Below are positions 1 through 64,000 of a DNA stretch of 64,000 bases, piece by piece. The notes beneath the pieces are model-generated. The model was not told the origin of the DNA, searched no databases, and worked only from the letters and a program-made list of their open reading frames with translations. The DNA comes from Sandaracinaceae bacterium (GTDB lineage Bacteria > Myxococcota_A > Polyangia > Polyangiales > Sandaracinaceae), in contig JAVJQK010000126.1 in NCBI GenBank assembly GCA_040218145.1, positions 1-64,000 of the forward strand. The letters run 5' to 3'. The number at the start of each line of letters is the position of its first letter. Position 1 is the first letter of the stretch. A program made the position numbers and the translations under genes.

Positions 1-111
1 CCGATTCAACGCCGCCGAGCGCCCCACGGCACTCACCGAGACGGAACGCCCACACCCCAGCGTCCCGAAGGCCGCTGAGGTCGGTGAAGAGGTCGCGCGA
101 TCAGGCCGGAG

Positions 112-1017
112 CTACGGAAACGGCTCCACGCGGGCGCCGTGGTGCTTGACCATCCAGTAGGTCCCACGCGGGAACACCACGTCCCGGTCCCCGGCACACC
201 AGCGCCGCTTCGCCTCGCGGTGCTTCTCGCGGAACTCCACCAGCTGCTCGATGGCGGCGATCCGCGCCTCGGTCTGACCCGGTCCCGCCGCCACGTGCGG
301 CCGCAGCGTCCCGCGCGCCTCGAAGGTCTTCGCCCGCCGATACGGCGAGACGTTCCGCGCGCGGGTTGGCCCCAAGACCTTCCACCCGCGGGCCCGGATC
401 TCCGCCCGCGCCTCCGCGAGCTGCACCTCGAGCTCCTGCGCGATCGCCTCGCGCGCCTCCTCCTCGTCCGCGAACCACTGCGTCGGCAGCTCGAGCTTCA
501 CCGACCCGGCCGCCGCCCACTTCTTCCCCGTGAAGTAGAAGTCCGGCTTCCCCGCCGAGAGCGTCCCCCGCCCGAGCTCGTCGAGCGTGGGGTTCAGCCC
601 GGGCCACTGCGCCGGCCGCCACACCAGCCCCGCCTTCACCGGGTTCACCATCGCGTAGGCGATCTGGTGGGCCACCGCCTCCGCGGTGTGGAGCTGGACG
701 ATGGTCAGCTGCCCCGGCGCCCAGACCACGCCGATCACGTACCGCCGCAGCACCTGGATTGCGCACGCCAGGTGCGTGTCCAGCGCGTGCATGAACTCGC
801 TGACGTTCCCGTGCGGGACCGTGACCACCAGGTGGAAGTGCGTGCTCATCACCGTCGCCATGTGCACCGTGACCCCGAACTTCGCCGCGCAGAGCGCCAG
901 CAGGTAGACGAAGAGCGCCGTGAGCTCGTCGTCCGGCCGCAGCAGGAAGCGGCGCCCCTCGACGCGGCGGCAGATCGCGTACGTGGCGTTCGGCTCGATG
1001 TAGCGCGGTGCGGGCAC
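112..1017 (-). CDS. REP-associated tyrosine transposase-like (RAYT / Y1_Tnp) protein
   Basis: Predicted single-strand DNA transposase of the IS200/RAYT type, about 301 residues. The HUH metal-binding motif is seen as STHFHLVV (His60, His62). The presumed catalytic tyrosine is in IAYAMVNPVKAGLV (Tyr121), the usual place in RAYTs. The N-terminal Y1 domain spans roughly residues 1-150. The remaining ~150 residues are a charged extension without a recognised domain. The GTG at 1017 is chosen because the following residues (VPAPRYIEPNATYAI) fit the family start; a longer in-frame extension to 1641 is low-complexity and not protein-like. RAYTs are usually single-copy domesticated genes acting on nearby palindromes. 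A small inverted repeat lies 40 nt upstream. No IS ends are visible. Confidence 0.8.
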   Translation of the reverse strand: MPAPRYIEPNATYAICRRVEGRRFLLRPDDELTALFVYLLALCAAKFGVTVHMATVMSTHFHLVVTVPHGNVSEFMHALDTHLACAIQVLRRYVIGVVWAPGQLTIVQLHTAEAVAHQIAYAMVNPVKAGLVWRPAQWPGLNPTLDELGRGTLSAGKPDFYFTGKKWAAAGSVKLELPTQWFADEEEAREAIAQELEVQLAEARAEIRARGWKVLGPTRARNVSPYRRAKTFEARGTLRPHVAAGPGQTEARIAAIEQLVEFREKHREAKRRWCAGDRDVVFPRGTYWMVKHHGARVEPFP

Positions 1018-1903
1018 GACGACGGGCCATCGCAAGCCCCGATCCGAACCCGCGCGACGTGATCTCACGTACTTACGGCGCCGGATCGGCGGGGGTGGCG
1101 GGCGGAGGGGTGGCGGACGCCGGCTGCGAGGGGGCTCCACGATCGTCGGACGCCTCCCACGAGAGCTTTCCCCGTTGGCTCGAGGCCGCGATCCGAGGGC
1201 GTCGCCGACTGGGCGGATCCGGACTCGCACGCTGCAGGTAGTCCAGGGCATCTCCGAGCCGAACTCCACCAGCGCCCGCTTCGCACTCAGTGCTCCTTCT
1301 GGCCATGCCGCCTCCCCCACGAGGTGCACCGAGAGCTCTCCGGGAGACGGCAAGGCGCCTCCCGGCGTGCACCGACCGCGCGTCATGCGGCACCCAGACC
1401 CGCCGCCGCGCTCTCGGTGTTCGCGGCGCGCGGGTCGGCCCCCCCCCACGCGAGCATCGACACAGCATGTGCTCCGGGTGTCGAATCGCTCGCGAGCTGC
1501 TCCTCGAGGGCAGGTCGCGTCCCCCAGGACGAGCGCTCGGCGCTCGCGCCAGGGAGGCCCCACTCCCCTCCGGCGGCACCGAGAGCTCCACAGGCGCCAC
1601 TCATGCGTCCTATCCCCCCATCCGGTGGCCGACTTCTTCACCGGCTCGGACGTGCGCTTCGCCGCCGACGTTCCAGGAGCTCAGGAGAAGGTCGCGAGGC
1701 CGAACCCTTCGCCGTCCCGCTCGATCGCGCCACCGTCGACGAGCGCTTCCGCGTCAGAGCGAGGCCGAGTTCGACGCCGAAGCGACCAGGGGGGCTGGCG
1801 GTGGAGCTCACGAGGACGATGGATCGTCGTCACTCGATCCGGCTGCTCTGGGAAGGTCGAGAATGCGGGGGCGCGGGGGCGGCTTCCAGGAGTGGGCGCC
1901 GGC
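1018..1903. other. gene-less stretch upstream of the transposase-like gene
   Basis: About 886 bases with no convincing coding region. Several open frames exist on both strands, but their translations are Arg/Pro/Ala/Ser-rich without domains, as expected for high-GC noise. A 6-bp inverted repeat, ACGTGA-TC-TCACGT, lies at 1057-1070. No tRNA, terminator or IS end was recognised. The length is unusual for this gene-dense window. Confidence 0.5.
1057..1070. repeat. short inverted repeat upstream of the RAYT-like gene
   Basis: ACGTGA, 2-nt spacer, TCACGT: perfect 6-bp arms centred about 47 nt upstream of the GTG at 1017. It could be an operator or a palindrome recognised by the RAYT. No second copy was noticed in the window, so a REP assignment is not supported. 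Confidence 0.3.
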
Positions 1904-2833
1904 CTACGGAGCGCGGCTGGCCGCCGCGGCGAAGTGGGTGGCCTCGGTGGTCCGGTCGAGGTTGCTCATGGTGATCCGGACGAGCTGAACCGGCTCGGTC
2001 GGATGGATGTAGCCGTCCGCGGAGACCTCGGAGCAGTCCGAGCACGGGAGATCCACCGTCTCCTCCAGGAGGGTTCGCCCGGCTCTCGAGAGGCGAACCG
2101 AGACCCGCCCTCGCGCCTCGTCGACCTCCACGTCGAGCTGGCCACCGAGCTCCTCGGCCTCCTGGAGCGGGCTCCAGCGCCCCGCACCGAGGAGCGCTCG
2201 AGCGCGAGCCAGTCGATCGCGCACGCGACTCTCGAAGTCGGCCTCCACGCCCTCGGCGAGCTCCTCGTCGGGGACGCACAGGTCTGGATCACAGGCATCG
2301 TCCTCTTCCCAGCTGCAGCAGTTCGTCAGCGCGTCTCGCTCCCGCATGAGGTCTGCCTGGGTCGTGAGGGGCACCGACGCGTCCACCCCGCCGTCCGAGA
2401 GCCTCACGATGGCGAAGGTCCACGCGGTCGCTTCGACCCAAGCCGCAGCGAGATCGGTGTAGGTCGGCACCGGCACCAGCAGGGCCACTCGCCCGCCGTC
2501 CGGCGACAGCGCCGGGAGGCCCGAAGGCGAGAAGCACGCCGGACAGTCGCCGGGCACGAGCTCCTCCCCCAGACCAGCTGGCCCTGGACGGGCCACCGGC
2601 GGATCCGGTTGTAGGTCCGGGCTCGACGCTCGGCTGCTCACAGCCTCGTCCGGTTGGGACGCGCCTTCACCTCCGGCGCTCGCGTTGGGTCCTCGGTCCT
2701 CGGGCTCTCCGCGGTGGCTACAGGACGCCGCAGAGAGAACCAGAGATGCGCAGGCGAAGACCAAGAGTGAGGGGGGGCGGCGGGCGGAGGTGGCGTCTTG
2801 GTGACGCTCGACCTCTCGGGGCGAGTGGCGCAT
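1904..2833 (-). CDS. hypothetical lipoprotein
   Basis: 309-residue secreted lipoprotein of unknown function. The N-terminus is a charged segment (MRHSPREVERHQ), then a hydrophobic stretch ending in the lipobox LSAASC. A Ser/Pro/Gly/Asp-rich linker follows, then a mature region with several Cys pairs (PGDCPACF, NCCSWEEDDACDPDLC, LPCSDC). The start at 2833 has an AGGAG ribosome site 7 nt upstream. ALSPDGGRVALLVPVP resembles a WD/TolB-like propeller strand, but only one is seen. The neighbours give no functional hint. Confidence 0.75.
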   Translation of the reverse strand: MRHSPREVERHQDATSARRPPSLLVFACASLVLSAASCSHRGEPEDRGPNASAGGEGASQPDEAVSSRASSPDLQPDPPVARPGPAGLGEELVPGDCPACFSPSGLPALSPDGGRVALLVPVPTYTDLAAAWVEATAWTFAIVRLSDGGVDASVPLTTQADLMRERDALTNCCSWEEDDACDPDLCVPDEELAEGVEADFESRVRDRLARARALLGAGRWSPLQEAEELGGQLDVEVDEARGRVSVRLSRAGRTLLEETVDLPCSDCSEVSADGYIHPTEPVQLVRITMSNLDRTTEATHFAAAASRAP

Positions 2834-3169
2834 CTGAACGGCTCCTGAGAGTGGCGGGCGCAGCCCGATGGGTGAGCGGACGCGTCCCGCTCGGTGTCGT
2901 TCTCCGATCGCAAGGATACTTCGCGAGTGGTTGTCAATCAAGATGGCGAGTTGTCGCGGTGCGACGTGCCCTTCTTGGAGGTGCCCGCAACGAGGGCTGG
3001 GCCTTCCGGCTCGCGCAGGAGATGTCCGCCTTCGCTCCTCGACGAGGGAAGGTCTGAGCCCGGCGCTCGGTTCGCGGGCGGGGGCGGATCGACGACGAGT
3101 CCTTGACCGGGGGATCGCGGGTGGGTAATCCGCGCGCCCCAGCTCCATCGAGAGTGGGAGGAGGCTGTC
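2834..3169. other. divergent intergenic region before rdgC
   Basis: About 336 bases between the divergent lipoprotein gene and rdgC. No plausible ORF or RNA gene was found. It probably holds promoters for both directions, but no clear -35/-10 pair could be identified. The 3' end carries the strong rdgC ribosome site GGGAGGAGG at about 3156-3164. Confidence 0.4.
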
Positions 3170-3802
3170 TTGGGCGCGTTCAGAGGATCTCTCACCTACT
3201 CCAAGTTCCACGTGCGGGGCGAGCTGCCCCAGGACTTCCGCGAGCGCTTCGTCGAGGCGATCCGCCTGCGCGTGTTCCGGGAGCTGGATCCGAACGAGGA
3301 CGCCGAGCAGCGCTCGGGCTGGTGCTCCATCGAGCACCCGTTCGACCTGGACCTGACGCCCGAGAAGCTCTTCTTCAACGGGTACCTGAACCTCGGCTTC
3401 CGCACCGACACGTGGCGCATCCCGAGCGCGCTCTTCAAGGCGAGCTTCCGCGAGGCGGAGCGCGAGTACTGCGCGACGAACGGCATCGAGAAACTCAGCC
3501 GCTCGCAGAAGAAGAACCTCGAGGCGGTGGTGGTCTCGCAGCTGCGCCGCAAGCTCGTGCCCGCGATGAAGGTCGTCGACCTCTCCTGGGCGCTCGACGA
3601 GGGCGTGGTGCGCTTCTTCCAGCAGAGCCCGAAGGTGCACGACCAGATGATCGAGCTGTTCGAGAAGACCTTCGAGCTCGACCTCGCCCTCGACGGGGCG
3701 TTCCTGGCGGCCGAGACCCGCGGGCTCGAGGCGGCCGAGGCGCTGCCCCAGCTCGAGCCGACCCCCTTCCACCTGCCGCAGAGCGCGGCGCAGGGAGCCT
3801 GA
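3170..3802 (+). CDS. rdgC: RdgC-family recombination-associated protein (short form)
   Basis: 210 residues. E. coli RdgC is a DNA-binding ring protein that restrains RecA; this looks like the short version seen in deltaproteobacteria/myxobacteria (about 200 residues against about 300). Family-like features are the N-terminal MGAFRGSLTYSKFHV strand, the basic helix KASFREAEREYCATNG, the EKLSRSQKKNLEAVVVSQLRRKLVPAM segment and the DGAFLAAE C-terminus; the assignment rests on overall resemblance. The start is TTG with GGAGGAGG 7 nt upstream, so an ATG-only search would miss it. The next gene begins 3 nt after the stop and is probably cotranscribed. Confidence 0.75.
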   Translation: MGAFRGSLTYSKFHVRGELPQDFRERFVEAIRLRVFRELDPNEDAEQRSGWCSIEHPFDLDLTPEKLFFNGYLNLGFRTDTWRIPSALFKASFREAEREYCATNGIEKLSRSQKKNLEAVVVSQLRRKLVPAMKVVDLSWALDEGVVRFFQQSPKVHDQMIELFEKTFELDLALDGAFLAAETRGLEAAEALPQLEPTPFHLPQSAAQGA

Positions 3803-3805
3803 AGC

Positions 3806-4309
3806 ATGGACCTCGTCGACAAGATCGAGCGCTCGCGTTTTCTCGGCCGCGAGTTCCTGGTGTGGCTCTGGTTCGAGAGCGAGCGCCTCGAGGGCGTGCT
3901 CCCGCTGCCGAGCGGTGAGGCGTGCGAGCTGTGGCTCGAGGAGCAGCTGACGCTGGTCGCCGACATGGAGAAGGCGGAGAGCAAGCTCAAGGCGGGCGCG
4001 CCCAGCGCCACGCCGGAGGCCAAGGAGGCGCTCCGCCAGGGCAAGCTGCCCACCAAGGCGAAGATGCGGATCAGCCGCGGCCCGCAGAGCTGGTCGTTCC
4101 TCTTCGACGCGGACAGCCTCGCGGTGGCCGGCGTGAAGATCCCCGCGCTCATCACCGAGGAGACGGACGAGAAGTTCTACGAGCGCATGCAGCTCGTCGA
4201 GGACCTCGAGGCGATGATCGGCGGGCTCTACGAGCGCTTCCTCGAGGTGCGCACGAGCGAGCGCTGGGCCCAGGAGGCCGACGCGGTCCGGGCGTGGGTC
4301 GAAGCCTGA
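3806..4309 (+). CDS. conserved hypothetical protein coupled to rdgC
   Basis: 167 residues, starting 3 nt after the rdgC stop, so almost certainly in one operon with it. It is acidic and mostly helical. It has a Lys-rich central loop (residues ~60-90, TPEAKEALRQGKLPTKAKMRISRG) and no signal peptide or membrane segment. No catalytic motif was recognised. Because this RdgC is short, this protein may supply a missing part or act with it on DNA, but that is inferred from gene order only. Confidence 0.7.
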   Translation: MDLVDKIERSRFLGREFLVWLWFESERLEGVLPLPSGEACELWLEEQLTLVADMEKAESKLKAGAPSATPEAKEALRQGKLPTKAKMRISRGPQSWSFLFDADSLAVAGVKIPALITEETDEKFYERMQLVEDLEAMIGGLYERFLEVRTSERWAQEADAVRAWVEA

Positions 4310-4319
4310 CGCGATCGGG

Positions 4320-4325
4320 TATGAT
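4320..4325 (+). promoter_or_regulatory. TATGAT -10-like box, leaderless arrangement
   Basis: TATGAT ends 9 nt before the ATG at 4335, so transcription would start at or a few bases before the start codon. There is no Shine-Dalgarno sequence and no clear -35 box. Confidence 0.45.
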
Positions 4326-4334
4326 GCCCGCGGC

Positions 4335-6095
4335 ATGAAGATCTGCCCGAGCTGCGGCCTCAAGTACCCGAACGAGAACGACCGCTGCTTCGTCGACAAG
4401 TCGGTGCTCGAGCCGATGAAGGACGAGCGCATCGGCACGCTGCTGAAGGGGCGCTACGAGATCGAGGCGCCCCTCGGCGAGGGCGGCATGGCGGTGGTCT
4501 ATCGCGCGCGGAACACGCTCGTGGAGCGGCCCGTCGCGGTGAAGGTCATGAACGCCAACCTGGCCGGCGACGCCTCGCTCAAGGAGCGCTTCCGGCGCGA
4601 GGCGAAGAACGCGGCCGCGGTCGCGCACCCGAACATCATCGAGATCTTCGACCACGGCGAGACCGAGCAGGGCACGCCCTACCTCGTCATGGAGATCCTC
4701 GACGGCGAGCCGCTCGACCAGATCATCTCGCGCGGCCCGATGCCGCCCGGGCAGGTGGCCAGCCTCGGCGTGCAGGTGGCCCGCGGCCTCGCCCGCGCGC
4801 ACGACTTCGACGTCCTCCACCGCGACCTCAAACCCGAGAACATCTTCATCTGCCGCGGCGCGGACGGAGCGCTGAGCATCCCCAAGCTGCTCGACTTCGG
4901 GATCGCGCGCTCCATGCACGACAGCCGGCTCACCAGCGCGGGCCAGATCTTCGGCACGCCGCAGTACATGGCGCCCGAGCGGGTCACCAGCATCGACGCC
5001 GGCCCCGCGGCGGATCTCTACGCGCTCGGCGTGATCCTCTTCGAGATGGTCACCGGGAGGCTCCCGTTCCTCTCCAACGACATCCCGGGCTTCTTCATCA
5101 AGCACATGCAGGAGGCGCCGCCGAAGCCGTCTCTGCTCGTGCCGGAGGTGCCGCGGCGCCTGGAGGCCCTGATCCTCGAGCTGCTCGCGAAGAAGCCCGA
5201 GGAGCGGCCGGTCGACGCGCACGCGGTGACGAAGGCGCTCGAGGCGCTGGTCCCTCAGGGCGCCGGGGCGCCGATGCCCGCCGCGGTGCCGCAGAGCGCG
5301 CGCCCGCCCGCGAACGCGCCCACGCTGCCGCCGACGACCCTCGAGCGCTGGGCCGGGCGCACGGCGCTCTTCGATCAGATGCTGCACCGCGCGTATCCGG
5401 GCGGCAGCGCGCCGCCCAACCAGGTGCAGGCGCTGGCCGAGATCCGGAGCATCCTCGCGCGCATCCACGAGCTCAGGAGCGCGGGCCTCAAGGAGCAGCG
5501 CAAGCTCGAGCAGATGGAGAGCCAGGCGCAGGAGGGCCGCGCGCGCCTCGGCCACGCGGTACACACGCTCGCGGAGGATCTCTCGAACGCCCGCGAGGGG
5601 AACCGCGCGGCGCAGAAAGAAGTGCAGCCCTACTTCGACGCCGAGCGCAACGCGCAGGAGGCGTACGGGCGCGCGCACGACAAGCTCGAGGCCCTGGCCG
5701 GAGGGCGGCGGCTCGAGGCGCCGTCGCAGCCCGCCGTCGCCGCGGCGCGCGAGATGGCTGACGCGCTCGACCGGTGGCTGCTCGCGAAGGGCGCGGCCGA
5801 GAAGGCGCACCGCTGGGTCGAGGCGAAGGAGCGAGAGGTGAAGGACCTCGAGTTCCAGGTCACCGCGCTCCGCGCGCAGCTCGAGCGGCTCGAGAGCAGC
5901 TACGACGACCAGCGCTCGAGCGCCGAGGACGCGCTCGCCGCGAACGGCGAAGAGGTCGACCGGCTCGAGACGCGGCTGACCGAGCTGGGCACCACCTTCG
6001 TCGAGCCGCTGCGCACCCGCACCGACCTCGGTGACCTCTTCGCGCAGCTGGGGCGGGACGGCACCCCGGCCGCGGGACTGCGCCGGCCCAGCTGA
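4335..6095 (+). CDS. serine/threonine protein kinase with N-terminal zinc ribbon and C-terminal coiled coil
   Basis: 586-residue Hanks-type kinase. Residues 1-25 form a small ribbon-like CPSCGLKYPNENDRCF segment. The kinase domain (~41-305) has the glycine loop GEGGMA, Lys70 in AVKVM, the catalytic loop HRDLKPEN (162-169), DFG at 187-189 and the GTPQYMAPE activation segment, so it should be active. A Pro/Ala-rich linker follows, then a long charged region (~370-560) typical of a coiled coil. No transmembrane segment is seen, so it is likely cytosolic. Such kinases are abundant in myxobacteria; substrates are unknown. A TATGAT box 9 nt upstream supports this start. Confidence 0.93.
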   Translation: MKICPSCGLKYPNENDRCFVDKSVLEPMKDERIGTLLKGRYEIEAPLGEGGMAVVYRARNTLVERPVAVKVMNANLAGDASLKERFRREAKNAAAVAHPNIIEIFDHGETEQGTPYLVMEILDGEPLDQIISRGPMPPGQVASLGVQVARGLARAHDFDVLHRDLKPENIFICRGADGALSIPKLLDFGIARSMHDSRLTSAGQIFGTPQYMAPERVTSIDAGPAADLYALGVILFEMVTGRLPFLSNDIPGFFIKHMQEAPPKPSLLVPEVPRRLEALILELLAKKPEERPVDAHAVTKALEALVPQGAGAPMPAAVPQSARPPANAPTLPPTTLERWAGRTALFDQMLHRAYPGGSAPPNQVQALAEIRSILARIHELRSAGLKEQRKLEQMESQAQEGRARLGHAVHTLAEDLSNAREGNRAAQKEVQPYFDAERNAQEAYGRAHDKLEALAGGRRLEAPSQPAVAAAREMADALDRWLLAKGAAEKAHRWVEAKEREVKDLEFQVTALRAQLERLESSYDDQRSSAEDALAANGEEVDRLETRLTELGTTFVEPLRTRTDLGDLFAQLGRDGTPAAGLRRPS

Positions 6096-6182
6096 TCCCG
6101 ACCCGACAGGATCGAAGCGGCGAGCCCCTGTCCGGAGGCGTGGCGCCCTTCTGAGGACGTATCAGACCCGGCTTGGCCGCCG

Positions 6183-6188
6183 TACGAT
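6183..6188 (+). promoter_or_regulatory. TACGAT -10-like box, leaderless arrangement
   Basis: TACGAT lies 9 nt before the GTG at 6198, with no ribosome site between them. It matches the TAnnnT spacing seen at several other genes here. Confidence 0.4.
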
Positions 6189-6197
6189 CGCTATCGA

Positions 6198-8291
6198 GTG
6201 ACGGGGGAGCCAGCCAGCTCACGGGGCGTCGACGCGTTTCAGGCGAACGCACGCGAAGTCTTGCGTGTTTGCCTGATCGTGACTTCGGTCGGGGCCCTGT
6301 TTTACCTGGCCGCGACCTCCATCGGAGGCACGGCGCTCCTCTTCTCACACGTCGTCACGGTCGCGCTCGTCGCGCTCAACGGCGTGGCCTGGCTGCTGTA
6401 CCGGGCGGGGCGGATCCGCGTCGCGGGGATCCTGCTGGTGACCGCCCTCTGGGCTGCGGGCGTGCTGCCCACGATTCACGAAGGGCTGAGCGGCACCGCG
6501 GCCGTCAACTACCTCATGGTCACCGTCACGGCCGGTGTGGTGATCTCCGGCCGAGCCGCGCTCGTGTCGGGAGCAGGCGCCGCCGCGCTGTTCCTCGGCG
6601 TCGCCGCGGCGGAGGCGACGGGATTGAACACGCCCGTTCCCAGGGAGATCCCAGCGCTGACCGTCGGCGTGGGGCGCGCTCTGCAGGTCGGCGTGATCGC
6701 GATCTTCATCTGGATGACGGCGCGCAACCTCCGCCGCTCGATCCAGCGGCTGAACGAGAGCCGCCGCCGCGCCGAGCAGAACGAGGAGCGAGTGGCGGAG
6801 CTGGTGCGAGAGTCTCCCGACGGGATGATCACGCTGGATCCCGACGGCACGGTCCGCTCCGCCAACCCCGCGGCGTGCGAGATGCTCGGGCTGGGCGAGG
6901 AGGAGGTGGTCGGGCGGGCCATCCGCTCGCTCCTCGGGGAGCCCGGCGGTGATCCCTGGACGGAGCTCTTCGAAGGGAGCGCGCCGGCCCGGCTCGAGCT
7001 GCGTCGTGGCGAGGGCGCGGACGCGGCGCTGCTCGAGGTGTCTCCCCGCGTCGCGGTCCGCGCCGACGGCAAGCCGATCGTGCACGCGACGCTCCGAGAC
7101 GTCACCGCCGAGCGTCGGCGCGAGGCCGAGCGGCAGGCGCTCCAGGAGCAGCTGATGCGGACGGATCGACTGGACTCGGTCGGCCGGCTCGCCGGAGGCA
7201 TGGCCCACGACTTCAACAACCTGCTGACCGCCATCGCGGCCACGGCCGAGCTCGTCGCGCCGAGCGTGCACGGCGACGAGGCGCGCAAGGACGTGGCCGA
7301 GATCAGCGCGCTCTGCGTCCGGGGGAGCGACCTGACGCGGCAGCTGCTGAGCTTCGCGCGCCCGCAGGCGCTGGAGACGACGCGCCTGGATCTCGGCGCC
7401 CTCGTGGAGCAGCTCTGTCCCATGCTCGAGCGCCTCCTCTCGGAGCGGGTGACCTTGGAGGTCGAGACCGAGTCGGTGTGGGTGGAGGCGAGCCGCGCGC
7501 AGCTCGAGCGCGTCGTGGTGAACCTGGTGGTCAACGCGCAGGACGCGATGCCGCGCGGCGGCGTCGTGCGGGTGGGCGTGCACGTCCGAGGGCAGGACGA
7601 CGTGCGTGCCCTCCTGTCGGTACGGGACGAGGGCGTCGGCATGGACGAGGAGACGCAAACCCGCATCTTCGACCCGTTCTTCACGACGAAGGGCAGCCGC
7701 GGCACGGGGCTCGGGCTCTCCATCGTGCACGGGCTCGTGACGAGCCTGGGGGGCGTGGTCTCGGTCGACTCCGCGCCCGGCGAAGGGACGTCCTTCCTGA
7801 TCGATCTGCCCGCCGTCGAGGCCGCGCCGGAGATGCGCGCGCGGTTTCCGTCGGGGACCACGCGCGTGCGAGCCGACAAGGTGCGCTTGCTCGTGCTCGA
7901 GGACCAGCCGGAGGTGCGCCGGACCACCAAACGGCTGCTCACCCGCGAAGGCTACGACGTGATCACCGCCGCCGACGCGGAGGAGGCCAGAGCGCGCCTC
8001 TTGGACGACGAGACCATCGCGCTCGTCGTCTCCGACGTGGTGCTGCCCGGGCAGAGCGGACCGGAGCTCGCCCGGGAGATGCGCGCGCTCCGCCCGGACG
8101 TCTGGTTCGTGTTCGTCAGCGGCTACACGGGTGAGACCCTCGACGGGGAGATCATCGCGGATCTCGGCGCGCCGTTCCTCTCCAAGCCCTTCACGCGCGA
8201 CGCGCTGATCACCCAGGTCACGCGCGCGCTCGCCTCGCGGCAGGTCGGCCCGTCGACGTCGCTCGACCGCGGCTCTACAGTCGTGTCATGA
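6198..8291 (+). CDS. membrane hybrid histidine kinase (PAS-HisKA-HATPase-REC)
   Basis: 697 residues. Hydrophobic segments between residues ~22 and 175 suggest about five or six membrane passes. A PAS domain (~200-305, [22 protein letters not shown]) is followed by a HisKA helix with the phospho-acceptor His337 in GGMAHDFNN. The ATPase domain has N, G1 (DEGVGMD), F and G2 (GTGLGLSIV) boxes. A C-terminal receiver (~565-690) has acidic VLEDQPEV and the acceptor Asp in VVSDVVLPG. Such chains autophosphorylate and relay phosphate inwards; no partner response regulator is adjacent. Start is GTG. The stop overlaps the msrB ATG (ATGA), so the genes are translationally coupled. Confidence 0.93.
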
Positions 8292-8683
8292 GCGACGACC
8301 GCGACGCCGAGTGGCGCGAGAAGCTGACGCCCGACCAGTACCGCATCGCCCGCGAGGGCGGCACCGAGCCCGCCTTCACCGGGGCGCTCTGGGACAACAA
8401 GGAGCCCGGCACGTACAAGTGCGTGTGCTGCGGCGCCGAGCTCTTCTCCTCCAAGGAGAAGTACGAGTCGGGCAGCGGCTGGCCGAGCTTCTGGCAGGCC
8501 GCCAACGAAGAGAAGGTCGGCACCCGCGAGGACCGCAGCCACTTCATGGTGCGCACCGAGATCGTCTGCAACGAGTGCGACGCCCACCTCGGCCACGTCT
8601 TCGAAGACGGCCCCCAGCCCACGGGCCTGCGCTTCTGCGTCAACAGCGCCTCCCTCGCTTTCGAGCCCGAAGAAGACGAGTGA
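8288..8683 (+). CDS. msrB: peptide-methionine (R)-S-oxide reductase MsrB
   Basis: 131 residues, the normal length for MsrB. It reduces the R-epimer of methionine sulfoxide in proteins using thioredoxin. The structural zinc ligands are Cys45/Cys48 (CVCC) and Cys94/Cys97 (CNEC). GSGWPSFW is the family substrate-binding motif, and RFCVNSASL holds the catalytic Cys117. No signal peptide is present, so it is cytosolic. It overlaps the sensor kinase upstream by 4 nt and the next small gene by 4 nt, which suggests one transcript. The kinase might respond to oxidative stress, but that is inferred from position. Confidence 0.96.
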
Positions 8684-9009
8684 GCGTCCGGGCGCGCTCC
8701 GCGCTCGTCTTCGCGCTCGCGAGCCACGCCGCGGTCGCCCACGCCAGCGACTTCACGCCCGTCGGTGTGTCCACGCTCGGCGCCGTCCTCGGCTCGGCGG
8801 CGGCCCTGCTCTGGTTGATCGCGGGCAGCCTCGCCGAGCCACGCCATGCGCGCGTCGTGGGGGGCGTGCTCGCGCTGGCCGGCGCCGCGGCGTGCTGGCT
8901 CGCCCTTCTCCTCGCGGGGGGCGGCGCGTGCTTCGCCTCGCTCGGGGTGCCCGCGCACCTCGTGCTCCTCTGGGCGCTGGTGCACGCCGTGCGAGACCGC
9001 GAGGCGTGA
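8680..9009 (+). CDS. small integral membrane protein
   Basis: 109 residues from a GTG that overlaps the msrB stop (GTGA), so translation is coupled. A cleavable-looking N-terminus (ending VAHASDF) is followed by three hydrophobic segments (about 25-47, 53-75 and 83-102). [25 protein letters not shown] forms the last. There are no charged motifs within the membrane and no recognised family. It could be a membrane partner of the sensor kinase or MsrB, but the sequence offers no proof. Confidence 0.65.
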
Positions 9010-9023
9010 GGCGCGGTTTGGGG

Positions 9024-9029
9024 TAGGGT
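9024..9029 (+). promoter_or_regulatory. TAGGGT -10-like box, leaderless arrangement
   Basis: TAGGGT is separated by 6 nt (CCGCGG) from the GTG at 9036. No ribosome site is present. Confidence 0.4.
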
Positions 9030-9035
9030 CCGCGG

Positions 9036-9887
9036 GTGACCGACGAGACGCTGCAGGGCAAGATCATGGTGGTGACCGGGGCCAACTCGGGCATCGGCAA
9101 GGCGATGGCGCGGGAGCTGGCCGGGCGCGGGGCGCGCGTGGTGATGGTCTGCCGCAACCCCGACAAGGGCGAAGAGGCGCGGCGCGAGATCGTCGAGGCC
9201 AGCGGCAACGAGCAGGTGTCGCTCGAGGTCGCGGACCTCGGCTCGATGGACCAGGTCCGGGATGTCGCGTCGCGGCTCAGGGAGCTGGGGCGCGTCGACG
9301 TGCTCCTGAACAACGCCGGGCTCTACCTGCCCGAACGCCAGGTCTCGCCCGACGGCTTCGAGATGATGTTCGCCGTCAACCACCTCGCGCCGTTCCTGCT
9401 GACCCATCTCTTGCGGGAGACCCTCGCGGCCGCGGACGACCCGCGCGTGATCACCACCTCGTCGGTGGGACACCTGTTCTGCAAGTTCGACATCGAGCAC
9501 CTCCAGGCGGAGCGCCGCTTCATCCCGCTCGAGCAGTACGGCGTGACCAAGCTGGCGAACATCTTCTTCACCAAGGAGGCCGCGCGGCGCTACGCGTCGG
9601 ACGGCATCAACGCGAACTGCTTCCACCCCGGCGCGGTCGGGACGGGCTTCGCGCAGGACGAGCCGGGCCTCTTCAACGCGATCATGAAGGTGGGCAAGGT
9701 CTTCATCCGCTCCCCCGAGAAGGGTGGGGAGACGGGCGTCTACCTCGCCGCGTCCGACCGCGTGAAGGACGTCACGGGCGAGTACTTCGTCGACAAGAAG
9801 GCGAAGAAGCCGAGCAAGACCGCGCGCGACCCGGAGCTCGCCCGCGCGCTCTGGGAGCGGAGCGCCGCGATGGTCGGCGTCAGCTGA
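9036..9887 (+). CDS. short-chain dehydrogenase/reductase, retinol dehydrogenase-like
   Basis: 283-residue NAD(P)-dependent oxidoreductase of the SDR family. It has the cofactor motif TGANSGIG (14-21), NNAG (92-95), the catalytic Ser in TTSSVGH and the Tyr168-x3-Lys172 pair in QYGVTKLAN. The CRNPDKGEEARR segment after the second strand suggests NADPH preference. Overall layout resembles the retinol dehydrogenase/WW-oxidoreductase-like group; the natural substrate cannot be told. It is cytosolic, with a GTG start supported by the TAGGGT box 6 nt upstream. It appears monocistronic and faces the DUF2293 gene. Confidence 0.92.
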   Translation: MTDETLQGKIMVVTGANSGIGKAMARELAGRGARVVMVCRNPDKGEEARREIVEASGNEQVSLEVADLGSMDQVRDVASRLRELGRVDVLLNNAGLYLPERQVSPDGFEMMFAVNHLAPFLLTHLLRETLAAADDPRVITTSSVGHLFCKFDIEHLQAERRFIPLEQYGVTKLANIFFTKEAARRYASDGINANCFHPGAVGTGFAQDEPGLFNAIMKVGKVFIRSPEKGGETGVYLAASDRVKDVTGEYFVDKKAKKPSKTARDPELARALWERSAAMVGVS

Positions 9888-10027
9888 GAGACTATCGATG
9901 AATCTCCCGTCGCCCCGCGGCCGATCCGGGCCCATGCGCGTCGTTGCCGCTCGTCGCCGTGCTATCCGCACGCCTCCTCTCGTCGCCTAGCGCCTGGACC
10001 CGCCTCGACTGCGGGACTCGGTCCGAT

Positions 10028-10717
<690 letters not shown>

Positions 10718-10727
10718 GGAACGGCGG

Positions 10728-10733
10728 AGGCTA
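10728..10733 (-). promoter_or_regulatory. TAGCCT -10-like box before the DUF2293 gene
   Basis: Read on the minus strand, TAGCCT ends 10 nt before the ATG at 10717. It would give a leader of only a few bases. Confidence 0.35.
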
Positions 10734-10835
10734 CCCGCAAGGAGTCCACCCGTCACGGTCTCGACGCGCCGCCCCCGAACGCGCGTTTCGTGCGACTCTG
10801 ATCGAGCGCGCCGCGTGCGCGCGCGGGACCGAACC

Positions 10836-12458
10836 ATGGGTGGGGAAGCGAGCGCCGACCTCGAGTCGCGATGGATCCGCGAGCAGGTGCGCGAGCGGCT
10901 CTTCGGTGAGGCCGAGCCCGTGAGCGTGGGACGGTACGCGCTGCGCGCGCCGCTGGGCCGCGGGGGCATGGCCACCGTGTACGCCGCGACGGATCCGGTC
11001 CTCGAGCGCGAGGTGGCGGTGAAGATCCTGCATCCGCGGGACGCGCACGACGCGCGGCGGCTGCTCCGCGAAGGGCGCGCGCTCGCCGCCATCGCGCACC
11101 CGAACGTGGTCGCCGTGCACGACGCGGGCGTCGACGGGGACTGCCCGTATCTCGTGATGGAGAAGGTCGAGGGGCAGACGCTCGACGCCTACCGTCGCGC
11201 GCAGCCGGACGCGCTGTGGGACGTGCTCGACGCCGTGCTCGGAGCGGGCTCCGGCCTGGCGGCGGCGCACGGCCGTGGGCTGGTGCACCGCGACGTGAAG
11301 CCGCAGAACATCCTCGTCGACGCGCGCGGCGTGGCCCGGCTCTCGGACTTCGGGTTGACCGGCGCGGAGCCCTCAGGCGCACCCTCGAGCGAGACGAGCG
11401 CGCGCCTGACGGTGACCGGCGCGCTGCTCGGGACGCCCGCCTACATGTCCCCGGAGCAGCTCGACGGACTCCCCGCCGACCCGCGCTCGGATCAGTTCGC
11501 CCTGTGCGTGACGCTCTACGAGTGCGTCTGCGGCGCGCGCCCCTTCGACGGCGAGACGCCCGCCGCCATCCGCGCCGCCATCGCGGCGGGTGCGCCCGAC
11601 GCGCCCGAAGACGCGCCGAGCTGGCTCCTGGACCTGATCGCGCGGGGCCTTCGCGAGGACCCCGAGGAGCGCTACCCGTCGGTCGACGCGCTGCTCTCCG
11701 CGATCGCGGCGCGCCGCGAGAGCGTGCGCAAGACGGAGCACGCGATGTTGTCTGTCGACAGGCTCTCGCGCGCGTTCGCGGACCGGGCCGAGGACCCCGA
11801 GCGGCTCCTCTCCCGGGTCGCCACCTGCCGAGAGGAGCTGCGCGACGCCCTCGCGGACTGGCCCGACAACCCCGAGGCGCAGGACGTCGACGCGCGCCTC
11901 GCTGCGCTCGGGGCGGCCATCGAGCGCGAGCACGATCCGACGGTGGGAGACGGCTACAAGGCCGTGTGGGGCGCGGTCATCGCCGTGCTCTGGGTGGCCG
12001 CCTACGCCGCCTTCGCGTGGGGCGACGCGAGCGGCGCGTGGCCCATCGACAACCGCGAGCTGACGGTCTTCTTCGGCGTGTTCCTCGCGCTCAACCTCTT
12101 CGTCACGTACGGCCCCGGGCGCGAGATCCATCGGGAGAACGATCCGGGCCGGAAGCTCAGCCTCATCACCACCGCCGCCTACGCGGGCGACCTGCTCGCG
12201 GCCGCCGTGGGCTGGGCGCTCGACGCCGACGTCGCCATGACGCTCGCGTCGGTGCACGTCGTCGCGGGGGCCATCTGGGGCGCGGCCGCGATCGGCGTCG
12301 ACCGTCGCGTCGCGGTGCTCTCGGTGGTCACGGCGCTGGGCGGCGCGGTCATGGCGCTGTTCCCCGCGTGGTGCTTCGAGATCGCCGCCGTCGTCGCCAC
12401 GCTGGGCATCGGCGGCTTCGCCTACGCGATGCGCCCGCGAAAGCGAGATCTGTCTTAG
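10836..12458 (+). CDS. membrane-anchored serine/threonine protein kinase
   Basis: 540 residues. The kinase domain (~33-300) has GRGGMATVYA, Lys63, HRDVKPQN (151-158), DFG (171-173) and GTPAYMSPEQL. A helical linker follows, then about five or six hydrophobic segments in the last ~150 residues. These include WGAVIAVLWVAAYAAFAW, FFGVFLALNLFVTYG and a Cys-containing AWCFEIAAVVATLGIG. The kinase is therefore cytosolic and tethered by a C-terminal membrane domain with no large external sensor. It lies 9 nt before an ECF sigma-factor gene, and kinase-plus-ECF pairs are a known bacterial arrangement in which the kinase activates the sigma factor. Confidence 0.93.
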   Translation: MGGEASADLESRWIREQVRERLFGEAEPVSVGRYALRAPLGRGGMATVYAATDPVLEREVAVKILHPRDAHDARRLLREGRALAAIAHPNVVAVHDAGVDGDCPYLVMEKVEGQTLDAYRRAQPDALWDVLDAVLGAGSGLAAAHGRGLVHRDVKPQNILVDARGVARLSDFGLTGAEPSGAPSSETSARLTVTGALLGTPAYMSPEQLDGLPADPRSDQFALCVTLYECVCGARPFDGETPAAIRAAIAAGAPDAPEDAPSWLLDLIARGLREDPEERYPSVDALLSAIAARRESVRKTEHAMLSVDRLSRAFADRAEDPERLLSRVATCREELRDALADWPDNPEAQDVDARLAALGAAIEREHDPTVGDGYKAVWGAVIAVLWVAAYAAFAWGDASGAWPIDNRELTVFFGVFLALNLFVTYGPGREIHRENDPGRKLSLITTAAYAGDLLAAAVGWALDADVAMTLASVHVVAGAIWGAAAIGVDRRVAVLSVVTALGGAVMALFPAWCFEIAAVVATLGIGGFAYAMRPRKRDLS

Positions 12459-12461
12459 AGT
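12456..12461 (+). promoter_or_regulatory. TAGAGT -10-like box inside the kinase stop region
   Basis: TAGAGT overlaps the kinase stop codon (TAG) and ends 6 nt before the GTG at 12468. The sigma-factor gene may therefore have its own leaderless promoter besides read-through from the kinase. Confidence 0.4.
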
Positions 12462-12467
12462 CCACGC

Positions 12468-13094
12468 GTGGGGGATGATGCCGAGCTCTTGCGGGCGTGG
12501 CGCGCTGGCGACGCCACCGCGGGCGCGGCCCTCTACGACCGCACGTTCCCGCTCGTGAACCGCTTCTTCCGTTGCAAGGTCGACGACGAGATCGCGGTCG
12601 ACCTCATCCAGGCCACGTTCCTCGCCGCGGTGGAGAGCCTCGAGCGCTTCCGGGGCGCGTCGAGCTTTCGCGCGTTCCTGCTCGGCATCGCGCGGCACGA
12701 GCTGCTCGACCACTACCGCAGCAAGGCGCGCGACCGCAGCGTGCCCATCGACGAGCTCACGCTCGAGGACCTCGATCCGTCGCCGAGCAGCCTGCTCCGT
12801 CACGGTCGCGAGCAGCGCGCGCTCCTGTCCGCGCTGCGCTCGCTCCCGCTCGAGCTGCAGCTCCTGGTGGAGCTCCACTACTGGGAGGGGCTCACGGGAC
12901 CCGAGCTGTCCGACGCGCTCGAGCTGCCCGAGGGCACCGTCCGCAGCCGCCTACGCCGGGCGCGCGAGCAGCTCAGATCGACGGTGGAGCGCGCGGGCGA
13001 GGCGATGCCCCGCCGCGAGCTGGCCGCGACGAGCTTCGAGTCCTGGGTGGAGAGCGTCAGGCCGTCCGACGCGGCAGGACCCCACGCTCCCTGA
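12468..13094 (+). CDS. ECF-type RNA polymerase sigma factor
   Basis: 208 residues with only sigma regions 2 and 4. Region 2 (~10-85) contains DLIQATFLAAVESLERFRGA followed by SSFRAFLLGIARHELLDHYR. Region 4 (~120-175) contains LPLELQLLVELHYWEGLTG and the helix-turn-helix LSDALELPEGTVRSRLRRA. No anti-sigma gene is adjacent; instead a membrane Ser/Thr kinase precedes it, suggesting control by phosphorylation as in STK-associated ECF groups. The ~35-residue C-terminal tail has several Ser/Thr that could be targets. The last 38 nt overlap the convergent HAD gene. Confidence 0.93.
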   Translation: MGDDAELLRAWRAGDATAGAALYDRTFPLVNRFFRCKVDDEIAVDLIQATFLAAVESLERFRGASSFRAFLLGIARHELLDHYRSKARDRSVPIDELTLEDLDPSPSSLLRHGREQRALLSALRSLPLELQLLVELHYWEGLTGPELSDALELPEGTVRSRLRRAREQLRSTVERAGEAMPRRELAATSFESWVESVRPSDAAGPHAP

Positions 13095-13671
13095 GCGCCG
13101 CGCGGAGCTGGCTGGCGCTCTCGAACACCACCGCGTCCATGCCGACGTCTCTCGCCGCCTCGACGTTGCTGGCGCGATCGTCGACGAAGAGGCAGCGCTC
13201 GGGCGGCCGCTCGAGCCGCCGCGCCGCGCCGAGGTACGCCTCGGGGTGCGGCTTGCGCACGCCGGTCTCGCAGCTGACGAAGGTCCAGTCGAGGTAGCGC
13301 GAGAGCTCGAGGCGCTCCTCGATGAGTCGGTACCAGCAAGGATAGTTGCTGAGCGCGTGCATCTCGACGCCGCGCTCCGACAGCTCCGCGAGCAGCGGCT
13401 CCACGCCGTCGAGGAAGCGATACGCGCCGCGCACGGCCTCGACGAAGCCGCCCTCGTCGTAGGCGCGCCCGTCGGCGAAGAAGCTGCGCAGGAACGCGTC
13501 CTCGTCCATCTCCCCGTGCTCGAAGCGCACCCAGGCCTCCGGGTGCTTCGCGTCGAGCAGCTGCTCGAGGGACATGCCGAAGAAGTCGGGCATCACGCGG
13601 TGGAAGGGGTCGTAGACGAGGGTCCCCATCACATCGAGCAGGAGCACGTCGGGCGAAGTCATCGCTCGCAA
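13057..13671 (-). CDS. HAD-superfamily hydrolase (subfamily IA)
   Basis: 204 residues. Motif I is seen as LLLDVMGTLVYD (the nucleophile Asp then V-M-G; the second Asp of DxD is replaced by Met). Motif II is HALSNY, the Lys is in ETGVRKPHPEAY and motif IV is CLFVDDRASNVEAA. The DVMGT form is unusual for phosphatases, where the second Asp is the acid/base, so dehalogenase-like or altered chemistry is possible. It is cytosolic. Start is ATG at 13671, or the in-frame ATG 9 nt later. Its 3' end overlaps the sigma-factor gene tail-to-tail by 38 nt. Confidence 0.88.
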   Translation of the reverse strand: MRAMTSPDVLLLDVMGTLVYDPFHRVMPDFFGMSLEQLLDAKHPEAWVRFEHGEMDEDAFLRSFFADGRAYDEGGFVEAVRGAYRFLDGVEPLLAELSERGVEMHALSNYPCWYRLIEERLELSRYLDWTFVSCETGVRKPHPEAYLGAARRLERPPERCLFVDDRASNVEAARDVGMDAVVFESASQLRAALRERGVLPRRTA

Positions 13672-13701
13672 GTCTTGGGTGCGAAGCCTCCCTGCGCCAA
13701 C

Positions 13702-13707
13702 TACCCT
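13702..13707 (+). promoter_or_regulatory. TACCCT -10-like box, leaderless arrangement
   Basis: TACCCT ends 7 nt before the GTG at 13715, which is the reason for choosing that start over the GTG at 13679. Confidence 0.4.
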
Positions 13708-13714
13708 CGGGCGC

Positions 13715-14386
13715 GTGTCCGAGTCGAACCCTCCCGAGCGCGAACCCTCCGGCTATCCGCCCGGCCGCGGCAAGGGCTGGCCGTGGGTGCTGGGCGTCGT
13801 CCTCGTCGGCCTGCTCGCGGTGCTCGCCTACCTCTTCACGGAGGGCGGCGACTCGAGCTGGGGCGAGCCGGGTGACGAGCTGAGCGCGGAGCCGCCCGTG
13901 GACGGGCCGCGCGGCGACGGCGAGTCCGCCATCCGCGCGCAGGGCACGCAGCCGCCGCCGCTCCCGGGTGAGCCCGATCCGGCGCCCGCGGACGCGGTGG
14001 ACCCGGAGGAGCTGGCGCGGCTCCTCTTCGACGGAGGCTGGGGTCCGCCCGAGGCTGGCCTCGCCCGGCTGAACGATCCTGTCGATCCCGAGCCCGAGCC
14101 CGAGCCGATCCCCAACGAGGCGCTCGACGAGCCGCTCCGCATGGGTCCGACCGCGCCGCAGACCGCCTACCGCCGCGCCGTCTTCTGGCGCGACATGCTG
14201 GGCACGCGCATCACGAACGTCCGGCGCCAGGCCGAGGAGGCGGCCGAGCGCGGCGACGACGCGCAGGCGGCCCGGCTGCGCCGCATGGTCGGTCGGCTCG
14301 AGGCGCAGCGCCCCGCCCTCGAGCGCCGCGTGGGAGAGCTCGAGAGCGCCGCCGCCGCCGCGCCCCCGCTCGAGCCCGCGGAGTGA
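13715..14386 (+). CDS. single-pass membrane protein with proline-rich linker
   Basis: About 223 residues. A short Pro/Gly-rich cytosolic N-terminus precedes one membrane segment (WPWVLGVVLVGLLAVLAYLF). A long acidic Pro/Glu/Asp-rich stretch follows (GEPDPAPADAVDPEE and a PEPEPEPIP repeat). The last ~70 residues form a charged helix (YRRAVFWRDMLGTRITNVRRQAEEAAERGDDAQAARLR), probably coiled coil. The topology resembles periplasm-spanning anchor proteins. No family recognised. Confidence 0.75.
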   Translation: MSESNPPEREPSGYPPGRGKGWPWVLGVVLVGLLAVLAYLFTEGGDSSWGEPGDELSAEPPVDGPRGDGESAIRAQGTQPPPLPGEPDPAPADAVDPEELARLLFDGGWGPPEAGLARLNDPVDPEPEPEPIPNEALDEPLRMGPTAPQTAYRRAVFWRDMLGTRITNVRRQAEEAAERGDDAQAARLRRMVGRLEAQRPALERRVGELESAAAAAPPLEPAE

Positions 14387-14463
14387 GGCGAGGGGGGAGA
14401 CCGATCCCTCCTTCGCGTCGGCCGTGGCCAGCGTTGCCGCTCGGCGCGCCGGGTCTACGACTT

Positions 14464-14482
14464 CCCCACGAACCCTGTGGGG
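14464..14482 (+). promoter_or_regulatory. hairpin overlapping the ribosome site of the zinc-ribbon gene
   Basis: CCCCAC and GTGGGG form a 6-bp stem with a 7-nt loop. The downstream arm merges into the GGGGAGG ribosome site just before the ATG at 14491. Folding could limit translation of the small zinc-ribbon protein. Confidence 0.3.
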
Positions 14483-14490
14483 AGGTGAGC

Positions 14491-14757
14491 ATGAGCGCAG
14501 CCGAGAGGACCGACGTCGAGCTCCGATGTGAGACCTGCGGCAACCGGTACGAGTCGACCTTCGTCGTGGAGAAGGACGGCCGGCGACACCGCTTCGACTC
14601 CTTCGAGTGCGCCATCCACGCCCTCGCGCCGACCTGCCCGCGCTGTGAGGTGCGCGTGGTCGGCCACGGCGTCCAGGTGGAGGACCGGATCTACTGCAGC
14701 TCCCACTGCGCGCGCGAGAGCGAGCCAGCCGGGGCGGCGCTCGAGACCCACACCTGA
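14491..14757 (+). CDS. small zinc-ribbon protein
   Basis: 88 residues with three Cys pairs: CETCGN, CPRCEV and CSSHC, plus a single Cys in FECAIHAL. This is a double-ribbon pattern expected to bind one or two zinc ions. RYESTFVVEKDGRRHRFDSFECAIHALAP resembles small prokaryotic Zn-finger proteins sometimes called metallothionein-like or TRASH-like; the exact family is uncertain. The ATG has a GGGGAGG ribosome site 5 nt upstream that is partly in a hairpin. It runs convergent with the next gene. Confidence 0.75.
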   Translation: MSAAERTDVELRCETCGNRYESTFVVEKDGRRHRFDSFECAIHALAPTCPRCEVRVVGHGVQVEDRIYCSSHCARESEPAGAALETHT

Positions 14758-14774
14758 GGGAGACGGGCAACGCG

Positions 14775-15785
14775 TCAGACGCGGGCCAGCTCCTCTTCGG
14801 CCTCCACGGCGGCCTCGAGATCGGCGCGGAGGTTGGCCACGAGGCGCTCGACGCCCGACGCGCGCGTGACGTCCGCGGCGCGGCCGGCGAGCTCGGTGGC
14901 GGTCGCCTCGAGCCGCGCCACCAGCCCCTCGAGGCGAGCGAGCGCCTCGTCGCGCTTGGCCTCGAGCGCGCGACGCCGGGCGACGGCCTCGGCCGAGCCC
15001 ATGTCGGCGGTGCGCGCGAGCGCGGCCTCGAGCGAGGCGTGGTGCGCGGCCTGCTGCGCGGCCGCCTCGCCGAGCTGGTCGGCCGAGGCGCTCACCGGAT
15101 CGAAGGCGGGGCCGATCGCGAGCACCTCGCGGGCGATCTGCGCGCGGGCGCGGCGCGCGCGGCGCAGGAGCACCGCGACGGTGGCGCGGCGTCGACGCGT
15201 GGTGATGAAGCCGAGGAGCCCGAGCGCGGCCAGCCCCAGCGCGCCGGCCGCCCACGTCAGGCCCGAGATGCCGGACGCCGTCTGGCTCGCGGCCACCACC
15301 GCGCGCTCGGTCGCGCTCGGCGGCGGGGTCAGGCTCTCCACCTCGATGGCGCCCTGCAGCTGGGCCCGCGCCTCGCTCACCGTGAGCAGGTCGCGGGTCG
15401 CGAGGCCGACGAGGTTGAAGGCGATGGGCATGGACGACGCGCGCGGCGCCTCGATGACGTAGCGGTGCGCGACGGGATCGCGCTCGACGATCTCGGCGCC
15501 AGGAGGCAGCACCACGAACGGCCCGGACGCCACGTCGCGCCGGCCGCCGACCGTGCGGCTCATCGCGTCGATCTCGGAGCCGTCGTGCAGGAACGAGTAG
15601 CTCCCGCGGATGGCGAAGCGCGCAGGTCCTTCCCCCGCTCCGACGTACGGCGCCAGGTCCACGGGCGCCCCGCTCGCGGGCAGGGTGACGCGGTGGCTGA
15701 CCGTCCAGTCCGCCGCGTCCCCATCCGCTGCCACTGGCGCGACGAGCGCGAGCCACACGGCCGCGACCCCGAGCGCGCGCCTCAC
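14775..15785 (-). CDS. secreted/membrane protein with C-terminal coiled coil, partner of VWA lipoprotein
   Basis: 336 residues from a GTG overlapping the upstream stop (GTGA), so it is coupled to the VWA gene. A signal peptide (VRRALGVAAVWLALVAPVAADG) precedes an external beta-rich domain to about residue 170. One membrane segment follows (GLTWAAGALGLAALGLLGFI), then an Arg-rich stop-transfer (TTRRRRA). The last ~120 residues are Ala/Glu/Arg-rich and helical, probably a cytosolic coiled coil. Function is unknown; the operon suggests it acts with the VWA lipoprotein in the envelope. Confidence 0.8.
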   Translation of the reverse strand: MRRALGVAAVWLALVAPVAADGDAADWTVSHRVTLPASGAPVDLAPYVGAGEGPARFAIRGSYSFLHDGSEIDAMSRTVGGRRDVASGPFVVLPPGAEIVERDPVAHRYVIEAPRASSMPIAFNLVGLATRDLLTVSEARAQLQGAIEVESLTPPPSATERAVVAASQTASGISGLTWAAGALGLAALGLLGFITTRRRRATVAVLLRRARRARAQIAREVLAIGPAFDPVSASADQLGEAAAQQAAHHASLEAALARTADMGSAEAVARRRALEAKRDEALARLEGLVARLEATATELAGRAADVTRASGVERLVANLRADLEAAVEAEEELARV

Positions 15786-17671
15786 CGCATCCTCCGGTCG
15801 CCGTAGAAGCTCATCGCCATCATCATCGTGCGGCGCGAGCCTCCGTCCCATCCGTTCCACGCCGCGCCGAGCACGCGGTCGTAGCGGCCGAGCAGATCCG
15901 CGTCGCGCGCCAGCGCGGGGTCGTGCCAGAGCTCCGCCGCCGCCACGAGCACCCGCTGCCGCTCGGCGAGCGCCCGGCGCGCCTCCGCCACATCGCCCCG
16001 CTCGAGCGCGCTCGACGCGCCGCGGAGCGCATCGCCGGCCTGGAACGCGAGCACGGTGCGCTTGACCGGGCGGCTCGTCGACGCGATGGCCGCCTCCCGA
16101 TCGCGCGTGCGCGCCGCCTCCACGTCCGTGGTGACGGTGCGGTTCTCACGCGAGAGCAGATCCTTGTAGTCGAGCGTGACGTGCGCGATCTGCGAAGTCC
16201 GCGTCCCGGGCGGCACCGTCAACTCCATCAGCACCACGTGCTGATCTCCACGACGGAATGTCGGCACGTGGATGCGCAGCCCGCGGTCCTCGTCCTGCTG
16301 TCGATCGCGCGCGATGCCCAGCTCGGCCGCGAGCCGCCGATCGGACGCGATCTCCGTGCGCCGCACGCGCGACTCCTCCTGCTCGTCGAGGACATGTGAG
16401 CCGTACACGCGGGTCGCGACGACGCCCTCGGCCAGCTCGACCCGGACCCGCAGCGCCTGCGCCACCGCCTGCGCGCGCTCCTCGAGCTCGTCCGTGAGGA
16501 TGTCGCCGATGTCGCCCGGGCGGCGCACGAAGTGGTAGCTGCCGCTGCCCTCGCGGGCGATGGCGAGCATCGTCGCCTCGTCGAAGTCGGTGCCGAGCCC
16601 CACGCTCGTGGTGAGCACGCCGCGCTCGTCGAAGAGCTCGCGCGCCACGCCGCCGAGGGCCTGCGGGTTGGTCTGGCCGAGCGTCGCCTGGCCGTCGGAG
16701 ACGAGCACCACGAGCAACACGTCGTTCATCGCGCGGCGGCGGGGCGCGTTCGCCTGCGCGGCGCGGAGCGCGGCCTCGATGTTGGTGCCGCCGCCCGGGG
16801 CGAGCGCGTCGATCGCGCGGCGCGCGGCCCGTCCGTCGCCGACGCGAGCGGGCGCGAAGTCGACCGAGGCGTCGTCGGCGTAGCTCACCAGCCCGAAGGT
16901 GTCGCCGGGCTCGAGCCGGTCGACGAGCTGCCGCGCGGCGGCGATCGCGTGGCTCCACTTCTCACCGATCATCGAGCCGGAGCGGTCGAGCACCAGGCGC
17001 ACGTCCATGCGCGGCCGAGGCGGCGCCTCTCCGCGCCGCGCCATCAGCGCGATCTGCAGGTGCACGCGCTCCCCTTCGCTGAGGACACGGCCCCGCTCGA
17101 GCTCAGCGTGCAGGCCGACCGCCTCGCGCGCGGGCACCGGGTAGGGGAGGCGCCCCAGCTCGTCGAAGGCTTCGAGCCGCACGTTCTCGCCCCCGACCAT
17201 GACCCCGCGGTCGAGCAGATCCTCGAGCCGCGCCTGCGCGCCGCGGCCCCCGACGAAGGTCGAGGCGAGCACGGCGTTCTGCGGAAGCGGCGCGGCGGTG
17301 GCCGTGGCGGCGCCAGCACCGTAGCCGCCGCCGGCTCGCGGCGCGGCGGGCGGCGCGGCGGGCCTCGCCTGCGCCCGACGCAGGGGCGCGGGCTCCGCGG
17401 CGATTTCGTCGTCCGTCTCGGCTGCCTCCCCCTCCCACGCCGCAGTCTCCTCGGGCGCCTCCAGATGGACGCCCTGGCCGTCCGCGGGGTCGGCGCTCGG
17501 CGCCTCGATCGGGCGCGCCTCCGCCAGCTCGGTCGTCTCCAGGGCGCCCTCCGCGCTCGGAGCTTCGTCCGCGCTGCGTCCGCACCCGACCAGACCGACG
17601 GCCCCCACCGCTCCCACGGCGAGCACCAAGCCTGTCAGCCACATCCCCGCTCGTCCGTCCGCTCGTCGCAT
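15782..17671 (-). CDS. von Willebrand factor A domain lipoprotein (YfbK-like)
   Basis: 629 residues. The lipobox is GLVGC (Cys30), followed by an Ala/Glu/Pro-rich linker to ~130. A short YfbK-type N-terminal segment precedes the VWA domain (~222-400) with an intact metal-adhesion site: DRSGSM (Asp229, Ser231, Ser233), a threonine in GGGTNIEAAL and an aspartate in VLVSDGQATLG. A C-terminal domain includes LDYKDLLSRENRTVTTDV, as in Ca-activated channel homologues. Probable role is metal-dependent protein-protein contact at the envelope. The ATG has a GAGGAGGG ribosome site. The next gene overlaps by 4 nt. Confidence 0.9.
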   Translation of the reverse strand: MRRADGRAGMWLTGLVLAVGAVGAVGLVGCGRSADEAPSAEGALETTELAEARPIEAPSADPADGQGVHLEAPEETAAWEGEAAETDDEIAAEPAPLRRAQARPAAPPAAPRAGGGYGAGAATATAAPLPQNAVLASTFVGGRGAQARLEDLLDRGVMVGGENVRLEAFDELGRLPYPVPAREAVGLHAELERGRVLSEGERVHLQIALMARRGEAPPRPRMDVRLVLDRSGSMIGEKWSHAIAAARQLVDRLEPGDTFGLVSYADDASVDFAPARVGDGRAARRAIDALAPGGGTNIEAALRAAQANAPRRRAMNDVLLVVLVSDGQATLGQTNPQALGGVARELFDERGVLTTSVGLGTDFDEATMLAIAREGSGSYHFVRRPGDIGDILTDELEERAQAVAQALRVRVELAEGVVATRVYGSHVLDEQEESRVRRTEIASDRRLAAELGIARDRQQDEDRGLRIHVPTFRRGDQHVVLMELTVPPGTRTSQIAHVTLDYKDLLSRENRTVTTDVEAARTRDREAAIASTSRPVKRTVLAFQAGDALRGASSALERGDVAEARRALAERQRVLVAAAELWHDPALARDADLLGRYDRVLGAAWNGWDGGSRRTMMMAMSFYGDRRMR

Positions 17672-17924
17672 GCGCCGTCCCTCCTCGTGCGTGGTGGAAC
17701 CCGAGCCGGAGCGCGGACCTTGGGAGGGCGGGCGTCTCTCTCGGTCGGTCGCCTCGGCCGTGACCGATCACGCTGCAGCCATCGGTCGGGTGGAGTGAGC
17801 GGCTCGGGAGCGGCATCGGTTGCGTCACAAGCCGCGTTGACTCGACGAGGGGCGCCCGACGTCTCGTCGGCTGATCCAGGAACGACTCCCGGGCTCGCGA
17901 ACGCTCGACCGCGCGCGCCGATGC

Positions 17925-17930
17925 TACGCT
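17925..17930 (+). promoter_or_regulatory. TACGCT -10-like box, leaderless arrangement
   Basis: TACGCT ends 8 nt before the ATG at 17939, with no ribosome site. If used, the message would begin within the hairpin described next. Confidence 0.4.
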
Positions 17931-17952
17931 CCCCCTCGATGACCCGAGGGGG
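17931..17952 (+). promoter_or_regulatory. perfect 8-bp hairpin with the start codon in its loop
   Basis: CCCCCTCG pairs with CGAGGGGG around a 6-nt loop, ATGACC. The loop holds the presumed start codon of the lipoprotein gene (17939-17941). Such a stem could regulate initiation; it may also be a by-product of GC-rich coding sequence. Confidence 0.35.
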
Positions 17953-19039
17953 CTGGCTCATCGTGTCCTCGCTCGCGCTGCTCGGCTGCGCGGAGTCCAT
18001 GGAGCGCCCGCTCCCCGCCCGCTCTTGCGAAGTCGGGGCGCTCGAGGATCTGCGTTTCCCGGCGCAATTGGGGCCGACGCTTCCCGACTCGCTCGCCCAC
18101 ATGTGTCGGGCCTACGTCGACCGAGAGGGGCGATTGATCGTCGGGGGCGCGTTCGCCGCGGCGCCCGACTGGGCCCGGCCCTGGAGGACCCACATCGCGC
18201 GTCGCGAATCCGACGGATGGGTGCCCGTCGCTCCCCCTCTGACGAGCGACGAGGGGATACAGGAGCTCCGCGGTTTCGCCTCGAGCTCGCGCGCGCTGTA
18301 CGCGCTGCTGGGGGACCGGGTCTACGCGATCGAAGACGGGACCTTCACGGCGCTGCGGATGCCGGGGGAAGCGCTCGAGCCGCTCGCCCTCGTGGACGGC
18401 GCTGACGGCTGGCCGCTCACCGCGGCGTACGACGGAAGCGCCTTGCGGTTGTATGAGCTGCGTGAGGCCGGCTGGGAGGCCGTCAGCGACCCGCTACGAG
18501 GCGAGTCGCCGGTGCGCTCCGGGGGCCGAGGACTCGCGGTGGCCTGCGATGGGCGGACCGTCGCGCTGATGGGGCTGTCGGCCTTCGAGCTCGCCGACGA
18601 TGGCTCGTGGAGAGATCTCGGCGCCTTCTCGCACGAACCCGTCGCGTACCCGGCCGTGGCCGTGAGCCCGGACGAGGTGTTCGTCGCCTGGAGCGGCGAG
18701 CGGGGCGACGGATACGATCAGGTCTTCGTCGCCCGCCATCGCGAGGGTGGAGGAGGCTTCGCGCTCGTCGACAGCCCCGTACCGGCCCGCGATCCGGCTC
18801 GTCTCATCGTGCCGTGGGTGTCCAACCGCGGCGAGGTCTTCATTGCCTGGCGGGAGACCCATGTGCGCGTGGGGAGGCTTCGAGGGGAGACGTGGGACGT
18901 GTCGCCCGTCGGCACGTACGCCAGGTTGGGCACCGTGCCCCATCTCACCGGCGGCCCAGACGGCGTCCCCGTGCTGTGCTGGGAGACCTTCGGGGCGGGG
19001 GCACAGCTCGAGACCTCGCGGGCCGTCCCCGCGATGTGA
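17939..19039 (+). CDS. hypothetical lipoprotein, probable beta-propeller
   Basis: 366 residues. The signal sequence ends in the lipobox LALLGC, so it is exported and lipidated. The rest has repeated short strands such as YVDREGRLIVGGAF, DRVYAIEDGTFTAL, FAVSPDEVFVAWSG and RGEVFIAWRETHVRVG, spaced about 45-50 residues apart. This is typical of a propeller without enzymatic motifs. An upstream in-frame ATG (17921) would add MLRSPS; the later ATG is preferred because of the TACGCT box. No partner gene is evident. Confidence 0.8.
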   Translation: MTRGGWLIVSSLALLGCAESMERPLPARSCEVGALEDLRFPAQLGPTLPDSLAHMCRAYVDREGRLIVGGAFAAAPDWARPWRTHIARRESDGWVPVAPPLTSDEGIQELRGFASSSRALYALLGDRVYAIEDGTFTALRMPGEALEPLALVDGADGWPLTAAYDGSALRLYELREAGWEAVSDPLRGESPVRSGGRGLAVACDGRTVALMGLSAFELADDGSWRDLGAFSHEPVAYPAVAVSPDEVFVAWSGERGDGYDQVFVARHREGGGGFALVDSPVPARDPARLIVPWVSNRGEVFIAWRETHVRVGRLRGETWDVSPVGTYARLGTVPHLTGGPDGVPVLCWETFGAGAQLETSRAVPAM

Positions 19040-19207
19040 TCTTCTGACCCACTCGGGTGAGGCGGGCTCGCGCCTGCGCGTCGGGTGTGAACGCGCGTTC
19101 AACGTGCGGAGCGTGAACTTCACCCGTATGCGGAGCCGCAGCGGCGCGGACCCACCGCTCAACGGGTCCTGGAGCCCGGAGGCACGGCCCGTGCAGTCCT
19201 CACCTGC

Positions 19208-19990
19208 GTGCGCGCGGAGGCAGGGATAGCGATGCTCGCGGGGGCCATCTTCGCCGGCCTCCTGGGGACGATCTACACCGCCGCGGCCGAGGACGAGACC
19301 GAGTCCATCCGCCTGGTGAGCGTGGTGAGCCCCGAGATGGCGCGCTCCGCCCCGCTGCCGCCGCACGAGGCGCCCATCCCCACCGGTCACGACGCGTCGG
19401 ACGACATCGCGGCCATGCTCGACGCGGAGCGCGAGATCGTCGACCCCGAGACCGGCGTGCGTCTCGGCCTGCTGCGCCTGCGCCCCGCCGAGGAGACGAT
19501 TCAGGAGACGCGCGAGGAGGCGCAGCCCGGGCCCCGCCGACAGGCCCGCGCGCGTCGCCGCACGCCGCCGCGTCCTCCCGCGCCCCGCCTGCACGCCGAT
19601 CCGGGCCGACACGTCGTCGCGGTCGCGAGAGGGATGATCGCCCGACGCGAGGCGTTCAACGTCTCTTGCTATCGCTACCTCACGGAGGTCTTCGAGCGCG
19701 CGGGGCACGGCGGCTGGCGCACGCGGAGCGTGGTGTACCAGGGTGATCGAGACGGCCCGTACGCGGACCTCGGCCTCATCCGGCCCGGCGACTGGCTGTA
19801 CATCGTCAACCACCCCAACCGGACGCCCGTCGGCACCCACAGCGTGCTCTTCGTCGGCTGGGAAGACCGCGCGCGCGGCTACGCTCGGGTCATCGAGCAC
19901 CCGGGGTGGGGGGCGGCGCGGCCTGGCCAGGAGCGCGGGTACGACGTGTCCCGGACCTACCGCATCACGCGCCCCGTGCTCCGGCGCTGA
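19208..19990 (+). CDS. secreted protein with possible NlpC/P60- or CHAP-like Cys-His domain
   Basis: About 260 residues from GTG 19208 (or 252 from ATG 19232). The N-terminus is a signal peptide (MLAGAIFAGLLGTIYTAAAED). A long acidic then Arg/Pro-rich linker reaches residue ~130. The C-terminal ~125 residues contain FNVSCYRYLTEVFERAG, GDWLYIVNHP and THSVLFVGWED, an order of Cys helix then His strand like papain-fold NlpC/P60 or CHAP peptidases. A peptidoglycan-cleaving role is possible but not proven; the match is by pattern only. Between 19040 and 19207 nothing was recognised. Confidence 0.65.
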   Translation: MRAEAGIAMLAGAIFAGLLGTIYTAAAEDETESIRLVSVVSPEMARSAPLPPHEAPIPTGHDASDDIAAMLDAEREIVDPETGVRLGLLRLRPAEETIQETREEAQPGPRRQARARRRTPPRPPAPRLHADPGRHVVAVARGMIARREAFNVSCYRYLTEVFERAGHGGWRTRSVVYQGDRDGPYADLGLIRPGDWLYIVNHPNRTPVGTHSVLFVGWEDRARGYARVIEHPGWGAARPGQERGYDVSRTYRITRPVLRR

Positions 19991-20176
19991 GCCTCGGACG
20001 CTCACGGGAGAGTCACGAGTGGGCAGCTCCCGCGGGGCGGCGTGTCCAGCCGCGTGAACACCTCGGCGAGCGAGCGCTGAAACCCCATGCATCTCGGGCG
20101 CTTGCGCGCGGCTCCGGCACGAGCTGCGGCCGATCCGAGCGGCCGTCACCCTGTGGCCGAGCGAGAGGAGGGCGCG

Positions 20177-21688
20177 ATGCGATGGATGGTGTGCTGGGGA
20201 ATGAGCGTGGCGCTCGGGGCGTGCGCGATGGGCGGCGACCGGAGAGGGACGGCCGCGGACCCGGACGGCGGCGAGGTCCGGGGACCTGGCGCGGACGCGA
20301 GCGCGGACGCCCAGTCGGAGCCGGTCGCGTCCGACGCGGGCGCCGACGCGGCGGCGGACGCGCGCGCTCCCGTCGACGCGCCCGACGGGGGCAGCGTGAC
20401 GTGCGAGCATCGCGTCTGCGGCGGGGAGTGCGTCGACCCACGTCTCGACCCTCGACACTGCGGAGACTGCGACGCGGCCTGCGGCGCGGGCGAGCTCTGC
20501 GATGAGGGGGCCTGTCACGTCGGGCCCGTGGAGGCGTGGCGCGTGGACTACGGGCTCGGGCGCCCGGCCACGCCTGGCGCGGAGCAGCTGTCGGACCTCG
20601 CGGTCGATCCGAGCGGCCGTCCGTACGTGGTCGGCCGGGGGCGCGCGCCGCGATATCTGACGCCCGACGCGGTCGCGGGAGGGTTCGTGGAGGGCCTCGA
20701 TCGCGCGGGGCGCTCGCGGCTGTTGCACGTCACGCCGATGTTCGAGGGCACCTCCGCCCTGCCCCTCGCCGTCGCGGTCGGCGCGGACGATCGCTACTAC
20801 GTCGTGGGCTCGGTCACCGGCCCGTACGTGTTCGACGCCACGCACTCGGCGCCCTCCGAGGCGCACGCCTACGTCGCGGGGTACGAGCCCGACGGAACGA
20901 TGCGGTGGCTGCAGGCATCGAGCACGACGCCCTGGCCGCAGATCGATCTTCGCGCGGGCGAGCTCTACACCGCGCTGCGCCATCAAGACCGGCCTTACGA
21001 GCTCGGCGGGGTTCGGCTGATCAGCGAGGACCACTCGGGTTACGACATCTACACGGTCGCGATGACGACCGACGGCGCGGTCCGGTGGGGCCGTGGCGGG
21101 CTCGGCAGCGGGACCGGGCTGGCCGCCGCGCCGGACCACGTGGTGCGGGCGGGCTTCGAGTCGATCGCGACCGGCGGCGGCTTCTTCACCCAGCGGCACG
21201 CGCTCGAGGTCTACGACCGAGACGGCGACCCGCTCTCTGGATACCGCGCGCTGAACGATCACGGCGGCGCGCGCAGCACGGCCGTGGCGGAGGGGGGCGG
21301 CGTCGTCTACCTGGCCGTGCTGGGCACGGACGACGCGGGCTGGGTGATCCAGCGCTACGTGGACCGCAACCTCGAGTGGGAGCGTCAGCTCGGCGCCGCG
21401 ATCGCGCTCAGCGACATCACCGTGGACGACGCGGGCCGCGTCTACGCGTCGGGCGTGGTGCGGGACGGCGTGAGCTTCGACGGGGTGAGCCGCGGCGCCG
21501 AGGACGAGGGCTTCGTCGTCGCCCTCGACGCGACGGGCGCCACCCGCTGGTCGTGGTTCCACGCCCCGCCCGCCGACTCCCTGAACACGCGAATCCGCGA
21601 GGTCGAGGTCTCCGGCGCGCTCGTCTACGTCTGGCTCGAGTATTCGCGGTACGGGGGCGCGCGCGTGCTGGCGCTCCGGCAGGGCTGA
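20177..21688 (+). CDS. lipoprotein with myxobacterial Cys-rich motif and propeller-like repeats
   Basis: 503 residues. The lipobox is LGAC. A linker rich in Asp, Ala and Gly follows. Residues ~75-113 carry a Cys-rich motif of the myxobacterial GGxCVD...CGxCdxaC type (CGGECVDPRLDPRHCGDC and following). The remaining ~390 residues hold repeated strands (DLAVDPSGRPYVVG, AVAVGADDRYYVVG, DITVDDAGRVYASG), suggesting a seven-bladed-like propeller. It is outer-surface or periplasmic, of unknown ligand. The start has a GAGAGGAGG ribosome site. No operon partner. Confidence 0.82.
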   Translation: MRWMVCWGMSVALGACAMGGDRRGTAADPDGGEVRGPGADASADAQSEPVASDAGADAAADARAPVDAPDGGSVTCEHRVCGGECVDPRLDPRHCGDCDAACGAGELCDEGACHVGPVEAWRVDYGLGRPATPGAEQLSDLAVDPSGRPYVVGRGRAPRYLTPDAVAGGFVEGLDRAGRSRLLHVTPMFEGTSALPLAVAVGADDRYYVVGSVTGPYVFDATHSAPSEAHAYVAGYEPDGTMRWLQASSTTPWPQIDLRAGELYTALRHQDRPYELGGVRLISEDHSGYDIYTVAMTTDGAVRWGRGGLGSGTGLAAAPDHVVRAGFESIATGGGFFTQRHALEVYDRDGDPLSGYRALNDHGGARSTAVAEGGGVVYLAVLGTDDAGWVIQRYVDRNLEWERQLGAAIALSDITVDDAGRVYASGVVRDGVSFDGVSRGAEDEGFVVALDATGATRWSWFHAPPADSLNTRIREVEVSGALVYVWLEYSRYGGARVLALRQG

Positions 21689-21829
21689 CCGGTCCGGGAG
21701 ACTTCCGTCGGGACGCGCCGTCACCTGAACACCGCGAGGGACCTCGGGTCGATGCTCAACGATTTCGACGTGTTGCGGCCTCCGTTCCCGCGAGCGGCGG
21801 CGACCCTCTCGGTCCCTCACCTTCAACCC

Positions 21830-22972
21830 ATGAACCGACCCGAGCACTGGTGGCGCGATCGACCGAGCTGGCTCGACGCGCAGTACGAGACCGAGAGCGA
21901 GCTGCGATGGCTGTCGGAGGCGGAGTCGCGCGGAAGGCTGCACGACCTGGCGAGCGCGCCGACCGATCCGCGCGCCGGCGGCTGGGCCATGCTCCTGCAC
22001 GACGGCGCCGTCGCCCCGACGACCGCGGTGGCGGTGGCGGAGCTCCCGGCGCGCTCCGACCGGACCGGGCAGACCCCGTACTACCCCACGCTGTGGGTGG
22101 ACACGACGCAGCCCGACCGGTGGTGGCTCGCGCTCGACGCGATGGCGCCCCCGCCGGTCTGGATCGACGCCGGCGCGAGCGAGGGCGCGCTGCGCGAGGC
22201 CTACGCGCCCTACCGCCCGGACGGCCTGCTCCCGGAGCCGTGCCTCTACCGCGAGCACTCGTTCTTCGTCTGCTTCGCCGACGAGGCCCCGCTCGATCAG
22301 CTCGCGCAGATGGTCGCGTCCCGCCCGCTGATGGACGGGGCGCTCGTCTGGGGCAGCGCGTGCGCCCACGACCCCTGGAAGGCGTCGGTGCGGATGCCCG
22401 CGATCGAGCTCCAGCGGGCCGTCGCCGACGATCTCAGGCAACACGGTGGCAAGCAAGCGAGCTTCACGTGGCGCAGCGCCTTCAGCCAGAGCGTGATCCG
22501 GGTGCGAGAGCACCGCCTGGGGGTGACCGTGTGCGACGTCCGCTACCGGCCGGCGAGCTCTGGCTCCACCATCGCCGCGCTCGCGGCGCTGCGCGGGGTC
22601 GACTACCCGGCCGATCTGCCCGTCGACGTGGCGGCGGGGCTGCTCGCGCTCCCCCAGGAGACGTCGGCCGCGCTGGAGGCGCGCCTCCGCGACGCGGCGC
22701 CACCGGACCTCGAGGCCGAGGAGGCGGGATTGCCGTCGCCGGTGGTCGACGACGCGCTCGCCTACGCGGTGCTCCACGCGCACGACCTGCCGCGGGCCCG
22801 GTGGGTGGTGAAGGAAGCGCTCGGCCGCTCGCCCTACGAGCGACAGGCCGGCCGACTCATCGCCAAGCACCTCGGCCTGTACGCCGACCTCGCCGAGCTC
22901 GTCGCGCGTGAGCCCGAACCGTCGCGGCTCGGGCGCGAGAGCTGGCTCCTCGACCTCGGAGATCCGTCATGA
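21830..22972 (+). CDS. hypothetical protein, first gene of an overlapping cluster
   Basis: 380 residues, no signal or membrane segment, so cytosolic. It is Trp-rich at the N-terminus (EHWWRDRPSWLDAQYE, ESELRWLSEAES). A middle region contains FFVCFADEAPLDQLAQMV. The C-terminus is helical and TPR/HEAT-like (DDALAYAVLHAHDLPRARWVVKEALGRSPYERQAGRLIAKHLG). No known domain recognised. Its stop overlaps the ATG of the next gene (ATGA), and the same applies one gene further, so the three are translationally coupled and probably act together. Confidence 0.75.
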   Translation: MNRPEHWWRDRPSWLDAQYETESELRWLSEAESRGRLHDLASAPTDPRAGGWAMLLHDGAVAPTTAVAVAELPARSDRTGQTPYYPTLWVDTTQPDRWWLALDAMAPPPVWIDAGASEGALREAYAPYRPDGLLPEPCLYREHSFFVCFADEAPLDQLAQMVASRPLMDGALVWGSACAHDPWKASVRMPAIELQRAVADDLRQHGGKQASFTWRSAFSQSVIRVREHRLGVTVCDVRYRPASSGSTIAALAALRGVDYPADLPVDVAAGLLALPQETSAALEARLRDAAPPDLEAEEAGLPSPVVDDALAYAVLHAHDLPRARWVVKEALGRSPYERQAGRLIAKHLGLYADLAELVAREPEPSRLGRESWLLDLGDPS

Positions 22973-24930
22973 AGATGTTCCTGATCACCCGACCCGACGC
23001 CGACCGCGTCGCCCTGCACGAGCGGCTCGAGGGCGCCGGATGGCGCGCCTTCGGGGCCGAGGAGTACCCGGTGTTCCGCGAGTGGCGCGACCCCGAGGGC
23101 GCGCCCCTCACCTACGAGGAGGTGTCCGCGCTCGGGGTGCGCGTGATCGGGGTCCGCGGCTCGCTGCCCGCGGCGCTGCACGACTGGGGCGGGCTCGTCG
23201 CGCTCGACTCGCTGGGCCCGGACGGAGGACCGCTCGGCGACGGCTGGAAGCTCGAGGCGCTGCGCGCGCGGATGGACCTGGGGCTCGACGAGGCGCGCCT
23301 CGCGCCGCTGATCGAGGTGGCGTGTGGAGACGATCCGCGCGCCGCGGGGGTGGTGCTCCGGGCCGTGACGACGGTGGCGTACATGGAGCCGCTCCTCCGC
23401 GCCGTCGCCGCGCGCTTCGACGCGGAGACCGAGCGCGGCCGCTACGCGCGGACGATGCTCGACCACATCGCGCCGGACGATCCGGCGGTGATCGCGCGGC
23501 GCCGCGCCGCGGCCGTCCCGGGCCTCGAGCGCCTGGGCGCGCTGCGTGAAGCGTTCCACGGCGGCGACGGGCTCCTCACCGAGGCGCTCGCCACCCTGCT
23601 CGTGGACGACGGCCACGTGACGGCGGAGGTGATGGCGATGCGCGGCGAGGCGCGCCGACACGCGGGCGAGACCTGGCGCGCGGCGATCGATCTGCTCTTC
23701 GCGCGGCACGACGCGGCGCAGGAGATCGATCCGACGCCCGAGCCGGCGTGGGTCGGCCCGGCCCTCGACGCGCTGCACCCCCTGCTCGCGTCCGGCGAGG
23801 CCGGCCCGCTCCCGGTGGACGCGCTCGATCCGCTGCTGCGGCGCACGTTCGTGGGCCTGCCGTGTCTCCGCGATCTGCTCCCCATCGCCGGCGACGCGAC
23901 CCACGCGGTGGCCAGCCGGCTCGCGCTGCTCGCGCTGCGTGATTGTGACCGTCCCCTCGCGCTGGAGGCCGCCGAGCGCGCGCTGGCCGAGCGGCCCGAC
24001 GAGATGACGACGTGCGTGATCGCGGCCCTCGCGCTGGGCCGCGACCGCGCGGCGAGCGAGCCCGACGCGCTCGACCGGCTCGAGGAGGCGTGGCGACGGC
24101 TACTGCACGGACCGATCGACGACGTGGACCTCGCGCTGCTCGCGCTGGCCGAGGGCGACCGGCTGCCGATGAGGCTCGAGGAGCGGCTCGGCGAGCTGCG
24201 CCTGCACGCGCTGAAGCGGCAGGGCCACGCGATGGATCAAGTCGCCTTCGCGCGAGAGGCGGTCGAGCGCATGCCGTGGTCGCTGAGCCTCGGCGCCGAG
24301 CTCGGGATCGCGCTCACGGGGTTGGAGCGGCACGACGCCGCGATCGAGGCCTACTCACGCGTGATCGATCAGGCCGTCGAGTCACGCATCGAGGACGCGC
24401 CGCCCGCGTGCCTCAGCTACTTCAACCGCGCATGCGAGCGCTCGATCACGGGCGACCACGACGCCGCGCTGGTCGATCTCGAGGCCGCGATCCGCGGGGA
24501 CGAGAGCTGGGCAGAGGCGGCGGCCACCGACGACTACTTCGCTTCGCTGCGGGGCGACCCGCGGTTCGAGAAGCTCTGCCGCGGCGAGATCGAGAAGGCG
24601 CCCGTCGTGGTCGAGGGGGTGCTCGCGCCGATCGCCCGGGTGCTGTGCGGGGTCGAGGCGTCGGGCGTGTCCCGCGAAGAGCTCGGCGACGCCATCCGCG
24701 ACGCGGTGCGCGGCCAGCCACCCTCACCCCGCCTGGCTCGCATGCCTGACGTGCCCGAAGCGCTCGCGAGCCTCGGCCGGCTGCTCGCCCACCGGGAGGT
24801 GATGGTGGCCGGGATGATGGCGATGGAGCTCTACGCGGCCGGCGAGAACGAGCTCGACGAGACGTTCGCGATGATCGCCCCGATGGCAGACCACGCGGTC
24901 CGCGCGCCCATGGCGACGGGGCGAGGATGA
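22969..24930 (+). CDS. large helical-repeat protein (TPR/HEAT-like), unknown function
   Basis: 653 residues, cytosolic. The first ~90 residues form an alpha/beta unit (MKMFLITRPDADRVALHERL...ALTYEEVSALGVRVIGVRGS). The rest is helical and alanine-rich. At ~330-520 are TPR-like helices (ALEAAERALAERPDEMTTCVIAALALG; LGAELGIALTGLERHDAAIEAYSRVIDQ; YFNRACERSITGDHDAALVDLEAAIRGD). The last of these ends in LRGDPRFEKLC, a common TPR terminus. No catalytic residues identified; it is likely a scaffold. Overlaps by ATGA at both ends. Confidence 0.78.
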   Translation: MKMFLITRPDADRVALHERLEGAGWRAFGAEEYPVFREWRDPEGAPLTYEEVSALGVRVIGVRGSLPAALHDWGGLVALDSLGPDGGPLGDGWKLEALRARMDLGLDEARLAPLIEVACGDDPRAAGVVLRAVTTVAYMEPLLRAVAARFDAETERGRYARTMLDHIAPDDPAVIARRRAAAVPGLERLGALREAFHGGDGLLTEALATLLVDDGHVTAEVMAMRGEARRHAGETWRAAIDLLFARHDAAQEIDPTPEPAWVGPALDALHPLLASGEAGPLPVDALDPLLRRTFVGLPCLRDLLPIAGDATHAVASRLALLALRDCDRPLALEAAERALAERPDEMTTCVIAALALGRDRAASEPDALDRLEEAWRRLLHGPIDDVDLALLALAEGDRLPMRLEERLGELRLHALKRQGHAMDQVAFAREAVERMPWSLSLGAELGIALTGLERHDAAIEAYSRVIDQAVESRIEDAPPACLSYFNRACERSITGDHDAALVDLEAAIRGDESWAEAAATDDYFASLRGDPRFEKLCRGEIEKAPVVVEGVLAPIARVLCGVEASGVSREELGDAIRDAVRGQPPSPRLARMPDVPEALASLGRLLAHREVMVAGMMAMELYAAGENELDETFAMIAPMADHAVRAPMATGRG

Positions 24931-25970
24931 AGATCCCGGCCGACTTCGACGCCGAGCCAGGCAGCTACGACTGGGACCTGCTCGTCCCGGTCGCGATGGC
25001 GCACCGGCTCGGGGCTTTCCCGCGGCCGCCCGGGCTGCGCTGGATCCACGACGTCGGCTTGCGCGACGAGCTGGCGAGGCAACTCGCCGCGGAGCTCGAC
25101 TCGGGGACCGAGCTCGTGCGCGCCTATCCGCGGATCTTCGAGCTCGCGGCGGCGGCGCGGGTGCTCGGCGAGGACAACCTCTGGGCGCCGCTCCTCGACG
25201 TGGAGGTGCCCTACGAGCGCTCGCCGTACGGGACCTTCGGCTGGTTGCCCATCACGCGCCTCGCGGCCGAGCGGTGCGGCTGGGCGCGGCCGCAGGGCAT
25301 CGACCCTCGCGACTACCTGGAGCTGGACCGCGCGTGGGCTCCCGAGCGCCTGGACATCGTGCGCTGGTCGCTCCGCGACGACCCCACGCCGACCGACGAC
25401 GACGTCGCCTACGCCGCGCACGCGGCGCTGGGCGCTGGCGAGGTGCTCCCGGGGACCTTCGGGCGCACGAGCTTCGCGCTCTTCGTCGCGGGCCTCGGTG
25501 ACGAGTCGCGGTGGACGGACGGCGTGGTCGATCCCGAGTGGCTCGCGGCGCATCGGGCCCGTGACGGGCTGGCCGAGCACGCGTGGAAGACGGCGCGAGG
25601 GCGGCGGCGCCTGATCACCCGCGTCGACGGGCCCACGCCGCGCGCGGCGCTGACGGCGCCGCTGGCGGAGCTGTGGCCGCGTCTCGCGCACGAGCTGAGC
25701 TACGTCATGGACGACCTCGGCCGGGCGAAGTCGTCGGGCGCGGTGTTCACGGCCGAGGACGGCGGGCTCGAGCTGGTGTGTGAGGTCGACGCGCTGCCGG
25801 ACGCCGACGCCGCGTGGCTGCGCCCGTACGTGTCGGTCTGGGAGGAGCGCGCCGGCCTCCTGCGCCGGATGCTGCGCCCTCGGTTCCAGGGCGAGATCCG
25901 CTGCGCGATCCGCTGGATCGCGAAGGCGGGTCGCCGCCGTCGCGTCCTCGCCGAGTCGCGCCACGGGTGA
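24927..25970 (+). CDS. hypothetical protein, third gene of the overlapping cluster
   Basis: 347 residues, cytosolic, alpha/beta composition. Recognisable stretches are SYDWDLLVPVAMAHRLGAFPRPPGL, two charged regions (DYLELDRAWAPERLDIVRWSLRDD; RGRRRLITRVDGPTPRAAL) and a basic C-terminal tail (RCAIRWIAKAGRRRRVL). No family recognised. It is coupled to the upstream repeat protein by a 4-nt overlap. The final positive tail might contact nucleic acid or a membrane, but this is conjecture. Confidence 0.72.
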   Translation: MKIPADFDAEPGSYDWDLLVPVAMAHRLGAFPRPPGLRWIHDVGLRDELARQLAAELDSGTELVRAYPRIFELAAAARVLGEDNLWAPLLDVEVPYERSPYGTFGWLPITRLAAERCGWARPQGIDPRDYLELDRAWAPERLDIVRWSLRDDPTPTDDDVAYAAHAALGAGEVLPGTFGRTSFALFVAGLGDESRWTDGVVDPEWLAAHRARDGLAEHAWKTARGRRRLITRVDGPTPRAALTAPLAELWPRLAHELSYVMDDLGRAKSSGAVFTAEDGGLELVCEVDALPDADAAWLRPYVSVWEERAGLLRRMLRPRFQGEIRCAIRWIAKAGRRRRVLAESRHG

Positions 25971-26002
25971 CGAGCGCCTGAGCGGCGGCCAATCCGTATG
26001 CG

Positions 26003-26020
26003 GCTCCGTGATCACGGAGC
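26003..26020. promoter_or_regulatory. perfect 18-bp palindrome upstream of the small cluster gene
   Basis: GCTCCGTGATCACGGAGC reads the same on both strands. It lies directly before the AGAGGAG ribosome site of the gene at 26037. It could be a dimer-binding operator or, as RNA, a snap-back hairpin between cluster genes. Confidence 0.45.
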
Positions 26021-26036
26021 AAGAAGAGGAGACTGG

Positions 26037-26591
26037 ATGATGACGAGAATTCGCTACCAGGTCGGGCTCGACGCGGTCCTGGACGACCCAGCGGACCCGC
26101 GGCCGGGAGGGTTCTGCCGGGACGTGGTGCTCGCGCACATCGGGGACGCGCTGTCGTCCTTCTTCGAAGACCTGGAGGTGCGTGAGCTGCTCTCGGCCGA
26201 CCTGCCGATGGCGTGCGGGCGAGAGGAGCACGAGGGCGAGCTGCTGGTGATGGCCGCGCCTGGCGTCGGTGGCGCGCTCCCGCCCGCGCAGGCGGCTCGG
26301 GTCATCGACGGGCTGGCCACCCTGGGTCGGTCGGGCAGTCTCCGTGAGGGGCTGTTTCCCGACACGGAGGACCGTGGCGTGCTGGTGCCGCCCTGGGTGC
26401 CTCCGGCCGGGAGGTTCGGTTTTCCGCCGCCGCATCCGTTGGCGGGCGTCGCCTGGTCGAACATGGTCTCCGTCGCCAAGCACGTCCGGTCCGTCGCCGA
26501 GGACGACGCGGAGGCCGCGAAGCTCGTGCGCCTGCTCGATCTCTGCACCCGCGAGAAGCTCGTGGTCAGCTGGATCCGGATCGCCCAGTGA
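26037..26591 (+). CDS. hypothetical protein in the unknown cluster
   Basis: 184 residues, cytosolic, no domain recognised. Segments: FCRDVVLAHIGDALSSFFEDLEVRELLSADLP (helical), REEHEGELLVMAAPGVGGALPPAQAARVIDGLATLG (alpha/beta) and a Pro-rich loop (VLVPPWVPPAGRFGFPPPHP). The start ATG 26037 (a second ATG follows at once) has AGAGGAG 5 nt upstream. The upstream palindrome suggests independent control from the three coupled genes before it. Its stop overlaps the GTG of the broken HEAT gene. Confidence 0.68.
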   Translation: MMTRIRYQVGLDAVLDDPADPRPGGFCRDVVLAHIGDALSSFFEDLEVRELLSADLPMACGREEHEGELLVMAAPGVGGALPPAQAARVIDGLATLGRSGSLREGLFPDTEDRGVLVPPWVPPAGRFGFPPPHPLAGVAWSNMVSVAKHVRSVAEDDAEAAKLVRLLDLCTREKLVVSWIRIAQ

Positions 26592-27812
26592 CGAGAAGAG
26601 AAGTGAAGAGGAGCGAAGCGGAGCGACGCCAGGACGTCGTGAACGACATCGAGACGGCGGTGCGCGGCTCGAACGAGGCCATGGCCAGGCTGCGCCGCGT
26701 CGAGCCCGCGCTCTGGCGCACGCTGCAAGACTAGCTCGTCTACTTCCTCGTCGACGGGGACTTCCACACGTTGGCGCAGGTGCGGCGGATGGGTCGCGTC
26801 ATGGGCATGTCGATGGACTACGGAGGCCGGGAGACGCTCGCGCGATGCCTCGACGCCTCGTCGTCCTGGACCACGCGCCTCCACGCGGCCGAGGTGATCG
26901 GTTCGCTCGGGCCGCAAGCGCAGTGGGCCGAGGCGGCGCTCGGGGCGATCGCGGCCGACGCGGCCCAGCCCCTGCGCTTTGCGAAACGCCGCCGCGCACG
27001 CCGCCGCGAGCGTGGCCGGGCGCCCGGCTCCGCCGCCGATCCTCCCGCCTCCGCTGCCGCGCTCCCCGGACGCGCTGGACGCGGCGCTCGCCGAGCTGGA
27101 CTGGGACCTCCGCGACGCCGTCGTGGCGTGCGCGAACGACCTCGGGGAGACCGCGGAGCCCGTCCTGGCCCGGCACCTCGCGCGCTGGCGCGACGCCGGA
27201 GTCTCTCCCTCGCGGATCGGTTCGCTGATGGCGGTCTGCGCGCCGCTGGAGGCGGCGTTCTTCGACGTGCTCGACCGGGAGGCCGTGGACCTGGCGAAGC
27301 TCTGCGAGATCGCGGCGGCGGGTCTCCGGTTCCGACCCGAGCTCGAGCCGCGGTTCGAGCGGCTGCTCGCCGAGGCGCCCACCGACGAGGGGCGACGAGC
27401 TGCGTCCGGCGCGCTGGCCCGCGTGACGGGTGAGTACGTGGTCGAGTGGTTGACGCGCAAAGACGACGAGGTCCGGCGGGTGAGCCGGGAGTCTCTCGCC
27501 CGCGTCGCTCCCGAGCACCTCGCGCGCCAGGGAGGCGCGCTCTTCGCGGGCGTCGAGACGGAGCTGGCCGTCTGGGGCTGGGAGACGACCGACCCCATCG
27601 TCGCGGCGCTCGGGCGTGCGTCCGAAGACGCGCTCGTGGAACACGTGGCGGCCCATCTGCTCCGACAGTCGCTCGACGACCCGTACTGGCGACCGGAGCC
27701 CCGAGGGCCCGGCCCCGACGCCCTGCACGTCCTGACCTCACTCGCCGAGCGACATCGGTGGGCGCGGCGGGTCCAGGAGCGCCTCGGCGGCGAAGCGGGA
27801 GGCCGGTCGTGA
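26588..27812 (+). pseudogene. disrupted HEAT-repeat protein gene
   Basis: Reading starts at GTG 26588 (overlapping the previous stop) and gives about 48 charged residues to an amber stop at 26732-26734. The same frame continues sensibly after it (LVYFLVDGDFHTLAQVRRMG, HAAEVIGSLGPQAQWAEAAL) until about 26980. There coherent coding moves to another frame (LRNAAAHAAASVAG through RVQERLGGEAGGRS, ending 27812). The pieces together resemble a ~400-residue HEAT-repeat protein. Two separate lesions argue for decay rather than one sequencing error. The 3' part could still be expressed as a ~275-residue fragment. Confidence 0.7.
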
Positions 27813-27934
27813 TCCGAGCCGGAGAGCGCCTTGTCGCCCTCCGCTACCTCGGGCTCCGGGGCACCGAGCTCCCGTCGGCGGTCCTCGACGGGCTCCGCGC
27901 GCGTCTGCCGCGCTGCGCGGTCGTCGCCGACTGA
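27809..27934 (+). pseudogene. leucine-rich-repeat C-terminal remnant
   Basis: A 41-codon frame from a GTG overlapping the previous stop (GTGA). The translation LRYLGLRGTELPSAVLDGLR then a terminal RLPRCAVVAD looks like the last one or two repeats of a leucine-rich-repeat protein. Its spacing (L..L.L..t.L....L..L...LP) fits repeats that end larger myxobacterial proteins. Too short to function alone; likely the surviving tail of a gene whose remainder is lost or shifted. Confidence 0.45.
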
Positions 27935-29260
27935 TCACCAAGCCGTGCGGCGCAGCAGGTAGCGGGTGCCCAGCGACACCAGCTCGTCGGCGAAGCGGGG
28001 GTCGTCGAAGAGCTCGGGGCGCACGACGATCGCGGACTCCACGCAGTGGCGGAGCGCGGCGACGATCACCCACATGAGCCGCGCGCGGTCGCCGTCCCGG
28101 ATGTCGGCGCGCGCCTCGAGCTTGGGCACGCCGAGGGCCTCGACCGCGGTCGAGACCTCGTCCTGCAGCTCCTGGACCCAGACCTGCGGGACCTCGGCGA
28201 GGAGGGCGCGGCCTGCGCGTCCGTCCGTCCGAGCGCGCTCGACGAGGCGCTCGACCAGCGCGCGGAGGAGCGCGTGGAGCTCCCCGTCGTGCGGCTCGCT
28301 CAGCGGCGTCGAGAGCAGCTCGAGGGTGACCGCCCTGCGTCGGCGCGCCAGCTCCGAGACCATCGCGCGCAGATCGGGGAAGTAGCGATAGAGCGTCGCG
28401 GGGCTCATCCCGGCCCGGCGCGCGACGGCGCGCGCGGACGCCGCGGGCCAGCCGCCCTCCGCCAGGAGCTCGAGCATGGCGCCGAGGATGGTCTCGACCG
28501 ACGCGCGCCCCCGCGTGGTGCTCGGCGCCGTGCGCACCACCGCCTCGGCCGCCTGCTGCTGCGGCTCCTCCCGCAGGCGGGCCGCCACCTCCGCGAGCGG
28601 CTCGGGCCACGGCGCGGTGCGCGACGTCTCCGGGGCGTCGAGCGAGGCGCCCTCGGGTGCGGCGTAGCGCCAGGCCAGCGCGAACAGCTCGGCGCGGAAC
28701 GCGGGGTCGTCGAGCGCCTCGGGGCGGCGGACGATCGCGTCCTCGATCGCGCCCTCGACCGCGTGGAAGACGACGAACGACATGATCTCACGCGGGCCGT
28801 CGCGGAGCGCGAGCTGGTCCATCACCTGCGCGAGCAGACGCTCGGTGCTGAGGTCGGTGGGACCGGAGGCGGGGAGCACCCAGGCGGCGGGGACCTGGAG
28901 GAGCAGCGCGCGTCGGGTCGCGAGGTTCGCGAGCCGGGGATCGAGCAGCACGTCGATCAGGCTCGCGGTGACCGCGCGCGGATCTCCGATGTCGATCGCC
29001 GCCGCGCGCTCCATCGCGGACGCGAGCGCGTTGCGCTCCAGCCGCCGCGCGAGCTCGACCACGATCGCGTGCTTGTCGGGGAAGTACTGGTAGAGCGAGC
29101 CGATGCTGACGCCGGCCACCCGCGCGATCGCGTTCGTGTTGAGCGCCTCGTAGCCGTCCCGGTCGAGGAGCAGGGCGGTCGCGTCGCAGATCGCGGTCAC
29201 GATGGCTCGCCCCTCGGATGTCGTGGGGTCGCGTCGTCGCTCGGGGATGTCGCGGCTCAC
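27935..29260 (-). CDS. transcriptional regulator with two TetR units fused in one chain
   Basis: 441 residues, about twice the usual TetR length. Unit 1: DNA-binding helices at ~17-62 (NTNAIARVAGVSIGSLYQYF) and a ligand-type domain to ~205. Unit 2: helices at ~252-298 (SARAVARRAGMSPATLYRYF) and a second core to 441. The two cores are alike: both end in an Ile-Val-x-Arg-Pro-Glu helix (AIVRRPEALDDPAFRAELFAL; AIVVRPELFDDPRFADELVSL). It probably arose by tandem duplication and fusion, making a covalent dimer. GTG start. Targets are unknown; the neighbours offer no obvious efflux or enzyme gene. Confidence 0.9.
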   Translation of the reverse strand: MSRDIPERRRDPTTSEGRAIVTAICDATALLLDRDGYEALNTNAIARVAGVSIGSLYQYFPDKHAIVVELARRLERNALASAMERAAAIDIGDPRAVTASLIDVLLDPRLANLATRRALLLQVPAAWVLPASGPTDLSTERLLAQVMDQLALRDGPREIMSFVVFHAVEGAIEDAIVRRPEALDDPAFRAELFALAWRYAAPEGASLDAPETSRTAPWPEPLAEVAARLREEPQQQAAEAVVRTAPSTTRGRASVETILGAMLELLAEGGWPAASARAVARRAGMSPATLYRYFPDLRAMVSELARRRRAVTLELLSTPLSEPHDGELHALLRALVERLVERARTDGRAGRALLAEVPQVWVQELQDEVSTAVEALGVPKLEARADIRDGDRARLMWVIVAALRHCVESAIVVRPELFDDPRFADELVSLGTRYLLRRTAW

Positions 29261-29401
29261 CCGCCCGCTTCTACCACGCCTCCTTCCCGCTCATCCCGAA
29301 CGCCCGGCTCAGCGACACGTGACGGCTCGCCGGCTCCCATGAGCGCGGAGGGCGAGACTCACCCTCGGCCGGGCCTCGCAGACACGCGCGCCGCGATCGC
29401 T

Positions 29402-31333
29402 TCAGGGACGGACGAGCCTGGACACCGGCTGATCAGGGGCGCTGACATAGACCTGTCCGGGGGCCACCATCACGACATCCGTCAGCTCCGCGTCGATGGG
29501 CGCGCCGTGGTCTGTCCACTGCGCGCCGTCGAAGTAGAAGAGCGTCGTGTGCGCCGACGCGACGTCGGTGGCGGACAGCCCGTGGATCGCGGACGCCCGG
29601 ACGAGGCCACGATCCCCCGGATCGGTGGACCACTCCACGCCGTCCCACCGCCAGACGAGGAACTGCGCGAGGAGAACGTCGCTCGGTGCGCTCGCCCACA
29701 CCGCGCTGAAGACGTTCGGGTTTCCGGGGTTGCGGGGCGGCGTGACGTCGGACCACTCCACGCCGTCGTACCGGAGCGCGACATCGGGGCTGATCGCGTA
29801 GACGTCGTTCGGCGCCGAGCCCCAGACGTCGACGAAGAAGCTTCGACCGCCGAGGCCAATTCCCGCCGGCAGCTCGACCGTCGACCATTCGCTCCCATCG
29901 AAGTGCAGGATCGTCTCGTCGCTGCCGACGGCGTAGACGTCGTCGGGGGCGCCGCCCCAGATCGCGCGGAGGTCCACCTCGACACCCGTCGACATCGGAG
30001 TGAACGTCGCCCCGTCGAACCGGAGGATCGTCCCGCCTCCGCCTGCGAAGAACGCGTCATTCGGCCCCGCGGCCCACGCGTCCACCAGGACGGTGGGGAT
30101 GGCCGGGTCCAACCGGCTCCAGCTGACGCCGTCGAACCGGGCGACGGCTCCTACGCGCGCGCCGTCGATCGTCGCCTCCCCGCAGACGTACACCTCGTCC
30201 GGCCCCGTCGCGGCGAGGCCCCAAGGGGACAGGCCCACGAGGGCGGGCTCGTCGTCGAGCACGTCCCATCCGGGCGCGACTTCGAACACGAGCGTATCGC
30301 CGAGGGCCGTGCCCTCGAGCTCGCCGCGGACCTCACAGATCCCCGGAGCCAGCGCGTCGATGCTCAGCCCACCATCTCCCGCGTGGGATCGGGTCTCCGA
30401 CGCTCCGAACGCGCAGACATCCGGCGTCAGCGTCGTGAAGACCCTCGGCAGCGTGTCGCCGCAAGCGCGCTCACCGCCGATCGTCGCGACGCCCCGAAAG
30501 GCCACGGCTGCGCCGACGCCGATGACGAAGGACGCGTCGCCGGTGCGCTCGACGACGAACCCGTCGAAGGACGTCTCGTCGTACACGTCGTAGACGCGCT
30601 CGAACGAGGGGTCGTCCGGAGAAGAGAGGCGCACCGTCGCGGGCGCCGCCGGCGTCGTCAGCGTGATCCGCGACGGGTCCTCGTCGACCGCCTCGAGGAC
30701 GGCGCCTTCGGCGACGAGCGGGATGTAGCCGTAGCCGAACCGTGAGAGCTCGGTGTCCCCCGCGAACACGCGCATCCCCACCGAGAGCGTCGTCTCCGAA
30801 GCGATGTATCTCGGCGTCTCCGTCGTCGTGGTGTCGCCGCAGCCGACGCTCGCGTCGACCCTCGTCACCCGGCGCGCCGAGTACGTCGCCTCCACGACGT
30901 GGCGCTCGCCGTCCTCGGTCTGAAGCGTCACGCGCAAGAGGCCGTCCCCTTCGCGCAGCGCCTCGACGGTGAAGACGTTGGGGCTCGCCTCGGAGCGTGT
31001 GAGCTCGAACGGCGTGTCGCCCACCCAGGTCGTCTCCGCGACCGTGAACGGGATGGCTTCGCAGCCGGGGATGAGCGCCTCGGGCACCGCGGCCAACACG
31101 TCGATGCGGCCGAACGCGGACACGATGCCCGCCGCGATGAGCACGCCCGCGACGTCGGTCAGCTCGAGCTCCTGGTTGCACGCGCCGACGACCAGGTCGT
31201 GGCGCGCCCCGACCGCGATCGTGGCCTCTTCGGGGAACACGAACGTCTTCCGGTCCCCGCCGAAGAGCGCACAGCCCGACAGCTGCAGCGCGATCAGCAG
31301 GATGACGAGGCTGGTCTCGTGCGACGCACCCAT
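29402..31333 (-). CDS. large lipoprotein with C-terminal beta-propeller
   Basis: 643 residues. The signal sequence ends in LQLSGC, so it is lipidated. Residues ~30-370 form an Ig-like beta-rich region with a few Cys. From ~385 on there are repeats of about 45-50 residues with the myxobacterial hallmark WGxAPxDVYA/V (AAGPNDAFFAGGG, IWGGAPDDVYAVGSD, VWGSAPNDVYAIS, VWASAPSDVLLAQ), making a propeller. FDGxxWS strands alternate. Surface binding or sensing is possible; no catalytic motif. The start has a GGAGAGGAG ribosome site. Confidence 0.85.
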   Translation of the reverse strand: MGASHETSLVILLIALQLSGCALFGGDRKTFVFPEEATIAVGARHDLVVGACNQELELTDVAGVLIAAGIVSAFGRIDVLAAVPEALIPGCEAIPFTVAETTWVGDTPFELTRSEASPNVFTVEALREGDGLLRVTLQTEDGERHVVEATYSARRVTRVDASVGCGDTTTTETPRYIASETTLSVGMRVFAGDTELSRFGYGYIPLVAEGAVLEAVDEDPSRITLTTPAAPATVRLSSPDDPSFERVYDVYDETSFDGFVVERTGDASFVIGVGAAVAFRGVATIGGERACGDTLPRVFTTLTPDVCAFGASETRSHAGDGGLSIDALAPGICEVRGELEGTALGDTLVFEVAPGWDVLDDEPALVGLSPWGLAATGPDEVYVCGEATIDGARVGAVARFDGVSWSRLDPAIPTVLVDAWAAGPNDAFFAGGGGTILRFDGATFTPMSTGVEVDLRAIWGGAPDDVYAVGSDETILHFDGSEWSTVELPAGIGLGGRSFFVDVWGSAPNDVYAISPDVALRYDGVEWSDVTPPRNPGNPNVFSAVWASAPSDVLLAQFLVWRWDGVEWSTDPGDRGLVRASAIHGLSATDVASAHTTLFYFDGAQWTDHGAPIDAELTDVVMVAPGQVYVSAPDQPVSRLVRP

Positions 31334-31445
31334 CCGGACTCCTCTCCTGGAACAGAGGCTAGCGCATGGGGCGTACCAACCGATCCTGCCTGCGGTTTCC
31401 CGATCCGCCGGGCGCGGTGTGGCCGCCGCTTCACACCTGGGTGAC

Positions 31446-31465
31446 GGCGCGCGACTACGCGCGCC
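31446..31465 (-). terminator. GC-rich hairpin downstream of the depolymerase-like gene
   Basis: GGCGCGCG and CGCGCGCC form a perfect 8-bp stem with a 4-nt loop, 90 nt past the stop at 31555. There is no T-tract, so an intrinsic terminator is only possible. Nothing else was seen in 31334-31554. Confidence 0.35.
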
Positions 31466-31554
31466 GGAGGATGTACGTCAGGCCGCCGAACAGCCTGCCA
31501 TTCGAGCCGAGTCGCGCCGCTCGCGGCCTGCTGCGTCAAGTCGTCGAGGGCTGC

Positions 31555-32493
31555 TCACGGCAGCGTCGAGAGGAAGCCCCAGAACGCGGGGGCGGCGAAC
31601 GCATCCTGACGGGAGTGCCCCATGCCCGCGGTCTCGCACCACACCACGGGCTCGGCGCAGTCCGTGTACGCGACGCACGGCGCGGGATCGGTCGGCGCCG
31701 TGTCGGCGGCGCAGCCGTTCCGATCCACGTGCGCGTCGCGGGCGCCCTCGCTCGCGCGGATGCGCACCGTGCCGTCGTTCTGGTCGTGGATCAGCAGCGC
31801 GCCCACGATCCCGGAGCAGTCTCGGCCAGCTTGGCCGCCGCCGATGGTGGCCACGCCGCGCAGGACGTCGCCGCGCACGCAGGCGAGCTGATGCGACATG
31901 AAGGCGCCGCTCGAGTAGCCGGTGGCGAAGCGTCGGTCCGGATCGGCACAGAAGCGCGACTCGACGGCGCCGACCATCGCGTCGAAGAAGGCGACGTCCG
32001 GGCCGGCCGCGCCGGTGACCCAGCAGCGGTCGACCGCGCGGCCGCGCACGTGGATGGCGTCCTGTCCGCTCTCGCGCTCCACGGGCACGTTGTTGCGCTC
32101 GCGCTCGGCGCGGTCCGAGCAGCCGTGGAACTGGTAGACGACCGGGTAGGCGCGAGCGGGGTCATAGCCCTCCGGGAGCCAGACGAACCAGTCTCGGGTC
32201 ACGCCGCCCACGTCGAGCGTCTGCGCGACCCACTCTCCCTCCGCGATGTCGGCGGCCCGGCCGCAGCCCTCGCTCGGCGCGCCCGCGTCCGGCGCGCCGC
32301 CGTCCTCGGCCGCCGCGTCGGTCGCGCCCCCGTCAGTCGCGCCTCCGTCGATGGAGGTCTCGCCGTCGGTCGCGGCGCTCGCGTCGCGCGCCACGGAGGC
32401 GTCCGGACCGACGTCTGCGTCGCAGCCCGCGAGGAGCGTGAGGGCGAGGAGGAGCGACCCGAGGCGTTGCGTCTGCACGCCACACTGTCTCAC
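31555..32493 (-). CDS. polyhydroxybutyrate depolymerase-like esterase lipoprotein
   Basis: 312 residues, alpha/beta-hydrolase fold of the LpqC/PHB-depolymerase-like group. The lipobox is LLAGC (Cys24), then an Asp/Ala/Gly-rich linker to ~75. YPVVYQFHGCSD is the strand with the oxyanion HG. The nucleophile is Ser194 in TGYSSGAF, the acid is probably Asp237 or Asp240 in IHDQNDGTV, and the histidine is His293 in GMGHSRQD. Six or more Cys suggest disulphides and external location. It may hydrolyse a polymer ester (PHB, xylan acyl groups); the substrate is not determined. Start GTG at 32493 or 32478. Confidence 0.85.
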   Translation of the reverse strand: MRQCGVQTQRLGSLLLALTLLAGCDADVGPDASVARDASAATDGETSIDGGATDGGATDAAAEDGGAPDAGAPSEGCGRAADIAEGEWVAQTLDVGGVTRDWFVWLPEGYDPARAYPVVYQFHGCSDRAERERNNVPVERESGQDAIHVRGRAVDRCWVTGAAGPDVAFFDAMVGAVESRFCADPDRRFATGYSSGAFMSHQLACVRGDVLRGVATIGGGQAGRDCSGIVGALLIHDQNDGTVRIRASEGARDAHVDRNGCAADTAPTDPAPCVAYTDCAEPVVWCETAGMGHSRQDAFAAPAFWGFLSTLP

Positions 32494-32536
32494 GACCCGG
32501 CGCGCCGAGGCGAGAAGCGCACCCCGAAGGCCGACG

Positions 32537-33154
32537 TCAGGCGTCGCCCGCGAACCGGCGACAGACGAAGAGGAGCGCCGCGAGCGCGTTCGGGTCGGTC
32601 TCCGCGCCGGGACGCACCGCGTGGATGTGCGCGCCGCCGGAGTAGAGCTGGTAGTGGCCGCGCAGCGCGCTCAGCGCGTCGAGGACCTGGGTGTCGAAGA
32701 GCGGGAAGAGCGCGTCGGGCCGCGCCCCCTCGAGCGGGCGGATCGTCCACGCGGCGTCGAACCCCGGGTGACCCGTCAGCGCTCCGCCGCCGTGGCGGCC
32801 GGAGAGGAGCTCGAAGGGCGGCACGGGTCGCTTGACCGGCACCACGACGTAGGTCTTCCAGTCGTTCGACGTGTCGATCGGCCGAACGCGGTGCTCGATG
32901 TTTCGATCCGTGCCGACGATGTTGGTGGCAAGGAGCAGCGCGTCGCCGACCTTGAAGCGGGGCGTGCCGAGCGGCCCCCCGCGGTCGAGCAGATGTCCGC
33001 CGAGCCGCTGGACGACGCCGGCCCAGCCCTGCTGCGCGGTGGAGACCGCGCTGGCCTTGCCCACCACCGACAGGACCAGCAGGGCGCCGAAGCCGATCAC
33101 CATCAGGACGACCAAGCCGGCCGCGGCGAAGAAGACGAGATCGCGTGGTTGCAT
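32537..33154 (-). CDS. membrane-anchored hypothetical protein
   Basis: 205 residues with one N-terminal membrane segment (FFAAAGLVVLMVIGFGALLVLSVVG), then a soluble domain with a beta-rich middle (KTYVVVPVKRPVPPFELLSG; TGHPGFDAAWTIRPLEG) and a helical end (DPNALAALLFVCRRFAG). It shows no known motif. The domain could face either side of the membrane. The ATG at 33154 has GGAGG 9 nt upstream. It is divergent from the TPR protein gene; the shared 139-bp region probably holds both promoters. Confidence 0.78.
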   Translation of the reverse strand: MQPRDLVFFAAAGLVVLMVIGFGALLVLSVVGKASAVSTAQQGWAGVVQRLGGHLLDRGGPLGTPRFKVGDALLLATNIVGTDRNIEHRVRPIDTSNDWKTYVVVPVKRPVPPFELLSGRHGGGALTGHPGFDAAWTIRPLEGARPDALFPLFDTQVLDALSALRGHYQLYSGGAHIHAVRPGAETDPNALAALLFVCRRFAGDA

Positions 33155-33293
33155 CGGAAGAACCTCCGGGCACTGATACGAGAGCGCGACGGTCGGTTCC
33201 CTCGGATGGCGCGAACTGCGCCTTCTCTGGCGCGAACGGGGCGTGGCGGGACGGGGTTGTGGTCGCGGCACCGGCTCGTCCATGATGCGAGCC

Positions 33294-34028
33294 ATGCAAA
33301 GGTGGGGGGGCACGACCGTATTGCTGGCGGTCTGGATGGCGGTCGGGACCGCGAGCGCGCAGGACGCGGAGCCGAGCCGGGACGCGGAGGCGCGCAGCGT
33401 CTTCGAGGCGGGCACGCTGGCGTTCGAGGACGCTCGGTACGCGGACGCGCTCGGGTACTTCCAGCGCGCGTACGAGCTGAGCCAACGGGCCGTGCTGCTC
33501 TACAACATCGGCGTCGCGGCGGATCGGCTGCGTCGAGACGCGGTCGCGCTCGAGGCCTTCGAGCAGTTCCTGGAGTCGGTCCCGGACCACCCCCGGCGCC
33601 GCGACGTCCTGGCGCGGGTGGAGGTGCTGCGCGAAGCGGTCGCGCAGGGAGAGAGCAGCGAGCCGCCACCCGCCCAGGCCGTGGCTGCCGACGTCGACGT
33701 GGGGACGGCGCCGCCCGCCGCCACGAGCGGGCCCGACGTGGGGTCCCTCGTCGGCGCGAGCGCGCTCGGCGCGGTCGGCGTCGCGAGCCTCATCGTGGGC
33801 GTGGTCGGGATCGCGGGCGCGGGGGAGTGTCTCGAGCGGGCCGGAGACGTGTGCGTCGAGGAGCGTGGCACCGCGTGGGAGGCCACCGGGCTCTACCTCG
33901 GGCTCGGGGCCGCGGCGATCACGGCCGCCGTGATCTGGATCGTGGTCGCGGCCTCCCAGGGAAGCTCGGAGCAGGCCGCGCGCGCGCTCCGCGTCGGGCC
34001 GGGGGGAGAGCTGACGTGGACGTTCTGA
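33294..34028 (+). CDS. secreted TPR protein with C-terminal membrane segments
   Basis: About 244 residues. Signal peptide MQRWGGTTVLLAVWMAVGTASAQ; TPR helices at ~30-105 (GTLAFEDARYADALGYFQRAYELSQRAVLLYNIGVAADRLRRDAVALEAFEQFLESVPDHP pattern). An Ala/Pro linker follows, then two hydrophobic segments (VGVASLIVGVVGIAGA; GLGAAAITAAVIWIVV). The tail ends ELTWTF, like the terminal strand of other TPR/PEGA proteins here. In-frame ATGs at 33282 and 33285 exist, but a CATGAT box 7 nt before 33294 favours the latter. The next gene overlaps by 13 nt. Confidence 0.8.
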   Translation: MQRWGGTTVLLAVWMAVGTASAQDAEPSRDAEARSVFEAGTLAFEDARYADALGYFQRAYELSQRAVLLYNIGVAADRLRRDAVALEAFEQFLESVPDHPRRRDVLARVEVLREAVAQGESSEPPPAQAVAADVDVGTAPPAATSGPDVGSLVGASALGAVGVASLIVGVVGIAGAGECLERAGDVCVEERGTAWEATGLYLGLGAAAITAAVIWIVVAASQGSSEQAARALRVGPGGELTWTF

Positions 34029-35335
34029 GCCGCACCCTCTGCGCCACGTTGTTCGCCCTCGCGGCGTCCGGCTGCGTCTTCTCCGACCGCTGCGTCAACG
34101 GCGCCGCGCGCGACGAGGCGAGCGGACGATGCACGCTCACCGTCGACCCGGACGCTGGAGAGAGCGACGCCGGCTCCGGGGCCGACGCCGGGGACGCGAG
34201 CACCGACGACGACGCTGGCGTCCCGCGCCGCATCGCGCAGGTGAGCGTGGGCGTCGTGCACGCGTGCGCCATCGATGACCTGGGCGTGCTGCGCTGCTGG
34301 GGTGACAACTCGTCCGGCGCGCTGGCGACCGGCGACACCGCGGCGTCGTCCGTGCCGCAGGTGGTCGACCTCGGCGCGGCGGTCACCCAGGTGGGCGGCA
34401 CCGCGCTGCACACCTGCGCGACCACGAGCGCGCCCGCGACGTTCTGCTGGGGACAGAACGCGGAGGGGCAGATCGGCGACGGCACGCCGGGCGACATCCC
34501 CACGACCACGCCGTTCGAGATCACGGGACTGGGCGCGCTCCAGCAGATCATGGGCGGGTTCGCGAACACGTGCGCCGTGTCCTTGCTCGGCCAGGCGGTC
34601 TGCTGGGGGCGCAACGACCGCAACCAGCTCGGGAACCGACACATCGAGATGACGCAGCCCGTGCCCGGCGCGCCCATGGTCGAGCCGGACGGCTCGGAGC
34701 TCGAGGGGGCGCGGCAGGTCGCCATCGCCGATCGCCACATCTGCCTCCGCGTCGACGGCCGCGCGTACTGCGTGGGCGACGGAGGCGAGGGCTCCCTCGG
34801 CGACGACACGCGGCTCGACCGTCCGGAGCCGGTGCCCGTGTCGACCTTGACGGACGTCACCGACGTCGCCGCGAGCTTCGCCCACTCCTGCGCCGTGGCG
34901 GGCGGGGAGGTCTTCTGCTGGGGTGACGGGACGCAGGGCCAGGTCGTGCCCGAGATGACGGACAGCTACGCGGGCCCGCAGCTCGTGGTCTTCCCCATCG
35001 CGGCGCGCGAGGTGGTGACGGGTGAGAAGCACTCCTGCGCGCTCCTCGAGGACGGCACCGTACATTGCTGGGGGACGGACGATGACGGGGCGCTCGGAGA
35101 CGCCGCGTCGCACACCGGCCCCACCGCGCCGGTCCAGGTCGAGGGCCTCTCGGGCGTCACCGCGCTCGAGGCCAACTTCGTCGGCGTGACCTGCGCGCTC
35201 ACCGGAGCGGGCGAGCTCTTCTGCTGGGGCCAGGACTCGATCGAGCTGCTCGGCGGTCCGCGGCCTGGCGGGACGAGCATCTTCCTCGACGGCATGACCC
35301 GCCACGACACGCCGGTGCGCGTCGACCCGCTCTGA
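34016..35335 (+). CDS. RCC1-repeat lipoprotein
   Basis: 439 residues. The GTG start overlaps the upstream gene by 13 nt, with a GGGGGGAGAG ribosome site. Lipobox LAASGC; linker rich in Asp/Ala/Gly to ~75. Then about six or seven RCC1-type repeats of about 50 residues with the pattern CA...DG...CWGxN..GQ/ALG (CAIDDLGVLRCWGDNSSGAL; CAVSLLGQAVCWGRNDRNQLG; CALLEDGTVHCWGTDDDGALG), forming a seven-bladed propeller. Paired Cys in each blade suggest disulphides outside the cytosol. RCC1-like lipoproteins are frequent in myxobacteria; the ligand is unknown. Confidence 0.9.
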   Translation: MDVLSRTLCATLFALAASGCVFSDRCVNGAARDEASGRCTLTVDPDAGESDAGSGADAGDASTDDDAGVPRRIAQVSVGVVHACAIDDLGVLRCWGDNSSGALATGDTAASSVPQVVDLGAAVTQVGGTALHTCATTSAPATFCWGQNAEGQIGDGTPGDIPTTTPFEITGLGALQQIMGGFANTCAVSLLGQAVCWGRNDRNQLGNRHIEMTQPVPGAPMVEPDGSELEGARQVAIADRHICLRVDGRAYCVGDGGEGSLGDDTRLDRPEPVPVSTLTDVTDVAASFAHSCAVAGGEVFCWGDGTQGQVVPEMTDSYAGPQLVVFPIAAREVVTGEKHSCALLEDGTVHCWGTDDDGALGDAASHTGPTAPVQVEGLSGVTALEANFVGVTCALTGAGELFCWGQDSIELLGGPRPGGTSIFLDGMTRHDTPVRVDPL

Positions 35336-35562
35336 GCGCGGCGTGCCGCGATCTCAGCCCGTCTCTTCGCGAGGGTCCACGACGCCGGCCCCGTGGCGTG
35401 GCTGCACGCCTCGAGCGCGCGCTCCGGTTCGGTCTGCGCCTCGAACACGCGCGCGATGATGGCGAGCAGCATGCGGTCCAGTCCCGAACGGCTCGAGGCC
35501 GCGAGGCGCCTCGTCCTCGATCCGAGGCGCGCATCATCGAGCGCCCGTCTCGCGCGCAGAGA

Positions 35563-35775
35563 TCAGCGCGCGTCGTCGGGGATGACCGAGAGCCCCCAGT
35601 CGAGCTCGGTGGCGGCACCGCAGCCCAGACACGCGGCGACGGCCCGGCGAGGCTCGATGAAGACCACGTCGAACGCGTGCTCCAGGCAGTCCATCAATCC
35701 ACAGCCGGCCTGGCCGCACTCGGGGCAGGTCAGGGGCCGATGGCGGCAGACTTCGACCGGCGCTCGTAAACCCAT
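35563..35775 (-). CDS. small zinc-ribbon-like protein
   Basis: 70 residues. Two Cys pairs (LTCPECGQAGC and AACLGCGAA), plus CRHR and a central FDVVFIEPRR strand, look like a zinc ribbon of unknown function. The ATG at 35775 has AAGGA 7 nt upstream; an in-frame GTG at 35826 would add 17 residues. The flanking spacers (35336-35562 and 35827-36050, each about 225 bases) hold no recognisable gene. A short inverted repeat CGCGGC/GCCGCG follows the RCC1 stop at 35337. Confidence 0.55.
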   Translation of the reverse strand: MGLRAPVEVCRHRPLTCPECGQAGCGLMDCLEHAFDVVFIEPRRAVAACLGCGAATELDWGLSVIPDDAR

Positions 35776-36050
35776 GTCGCGGTCCTTTTCGTAGAGACTC
35801 AGCTGTGAGCGGCGATACTGCGTCACCGGGCTTGCATACGCACATCACGAAACGGCGCAAGCTGGATCGCGCCACGCCGGCGACGGTGTCGTGGCTCCGC
35901 GCCCTCGTCAACCCGTGCTCCATGCCGCCGTGCGCTCACGTCCCACGGCCCCGGAGGTGTGGCGTCTGGACCGGCGGCCGGACCTCCTCGGCGCGCACGG
36001 ACTACGAACGCCGGAGCTCGACGAACGTGTGTGATCGTCCCCGGGGAGCG

Positions 36051-36818
36051 TCAGCCGCGCTCGTGGGGCGGCGCCGTCCTGGTCTGCGCGCAGTGGCTCA
36101 CGAACGCCTCGCCGTAGCGCGCGAGCTGGGCCTGGGCGCGCTCGGTGCCAGCGGCGCGATATTGCTCCACCGCGAGGCAGTAGAGCGGCTCCGCTCGGCG
36201 CGCCATCTCCTCACCGATGCGATCGTGAAAGACGCGCTCGACCTCGCCGCGCACGTCTGGCGCCGCCTCCGCCGTGGCCTCGCGCAGGTCGAGCGGGAGC
36301 GGCACGTTGGCGACGGCGACGCGGGCGGCGTGGGCGTCGAGGAGATCCCCCGAGCGAGTCCGCGCGACCGGGCCGAGCGTCCCGTCATCGTAGAACGGCC
36401 GGTATCGAGCGAGCGCCTCGCTCACCGCCGCGCTCGCCGCCCGCAGCTGCTCCGAGAGCCGCGCGACGGCGGCCCGCGTGTCCTCCGCCGCCTCTTCGGT
36501 CCCGAGCGGCGTGGCGAGCGCCTCGGCGAAGGACCGCTCGGCCTCCGCGAGGGCCGGCGGGACGTCCGGGTCGGAGACCGACGCGCGATCCGCCGGGACT
36601 CGTGCCGCAGCGCGCGGCGGCGGTGGCGGCTCCGATGCGCCGTCACCGACCAGGACGCCGAGGATCACCTCGTCTCCCCCATCGTCCTCCGTTTGCGCAT
36701 CCGCGCTCGACGCGGGGGCCGTGGGCGGCGGGCTCGAGCCGCCGCACGCCGTCAGGACGAGGACGAGCCCCGCTCCTGCGATCACGCTCAGCCCTCGTCT
36801 GTGTCCGTTCTCGGCCAT
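36051..36818 (-). CDS. hypothetical lipoprotein
   Basis: 255 residues. Signal peptide with lipobox LVLTAC, a Pro/Ala/Ser/Asp linker and an acidic patch (ADAQTEDDGGDEVI). From ~85 on it is helical (EAERSFAEALATPLGTEEAAEDTRAAVARLSEQLR), ending with two Cys (YCLAVEQYRAAG; SHCAQTRT). No family recognised; it may be periplasmic. The ATG at 36818 has GGGAG 7 nt upstream; the frame continues upstream but is not protein-like. Confidence 0.72.
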   Translation of the reverse strand: MAENGHRRGLSVIAGAGLVLVLTACGGSSPPPTAPASSADAQTEDDGGDEVILGVLVGDGASEPPPPPRAAARVPADRASVSDPDVPPALAEAERSFAEALATPLGTEEAAEDTRAAVARLSEQLRAASAAVSEALARYRPFYDDGTLGPVARTRSGDLLDAHAARVAVANVPLPLDLREATAEAAPDVRGEVERVFHDRIGEEMARRAEPLYCLAVEQYRAAGTERAQAQLARYGEAFVSHCAQTRTAPPHERG

Positions 36819-37005
36819 ACCCAGACTCCCGGGAGCTCGTCCTACGAGCCCGAGCTCGACCAGAGCATAGCGAGGTCTGTTGGCGGCGCGTCGGGACCTG
36901 AAGACGCCGAGCGGTGAGCGTGCGAACATCTCGCGCGCAATCTCTCGGCGTGCCTCGCGGTGAGTCGTCCGATGCGATGGCATGTCTCGGCGCGAGACAC
37001 GCGGC

Positions 37006-37338
37006 TCAACCGGGGCGGCGCGGCTGGGCGGGGGGAGCCGGTCGCACGGAGGGGGCGCCGCGCGCGCTGACGTGGAGGACCTCGGCCGCGGCGGCGTAGA
37101 CCGTCAGGCCGCGTGTCGCCTGCATGAACCAGCCCTCGTGCTGGGCGAGCTCCGTCGCGTCGGCGCCGACGCGGGCCGCGAGCGCGGCGCCGCGCGCCCC
37201 TTCCACCACCGCCTCGAGCAAGGTCTGGCAGCGCAGATCGAGGCCGTGGCGGCGCGTCATGGCCGAGATGGCGCGAGCGCGCCGCAGGGAAGCGCTCATG
37301 GCGAGCGCGGGCTTGGTGGGGGGTCGACGTCTGTCCAT
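37006..37338 (-). CDS. hypothetical small protein
   Basis: 110 residues, basic N-terminus (MDRRRPPTKP), a helical middle (LRRARAISAMTRRHGLDLRCQTLLEAVVEGARGAAL) and a Pro-rich tail. The middle resembles a small histone-like or regulator helix bundle only loosely. A near-consensus TATGCG box 6 nt before the ATG at 37338 supports expression. No homologue was recognised. Confidence 0.5.
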   Translation of the reverse strand: MDRRRPPTKPALAMSASLRRARAISAMTRRHGLDLRCQTLLEAVVEGARGAALAARVGADATELAQHEGWFMQATRGLTVYAAAAEVLHVSARGAPSVRPAPPAQPRRPG

Positions 37339-37479
37339 GCCGACCGCATACGCAGCTCGCGTGCCAAGCCCGCGAGCCGATCGTCGTCGGTCCGACCGAG
37401 ACCGAGCGTTGATCGCCGGGCCATCGAGCCCGAACGAAGTTCAGGGGAAACTCGCCGAGGGGCGTGGTACGTGGACTCG

Positions 37480-38379
37480 ATGCCGCGCCTCCTCCTCGCG
37501 CTCGCCTGTCTGGGCTGTGGACCTCAGGCGTCGAGCTCGCCGCGCCCCGCGAGCCCGCCATCGGTCCTCGTGGCCGAGGCGGAGTGCGCCGTCCGCGTGA
37601 TGTGGGACGACGACGGACGGGCCACCGCGACCGCGACCGCGCCGAGCGCCGACGAGGCCACGCGCGCCGCCTTCGCGGACGCCTGCGCGCAGCTCTTCGG
37701 GCGCGGCAGCGAGACTTGCTACACCACCGACGCCGTCGGTCGGGTCTGGAGCGAGCGGCGCGAGGGCGAGGCGGGGGTGACGGTGGAGGCCCATGTCGTG
37801 CGCGGAGGGCGGCGGGAGGCGACCGCGAGCGCGCCCGACCACACGGACGCGTGTCGCGCCGCGGCCCGGGACGCGTGCCCGGAGGGGGAGCGATGCAGTG
37901 TGCTCGAGGTGGGCGGCGTCCCCGTCGCGCTCGTGCTCGGCGCCGAGCCCTCGGCGGACTACGTACACCCGCCCGGGGGCCGCTGCGTGGCGGCCATCCA
38001 CGTGGTCACGCGCGAGGCGACGGGGACCGGCGAGGGCGAGACGCAGGAGGCGGCCGAGGCCGCGGCGCGCGCGGCGGCGTGCGAGGCCCTGGGGGAGCGG
38101 TCGTGCGAGGACGAGGCGCGGTACGAGCTCACGCGCCGCGGCTCCAGCTTGCGCGTGACGAACGGGGACGCGCGGTGGACCGTCGAGGGCGTCCTGGCCG
38201 AGGTCGCGCGGGCGGTCGGCGAGGCGGAGTCCGGCGCGAGCCGGGTCGAGGCCTGCCTGCAGGCCAGGGCCGCCGCGTGCGCCCAGCTCGGGTGCGCGCC
38301 GGGCGACGCGCGGGTGGACCTCCTGGACGGGGTGGACATCGCGCCGGCCCCGCGCGGCCTCGCGGGCTTCGGGCTCTGA
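37480..38379 (+). CDS. Cys-rich secreted lipoprotein
   Basis: 299 residues. Very short signal [13 protein letters not shown], so lipidated. The mature protein has about a dozen Cys and repeated Ala/Cys-rich helices ([65 protein letters not shown]), roughly one per 70-90 residues. Four such units alternate with beta strands, suggesting an internally repeated disulphide-linked fold. No known domain. Start ATG 37480 (GTG 37471 possible). Confidence 0.72.
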
Positions 38380-38419
38380 GCGGGTCGGGGCTTGCGGCGC
38401 GCCGCGCGGGCTCCACGAC

Positions 38420-39409
38420 GTGTGCATGGTTCCGCTGTCGGTCCTGGATCTCGCTCCGATCGTCGAGGGCGGCGACGTCGCGACGGCGCTCGCGGCGAGC
38501 CGTGAGCTGGCGCAGGACGTCGAGCGCCTCGGGTATCGGCGCTTCTGGATCGCGGAGCACCACGGCATGCCGGGCATCGCGAGCGCGGCGACCTCTCTCT
38601 GCATCGCGCACGTCGCGAGCGCCACGAAGACCATCCGGGTCGGGGCGGGCGGGATCATGCTCCCCAACCACGCGCCCCTCGTCATCGCGGAGCAGTTCGG
38701 GACGCTCGAGGCGCTCTTCCCCGGGCGCATCGATCTGGGCCTCGGGCGCGCGCCCGGCTCCGATCCGGTCACCGCCCACGCGCTCCGCCGCGACCCGCAC
38801 CGGGCCGCGGAGTCCTTCCCCGACGACGTCGTGGAGCTGCGGAGCTACTTCCAGCCGGGCGGGCGGCCGGGGCGCGTGCGCGCGGTGCCGGGCGAGGGGC
38901 TCGACGTGCCGCTCTGGATCCTCGGCTCGAGCCTCTTCGGCGCGCAGCTCGCCGCGGCCCTCGGGCTCCCGTACGCGTTCGCGTCGCACTTCGCCCCGGC
39001 GCAGCTCGAGGAGGCGATCGCGCTCTACCGGCGGCGCTTCCAGCCGTCGGCGCAGCTCGACGCGCCCTACGTGATGCTCGCCGTCAACGTCTTCGGGGCC
39101 GACACGGTCCCCGAGGCGCGCCGGCTCGCCACCACGATCGAGCAGGCCTTCGTCGCCCTCCGCCGCGGCACCCCGGGCCAGCTCGCGCCCCCGCGTGAGG
39201 GCTACCGCGAGTCCCTCGGCCCCGCGGACCGCGCGGTGCTCGAGCACGCGCTCGCCTGCTCCTTCTACGGCCCCGAGGACACGCTGAGGAAGGGCATGCA
39301 GGCCTTCGTGGAGCGGACGGGCGCCGACGAGCTCATCGTCACCGCCCCCATCCACGACCCGGCCGCCCGTCTCCGCTCCTTCGAGCTCGCCGCCGCGGCC
39401 GCCGCGTAG
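38420..39409 (+). CDS. LLM-class flavin-dependent monooxygenase (luciferase-like)
   Basis: 329 residues, bacterial-luciferase-like fold. Typical segments: [82 protein letters not shown] and the C-terminal [11 protein letters not shown]-like block [23 protein letters not shown]. This is the MsnO8-like group, using FMNH2 and O2; the substrate is unknown. GTG start at 38420, ATG at 38426 also possible. It is convergent with the hybrid kinase, one base apart. A degenerate copy of its last 89 nt lies at 44432. Confidence 0.93.
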
Positions 39410-41890
39410 TCACCCGCGGAGCGTCTCGAGGAGGAGCCGCGTCTTGACGGGCTTGACCAGGTGGGCCTCGAAGCCGGCGCTCTCCGAGCGCGCGTGGTCG
39501 TTCCGCTGCCCGTAGCCGGTCAGCGCGATGAAGCGGCAGCCGGGCACGATCTCGCGGAGCTTCGCCGCGAGCTCGTAGCCGTCCATCTCCGGGAGCCCGA
39601 TGTCGAGCACGGCGACCTCGGGCTGGAACTCGACCGCGAGCGCGATCGCGTCCCTCGGGTGCGTGGCGACGGCGGTCACATAGCCGTGGCGCTCCACCAC
39701 CAGTCCGAGCAGCGAGCCCGCGTCTTCGTTGTCGTCGACGATCAGCACCCGCGCCCCGGAGGCCGCCTTCGATCGCGGCGGAGGTGTCGGCGGCTGGCTC
39801 GGCCGCGTCGGAGTCCGGAAGTCGCGTGGCAGCGAGACGACGAACCGGCTCCCTCGGCCGTCGCCGTCGCTGTGTGCGCTCACCGTGCCGCCGTGGAGCT
39901 CCACGAGGCCCTGCACCAACGCCAGCCCGATCCCCAGGCCACCCTCCGCGCGGTCGCGCCCACGTGGGCCCTGGGTGAAGGGCTCGAACACGTGCGGGAG
40001 CTGCTCCGGGGCGATGCCCTGGCCGGTGTCGGCGACCTCGAGCACCACGCGCTCGCCTTCGGCCTTTCCGATGACGCGCACCTCCCCGCCCTCCGGCGTG
40101 TAGTGGGCCGCGTTCGTCAGGAGGTTCGCGGCGACCTGCACGAGCCGGCCTTCGTCGGCCACGACCGTGGCGTCCGGCGCGACGTCGACCTCCAGGCGGT
40201 GCGCGCGCCGCCGGAAGAGCGGCCCGGTGTGCTCGACCGCCGCCGCGACGACCTCCGTCAGAGACGTGTGCTCGAGGTCGAGGCTGACCTTGCCGCGGGT
40301 GATGCGCGCGATGTCGAGCAGATCGTCGACCAGGCGGACGACCCTTCGCACGTGACGCTCGATCGTGTCGCGCTCCCGGTTGGGCTCGGGGTCCTGGAGC
40401 TTCATCAACTCCACCGCGCTGACGATCGGGGCGAGCGGGTTCCTCAGCTCGTGCCCGAGCATGGCCAGGAAGGCGTCCTTCGCGCTGCTCGCCTCCTGGA
40501 GCGCCGCCACGTGCTTCTCGCGCTCGGCGTCGATCTTCTCGAGCGCCTGGCGGGCCCGCACCTGCGGGGTGATGTCGAGCACGACCGCCATCATGCCGTA
40601 CACGTCGCCCCCGGGTCTCCGGAGCGGCTCGAGGTGGAAGTTGACGAAGAGCTCGTCCGACCTCTGGCGCAGCGAGACCTGCATCTCGTTGACGCTGAAC
40701 GGCTCCCCCGTCTGGTACACGCGGTCCAGGATGCCCGGCAGCGGAGTGTCCGCCACCTCGGGGAAGGCCTCGAGGTACGCCATGCCCACCGGGTCGAAGC
40801 CCACCATCTCGACGTAGAGAGGGTTGGCGAGCTGATAGACGTGTTGCGGTCCGGCCACCAGCGCGGTCGCCACCGGCGCCTGCATCAGGAGGCTGTCCCG
40901 CTGGGACTCGATCGCGTTGGACGCCTGGGCTTCGTCGAGCCTCCCCTGCGCGGCGGCCAGCTGCTCGGTGAGCTGCGCCAGGTACGACTCGTACGCGTCG
41001 TCGAAGGGGAGCCGGGGGCTGAGACCGAACGCGAGCCACCGCTCGCCGCTCCCCGTGGGGAAGCGGACCGCGAAGACGCGGGAGACCTCCTCGGGCCACG
41101 GGGACGCGGGCACGGAGAAGCCGAGCGAGAGCGCGCACCGCTCGCAGGGCTGCGCGTCGGCGTCGAGCCGCGCCGCCACCCGCCCGGCGCACTCGTCGTC
41201 GAGCCCGGTGGCCCGCTCGACCTCGAACGCCCCGTCGCGGCGCTGGCCGACGACCACGAAGGGCACGTCCTCGGGACACGCGCGCGCCACGGTCTCCAGG
41301 GCGTCCAGGCACGCGGCGGTGGACGAGGCCCTGGCCAGCTTGGTGCTCAACCTCGACAGCGACTGGAGCCGGCGCGTCGACAGCACGCGGCCGGTCATCT
41401 CGGTGACGATCACCAGCGTGCCGTGCACGCGCCCGTCGTCGTCATGGGCGGGCGAATAGCTGTAGGTCCAGAAGACCTCCTCCATGCGGCCGTTGCGGTA
41501 GATCGGCACGAGCGTGTCCTCGTGCCAGGCCGGCTCGCCGTGCGTCATCACGGCCTCGATCTGCGCGCCGACCACCGGCCACGCCTCCGCCCAGCACTCT
41601 TCGGCTGGCTGGCCCAGCGCCTTCGGATGTTTGCCGCGCCCGAAGCTCGGCACGAAGGCGTCGTTGTAGAGCTGGATCAGCTCGGGGCCCCAGAACAGGA
41701 GCATCGGCTGCCGCGTGTGCATCATGTTGGCCACCGTCGCGCGGAGCGAAGCGGGCCAGGTCTCGAGCGGCCCGAGCGACGTGGCTCGCCAGTCGTGGCG
41801 CGCGATCAGCGTCGCGCACGCGCCTCCGCCGCGCAGGAACGCAGGCACGTCGCTCTCCGCCTCGGGGTCCTGCTCGTCCGTTCGGGACAT
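39410..41890 (-). CDS. cytosolic hybrid histidine kinase (PAS-GAF-like-PAS-HisKA-HATPase-REC)
   Basis: 826 residues, no membrane segment. An N-terminal PAS-type sensor (~30-170, LLFWGPELIQLYNDAFVP, WHEDTLVPIYRNG, FWTYSYSP) is followed by a GAF-like region (~185-320) with Cys249/Cys252 and another PAS (~330-445). HisKA has the acceptor His480 in AMLGHELRNPLAP. ATPase boxes include NLLTNAAHYTP, DTGQGI and GGLGIGLALV. A C-terminal receiver (~710-826) has VDDNED and Asp in VLDIGLPEMDG. The ATG at 41890 is preferred; the upstream extension is low-complexity. Its stimulus is unknown, possibly light or redox. Confidence 0.93.
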   Translation of the reverse strand: MSRTDEQDPEAESDVPAFLRGGGACATLIARHDWRATSLGPLETWPASLRATVANMMHTRQPMLLFWGPELIQLYNDAFVPSFGRGKHPKALGQPAEECWAEAWPVVGAQIEAVMTHGEPAWHEDTLVPIYRNGRMEEVFWTYSYSPAHDDDGRVHGTLVIVTEMTGRVLSTRRLQSLSRLSTKLARASSTAACLDALETVARACPEDVPFVVVGQRRDGAFEVERATGLDDECAGRVAARLDADAQPCERCALSLGFSVPASPWPEEVSRVFAVRFPTGSGERWLAFGLSPRLPFDDAYESYLAQLTEQLAAAQGRLDEAQASNAIESQRDSLLMQAPVATALVAGPQHVYQLANPLYVEMVGFDPVGMAYLEAFPEVADTPLPGILDRVYQTGEPFSVNEMQVSLRQRSDELFVNFHLEPLRRPGGDVYGMMAVVLDITPQVRARQALEKIDAEREKHVAALQEASSAKDAFLAMLGHELRNPLAPIVSAVELMKLQDPEPNRERDTIERHVRRVVRLVDDLLDIARITRGKVSLDLEHTSLTEVVAAAVEHTGPLFRRRAHRLEVDVAPDATVVADEGRLVQVAANLLTNAAHYTPEGGEVRVIGKAEGERVVLEVADTGQGIAPEQLPHVFEPFTQGPRGRDRAEGGLGIGLALVQGLVELHGGTVSAHSDGDGRGSRFVVSLPRDFRTPTRPSQPPTPPPRSKAASGARVLIVDDNEDAGSLLGLVVERHGYVTAVATHPRDAIALAVEFQPEVAVLDIGLPEMDGYELAAKLREIVPGCRFIALTGYGQRNDHARSESAGFEAHLVKPVKTRLLLETLRG

Positions 41891-42133
41891 GCGTCGACCG
41901 CAAAGGTACCGACGGGCCGCCCCGGCGTCGACACCCGCCGCGTGCGCGCCTCGAGCCACTCCGCCGCCGCGGCCACGTCCGCGAACACCTCGTGCGGGAG
42001 CAGAGGCCGCGCATGGCCGAAGGCCGCCGACGTGTGTCCCATCGCGACGACCAATCACGACCATCGAAAAAACCTCGTCGACTCGTCGGAACGAGAGGTT
42101 CAGGCTACGGCGTTTGTCGATGGGAGCGTCCAC

Positions 42134-44374
42134 GTGAGTGAACAGGCCTCCGAGCTGGCCCAGCGGATCTTCGAGAGGGTCTGCCGGCCCGAGTCCCAGC
42201 TGCCCCCCTGGGCGACGGACGAGCCCTCCCGCCGGCTGGTGCAGCCCGGGCAGGGCTACTTGGGCATCCGCGAGGTCGTGGGCGCCGCCCTCGGCGAGCC
42301 TTCGGTGCGGCTGAGCGATCTGCGGTCGCTGCCCGGGGGGGAGGTCGGCCGGCGCCTCGTCGCGCTGCGCTACTTCATCGAGAACGCGGACATCTGGCTC
42401 GAGTACTTCACATGGCGGACGTCCCTCGCGCGGCTCCCGGAGGGCGCCGAGGTGGATCGCGTCACGGAGGTGCAGGCGCTGGCGACCCGCGTCCGGGCGA
42501 TCCGCGCGAGGGCGCCGAAGCTCGACGGCGCCGCGCTCGACCGGCTCGCGAGTGACGCGAGCCCGCTCTTCGGCGACGACCCGTCATCGGACGACGCGCT
42601 CGAGGCGCTGGTCGCGCTCGGGCTCGACCCCGACGCGCGGGCCGGGCTGCGGACCCGGCTGCGTGCGCGCGCGCCCGGGCTGTTCGCGGACACGCCCTCG
42701 CGGCTGGACCGCCTCTACCTCGCGTCGATGGAGCTCGATCGCTACCCCGCCACCAGCGTGAGCGCGGGCTCGCTCCGCTACGTGCTGGTCGCGGACAAGG
42801 GTGAGATGGGGGTGCGCGCGGTGCGCGAGGCGGCGGCGCTCGGGCTCGTGCCCGTGGCGCTCCACAGCCTTCAGGACGACGCCTCGGCGCTGCAGGTGCG
42901 GCTCGCCCGCCAGCTCGGCGGCTTCGCGATCGGCCTCTCGGGCACCTTCCGCGAGTCTTACGCGAGCTTTCGGCAGATCACCGACCGCGTGCTCCAGACC
43001 TTCCGCCGCCGCTTCGGCGACGACTGGGAGGCCGAGCTTTCGCGCGCGGCGCTCTACCCGGGATACGGTCCGCTGGCCGAGAACGCCGCGGCCATCCGCT
43101 GCTTCCGGCGCCACGGCGTCGTGTTCGCCGGCCCGATGCAGGACGTGGTCGAGCACGCGGGCGACAAGCGCCGCTTCCGCGCGATCGTCGAGTCGATCGA
43201 CCCGAAGGCGGTCACGCCGGGCATCGTGATCGCCGACACCGACGCGGCGACCATCCGCGCGCGGGTCCTCGAGGCATACGCGCGCGGCGACTTCCGCTTC
43301 CCCGGGCGGCTCAAGGCGGCCAACGGCGGCGGTGGCCGCGGCCAAGCGGTCGTCCCGGCCGTCGAGGCGCTCGACGCGGCGATCACCAAGGTGCTCGGCG
43401 AGATCGAGGCCAACGCCTGGGATCCCGGCGTGATGTTCGAGCAGAACATCGATCGCACCGTGCACCTCGAGGTGCAGATCCTCCGCGACCGCTACGGCAA
43501 CGCGCGACACTTCGGCATGCGCGACTGCACCGAGCAGCGCGCGAGCCAGAAGATCCAGGAGGAGGCGCCGCCCGCGATCCTGCGGGACGACCCCGCGCTC
43601 GAGGAGCGCGTGCAGCGGATCGCGGTCGAGATCGCCGATCGGGTCGGCTACGTCGGCGCGGGCACGGTGGAGCTCATGTACGCGGGTGGCGAGGTCTACT
43701 TCCTCGAGATGAACACCCGCATCCAGGTCGAGCACCCGGTGACGGAGGCCTCGCACGGGATCCGGCGCGGCGACGCGACCGAGCCGCTCGACCTGGTGCA
43801 GTGGCAGCTCCGGATCGCGGACGGGGCGCCCATCGACTTCGCGCAGGACGACGTGGTGTGCACGCACGTGGCGCGGGAGCTGCGCATCAACGCGGAGTCG
43901 TGGCAGCCCGACCTCAAGGACCCGCGCGATCGGCAGCGCGGTCTCTTCGTGCCGAACGGCGGAGTGTTCGACCGCATGGAGCTGCCCGATCCGGACGAGG
44001 TGGCGGCGGCGCTCGCCGAGCGCGGGGTGGAGGAGGTCCGCGTCCGTTTCGACGTGGGCTTCGAGGTCGGCGACACGCTGATCAACAAGGACCCGACCTT
44101 CGGCAAGCTCATCGTGGCGGTGAAGACGCGCGGCGACGGCGAGGACTACGAGCGGCTCCGGCTCGCCGTCCTCGAGGTGCTCGCGCGCACCCACATCGAG
44201 GGCCGGCAGGTGCGCCCGGACGGGCGGGTGGTTCGCAAGAGCCACCTCCAGACGAACCTCGAAGCGCATCGCTGGATCCTCGAGCACCCCATGATGAAGC
44301 GTCACGCGGCGGGCGAGCGCGAAGACCGCCACGTCGGCTGGGTGGTCGACGCGCTCCGCGCCGAGCGCCGCTGA
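42134..44374 (+). CDS. biotin carboxylase-like ATP-grasp enzyme with ~210-residue N-terminal extension
   Basis: 746 residues. Residues ~215-735 match the biotin carboxylase subunit of acyl-CoA carboxylases: YVLVADKGEMGVRAVREA, ATP-binding KAANGGGGRG (394-403), HLEVQIL (444-450), RDCTEQRASQKIQEEAPP and EMNTRIQVEHPVTE (525-538). Residues 1-214 are a helical domain not found in standard enzymes. There is no biotin-carrier domain and no carboxyltransferase or carrier gene beside it, so partners must be elsewhere. The GLFVPNGGVFDRMEL segment differs from the usual insert. GTG start at 42134. The 156-bp space after it holds a monooxygenase remnant. Confidence 0.88.
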   Translation: MSEQASELAQRIFERVCRPESQLPPWATDEPSRRLVQPGQGYLGIREVVGAALGEPSVRLSDLRSLPGGEVGRRLVALRYFIENADIWLEYFTWRTSLARLPEGAEVDRVTEVQALATRVRAIRARAPKLDGAALDRLASDASPLFGDDPSSDDALEALVALGLDPDARAGLRTRLRARAPGLFADTPSRLDRLYLASMELDRYPATSVSAGSLRYVLVADKGEMGVRAVREAAALGLVPVALHSLQDDASALQVRLARQLGGFAIGLSGTFRESYASFRQITDRVLQTFRRRFGDDWEAELSRAALYPGYGPLAENAAAIRCFRRHGVVFAGPMQDVVEHAGDKRRFRAIVESIDPKAVTPGIVIADTDAATIRARVLEAYARGDFRFPGRLKAANGGGGRGQAVVPAVEALDAAITKVLGEIEANAWDPGVMFEQNIDRTVHLEVQILRDRYGNARHFGMRDCTEQRASQKIQEEAPPAILRDDPALEERVQRIAVEIADRVGYVGAGTVELMYAGGEVYFLEMNTRIQVEHPVTEASHGIRRGDATEPLDLVQWQLRIADGAPIDFAQDDVVCTHVARELRINAESWQPDLKDPRDRQRGLFVPNGGVFDRMELPDPDEVAAALAERGVEEVRVRFDVGFEVGDTLINKDPTFGKLIVAVKTRGDGEDYERLRLAVLEVLARTHIEGRQVRPDGRVVRKSHLQTNLEAHRWILEHPMMKRHAAGEREDRHVGWVVDALRAERR

Positions 44375-44431
44375 TCCGGCCTGCGCGCGTCGGGCCGACG
44401 TGGCCGGGAGGTCGGGGCGGGTGGGGAGCTC

Positions 44432-44520
44432 GCGCCGACGAGCTCATCGTCTCGTCCCCGATCCACGACCGGCCCGCGCGCCTCCGCTCCTTCGAGCACG
44501 CCGCCGCGGCCGCGGGGCAG
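44432..44520 (+). pseudogene. degenerate 3' end of a luciferase-like monooxygenase gene
   Basis: This 89-nt segment aligns without gaps to 39321-39409, the end of the intact monooxygenase gene, with roughly 80% identity by eye. Identical runs include the first 20 nt and the stretch CGCTCCTTCGAG. Translation reads RADELIVSSPIHDRPARLRSFE against [22 protein letters not shown]. The stop TAG has become CAG. Nothing upstream resembles the rest of the gene, so it is an orphan tail from a lost paralogue or a local duplication. Confidence 0.75.
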
Positions 44521-44530
44521 GCGCCGCGCC

Positions 44531-45156
44531 CTACGCGAGGAGCGGCGCGCCGGTCTTGGCGCGGACGTCCTCGATGTCCACGCCCTCGGCGAGCTCGACC
44601 ACGCGGAAGCCGTCCTGCGCGACGTCGAAGACGCCCAGCTCGGTGATGATGCGGTCGACGCAGCCGGTGGCGGTGAGCGGGAAGTCGCAGCGCTCGAGGA
44701 GCTTGGGCTCGCCCTCCTTGGTGGTGTGCCGGGTCAGGACGAGGATGCGCTTGGCGCCGCTCGCGAGATCCATCGCGCCGCCGATGCCCATCGTCTTGCC
44801 GCCCGGGATGGACCAGTTGGCCAGGTCGCCGTTCATCGCGACCTGCATCGCCCCGAGCACGGCGAGGTCGACGTGGCCGCCGCGGATCATCGCGAAGCTC
44901 GTCGCGGAGTCGAAGATGCTCCCGCCCGGGACGACGGTGACGGTCTGCTTGCCCGCGTTGATGAGCTGCGAGTCCTCTTCGCCCTCGAGGGGGTAGGGGC
45001 CCATGCCGAGCAGGCCGTTCTCGCTGTGGAACCAGACCGAGCCGTCGTCGGGCAGGTAGTCCGCCACCAGCGTCGGCAGCCCGATGCCGAGGTTCACGAT
45101 GCTGCCGGGCGCGATCTCCTGGGCCGCCCGCGACGCCATGTCTTGCTTGCCCCAGC

Positions 45157-45160
<4 letters not shown>
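44531..45160 (-). CDS. scoB: 3-oxoacid CoA-transferase subunit B
   Basis: 209 residues. The motif SENGLLGMG contains the catalytic Glu47 that forms the covalent CoA thioester. VNLGIGLPTLVADYLP and GGHVDLAVLGAMQVAMNGDLANW are family features. It moves CoA between succinyl- or acetyl-CoA and a 3-oxoacid such as acetoacetate; the exact pair cannot be told, so AtoA is an alternative name. GTG start overlaps the subunit A stop by 4 nt (GTGA). Cytosolic; the two subunits form the active enzyme. Confidence 0.92.
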
Positions 45161-45882
<722 letters not shown>

Positions 45883-45974
45883 CGCGCGTACCTTGGCCCG
45901 GCCGACCCCGCGCCGCCATGACCTTGCTCTCGTCCGTTGTTGCTCCCGCGCTGGCCTCGCGGTAGGAGCGCGGC

Positions 45975-47141
45975 ATGGCCATCGACTCGAAGCACCTCGA
46001 CACCCTCGCGATCCACGCCGGCCAGGAGCCGGATCCGGTCAGCGGCGCGGTGATGACCCCCATCGTGCTCGCCAGCACCTTCGCCCAGGCCGGCCCGGGC
46101 AAGCACAAGGGCTTCGAGTACGCCCGGACCGGGAACCCCACCCGCGCCACCCTGGAGCGCTGCCTCGCCGCGCTCGAGGGCGGGACGCACGGGGTCTGCT
46201 TCGCGAGCGGCTGCGCCGCGATGACCACCCTGCTCCACACGCTGCGCCCGGGCGATCACATCGTGGCGAGCGACGACGTGTACGGCGGCAGCTTCCGCAT
46301 CCTCGACAAGGTCATGAAGCCGATGGGCATCACGACCACCCAGGTCGACATGACCGATCCGGGCCAGGTCGAGGCGGCCATCACGGACGCGACCAAGATG
46401 GTCTGGGTCGAGACGCCCACCAACCCGATGCTCAAGCTCGTCGACATCGCGGCCGTCGCGAAGGTCGGCAAGGCCAAGGGCTGCACGGTGGTCGTGGACA
46501 ACACCTTCGCCACCCCGATGCTGCAGCAGCCGCTGTCCCTGGGCGCCGACGTGGTCCTGCACTCGACCACCAAGTACCTGAACGGCCACAGCGACGTGGT
46601 CGGCGGCGTGCTCATCACCGCAGACGACGCCATCGCGGAGCAACTCCGCTTCCTGCAGAACTCGATCGGCGCCGTGCAGGGCGCGTTCGACAGCTACCTC
46701 GTGCTCCGCGGCCTCAAGACGCTGCCGGTCCGCATGGAGCGGCATTGCAAGACCGCGGCGAGCCTCGCGCGCTTCCTCGAGGCGCGGCCCGAGGTCGAGA
46801 AGGTCATCTACCCCGGGCTCGAGAGTCACCCGAGCCACGCGCTCGCCAAGACGCAGATGAAGGCGCCGGGCGGCATGATCTCCATCGTCGTCAAGGGCGG
46901 CCTGCCCGCCGCGTCCGCGCTCCTCGCCACGGTGAAGGTCTTCTGCTGCGCCGAGAGCCTCGGCGGGGTCGAGAGCCTCATCGAGCACCCCGCGATCATG
47001 ACCCACGGCTCGGTCCCGGCCGACGCGCGCGCCGCCCTGGGCATCGACGACGGCCTGGTCCGCCTCTCGGTCGGCCTGGAGGCCGAGGAGGATCTCCGCG
47101 CCGACCTCGACGCGGCCCTCAAGGCCGCCGCCTCCGCCTGA
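45975..47141 (+). CDS. PLP-dependent Cys/Met metabolism enzyme (cystathionine gamma-synthase/lyase family)
   Basis: 388 residues, standard length. PLP Lys200 in HSTTKYLNGHSDVVGG; Asp175 in VVVDNTFATP; YARTGNPT (49-56) contacts the phosphate; ESLGGVESLIEHPAIMTH is the family C-terminal signature. Either synthase (methionine synthesis) or lyase (cysteine from cystathionine) is possible; active-site residues alone here do not decide. Cytosolic tetramer in known relatives. ATG with a TAGGAG ribosome site. Confidence 0.92.
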   Translation: MAIDSKHLDTLAIHAGQEPDPVSGAVMTPIVLASTFAQAGPGKHKGFEYARTGNPTRATLERCLAALEGGTHGVCFASGCAAMTTLLHTLRPGDHIVASDDVYGGSFRILDKVMKPMGITTTQVDMTDPGQVEAAITDATKMVWVETPTNPMLKLVDIAAVAKVGKAKGCTVVVDNTFATPMLQQPLSLGADVVLHSTTKYLNGHSDVVGGVLITADDAIAEQLRFLQNSIGAVQGAFDSYLVLRGLKTLPVRMERHCKTAASLARFLEARPEVEKVIYPGLESHPSHALAKTQMKAPGGMISIVVKGGLPAASALLATVKVFCCAESLGGVESLIEHPAIMTHGSVPADARAALGIDDGLVRLSVGLEAEEDLRADLDAALKAAASA

Positions 47142-47146
47142 CTTTG

Positions 47147-47176
47147 TTGCGCCACCCGCGCCCTTGTTCGTAATCT
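47147..47176 (+). promoter_or_regulatory. candidate promoter TTGCGC-18-TAATCT
   Basis: TTGCGC at 47147-47152 and TAATCT at 47171-47176 are 18 bp apart. It starts 6 bp after the PLP-gene stop. A ~35-nt leader with GGGGAG precedes the ATG at 47215. Confidence 0.45.
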
Positions 47177-47214
47177 GCGCCCAGGACACGGCCTCGTCCG
47201 TGGGGAGATCACGC

Positions 47215-47838
47215 ATGCGCTCAGTAGCTTTCGCCTCGATCCTGCTCGGCCTCGGCATCGCCGGCTGCGGTGACCCGAACGCGGGCGCGCTCTTCGCCGA
47301 CATCCAGTACGCGACGCGCTGCGAGATGGCGGCGACGCCGCACTGCGGCTCCCCGGTGAATCGCGACATCTGCGGCATCGACAGCGGCGACCCCTGCACC
47401 CCGGACGCGCCCAACCCGCAGCTCAGCTGCAACATCCAGGAGTCGGCCGACGGCACCCGGACCCTCGAGTTCAACGCGAGCCAGGGCAGCGGCTTCGCGC
47501 TCACGATCAGCCAGGCCATCTTCGCGCCCGGCTCGACGAGCGCGGGCGGCGCGGGCTGCCGCGTGGTGCTGGTCGAGGGCGCCAACCGGTACTCCGGCGC
47601 CTGCGGCGCGAGCCCGCCCAGCGAGGCGCAGCCCTGTCAGATCACGAGCGTCCGGTTCTACGACGACGAGGGCAACCCGACGGTCGAGGGCGCGCTCTAC
47701 TGCGAGGGGCTCCAGAACACGGCCAATCCGACCCTGACCATCGAGGTCACGCAGGTCGGCTCCGGTCCGGGCCCCGCGATGACGCCCGGCCGCTTCCGCC
47801 TCGCGAACTGCGCCGGGCTGACCGTCCCCGCCGAGTAG
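47215..47838 (+). CDS. hypothetical lipoprotein
   Basis: 207 residues. Signal peptide ends LGIAGC, so it is lipidated. It is Cys-rich (about 14 Cys, e.g. TRCEMAATPHCGSP, DICGIDSGDPC, GCRVVLVEG), mostly beta, with no known domain. Likely in the outer membrane or periplasm, stabilised by disulphides. It has its own apparent promoter and a GGGGAG ribosome site. Its stop is 6 bp from the convergent spoVR stop. Confidence 0.78.
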   Translation: MRSVAFASILLGLGIAGCGDPNAGALFADIQYATRCEMAATPHCGSPVNRDICGIDSGDPCTPDAPNPQLSCNIQESADGTRTLEFNASQGSGFALTISQAIFAPGSTSAGGAGCRVVLVEGANRYSGACGASPPSEAQPCQITSVRFYDDEGNPTVEGALYCEGLQNTANPTLTIEVTQVGSGPGPAMTPGRFRLANCAGLTVPAE

Positions 47839-47844
47839 CTACGG

Positions 47845-50586
47845 CTACTTGATCGGGCGCTGGACGTGCTCTTTGCCGTCGAAGCGCAGGAGCACGGGCT
47901 TGTTCTCGACCAGGGTGTGGATCTCGACCGGTCGGCGCCACACGCGCTCGAGGGCGCGTAGCACGTCCTTCGCCCAGTCCACCTTCAGGTCCACGCCCTG
48001 GTGGTCGTGCTGCAGGAGCAGCTCGCCCCGGTTCTCGTAGTTGTTGTCGACCACGTAGATGAACGGCTGCCCGGCGTTGGTGAGGCTGAAGAGCAGCTTC
48101 TCTTTGACCGCCTGGAACTTCCGGCTCTCGATCTCGTAGCGGTCGTTCCGCTGGTTGTAGCCGAACGTGTAGAGCTTCTGCGCGGCCACGAACTCGGGCG
48201 TGAGGAACTCGTCGATGAAGGTCACGTCGTTGTAGAGCGAGCGGACCTCGAAGATCTTCTTCCGCCCGAGCCCCGTCCGACGGTTCCAGCTCCGTCGCGC
48301 CTCGAGGGTGTCGCAGTCCTCCCACTCCTTGCCGAACTGCCCCTTGTCCCAGCGCTCCTCGATGTGCCGGTAGAGCTCCACCCCGAGCTTGTACGGGTTG
48401 AGCCGCCCCGAGCCGGTCTCCATCACCCCCGCGTTCCGCTCCGCGTACTCGATGATCTCCGCGTCGGTCGCGACCTTCGTCGTCATCATCTTGGAGTGCC
48501 AATAGGAGTTGTGGTTCACCAGCCCCGCGGCGGCGTAGCGGTGGGTGTCCTCGACGGAGATGTCGTAGACGTCTCCTCGGCCGTGCTCGATGGAGACGAC
48601 CTCGTCCTCCCAGCGCTCGCGCTTCAGCCAGCGCTTGGACGCGAGGTACGCCTCGAGCGCCTCCTGCTTGCGAACGAGCCCGAAGCCAATCTCCTCGGCG
48701 AAGCGCTTCGCGGACGCGCCGGTGACGTGCACGTGCCAGACGCCGTCCTTCTGTAGACGGCGGCGCGAGAGCACGCCGAAGCCCATGAGCAGGAGCTGGG
48801 TCTGCTGACCGAGGGACTCGCTCGCGGTGCTCAGGATCACGCCCTGCTTGCCCGCGTATCCGTCGCAGTCGAAGTAGGCGCGCAGGAACGCCGCCGCGAC
48901 GGGCTTCGGGGAGCGGAGGACGGCGGTCGGGATCTGCTTGTCCCGCGCGCTCGGGCCGTGCGTGAGCCCGAGCCCGTCCGTGAGCAGGTCCGAGAGGTGC
49001 TCGGCGCTGATCGTCACCCGCAGCCGGCCGCCGTCCTGGCGAATGCTCGGGCGGACGTCGAACAGGTGGGCGGCGAGCCGGGCGAAGCGCTCGGCCTGCG
49101 GCGCGTCCGCGGTCGTCAGCCCCAGGGTGCGCTTGACCCGTGAGATGTGCCCGTCGCCGACGAGGTAGCCGAGGAAGGCGCCGAGCTCCGCGCCGACGCG
49201 GGTGGGCACGCGGATGGCCGCGCGCTTCTTCACGGACATGGGGAGGCGTTGATTCTCGGGCGCCTCGTACGCGTCGAGGGCGTGGGCGACCGCCTCGGCG
49301 CGGCGCACGGTCTTGCCCTGGCGGTGGCGGAGCACGGTCCACACCGACACGTCCGCCTCGTCCGCGACGTCTTCGAGCGAGACCCGCGACGCGGGCGTCC
49401 AGTCCACCGCCACCTCGTCCCGCGGCCAGGTGTCGGCGCCGCCGCCGACGCGCAGCGCGTCGCCCTCCGACAGCGCGTCGAGACGCACCCATCCGCCGTC
49501 CGGCGTCATCACGCGATGGTTGTCGGACCCGGTCAAGACGAGCCCTCGCCGCGTGCGCACCGTGATCGTCGCGTGGTCGCGGATGATGTTGCGATCGTAC
49601 ACCCGCTGCGCCGTCTCACCGTCGGACACGCGCGCGCACTCGCCCGCCACCACGTCGCGCATGGGGATCAGCCCGCGATCGGTGAACACGAGGGTCTCCG
49701 GGTCCACGCAGGCCCATCCCTCGTTCATGATCTTGGTCTGCATCTGCGGCCAGAAGTAGTAGGCCTCGCGCCGCACGACGCTGAGCAGGTCGCGCTCCCA
49801 GCGCTCGAGGGGCGCGTGGGTGAGCAGGAAGCCGAGCACGTCGCGGTCGGGGTGCTCGGGGGTCCGCTTGGCTTGCTCTCGCTCGGCCTCGGCCTTGGCC
49901 TTCTGCTCGTCGAGGAACGCCTGCGGGTTGATGTAGTCCTCCATGTACTCGTGCTCGACACGGAGGCGTGCGATCTCGATCGGGTCCTCTTCGCCCTCGG
50001 CCGCCTTCTCCTCCGAGCGCCGGCTCGGCTGGAAGGGCTTCTGGGGGTCGATGAGGTTCTCGAGGCTCAGGCAGCTGTCGATGAACTCCTCGACGCGCTC
50101 GATGCCGACGCGGTCGGCCCAGCGGCGCACGATGGCGCCGTGGTTGGCCATGGTGTCGATCCACTTGCGGTACGGCGTGCCGCTCTGGTGGTCGATGCCC
50201 TGGTTGGTCGCGCGGAAGGAGAAGTTGTTCTTGAAGAAGTCCACGTGCGCGTACACGTGGGTCATCACCAGCTTCTGATCGACGATGCTGTTGCCCTCGA
50301 GGAGGTACGCGATCGCCGGGTTGTTGTTGATGACCATCTCGTAGATCTTCGACAGGCCGTACTCCGCGCTCTTGCTGAGCTGCTCGTACTCCATGCCGAA
50401 GCGCCAGTGCGGGTAGCGCACCGGGAACCCGCCGTAGGCGGCGAGCTCGTTCATCTGGTCGTAGGCGACGACCTCGAAGATGGTGGGGAAGAAGTCGAGG
50501 CCGAAGTCCTTGGCGACCTCCTCGACGTGGAGCTGGATGTCGCGCAGGTAGCGCGGCAGGTGCGTCGCGAGCTTGTACGAAGCCAT
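47845..50586 (-). CDS. spoVR: SpoVR family protein interrupted by an in-frame intein
   Basis: 913 codons in one frame. Residues 1-292 and 694-913 join into a 512-residue SpoVR, the normal length. SpoVR/YcgB is linked to spore-cortex formation and, with PrkA and YeaH, to stress and starvation responses. The host motif MNEGWA ends at Ala292 and resumes at Ser694 as SYWHSKMM, so the intein (48508-49710) sits in the most conserved site. Host family features: ERWERDLLSVVRREAYYFWPQ, ENAGV-like RNAGVMETGSGRLNPYKLG and YVVDNNYENRGELLLQHDHQG. Starts 3 nt after the yeaH stop with GAGGGAAG upstream; transcribed with it. Confidence 0.96.
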   Translation of the reverse strand: MASYKLATHLPRYLRDIQLHVEEVAKDFGLDFFPTIFEVVAYDQMNELAAYGGFPVRYPHWRFGMEYEQLSKSAEYGLSKIYEMVINNNPAIAYLLEGNSIVDQKLVMTHVYAHVDFFKNNFSFRATNQGIDHQSGTPYRKWIDTMANHGAIVRRWADRVGIERVEEFIDSCLSLENLIDPQKPFQPSRRSEEKAAEGEEDPIEIARLRVEHEYMEDYINPQAFLDEQKAKAEAEREQAKRTPEHPDRDVLGFLLTHAPLERWERDLLSVVRREAYYFWPQMQTKIMNEGWACVDPETLVFTDRGLIPMRDVVAGECARVSDGETAQRVYDRNIIRDHATITVRTRRGLVLTGSDNHRVMTPDGGWVRLDALSEGDALRVGGGADTWPRDEVAVDWTPASRVSLEDVADEADVSVWTVLRHRQGKTVRRAEAVAHALDAYEAPENQRLPMSVKKRAAIRVPTRVGAELGAFLGYLVGDGHISRVKRTLGLTTADAPQAERFARLAAHLFDVRPSIRQDGGRLRVTISAEHLSDLLTDGLGLTHGPSARDKQIPTAVLRSPKPVAAAFLRAYFDCDGYAGKQGVILSTASESLGQQTQLLLMGFGVLSRRRLQKDGVWHVHVTGASAKRFAEEIGFGLVRKQEALEAYLASKRWLKRERWEDEVVSIEHGRGDVYDISVEDTHRYAAAGLVNHNSYWHSKMMTTKVATDAEIIEYAERNAGVMETGSGRLNPYKLGVELYRHIEERWDKGQFGKEWEDCDTLEARRSWNRRTGLGRKKIFEVRSLYNDVTFIDEFLTPEFVAAQKLYTFGYNQRNDRYEIESRKFQAVKEKLLFSLTNAGQPFIYVVDNNYENRGELLLQHDHQGVDLKVDWAKDVLRALERVWRRPVEIHTLVENKPVLLRFDGKEHVQRPIK
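48508..49710 (-). mobile_element. intein (401 aa) with LAGLIDADG homing endonuclease in SpoVR
   Basis: Residues Cys293 to Asn693 of the SpoVR chain. Splicing block A: CVDPETLVFTDRGLIPM. Block B: TGSDNHRVMT. Blocks F/G: VYDISVEDTHRYAAAGLVNHN, followed by Ser as the +1 residue. All nucleophiles for the standard pathway (Cys1, penultimate His, terminal Asn, Ser+1) are present, so splicing should work. Two LAGLIDADG helices (LGAFLGYLVGDGHI, ~468-481; AFLRAYFDCDGYAG, ~566-579) keep the acidic residues, so the endonuclease may be active. A helix-turn-helix-like insert lies at ~402-440 (SLEDVADEADVSVWTVLRHR). Confidence 0.93.
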
Positions 50587-50589
50587 GCG

Positions 50590-51699
50590 TTACTTCCCTC
50601 GGCTGAGGAAATCTCGGATCGAGCCGACGATCGCGTCGCGGTCTCGGATCTCGCTCGTGATGATGCGTTCGTCCGCCTTGAGGTGCTCGCGGAGGTCCTT
50701 GATGAACTGGCCCGAGCCGTAGGGGCTCTCGACCTGTCCGTAGCAAAATACGTTGCTCGCGGGCAGGAGCGTCTTCTTCATCAGCTCGATGCAGAGCAGG
50801 GTGTCGTCGACGCTCCAGTTGTCGCCGTCGGAGAAGTGGAACGGGTAGATGTTCCACTCCGACGGCGGGTAGTCCTTGTCGATCATCTGCGCGGCGAGCT
50901 TGTAGGCGCTCGAGATCATCGTGCCGCCGCTCTCGCGCGTGCGGAAGAACGTGTCGCGATCGACCTCGCGCGCGACGGCGTCGTGGATGATGAAGCGCGT
51001 CTCGACGCCCTTGTACTGCTTCTGCAGCCAGGCATCGATCCAGAAGGACTCGATCCGCACGATCTCCTTCTGCTCGTCTCCCATCGAGCCGGAGACGTCC
51101 ATCATGTAGATGATGACCGCGTTCGCGACCGGCTCCTCCTCGGTCTTCCAGGAGCGGTAGCGCATGTCGTCGCGCGTCGGGATCACGATGGGGTTGCCCG
51201 CGTTGTAGGTCCCCATGACGATCTGCCGCTTCAGCGCCGCCTTGTAGGTGCGCTTGAAGTGCCGCAGCGAGTTCGGGCCCACGCGCCGGATGCCGACGTA
51301 GCGGTCCTTCTGGTCGATGATCTTCGACTTGCCGCGGTTCTCGATGTTCGGAAGCTCGAGCTCCTCGCCGAGGATCTCCGCCAGCTCGTCGAGCGTGACG
51401 TCGACCTCGAGCACGTGCTGCCCGGCGTCCTTGCCGGCCTCGCCCTTGCCGTCGCCTTCGCCCTCTTCGCCGCCGACCGGATCGCCCTCGTCGCCGTCGC
51501 CCTGGCCCACACCCCCTTGCTGCTTGTCCCCGTAGCGAAACTTCGGGATGTCGATCTGCGGGATCGGGATGCTGACGACGTCCTTGCCCTGCTTGCCGAT
51601 CAGCTCCCCCTGGGAGATGTACTGGCGCAGGTTCTTCCGGATCCGCCCGCGAACGATCTGTTTGAACCGGCTGTGGTCCTGGTCGATGCGAAGGGACAC
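50590..51699 (-). CDS. yeaH: YeaH/YhbH family protein (DUF444)
   Basis: About 369 residues. N-terminal [32 protein letters not shown] and [23 protein letters not shown] are typical, then a low-complexity Gly/Glu/Asp linker. A VWA-like fold follows with the metal site DVSGSM (201-206), and [31 protein letters not shown] is the family signature. It belongs to the PrkA-YeaH-SpoVR module; in relatives it is a partner of the PrkA kinase. The GTG at 51699 is preferred over TTG 51756, since a TATCCT box ends 6 nt upstream of it and the family begins here. spoVR starts 3 nt downstream. Confidence 0.93.
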
Positions 51700-51705
51700 G
51701 TCCGC

Positions 51706-51711
51706 AGGATA
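51706..51711 (-). promoter_or_regulatory. TATCCT -10-like box for the yeaH-spoVR operon
   Basis: Minus-strand TATCCT ends 6 nt before the GTG at 51699, in the same leaderless spacing as several other genes. It decides the start codon choice. Confidence 0.45.
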
Positions 51712-51804
51712 GAGGTGTCGTGTTCCGGTGGCTACCGTAGACCGCTTCTCGGCCAACTCGCGCCGGCTGCGTTATGCTCGCGAGCCTTACCTCCTGGGGG
51801 TCCG

Positions 51805-53301
51805 ATGCGTCTTCGTCTTTCTCACCTGTACGCTCTGTTCATCGTCGCCGCGCTCGGCGGTGGCTGCTCCGTGATCGTCGACGGCACGCTCACCGGCAAG
51901 GCGGTCGACTGCGCGGACGCGGCCGACGGCACCGAGTGCGACGTGGGCCTGATCTGCGTCGACGGGGACTGCGTCGAGAGCGACTGCGGCGACGGCTACA
52001 TCGACGCGGCGGACGGAGAGGAGTGCGACGACGGCAACGACGAGCCCGGGGACGGCTGCGGGGAGAGCTGCACCTTCGACTGCGTGGCCGACGAGGACTG
52101 CGCCGTGGAGGATGTCTGCCTCGGGGAGGGCCGCTGTGACCTCGACAGCCACACCTGCCAGCTCGGGGACCCGCCGGCGGACGGCACCGCCTGCGCCACC
52201 GCCGCCGTCCCGGACGGCGTCTGCCGCACCGCGGAGTGCGTGCCCCCGGGCTGCGGCAACGGGGTGGTCGACGCGGGTGAGGACTGTGACGACATGAACG
52301 AGGTCGACTCGGACGGCTGCCGGACCGACTGCTCGTACACGTGCACCGACGACGCGATGTGCGACGACGGCGTGATGTGCTCGGGCCTCGAGACCTGCGA
52401 TCTGTCGACGCACACCTGCCAGCCGGGCACGCCCACCGACTGCAACGACGACGATCCCTGCACCGACGATCTCTGCGACGACCTGATGGGCGGGTGCTTC
52501 AACCCGCTGATCGACATGGACGGGGACGGACACGCGCCGAGCGAGCTGGGCGCCTGCGGAGACGACTGCGACGACACCCGCGAGGACATCTTCACGGGCG
52601 CGCCGGAGCTCTGCGACGGGCTGGACAACGACTGCGACACCGCGATCGACGAGGACGCGCCGTCTTGGTACGTGGACTGTGACGAGGACGGCTACGCGGT
52701 CGACGTCGGGACGTCACGGGTCAGCTGTGAAGCGCCGCCGTCGAGCGTGACCGGCTGTGGCGGAGGCTGGACGACCCGGCGGCCGGTGGGGGCCTCCACG
52801 ACGGACTGCGACGACAGCGTCGCGTCGATGAACCCGGGACAGCGCTCCTACTTCACGTCGCCTCACCCGTGCAGTGGCTGCAGCGGGGACGACCGCTGGG
52901 CGAACTACGACTGCAACGGCAGCGTGAGCCGCGAGCTCTCCACCGCGACTGGCGCCGACGCCTCCGACAGCTGCGACTACAGCCCGTCGCAGACGATCAC
53001 CCTCCCGGGAAGCCCGCCCATCCGTCTGAGCGAGCGCTGCTCGGGCTCCACCGGCTGGACCGGCTCGAGCGCGCCGTCCTGCGGTGGATCGGGGAACTTC
53101 ACGTCCTGCAACGCGCCTCAGGTCTGCTCGGGCTCGACCTCGCTGGCGTGTCGCGGCTACACGCTCGAGTGTCGCGACGCCACCTCCTCGATGTGTGAGT
53201 GCTCCCGGCCGCCGTGCTGCACGCCGGGCAGCCGGGACTGCCCCTGGGCGTACGTGCGCTGTACCCGCAGCACGCGGACCGAGCGGCAGGCCTGCCGCTG
53301 A
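51805..53301 (+). CDS. Cys-rich lipoprotein with myxococcal disulphide repeats and MopE-like repeat (paralogue 1)
   Basis: 498 residues. Lipobox LGGGC, then SVIVDGTLTGK. Two myxococcal Cys repeats: CGDGYIDAADGEECDDGN (~57-90) and CGNGVVDAGEDCDDMN. Acidic Cys-rich stretches (CTDDAMCDDGVMCSG) follow, then a MopE-like metal-binding repeat (DGDGH...DCDDTREDIF and CDGLDNDCDTAIDED). The last ~180 residues have further Cys but no known domain. It is surface-exposed and probably binds Ca or other metal. A TATGCT box at 51773 precedes it. Divergent from the yeaH gene; a second copy follows. Confidence 0.9.
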   Translation: MRLRLSHLYALFIVAALGGGCSVIVDGTLTGKAVDCADAADGTECDVGLICVDGDCVESDCGDGYIDAADGEECDDGNDEPGDGCGESCTFDCVADEDCAVEDVCLGEGRCDLDSHTCQLGDPPADGTACATAAVPDGVCRTAECVPPGCGNGVVDAGEDCDDMNEVDSDGCRTDCSYTCTDDAMCDDGVMCSGLETCDLSTHTCQPGTPTDCNDDDPCTDDLCDDLMGGCFNPLIDMDGDGHAPSELGACGDDCDDTREDIFTGAPELCDGLDNDCDTAIDEDAPSWYVDCDEDGYAVDVGTSRVSCEAPPSSVTGCGGGWTTRRPVGASTTDCDDSVASMNPGQRSYFTSPHPCSGCSGDDRWANYDCNGSVSRELSTATGADASDSCDYSPSQTITLPGSPPIRLSERCSGSTGWTGSSAPSCGGSGNFTSCNAPQVCSGSTSLACRGYTLECRDATSSMCECSRPPCCTPGSRDCPWAYVRCTRSTRTERQACR

Positions 53302-53347
53302 ATGCGGTCCGTGCCCCCGCTGCGGTATGCTGCGGGCGGGGAAACAC

Positions 53348-54652
53348 ATGGACCGACTTGCCTTCTGCACCGCGCTCGCGCTCCTCACCGGCTGCTCCGT
53401 CATCGTGGACGGCCAGCTCGCAGACAAGGGCGGCGACGGCGCCTGTGAGGACGCCGCCGACGGTACGCCGTGCGGCAGCGACCTGATCTGCGTCGACGGA
53501 GAGTGCGACGACAGCGCCTGCGGCGACGGCTACCTCGACGAAGCGGCGGGGGAGGCGTGCGACGACGGCAACGACATCGACTTCGACGGCTGCGATGTCG
53601 ACTGCGAGCTGACGTGCGTGGAGGACGCGGAGTGTGACGACGGCTCCGCCTGCAACGGCGCCGAGACCTGCGCGGAGGGGAACGTCTGCGCGGCCGGCGC
53701 GCCTCCCGGCGACGGCGCCGCCTGCACGCTCGAGGGCGGCGCGATGGGGCTCTGTCGCGCGGACGAGTGCGTGGACCCGGGCTGCGGCAACGGCGTGATC
53801 GACGGCACGGAGCCGTGTGACGACGGCAACGAGGTCGACGGCGACGGCTGCGACGTGGACTGCACGTTCTCGTGCGAGGCCGACGAGGAGTGCAGCGACG
53901 GGAGCGTCTGCACGGGCGAGGAGAGCTGCGATCTGGCGAGCCACACCTGCGTGGCGGGCATGCCGCTCGAGTGCGACGACGGCGACGACTGCACGCGCAA
54001 CGAGTGTGACATGGTCGAGGGCTGCACCTTCCCGCTCGACGACGGCGACGGAGACGGCGCGGCGCCCACCTCGCTGGGCACCTGCGGCACCGACTGCGAC
54101 GACACCGACCCCGAGGTCTACCAGGGCGCGGAGGAGCTCTGCGACGGCAAGGACAACAACTGCAACGGCGACATCGACGAGACGGCGCCCACCTGGTACG
54201 CCGACTGCGACGACGACGGCTACGCGGCGAACACCGACGGCGCGCGCACCCAGTGCGGTGAGCCGCCCGCCAGCGGCGGCTGCCTCGGCTGGACCAACGT
54301 GCGGCCGGTGGACCTGACGAACACGGACTGCCACGACGGCAATCGCGACGTCCGCCCCAACCAGACGACCTACTTCTCGACCCGCTACACGACGACGAGC
54401 GGCGGCCAGTCGTGGGACTACAACTGCGACGGCCTGGACTCGCGCCGCTACGGATGCGTGTCGAGCAGCGCGGAGTGCGACTCGCGCACGTGCACCAGCA
54501 GCTCTGCGGGCTTCGAGGACTGCGGCTTCTTCTCGCCGGCGTGCGGGACGTCGGGTGACTTCTCGAGCTGTGGCCTGGTGGTGTGCCTCCCGCCCTGCAC
54601 CGGCGGCGGCTGCCGTCGTCAGAGCTCCACGCGCACCCAGCCCTGCCGCTGA
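53348..54652 (+). CDS. Cys-rich lipoprotein with myxococcal disulphide repeats and MopE-like repeat (paralogue 2)
   Basis: 434 residues, clearly homologous to the preceding protein: lipobox LLTGC, SVIVDGQLADK, CGDGYLDEAAGEACDDGN, CGNGVIDGTEPCDDGN, DGDGDGAAPTSLGTCGTDCDDTDPEVYQGAEELCDGKDNNCNGDIDE-type metal repeat, and a WYADCDDDGYAA segment matching WYVDCDEDGYAV in the first. The C-terminal part differs and is shorter, ending in a Cys/Ser/Arg tail. A TATGCT box at 53326, 16 nt before the ATG, resembles that of paralogue 1. Likely made by tandem duplication. Confidence 0.9.
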   Translation: MDRLAFCTALALLTGCSVIVDGQLADKGGDGACEDAADGTPCGSDLICVDGECDDSACGDGYLDEAAGEACDDGNDIDFDGCDVDCELTCVEDAECDDGSACNGAETCAEGNVCAAGAPPGDGAACTLEGGAMGLCRADECVDPGCGNGVIDGTEPCDDGNEVDGDGCDVDCTFSCEADEECSDGSVCTGEESCDLASHTCVAGMPLECDDGDDCTRNECDMVEGCTFPLDDGDGDGAAPTSLGTCGTDCDDTDPEVYQGAEELCDGKDNNCNGDIDETAPTWYADCDDDGYAANTDGARTQCGEPPASGGCLGWTNVRPVDLTNTDCHDGNRDVRPNQTTYFSTRYTTTSGGQSWDYNCDGLDSRRYGCVSSSAECDSRTCTSSSAGFEDCGFFSPACGTSGDFSSCGLVVCLPPCTGGGCRRQSSTRTQPCR

Positions 54653-54665
54653 GCTCGGCCCGAAT

Positions 54666-54856
54666 CAAGCGCTTCGCGCTTGCTCCGAGCCTAGCAATTC
54701 TAGTCAGGGGCTTTTCGCAAAAGCCCCTCGCTGCGGCGGCAAAGCCGCCTTCGCTTCACCCGAAAACGACGCGCCTGCGGCGCTTCTAGCCGCAAATACA
54801 GGCACATTGTGGAACCAGGCGCTGGATTTGGGGCTAGGCCGACGCGCGCAGCGCGA
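54666..54856. repeat. cluster of tightly packed hairpins between two lipoprotein genes
   Basis: About 190 bases that look unlike the flanking coding DNA (A+T-richer, CTAG- and TTCG-containing). They hold at least four perfect short hairpins with 3-nt loops: CAAGCGC/GCGCTTG (54666-54682), AGGGGCTTTT/AAAAGCCCCT (54706-54728), GGCGGC/GCCGCC (54735-54749) and GCGCC/GGCGC (54771-54783). A CTAG-caatt-CTAG element lies at 54691. Together they resemble a folded intergenic repeat element or a structured RNA. No coding potential. Confidence 0.5.
54706..54728 (+). terminator. strong hairpin, possible terminator
   Basis: A 10-bp perfect stem, arms AGGGGCTTTT and AAAAGCCCCT with a CGC loop, 54 nt after the stop of paralogue 2. 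There is no T-run after the stem, but it is by far the strongest stem in this spacer. Confidence 0.45.
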
Positions 54857-54896
54857 TTAACCCGCGCCGAGTGCTCATGGGGCACGCTGTCGGAGC

Positions 54897-56540
54897 ATGC
54901 GGATCACACTCTTCCCCTTCCTCGGCGCGGCGCTCCTCCTACTCGGCTGCGCGGGCGATCCCTGCGTCGCCGGATCGACTCAGGCCTGCCTCGGCCCGGA
55001 GCGCTGCGAAGGCGTCCAGATCTGCGAGGCCGATGGGCAGCGCTTCGGTGCCTGCGCGTGCGGCGGCCCCACCGCGGACGGAGGAGCGCGCGATGGCGGC
55101 TCTCCGGGGCCCTCCGACGGGGGCGAGGACGGAGGCCCGTGGACCGACGGCGGACGGCCCGAGGTCGGGGGCGAGCTGAAGGCGTTCCCTGGCGCCTACG
55201 GAGGCGGCTCGAGCGCCACCGGTGGACGCGGAGGCGCGGTGATCCACGTCACCAACCTCCAGGACAGCGGGCCGGGGTCGTTCCGCGAGGCGTTCCAGAC
55301 GGAGGGCCCACGGACCATCGTCTTCGACGTCTCGGGCACGATCGACTGCCGCACGCCCCTCTCGACTCGCTACGGCGACTTCACCATCGCCGGTCAGACC
55401 GCGCCCGAGGGCGGCATCACGTTCACCGGCGTCACGCCGACCTTCGAGATCTCCGGTCGAGACAACATGATCCTCCGGTACATCCGCATCCGGCCGACCT
55501 TCGATGTCGGCAACGACAACGGAGACGCCTTGCAGATCGTCGGGGGCGTGGGCGTGATCGTCGACCACGTCTCCGTCAGCTGGGGAGCGGACGAGGCGGT
55601 GGACACCGCGGGCGCGACCCACGGCGTCACGTTCCAGCGCTCGCTCGTCGCCGAGTCGAAGACGGGCATGATCATGGGGAACAGCAGCGCCTCGCTCGGC
55701 GGCGCGGCGGTCTCCTACGATCTCTCCGCGCTCGGCAACCTCTGGTTCCAGATCGACCACCGTCAGCCCAACTCGGTCTCGAACGGCCGCGTCGACGTCA
55801 TCAACAACGTCATCTGGGGCTACGGCTACCGCCTGAACCGACCCTCCCCCGGGCAGCCCTCGCTGAACGAGATCAACAACTACTACGTCAGCGACGAGGC
55901 GCGCCCGCTCCACGACATGCACAAGATCGACTACGTCGCCGCGGCGGGCCCACCGCAGATCTTCTCGCGTGGCAATCTGCACCTCCCGGCCACGGTCACG
56001 GACCCCGATCGGCCGAACGAGGACACCTGGACCGTGTTCGGCTGGCCGGACGGCTCGTTCGGCTTCCGCTATGGCGGCGTCGACTACCACGACGACGACC
56101 CGCCGCCCGCCGACTTCTTCGCCGCGAGCATGCACGCGCCGCTCGGCCACGCCTGGCCCCTCGTGACCGCGCTCGAGGCGCTCGAACGGGTGCAGACCGA
56201 CGTCGGCGCCAACGCGCGTCTCGACGCCGAGGGCGCCGTGCTGCCGGACGTGGACGCGGTCGACACGCTCTATCTCCGCCACGTGCGCGAGGGCACGCTG
56301 CTGACGGTCGACTACCCGTTCCTCATGGCGGGCAAGCCGCACTACGAGGCGTTCCTCGCCTCGGTGAGCGCGACTCCGCTGAGCACGCACCCTCCCGGGC
56401 ACGACACCGATCGCGACGGGATGCCCGACGCCTGGGAGATGGCGCACGGCTTCGACCCGTCCACCCCCGACGACGCGGGCGACGCGGACGGAGACGGCTA
56501 CACCAACCTCGAGGAGTACCTCGACCTCGTCGACCTCTGA
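54897..56540 (+). CDS. pectate lyase-like (right-handed beta-helix) lipoprotein
   Basis: 547 residues. Lipobox LLLGC; Cys-rich segment (CLGPERCEGVQICEADG) and Asp/Gly linker to ~90. Then a pectate-lyase-family-1-like helix: AFPGAYGGGSSATGGRGGAVIHVTNL, DSGPGSFREAFQ, ILRYIRIRPTFDVGNDNGDALQI, VDHVSVSWGADEAVD and VINNVIWGYGYRLNRPS. A C-terminal Ca-binding thrombospondin-3/EF-hand-like repeat (DTDRDGMPDAWEMAHG; DADGDGYTNLEEYLD) closes it. It may degrade plant-type polysaccharides from the cell surface; the catalytic Arg of PL1 was not identified with certainty. Confidence 0.88.
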   Translation: MRITLFPFLGAALLLLGCAGDPCVAGSTQACLGPERCEGVQICEADGQRFGACACGGPTADGGARDGGSPGPSDGGEDGGPWTDGGRPEVGGELKAFPGAYGGGSSATGGRGGAVIHVTNLQDSGPGSFREAFQTEGPRTIVFDVSGTIDCRTPLSTRYGDFTIAGQTAPEGGITFTGVTPTFEISGRDNMILRYIRIRPTFDVGNDNGDALQIVGGVGVIVDHVSVSWGADEAVDTAGATHGVTFQRSLVAESKTGMIMGNSSASLGGAAVSYDLSALGNLWFQIDHRQPNSVSNGRVDVINNVIWGYGYRLNRPSPGQPSLNEINNYYVSDEARPLHDMHKIDYVAAAGPPQIFSRGNLHLPATVTDPDRPNEDTWTVFGWPDGSFGFRYGGVDYHDDDPPPADFFAASMHAPLGHAWPLVTALEALERVQTDVGANARLDAEGAVLPDVDAVDTLYLRHVREGTLLTVDYPFLMAGKPHYEAFLASVSATPLSTHPPGHDTDRDGMPDAWEMAHGFDPSTPDDAGDADGDGYTNLEEYLDLVDL

Positions 56541-56549
56541 GGCAGACGA

Positions 56550-57443
56550 TCAGAAGGCGCCGACCACGCTCGCGCCGGCCACGTCGGGGCCGACCATCGG
56601 GAGCACCATCGCGGCGGAGTCGCTGGAGCCGCCGTCGTCGAGCACGAACATCAGCACCACGCCGGCCGCGACCGCGACCGCGCCCACGGGCAGGAGGATG
56701 TCGGTCACGAGCGCGAGGGTGCGCGCGTCGTCGGCCTCGGGGCCGTCGGCGTTGGGCGCGTCGCCCGCCGCCGCGAGCGCGAGCCCGCCGGTGATGGCGC
56801 CGCCGATGAGCACCGCGCCGCCGCCCGCGGCGACCCCGACGCCGATCATGGAGACGCCGCCGCCGCCCGTCGTGGTCGAGGCGCGCCCGGAGACGCCCGC
56901 GGCGAGCTCGACCGGGACGTCGACGCTCTGGCCCGCGCTGACCGCGACCACCGAGACGAAGTCCTCGTAGCCCTCCGCGCGGACGACCACGCGGTGCGAG
57001 CCCGGATCGACCCGGAGCGGGTCGGGGTGCGGGAGCCGGCCGCGGTCCTCGCCATCGACGAGGATGGCCGCGCCCTCGACGCCGCCCGTCAGCCGGATGC
57101 TCGTGTTGCCGACGCGCTGCTCGAGCGACGCGATGCGGGCGCGGGCGTTCTGCGCGCGCTGATCGTCGCCCGGGGTGTTCTCGATGTAGACGCGGTACGC
57201 CGCCACCGCCTGGTCGAGCAGCCCGAGGCGCTCGTAGGCCTGCGCGAGGTTGTACTGGAGCAGCGGGCGCGGATCGAGCTCGTACGCGCGCTCCCAGTTC
57301 TGGACCGCGGTGTCGTAGTCGCCGGTCTCGTAGGCGGCCTGGCCCTGGAGGAAGAGCTCGCGCGCCTCCTGGGCCGAGGCCACGGAGGTCAGCGAGAGCA
57401 GGGCGGTCAGCGCGGCCGCCGTGAGGAAGGGAAGTCGTCGCAT
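56550..57443 (-). CDS. secreted TPR and PEGA domain protein
   Basis: 297 residues. Signal peptide ending SVASAQ; TPR helices at ~25-95 (GQAAYETGDYDTAVQNWERAYEL; LAQAYERLGLLDQAVAAYRVYIEN); PEGA beta-domain at ~100-175 (AAILVDGEDRGRLPHPDPLRVDPGSHRVVVRAEGY). Two or three hydrophobic segments near 180-260 follow, and it ends VGAF. PEGA domains are thought to be surface or membrane adaptor modules. The ATG at 57443 is chosen because a TATGAT box ends 7 nt upstream; in-frame ATGs at 57455 and 57452 lie within that box. Resembles the genes at 62683 and 63940. Confidence 0.85.
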   Translation of the reverse strand: MRRLPFLTAAALTALLSLTSVASAQEARELFLQGQAAYETGDYDTAVQNWERAYELDPRPLLQYNLAQAYERLGLLDQAVAAYRVYIENTPGDDQRAQNARARIASLEQRVGNTSIRLTGGVEGAAILVDGEDRGRLPHPDPLRVDPGSHRVVVRAEGYEDFVSVVAVSAGQSVDVPVELAAGVSGRASTTTGGGGVSMIGVGVAAGGGAVLIGGAITGGLALAAAGDAPNADGPEADDARTLALVTDILLPVGAVAVAAGVVLMFVLDDGGSSDSAAMVLPMVGPDVAGASVVGAF

Positions 57444-57450
57444 CGCGCGC

Positions 57451-57456
57451 ATCATA
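57451..57456 (-). promoter_or_regulatory. TATGAT -10-like box, leaderless arrangement
   Basis: Minus-strand TATGAT ends 7 nt before the ATG at 57443, the same core as upstream of 4335. Confidence 0.45.
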
Positions 57457-57477
57457 CCCGAACGCGCCCAAAGCGAG

Positions 57478-58263
57478 TCATCCCCAGCCAGGGGCATGTG
57501 CGGCGCGCGGATCCCAGGGCGGGCTCTCGAGGAGCTGGGCGAAGAGCACCCGCCACGTGCTCCAGCCATGGCCGCCCGGCGCGGTGCCGTGGTGACCGGC
57601 GGGGAGCGCCTCGGCCAGCACCCCGATCCCGGGCCGGAGCGAGTCCTCGGTGCCGACGGCCACGAAGAGCTCCGGCATGTCCTCGGGCGCGGTCGCGTAG
57701 CCCCGGAGCCACGCCCAGAGCGCGTCGTCGAACTCGTCCTCGTCCCACGGGTCGGCGTCGTCGGGCGCGTCCCACTCCGCGAGCCCGCCCGCGTCCGCCA
57801 CCGAGCGCACGAGCGCCTCGTCGCCGAGGAACGGCGCGAGCAAGACCACGCCGCGGATGCGCGTCGCGTTCTGCTGCGCGACCATGAGCGCGCCGAGCCC
57901 GCCCATCGAGATCCCCACCAGCCAGACGTCCTCGTAGCCGCGGGTCTCGGCCAGCAGCAGGATGTCCCGCGTCACCCGCTGCCGGATGTGGCCCGAGCGG
58001 TAGTAGCCGAAGTGCGCGTCGATCGCGACGAGGTCGCAGCGGTCGGAGGCGCTCGCGGCCGCGTCGAGGAAGCCCGCGTCGACGAAGTTGTCCGGCGTGT
58101 CGAGCATGCCCGGCATGAAGACCACCAGGCAGCTGCGCCGCTCGTGCGGGTCCATGCGCGCCTCGAGCGCCCGCATCGGCTCGGGCGTGTCGCGCACGAA
58201 GTACGCCGCGTAGTTGCAGCCGCTACAAACGAAGACGACCGCCCAGACCCACCACCCACGCAT
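57478..58263 (-). CDS. alpha/beta-hydrolase lipoprotein
   Basis: 261 residues. Signal with lipobox FVCSGC. Fold motifs: [20 protein letters not shown] (oxyanion region), nucleophile elbow [11 protein letters not shown] (Ser at GISMGG) and a C-terminal His in [11 protein letters not shown]. An acid residue (Asp) lies in [12 protein letters not shown]. The architecture suits an esterase/lipase at the outer surface; the substrate is unknown. A TAGCTT box is 6 nt upstream of the ATG. The PEGA gene follows 34 bp downstream on the same strand. Confidence 0.82.
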
Positions 58264-58269
58264 GTCGGC

Positions 58270-58275
58270 AAGCTA
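58270..58275 (-). promoter_or_regulatory. TAGCTT -10-like box, leaderless arrangement
   Basis: Minus-strand TAGCTT is followed by 6 nt and then the ATG at 58263. Confidence 0.4.
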
Positions 58276-58318
58276 GGTCCGGCGGTCGTGCCGCGTCCAG
58301 GAGAACCGGGGACGAGGG

Positions 58319-60376
<2,058 letters not shown>

Positions 60377-60413
60377 GAATCCTCCGGGTCGCGACGATGC
60401 GACCTACGCGAGC

Positions 60414-60419
60414 AGAGTA
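60414..60419 (-). promoter_or_regulatory. TACTCT -10-like box for prkA
   Basis: Minus-strand TACTCT sits about 37 nt upstream of the prkA start. Unlike the others it leaves a leader with a ribosome site. The spacer is shared with the divergent DUF1704 gene, which has TACGTT at 60482. Confidence 0.4.
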
Positions 60420-60500
60420 ACATCCCCGCCCCGCGGGTGCTCTCGTCCCGGCTTCGATGTGACGCCTCGGAGACCGCCTGCTACGTTCCGCGGGAGAACG

Positions 60501-61730
60501 ATGCGTCGCCGTATTCACGCTTCCGTCGTGCCCCGCGAGCTGCGCGAGGCCGACGCCCTGATGAAGCGGATCGCCGACGTCGCGCGGCTGCTCCCCGCTC
60601 TGACCGCCGACAACGCGGCCGACGAGCGCGCGCGCCTCGTCGAGACGCTCGATCGCGGAGAGACGCCGTCCCCGCGCTGGGCGCTCGCGCGGCGTCGCGT
60701 CGAGCCCGAGCTCTGGCGCACGCTCGACATGGCGCGCCGTCTGACGGCCGAGCTGCCGATCGCGCGGCTCTACGAGGAGCGGCTCGAGGAGCTCGAGATC
60801 GAGCTCGGCATGATCGAGGCGCTCGGGGACTCCAAGCGCATCCGCCCGCTCGCGGCGCGGCGCTTCGGCACGGGCCGGACGCGTGTGCCGCTCGACGACG
60901 GGGACGTCACGCTCGGCGGCGTCGCGCGCACGCTGATGGACTCGCTGCCGCATCGCGAGGAGGAGCGCGTCGTGCCGGCCTCGGGGCCGAGCGGATCCGT
61001 CTCGCTCGCCGCGCTCATGCTCGCCGTGGCCCGGAGCGCTGGCCTCGACATCGACGTGAAGATCGAGCCGCGTCTCAGCGCCGGCGCGGCCACGGGCGAC
61101 CGCACCGTCTTCCTCGCCGCGCGCTGCTTCGGTCGGGCCGAGTCGCTCCGCTTCGCCGTGCACGAGGTCCTCGGCCACGCGGTGGCGGCGGCGAACGCGC
61201 GCGACCAGCCCATCCGCCTGTTCGAGCTCGGCACGGCCGGCTCGTTCTCCTCACAGGAGGGGCTGTGCCTCTGCCTCGAGGAGCGCGCTGGCGTGCTCGA
61301 CGCGTACCGCCTGCGCATCATCGCGGCCCGCGTGCTCGTCACCGACCGCATGCACGACGGGGCGCCGTTCGGAGAGACCGCGCGCTGGCTGGTCGACGAG
61401 CACGGTTTCTCCGCGTCCGACGCGATCGGGGTGTCCGAGCGCGCGTACCGCGGCGGCGGCGTGGCCCGAGACGTCGGCTATCTGCACGGCTGGCTCCGGG
61501 TCCGCGCCGCGCTCGAGGCCAACCAGACGTCGATCGACCACATGCGGGTCGGCCGCGTCGGCCTCGACGTCGCCAAGCAGCTCCCGGCGCTGGTGGAGAT
61601 GGGGCTCGCGCGCCCCCCGCGTCACCGCCCGAGCTTGGCGCGCAGCCTCTCCGCCACCGAGGACGGCACGAGCCGCGACACGTCGCCGCCGAGCGTCGCC
61701 GCCTCCTTGACGATGTTGGAAGAGACGTAG
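60501..61730 (+). CDS. DUF1704 family metallopeptidase (QEGLA motif)
   Basis: 409 residues. Zinc-binding HEVLGH (221-226) with Glu222 as catalytic base and a downstream Glu in [12 protein letters not shown] (QEGL at 252-255). This is the DUF1704/TIGR02421 'QEGLA' family, related to tyrosine carboxypeptidases. N-terminal helices (~15-110) precede the catalytic domain. No signal peptide, so cytosolic. The ATG has GGGAG 5 nt upstream and TACGTT further out. Its last 109 nt overlap coaD tail-to-tail, so the last ~35 residues are antisense to coaD; they look low-complexity. Confidence 0.88.
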
Positions 61731-62101
61731 AAGTACGCGTCGTTCGCCATCAGGAACGCGGTCTCGACCTCCTCGTTGAGGTGCCGGTTCATGTTGGCCA
61801 TCTGCAGCTCGTACTCGAAGTCGGCCACCGCGCGCAGGCCGCGCAGCACGACGCGAACGTCCTTCTTGCGGCAGTAATCCACCAGGAGCCCGTCGAACGA
61901 GTCGACCTCGATGTTGCTCTCGCCGTCGAAGGCCTCGCGGATCATCTCGAGGCGCTCCTCGACCGTGAAGAGAGACTTCTTCTTGGGGTTCCTCAGCACG
62001 GCGACCACGAGCCGGTCGAAGCACACCAGGCCGCTCTTGATGATGCTGACGTGGCCGTTCGTGATCGGGTCGAAGGAGCCGGGGTAGATGGCTGCGCTCA
62101 T
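61622..62101 (-). CDS. coaD: phosphopantetheine adenylyltransferase
   Basis: 159 residues, standard length. Transfers an adenylyl group to 4'-phosphopantetheine in coenzyme A synthesis. Nucleotidyl-transferase motif at the N-terminus ([16 protein letters not shown], with HxGH form TNGH) and the second motif near the C-terminus ([24 protein letters not shown]). [25 protein letters not shown] is the family signature. Cytosolic and essential. Coupled to rsmD by a 4-nt overlap (ATGA), a frequent gene order in bacteria. Confidence 0.97.
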
Positions 62102-62667
62102 TCACTCTCCCACGCCGCCACGAGGACGGCGGTGTCACCATAGCGATAGCTTCGGACCTCGCCAAAGCCGGGGGGAAGGGTAGGCGGGGCGCGGCGCGCG
62201 TGCTCGATCACGACGGCCGCCCCCGGGCGGAGCTTGTCCTCCGCCGCGAGGGTCGACAACAGCGCCTCGACCGCCGCGATCTCGGCGTAGGGCGGGTCGA
62301 AGAAGACGAGCGAGGCCGGCTCGATCGACGCGAGCCAGCGGCTCTGCCCGCGCCCGGCCAGGAGATCCGCCTGGATCACCGTCGCGCGGTCCGACAGCCC
62401 GAGCTCGCGCGCGCTCTTCTCGATCGCCCTGGCGACCACGCGGCTCTTCTCCACGAGGAAGGCGCGCGCCGCGCCCCGCGAGAGCGCCTCGAACGCGAGC
62501 GCGCCCGTGCCCGCGAAGAGATCGAGCACGACGGCGTCTTCGAGCCAGCCGCGCGCGTCGAGCGCGGACGCGATGGCCTCGCGCGCCCGCTCGGAGGTCG
62601 GGCGTGTCCCGTCGCCCGGCGGCCCGGAGAAGCGTCGCCCGCCCAGGCTCCCGCCGACGATCCGCAC
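62098..62667 (-). CDS. rsmD: 16S rRNA (guanine-966-N2) methyltransferase
   Basis: 189 residues. RsmD methylates G966 of 16S rRNA using S-adenosylmethionine. Start [31 protein letters not shown] site [21 protein letters not shown] and catalytic FFDPPYA. GTG start. The stop overlaps the coaD ATG. The PEGA gene lies 15 nt upstream on the same strand, so the three may be cotranscribed. Confidence 0.96.
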
Positions 62668-62682
62668 CCGTGTCTCTCGCGC

Positions 62683-63873
62683 CTAGAAGGCGCCGCGCAC
62701 GGTGATCGAGGCGCTGTCGGGGGTGACCGACGGGACGATCATCAGCGCGGACTCGCTCGCCGCGTCGTCGCCCATGATGGCCTGCACGAGGAAGTACGCG
62801 CCCACGCCGGCCGCCGCCGCGGCGCCGAGGCCGAAGACGTACTGGAGCACCTCGAGCGTGCTGGCCTCGCTGCAGAGATCGGCGAGCTGGCGGCTGTTGA
62901 CGCCGACCGCGTTGCCCATCGAATCGCGGTTCACGTTCTCCTCGCAGATGTTGTCTCCGACGTCGTAGTTCTCGCGCTGCGAGACGTAGAACTCGTCGTT
63001 CTGGATGCCCTGCGTGACGCGGGCCCAGGAGTAGATCCAGCCCGCGGCGAGCCCGCCCGCGACCACGAGCAGGCCGCTCCCGACCACGATCCCGGTCGGG
63101 AACTCGCCGCCGCCGCCGCCCGCCTGCTCGAGCTCGGCCTCGAGGGTGGCCTCGCCGTACGCCTCGATCGAGACGGTGGAGCGGAACCCCTGGTGACCTG
63201 CGGCCGCGATGCGCACGTTGCGGCTGCCGATCTCGACGCCGTCGACCACGAGGTGACCCTCGTCGTCCGCGCGCCCGACCGAGGTCCCGTCGACGAAGAT
63301 CTCCGCGCCCGGGATGTTCACCGTGATCCGCAGGGAGCCCACGCGCGGCGCGCCCGACAGCGCCGCGATGTAGCGGCGGACGGGGCCGCGAAGGTCGTCG
63401 ATGTCGCGCCGCACCCCCGGGATCGTGTCGGCGACCGAGTGCTCGATCTGGTCGCTCTCGCTGTTGAACATGTGGAGGTTCACGGAGAAGTCGAAGCGCT
63501 CTCCGGAGCTCGTGCGGCGCACGTCCCCGTAGATCAGCCGCTCGGCGGAGAGGGAGTCGGCGATCTCGGCCATGCAGCCCGGGTTCGGGTCGTCGCAGCC
63601 GTGCGCGAGCGCCATCTGGGCCAGCGTCACCTCGCGGTCGCTGACCTGCCAGCCGTCGACCTGCGCCGCCGCGTGGCGCAGCCCACCCGTCAGGTTGCGG
63701 GCGAAGTCGTCGTCGCCGTCGAGCGAGCGGATGCCGAGGATGATGACGCTCTGCGCGCTGGCCACGGCCGGCGCTGACAGCCCGGCGAGGAGCACCGCCG
63801 CCGCGACGGCGCCGCCGAGGAGGCCTCCGCGCGAAATGGAGAGTCGCTGCAAAATCATGCTGGTGGGGGCCAC
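62683..63873 (-). CDS. secreted PEGA-domain protein
   Basis: 396 residues. Signal peptide with a long basic start (to AVASAQ); N-terminal domain of ~130 residues (SVIILGIRSLDGDDDFARNLTGGLR; ERLIYGDVRRTSSGERFDFSVNLH) resembling a lipid- or peptidoglycan-pathway adaptor. A PEGA domain (~165-245, AEIFVDGTSVGRADDEGHLVVDG) precedes one strong membrane segment (TGIVVGSGLLVVAGGLAAGWIY) and another. It ends SASITVRGAF. The GTG at 63873 is preferred because GGGGAGGG lies 4 nt upstream; an ATG at 63858 is alternative. A related gene begins just upstream. Confidence 0.85.
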   Translation of the reverse strand: MAPTSMILQRLSISRGGLLGGAVAAAVLLAGLSAPAVASAQSVIILGIRSLDGDDDFARNLTGGLRHAAAQVDGWQVSDREVTLAQMALAHGCDDPNPGCMAEIADSLSAERLIYGDVRRTSSGERFDFSVNLHMFNSESDQIEHSVADTIPGVRRDIDDLRGPVRRYIAALSGAPRVGSLRITVNIPGAEIFVDGTSVGRADDEGHLVVDGVEIGSRNVRIAAAGHQGFRSTVSIEAYGEATLEAELEQAGGGGGEFPTGIVVGSGLLVVAGGLAAGWIYSWARVTQGIQNDEFYVSQRENYDVGDNICEENVNRDSMGNAVGVNSRQLADLCSEASTLEVLQYVFGLGAAAAAGVGAYFLVQAIMGDDAASESALMIVPSVTPDSASITVRGAF

Positions 63874-63939
63874 GATACCCTCCCCGCGCGCGACGCAGCA
63901 AGCTTCCCGCGCGGGTCGGCGCGAGCGGTCAGCGAGGGC

Positions 63940-64000
63940 TCAGAACGTGCCGAAGAGGCGCAGCCCCGCGCTGTCCGGTCCCGCCGTCGGGACCAGCATC
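63940..64000 (-). CDS. partial PEGA/TPR-family protein (C-terminus only)
   Basis: Only the last ~20 codons are in the window, ending TGA at 63940-63942. The translation MLVPTAGPDSAGLRLFGTF matches the tails of the proteins at 62683 (LMIVPSVTPDSASITVRGAF) and 56550 (AMVLPMVGPDVAGASVVGAF), so a second related gene continues past the right edge on the minus strand. Confidence 0.75.
   Translation of the reverse strand, partial: MLVPTAGPDSAGLRLFGTF

What the first reader, a model, noticed from the sequence alone, without database searches (positions are those of the whole stretch)
27935..29260. Two TetR repressors fused into a single chain
Both halves have a complete DNA-binding helix pair and a similar ligand core, and share the terminal RPE..DDP.F..EL motif. 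TetR proteins normally work as dimers of one-domain chains; a covalent tandem could bind asymmetric operators or two ligands.
Basis: partly seen in the sequence, partly recalled or inferred. Interest (0 to 1): 0.5.

Follow-up and report, generated by a model that had tools for sequence, protein, structure and literature searches.

The report
Two gene switches fused in one
This myxobacterial gene really does encode two complete TetR-type repressors in one chain, which probably pack against each other like the usual two-chain repressor; it is an uncommon design, but one already known from the tuberculosis bacterium's Mce3R protein.

Summary
Window 27935-29260 (minus strand) is one uninterrupted 441-residue frame with two complete TetR copies (36% identical over 192 residues) and a linker of about 37 residues. 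It is no artefact: a near-identical copy exists in another genome of the species, and a 62%-identical tandem, gapless in the linker, in another family of the order. Both copies are under purifying selection; the linker is not. It is the only two-TetR frame among the 50 TetR frames listed for this genome. AlphaFold models of both orthologues (pTM 0.89, 0.88) match the solved Mycobacterium tuberculosis Mce3R across both copies. Mce3R is a known 'double TFR' that folds as a one-chain pseudo-dimer on a non-palindromic operator. The likeliest mechanism is the same: the halves form the TetR dimer inside one chain, with two different DNA-reading heads. The second half differs at six positions that are 89-100% conserved in single-domain relatives, and so probably reads another half-site. 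No operator, ligand or target was identified. It is a new, perhaps independently arisen, member of a known kind.

The parts
27935..29260 (-). Tandem (double) TetR repressor gene, 441 aa, GTG start, TGA stop
   Evidence: ORF; two PF00440 matches; orthologues L049 and L011
28646..29260 (-). First TetR copy, residues 1-205
   Evidence: Halves alignment; model helices 15-200
29051..29191 (-). First DNA-binding domain (TetR_N), residues 24-70
   Evidence: PF00440, 47.7 bits
28664..28726 (-). First copy of the RPE..DDP.F..EL motif, residues 179-199, in the last helices (expected dimer bundle)
   Evidence: Sequence; helices 180-184 and 186-200; conservation in single-domain relatives
28535..28645 (-). 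Linker, residues 206-242; no gap but 31% identical in L011 (counted over 206-240)
   Evidence: dN 0.88, dS 0.57 over 35 codons; low confidence in the model
27938..28534 (-). Second TetR copy, residues 243-441
   Evidence: Halves alignment; model helices 249-435
28352..28489 (-). Second DNA-binding domain (TetR_N), with altered residues in and next to the helix-turn-helix
   Evidence: PF00440, 47.1 bits; residue comparison
27959..28021 (-). Second copy of the RPE..DDP.F..EL motif, residues 414-434
   Evidence: Sequence; helices 415-419 and 421-435
29261..29401 (.). Upstream intergenic region, where an autoregulatory operator would be expected; it holds a 19-bp imperfect palindrome at 29348-29366 that is not better than chance
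   Evidence: 124 of 500 dinucleotide shuffles as good

Best explanation
A double TetR-family repressor. The two TetR copies of one chain pack against each other through their last two helices and form within one polypeptide the four-helix-bundle 'dimer' that ordinary TetR proteins make from two chains. Each copy places its helix-turn-helix in a neighbouring major groove. Because the two reading helices differ, the chain should recognise a non-palindromic operator. A small molecule bound in the core is expected to release the DNA. Shown here: the fusion, its conservation, selection on both halves, and the divergence of the second reading head. Computed only: the one-chain pseudo-dimer fold. Inferred from TetR biology and Mce3R: repression, the asymmetric operator and ligand release. 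Targets and ligand are unknown.
For: One open frame with two PF00440 domains. The tandem is kept in L049/L009 (99%) and in L011, another family of the order (62%), with no gap in the linker. NG86 dN/dS is about 0.30 for the N copy (residues 14-202), 0.56 for the C copy (245-441) and 1.5 for the linker (the YN00 method failed in that call). AlphaFold2: pLDDT 88.0, pTM 0.89 for the window protein; 87.7 and 0.88 for L011. The best PDB match of both models is Mce3R 9b7y_A across both copies: window model Foldseek TM 0.58/0.65, VIA Z 22.8, rmsd 5.5, 358 aligned, model 14-438; L011 model TM 0.49/0.55, Z 21.9, rmsd 5.8, 349 aligned, 12-433. The second-ranked entry has Z 15.1 and 15.5 and covers one copy. 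Second-head differences T42>A276, N43>R277, G54>A288, S55>T289, Q58>R292 and K63>L297 are the same in L011.
Against: No operator was found: the upstream regions of the two orthologues share no motif above chance, and there is no promoter-like match in 27900-29450. The 19.9-kb stretch around L011 shares no neighbouring gene with the window, so no conserved target supports a regulatory role. The Foldseek rmsd values to Mce3R are large (11.7 and 12.7) and TM for L011 only 0.49-0.55, so the relative placement of the halves agrees with Mce3R only roughly; I saw no coordinates and no error matrix. In G025 an 18-bp perfect-arm palindrome lies just upstream of the gene (16 of 500 shuffles as good at the best of three arm lengths), which would fit a symmetric site. 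The window and L049 genes differ by four bases, two of them amino-acid changes, both in the second half.
Confidence: 0.66

Rival explanations
1. Two chains pair copy by copy: N with N and C with C, giving two symmetric repressor heads in one complex that bridge two palindromic operators and may sense two ligands.
For: The linker of about 37 residues is long and of low confidence in both models, so geometry may not forbid it. Both upstream regions contain 18-19 bp inverted repeats, the G025 one uncommon in shuffles (16 of 500 at the best of three arm lengths). This was the alternative considered for Mce3R (passages of PMC11667970).
Against: Both single-chain models give confident whole-chain folds whose best PDB match is Mce3R, and the solved Mce3R uses the intramolecular arrangement. 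The window palindrome is not better than chance (124 of 500).
Confidence: 0.15
2. Only the first copy reads DNA; the second is a covalent partner that completes the dimer or senses the ligand and has lost specific DNA reading.
For: The second copy departs from 10 of 33 positions at least 75% conserved in single-domain relatives, against 3 for the first, and its HTH is less conserved between the orthologues: 42/62 identical against 50/62.
Against: The second head still passes the TetR_N cut-off, keeps most scaffold residues, and the six listed changes are the same in both orthologues rather than drifting. Many ordinary TetR proteins carry TLYRYF-type reading helices (recalled).
Confidence: 0.15
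3. The fusion is not real in the cell: two proteins are made from an internal start, or an assembly error joined two genes.
For: GTG codons occur in the window's linker at residues 225, 241 and 242, and an ATG at 262.
Against: The same gapless tandem occurs in a different genus; in the stretch examined L011 has a single in-frame start-type codon, a GTG inside the first helix of the second copy. No stop separates the halves in any of the three genomes.
Confidence: 0.03

Closest known systems
Mce3R of Mycobacterium tuberculosis (double TFR, PDB 9b7y)
   Same: Two complete TetR copies in one chain of about 400 residues; best structural match of both models across both copies.
   Different: 17-18% identity in the structural alignments. 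The weak sequence matches are crossed: Mce3R's first copy matches our second and its second copy our first. Different phylum; no Mce or YrbE domain among the 12 window and 7 L072 flanking ORFs scanned with Pfam. Our two halves match the same set of single-domain relatives, whereas Mce3R's halves are described as belonging to distinct subgroups (passage).
Single-domain TetR relatives in Myxococcota (e.g. loci L029, L013, L014, L010 of G422, G107, G123, G005)
   Same: These four are 36-44% identical to the first copy; the wider set shares the reading helix SxGSLYQYF and the C-terminal motif.
   Different: One copy per chain; presumably classical homodimers (not tested).
EthR and FadR type TetR repressors (1u9n, 5gpa) and other single-domain TetR structures (3bni, 2oer)
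   Same: Fold of each copy; best single-domain sequence matches 3bni and 2oer.
   Different: Single-domain chains; the sequence matches cover the HTH and at most the start of the core.

Membership tests
TetR family (PF00440) | TetR_N helix-turn-helix above the Pfam cut-off | tested here: met
   Twice: 47.7 and 47.1 bits against a cut-off of 24
TetR family (PF00440) | All-helical C-terminal core ending in a helix pair | tested here: met
   Predicted in both copies; single-domain TetR structures match one copy with Z up to 15.5. That the helix pair forms the dimer is recalled
Double TFR (Mce3R kind) | Two complete TetR copies fused in one polypeptide | tested here: met
Double TFR (Mce3R kind) | The two copies form the TetR dimer within one chain | tested here: inconclusive
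   Supported by prediction only: pTM 0.89 and 0.88, Mce3R best match across both copies; no coordinates were inspected and no experiment was seen
Double TFR (Mce3R kind) | Binds a non-palindromic operator with two non-identical HTHs | not testable with these tools
   HTHs are non-identical; operator not identified
Mce3R orthologue group | Common descent of the fusion with Mce3R | tested here: inconclusive
   Crossed, weak sequence matches (19.6 and 21.4 bits) suggest an independent fusion but do not prove it; Mce3R was not in the tree

The most novel reading that the evidence does not exclude
A double TetR repressor that arose in Myxococcota independently of the actinobacterial ones, by duplication inside a single TetR subfamily, and whose second reading head then diverged: a natural single-chain 'heterodimer' evolved from a homodimer, reading an asymmetric operator.
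Probability: 0.4. Interest if true: 0.38.

Novelty: new member of a known kind. Interest (0 to 1): 0.27.

Why it matters
The double TetR repressors cited in the paper I saw are from actinomycetes, with one solved example (PMC11667970). A probably independent case in Myxococcota, with orthologues in two genera and single-domain relatives still present, would let one ask how a symmetric homodimer becomes a one-chain asymmetric repressor, and whether the intramolecular arrangement is the general solution. Beyond that the finding is ordinary: a transcription factor of a known kind with unknown target.

Tried and rejected
Internal start or missed stop: rejected. Internal duplication against fusion of two relatives: a 63-row tree (4 tandem halves and 59 others) puts the two N copies together (100/99) and the two C copies together (100/100) but does not resolve whether N and C are sisters; the free tree does not join them, and holding all four as one clade costs 16.5 log units yet is not rejected (p-AU 0.226). 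Rows dropped before that tree: copies of the window gene or of L011 (L001, L009, L049, L072), five weak or partial ones (L003, L005, L064, L065, L066) and the repeat copies of the G107 pair. L004, L006, L007 and L008 gave no row at the BLAST threshold.

Operator: 300-base upstream regions of window and L011 share nothing above shuffled sequence (scores 21 and 22; 300 shuffles, mean 21.7, maximum 34). Palindromes: best arm length gave 124 of 500 (window, 9 bases) and 16 of 500 (G025, 8 bases) dinucleotide shuffles as good; the other arm lengths gave 470 and 296 (window) and 49 and 77 (G025). No promoter-like or terminator-like match.

Regulated neighbours: between the window and L072 only the gene itself and antisense frames of it match. 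Pfam on 12 window ORFs gave TPR, RCC1, STIG1-like and weak esterase-like and DUF2510 matches or nothing; on 7 L072 ORFs glycoside hydrolase 3, a WD40 protein, a GFA enzyme, an MscS channel, a PRC barrel and weak others. Nothing common.

Plasmids: 100 records match, none over 80% of the query. A TetR_N count over 10 genomes of the family was cut in the listing, so I made no count of two-domain frames from it. Literature: searches for tandem TetR proteins gave, in the rows listed, only PMC11667970 as relevant by title; search 10 for Mce3R listed 20 of 47 papers. The TetR-family review cited there is not held.

The 37 single-domain relatives used are 37 of the 59 non-tandem rows of the tree, and most were found through the first copy, so the agreement of the first copy with them is partly by construction.

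Full report
What is there. Window 27935-29260, minus strand, is one uninterrupted reading frame of 441 codons with a GTG start. Pfam's TetR_N model matches it twice (47.7 and 47.1 bits, cut-off 24). The two halves align over 192 columns, residues 9-199 against 243-434, with a score of 271, while 1000 shuffles of the second half reached at most 66. Identity is 36%, 29/62 in the DNA-binding part and 41/133 in the core, so both the DNA-binding domains and the ligand cores are homologous.

It is a true fusion. Another genome of the same species (G006; its contig has the length of the record of L049, titled Sandaracinaceae bacterium MED-G138) carries the same gene with four base differences, two synonymous and two amino-acid changes in the second half. 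A genome of another family in the same order (G025) has a 438-residue tandem, L011, 62% identical. Between the two, the first copy is 71% and the second 57% identical, and the linker is 31% identical but has no gap. Nei-Gojobori dN and dS are 0.21 and 0.71 (first copy), 0.36 and 0.64 (second copy), 0.88 and 0.57 (linker, 35 codons); the YN00 estimate failed. Both copies are thus kept as protein, while the linker seems kept for length only. In-frame start codons of the window in this stretch (GTG 225, 241, 242; ATG 262) have no counterpart in L011, whose only one lies within the first helix of the second copy.

How common. In this genome the scan lists 51 TetR_N matches (150 of 246 first-look candidates scored), which by my reading of the table fall in 50 frames; only this frame has two. 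The full-length tandem was found in 3 of 183 genomes of the order, 2 of 377 sampled across the phylum and 3 of 317 of the class with a profile; these sets overlap and the finds are always among G000, G006 and G025. In those calls only 4 to 9 candidates per genome were scored, so a diverged tandem could have been missed. The scan of genomes of 84,980 species by exact peptide patterns gave 23 loci, of which only the same-species one was full length at high identity; it did not return the G025 kind, so its silence says little. The other matches are to one copy, mostly the first (31-44% identity to it).

Origin. On a tree of 63 copies the two first halves pair, and the two second halves pair, so the fusion predates the split of the two lineages or was passed between them once. 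Whether first and second halves are each other's closest relatives is unresolved; the best tree does not join them, but forcing this is not rejected (p-AU 0.226).

Fold. AlphaFold2 gave pLDDT 88.0 (five models 77.7-88.0) and pTM 0.89 for the window protein (40 sequences) and 87.7 and 0.88 for L011 (20 sequences). A pTM this high over the whole chain implies a confident placement of the two copies relative to each other, although I saw no coordinates or error matrix. The best match in the PDB is in both cases Mce3R, 9b7y, across both copies: TM 0.58/0.65 and VIA Z 22.8, rmsd 5.5, 358 residues for the window model; TM 0.49/0.55 and Z 21.9, rmsd 5.8, 349 residues for L011. The second-ranked entries have Z 15.1 and 15.5 and cover one copy. 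The agreement of the relative placement with Mce3R is approximate (Foldseek rmsd 11.7 and 12.7).

What Mce3R shows. From the abstract, passages and sections 15 and 25 of PMC11667970: Mce3R is a double TFR; [quoted passage not shown] it binds 25-bp asymmetric sites; the one-chain units pair further into a homodimer; and the paper cites 204 predicted double TFRs in actinomycetes. So the kind is known. Passages of PMC3511530 and PMC4482099 mention Mce3R, the latter its complex, not classically palindromic motif.

Two different heads. At 33 positions at least 75% conserved in 37 single-domain relatives, the first copy agrees at 30 and the second at 23. Six of the second copy's differences lie in or next to the helix-turn-helix (T42>A276, N43>R277, G54>A288, S55>T289, Q58>R292, K63>L297; 89-100% conserved in the relatives) and are identical in L011, while most structural residues are kept. 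That such positions touch DNA is recalled from TetR structures, not computed here. The single-domain set was found mainly through the first copy, which favours it in this count. The simplest reading is a second head with its own half-site preference and hence a non-palindromic operator; loss of reading by the second head is a rival.

What is missing. No operator: the two upstream regions share nothing above chance, the window palindrome at 29348-29366 is not significant, and an 18-bp palindrome upstream of L011 is only suggestive. No shared neighbour in the stretch compared, hence no target; flanking ORFs are TPR, RCC1 and lipoprotein-like proteins and unknowns. No ligand.

Membership and novelty. 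It meets the definition of a double TFR (two complete copies in one chain). The intramolecular dimer is predicted, not shown. It is probably not an orthologue of Mce3R: the weak sequence matches are crossed, Mce3R's first copy with our second and vice versa. I rate it a new member of a known kind, perhaps an independent origin.

Noticed in passing
L013 / L027 (G107:C241, 1490-2107 + and 2926-3549 -): Two single-domain TetR genes of the same subfamily, 36-38% identical to the first copy, lie tail to tail about 0.8 kb apart: possibly an unfused counterpart of the tandem.
   Followed up: no
L072 10721-10872: In G025 the tandem gene is divergent from a WD40-repeat, lipoprotein-like ORF (10794-13004 +), with an 18-bp perfect-arm palindrome (ACCGGCCG-GG-CGGCCGGT) about 25 bases upstream of the regulator's ATG.
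   Followed up: partly
window 29402-31333 (-): The gene just upstream of the tandem is a 643-residue lipoprotein-like protein with repeated units around 'F.G..GTILRFDG' (propeller-like by eye); Pfam gives only a weak match below its cut-off.
   Followed up: no
window 32246-35335 (+): The second part of this frame carries RCC1-type repeats (PF00415, five stretches).
   Followed up: no
window 20087-21688 (+): A match just above the cut-off to the plant STIG1-like family (PF04885) in a myxobacterial ORF.
   Followed up: no
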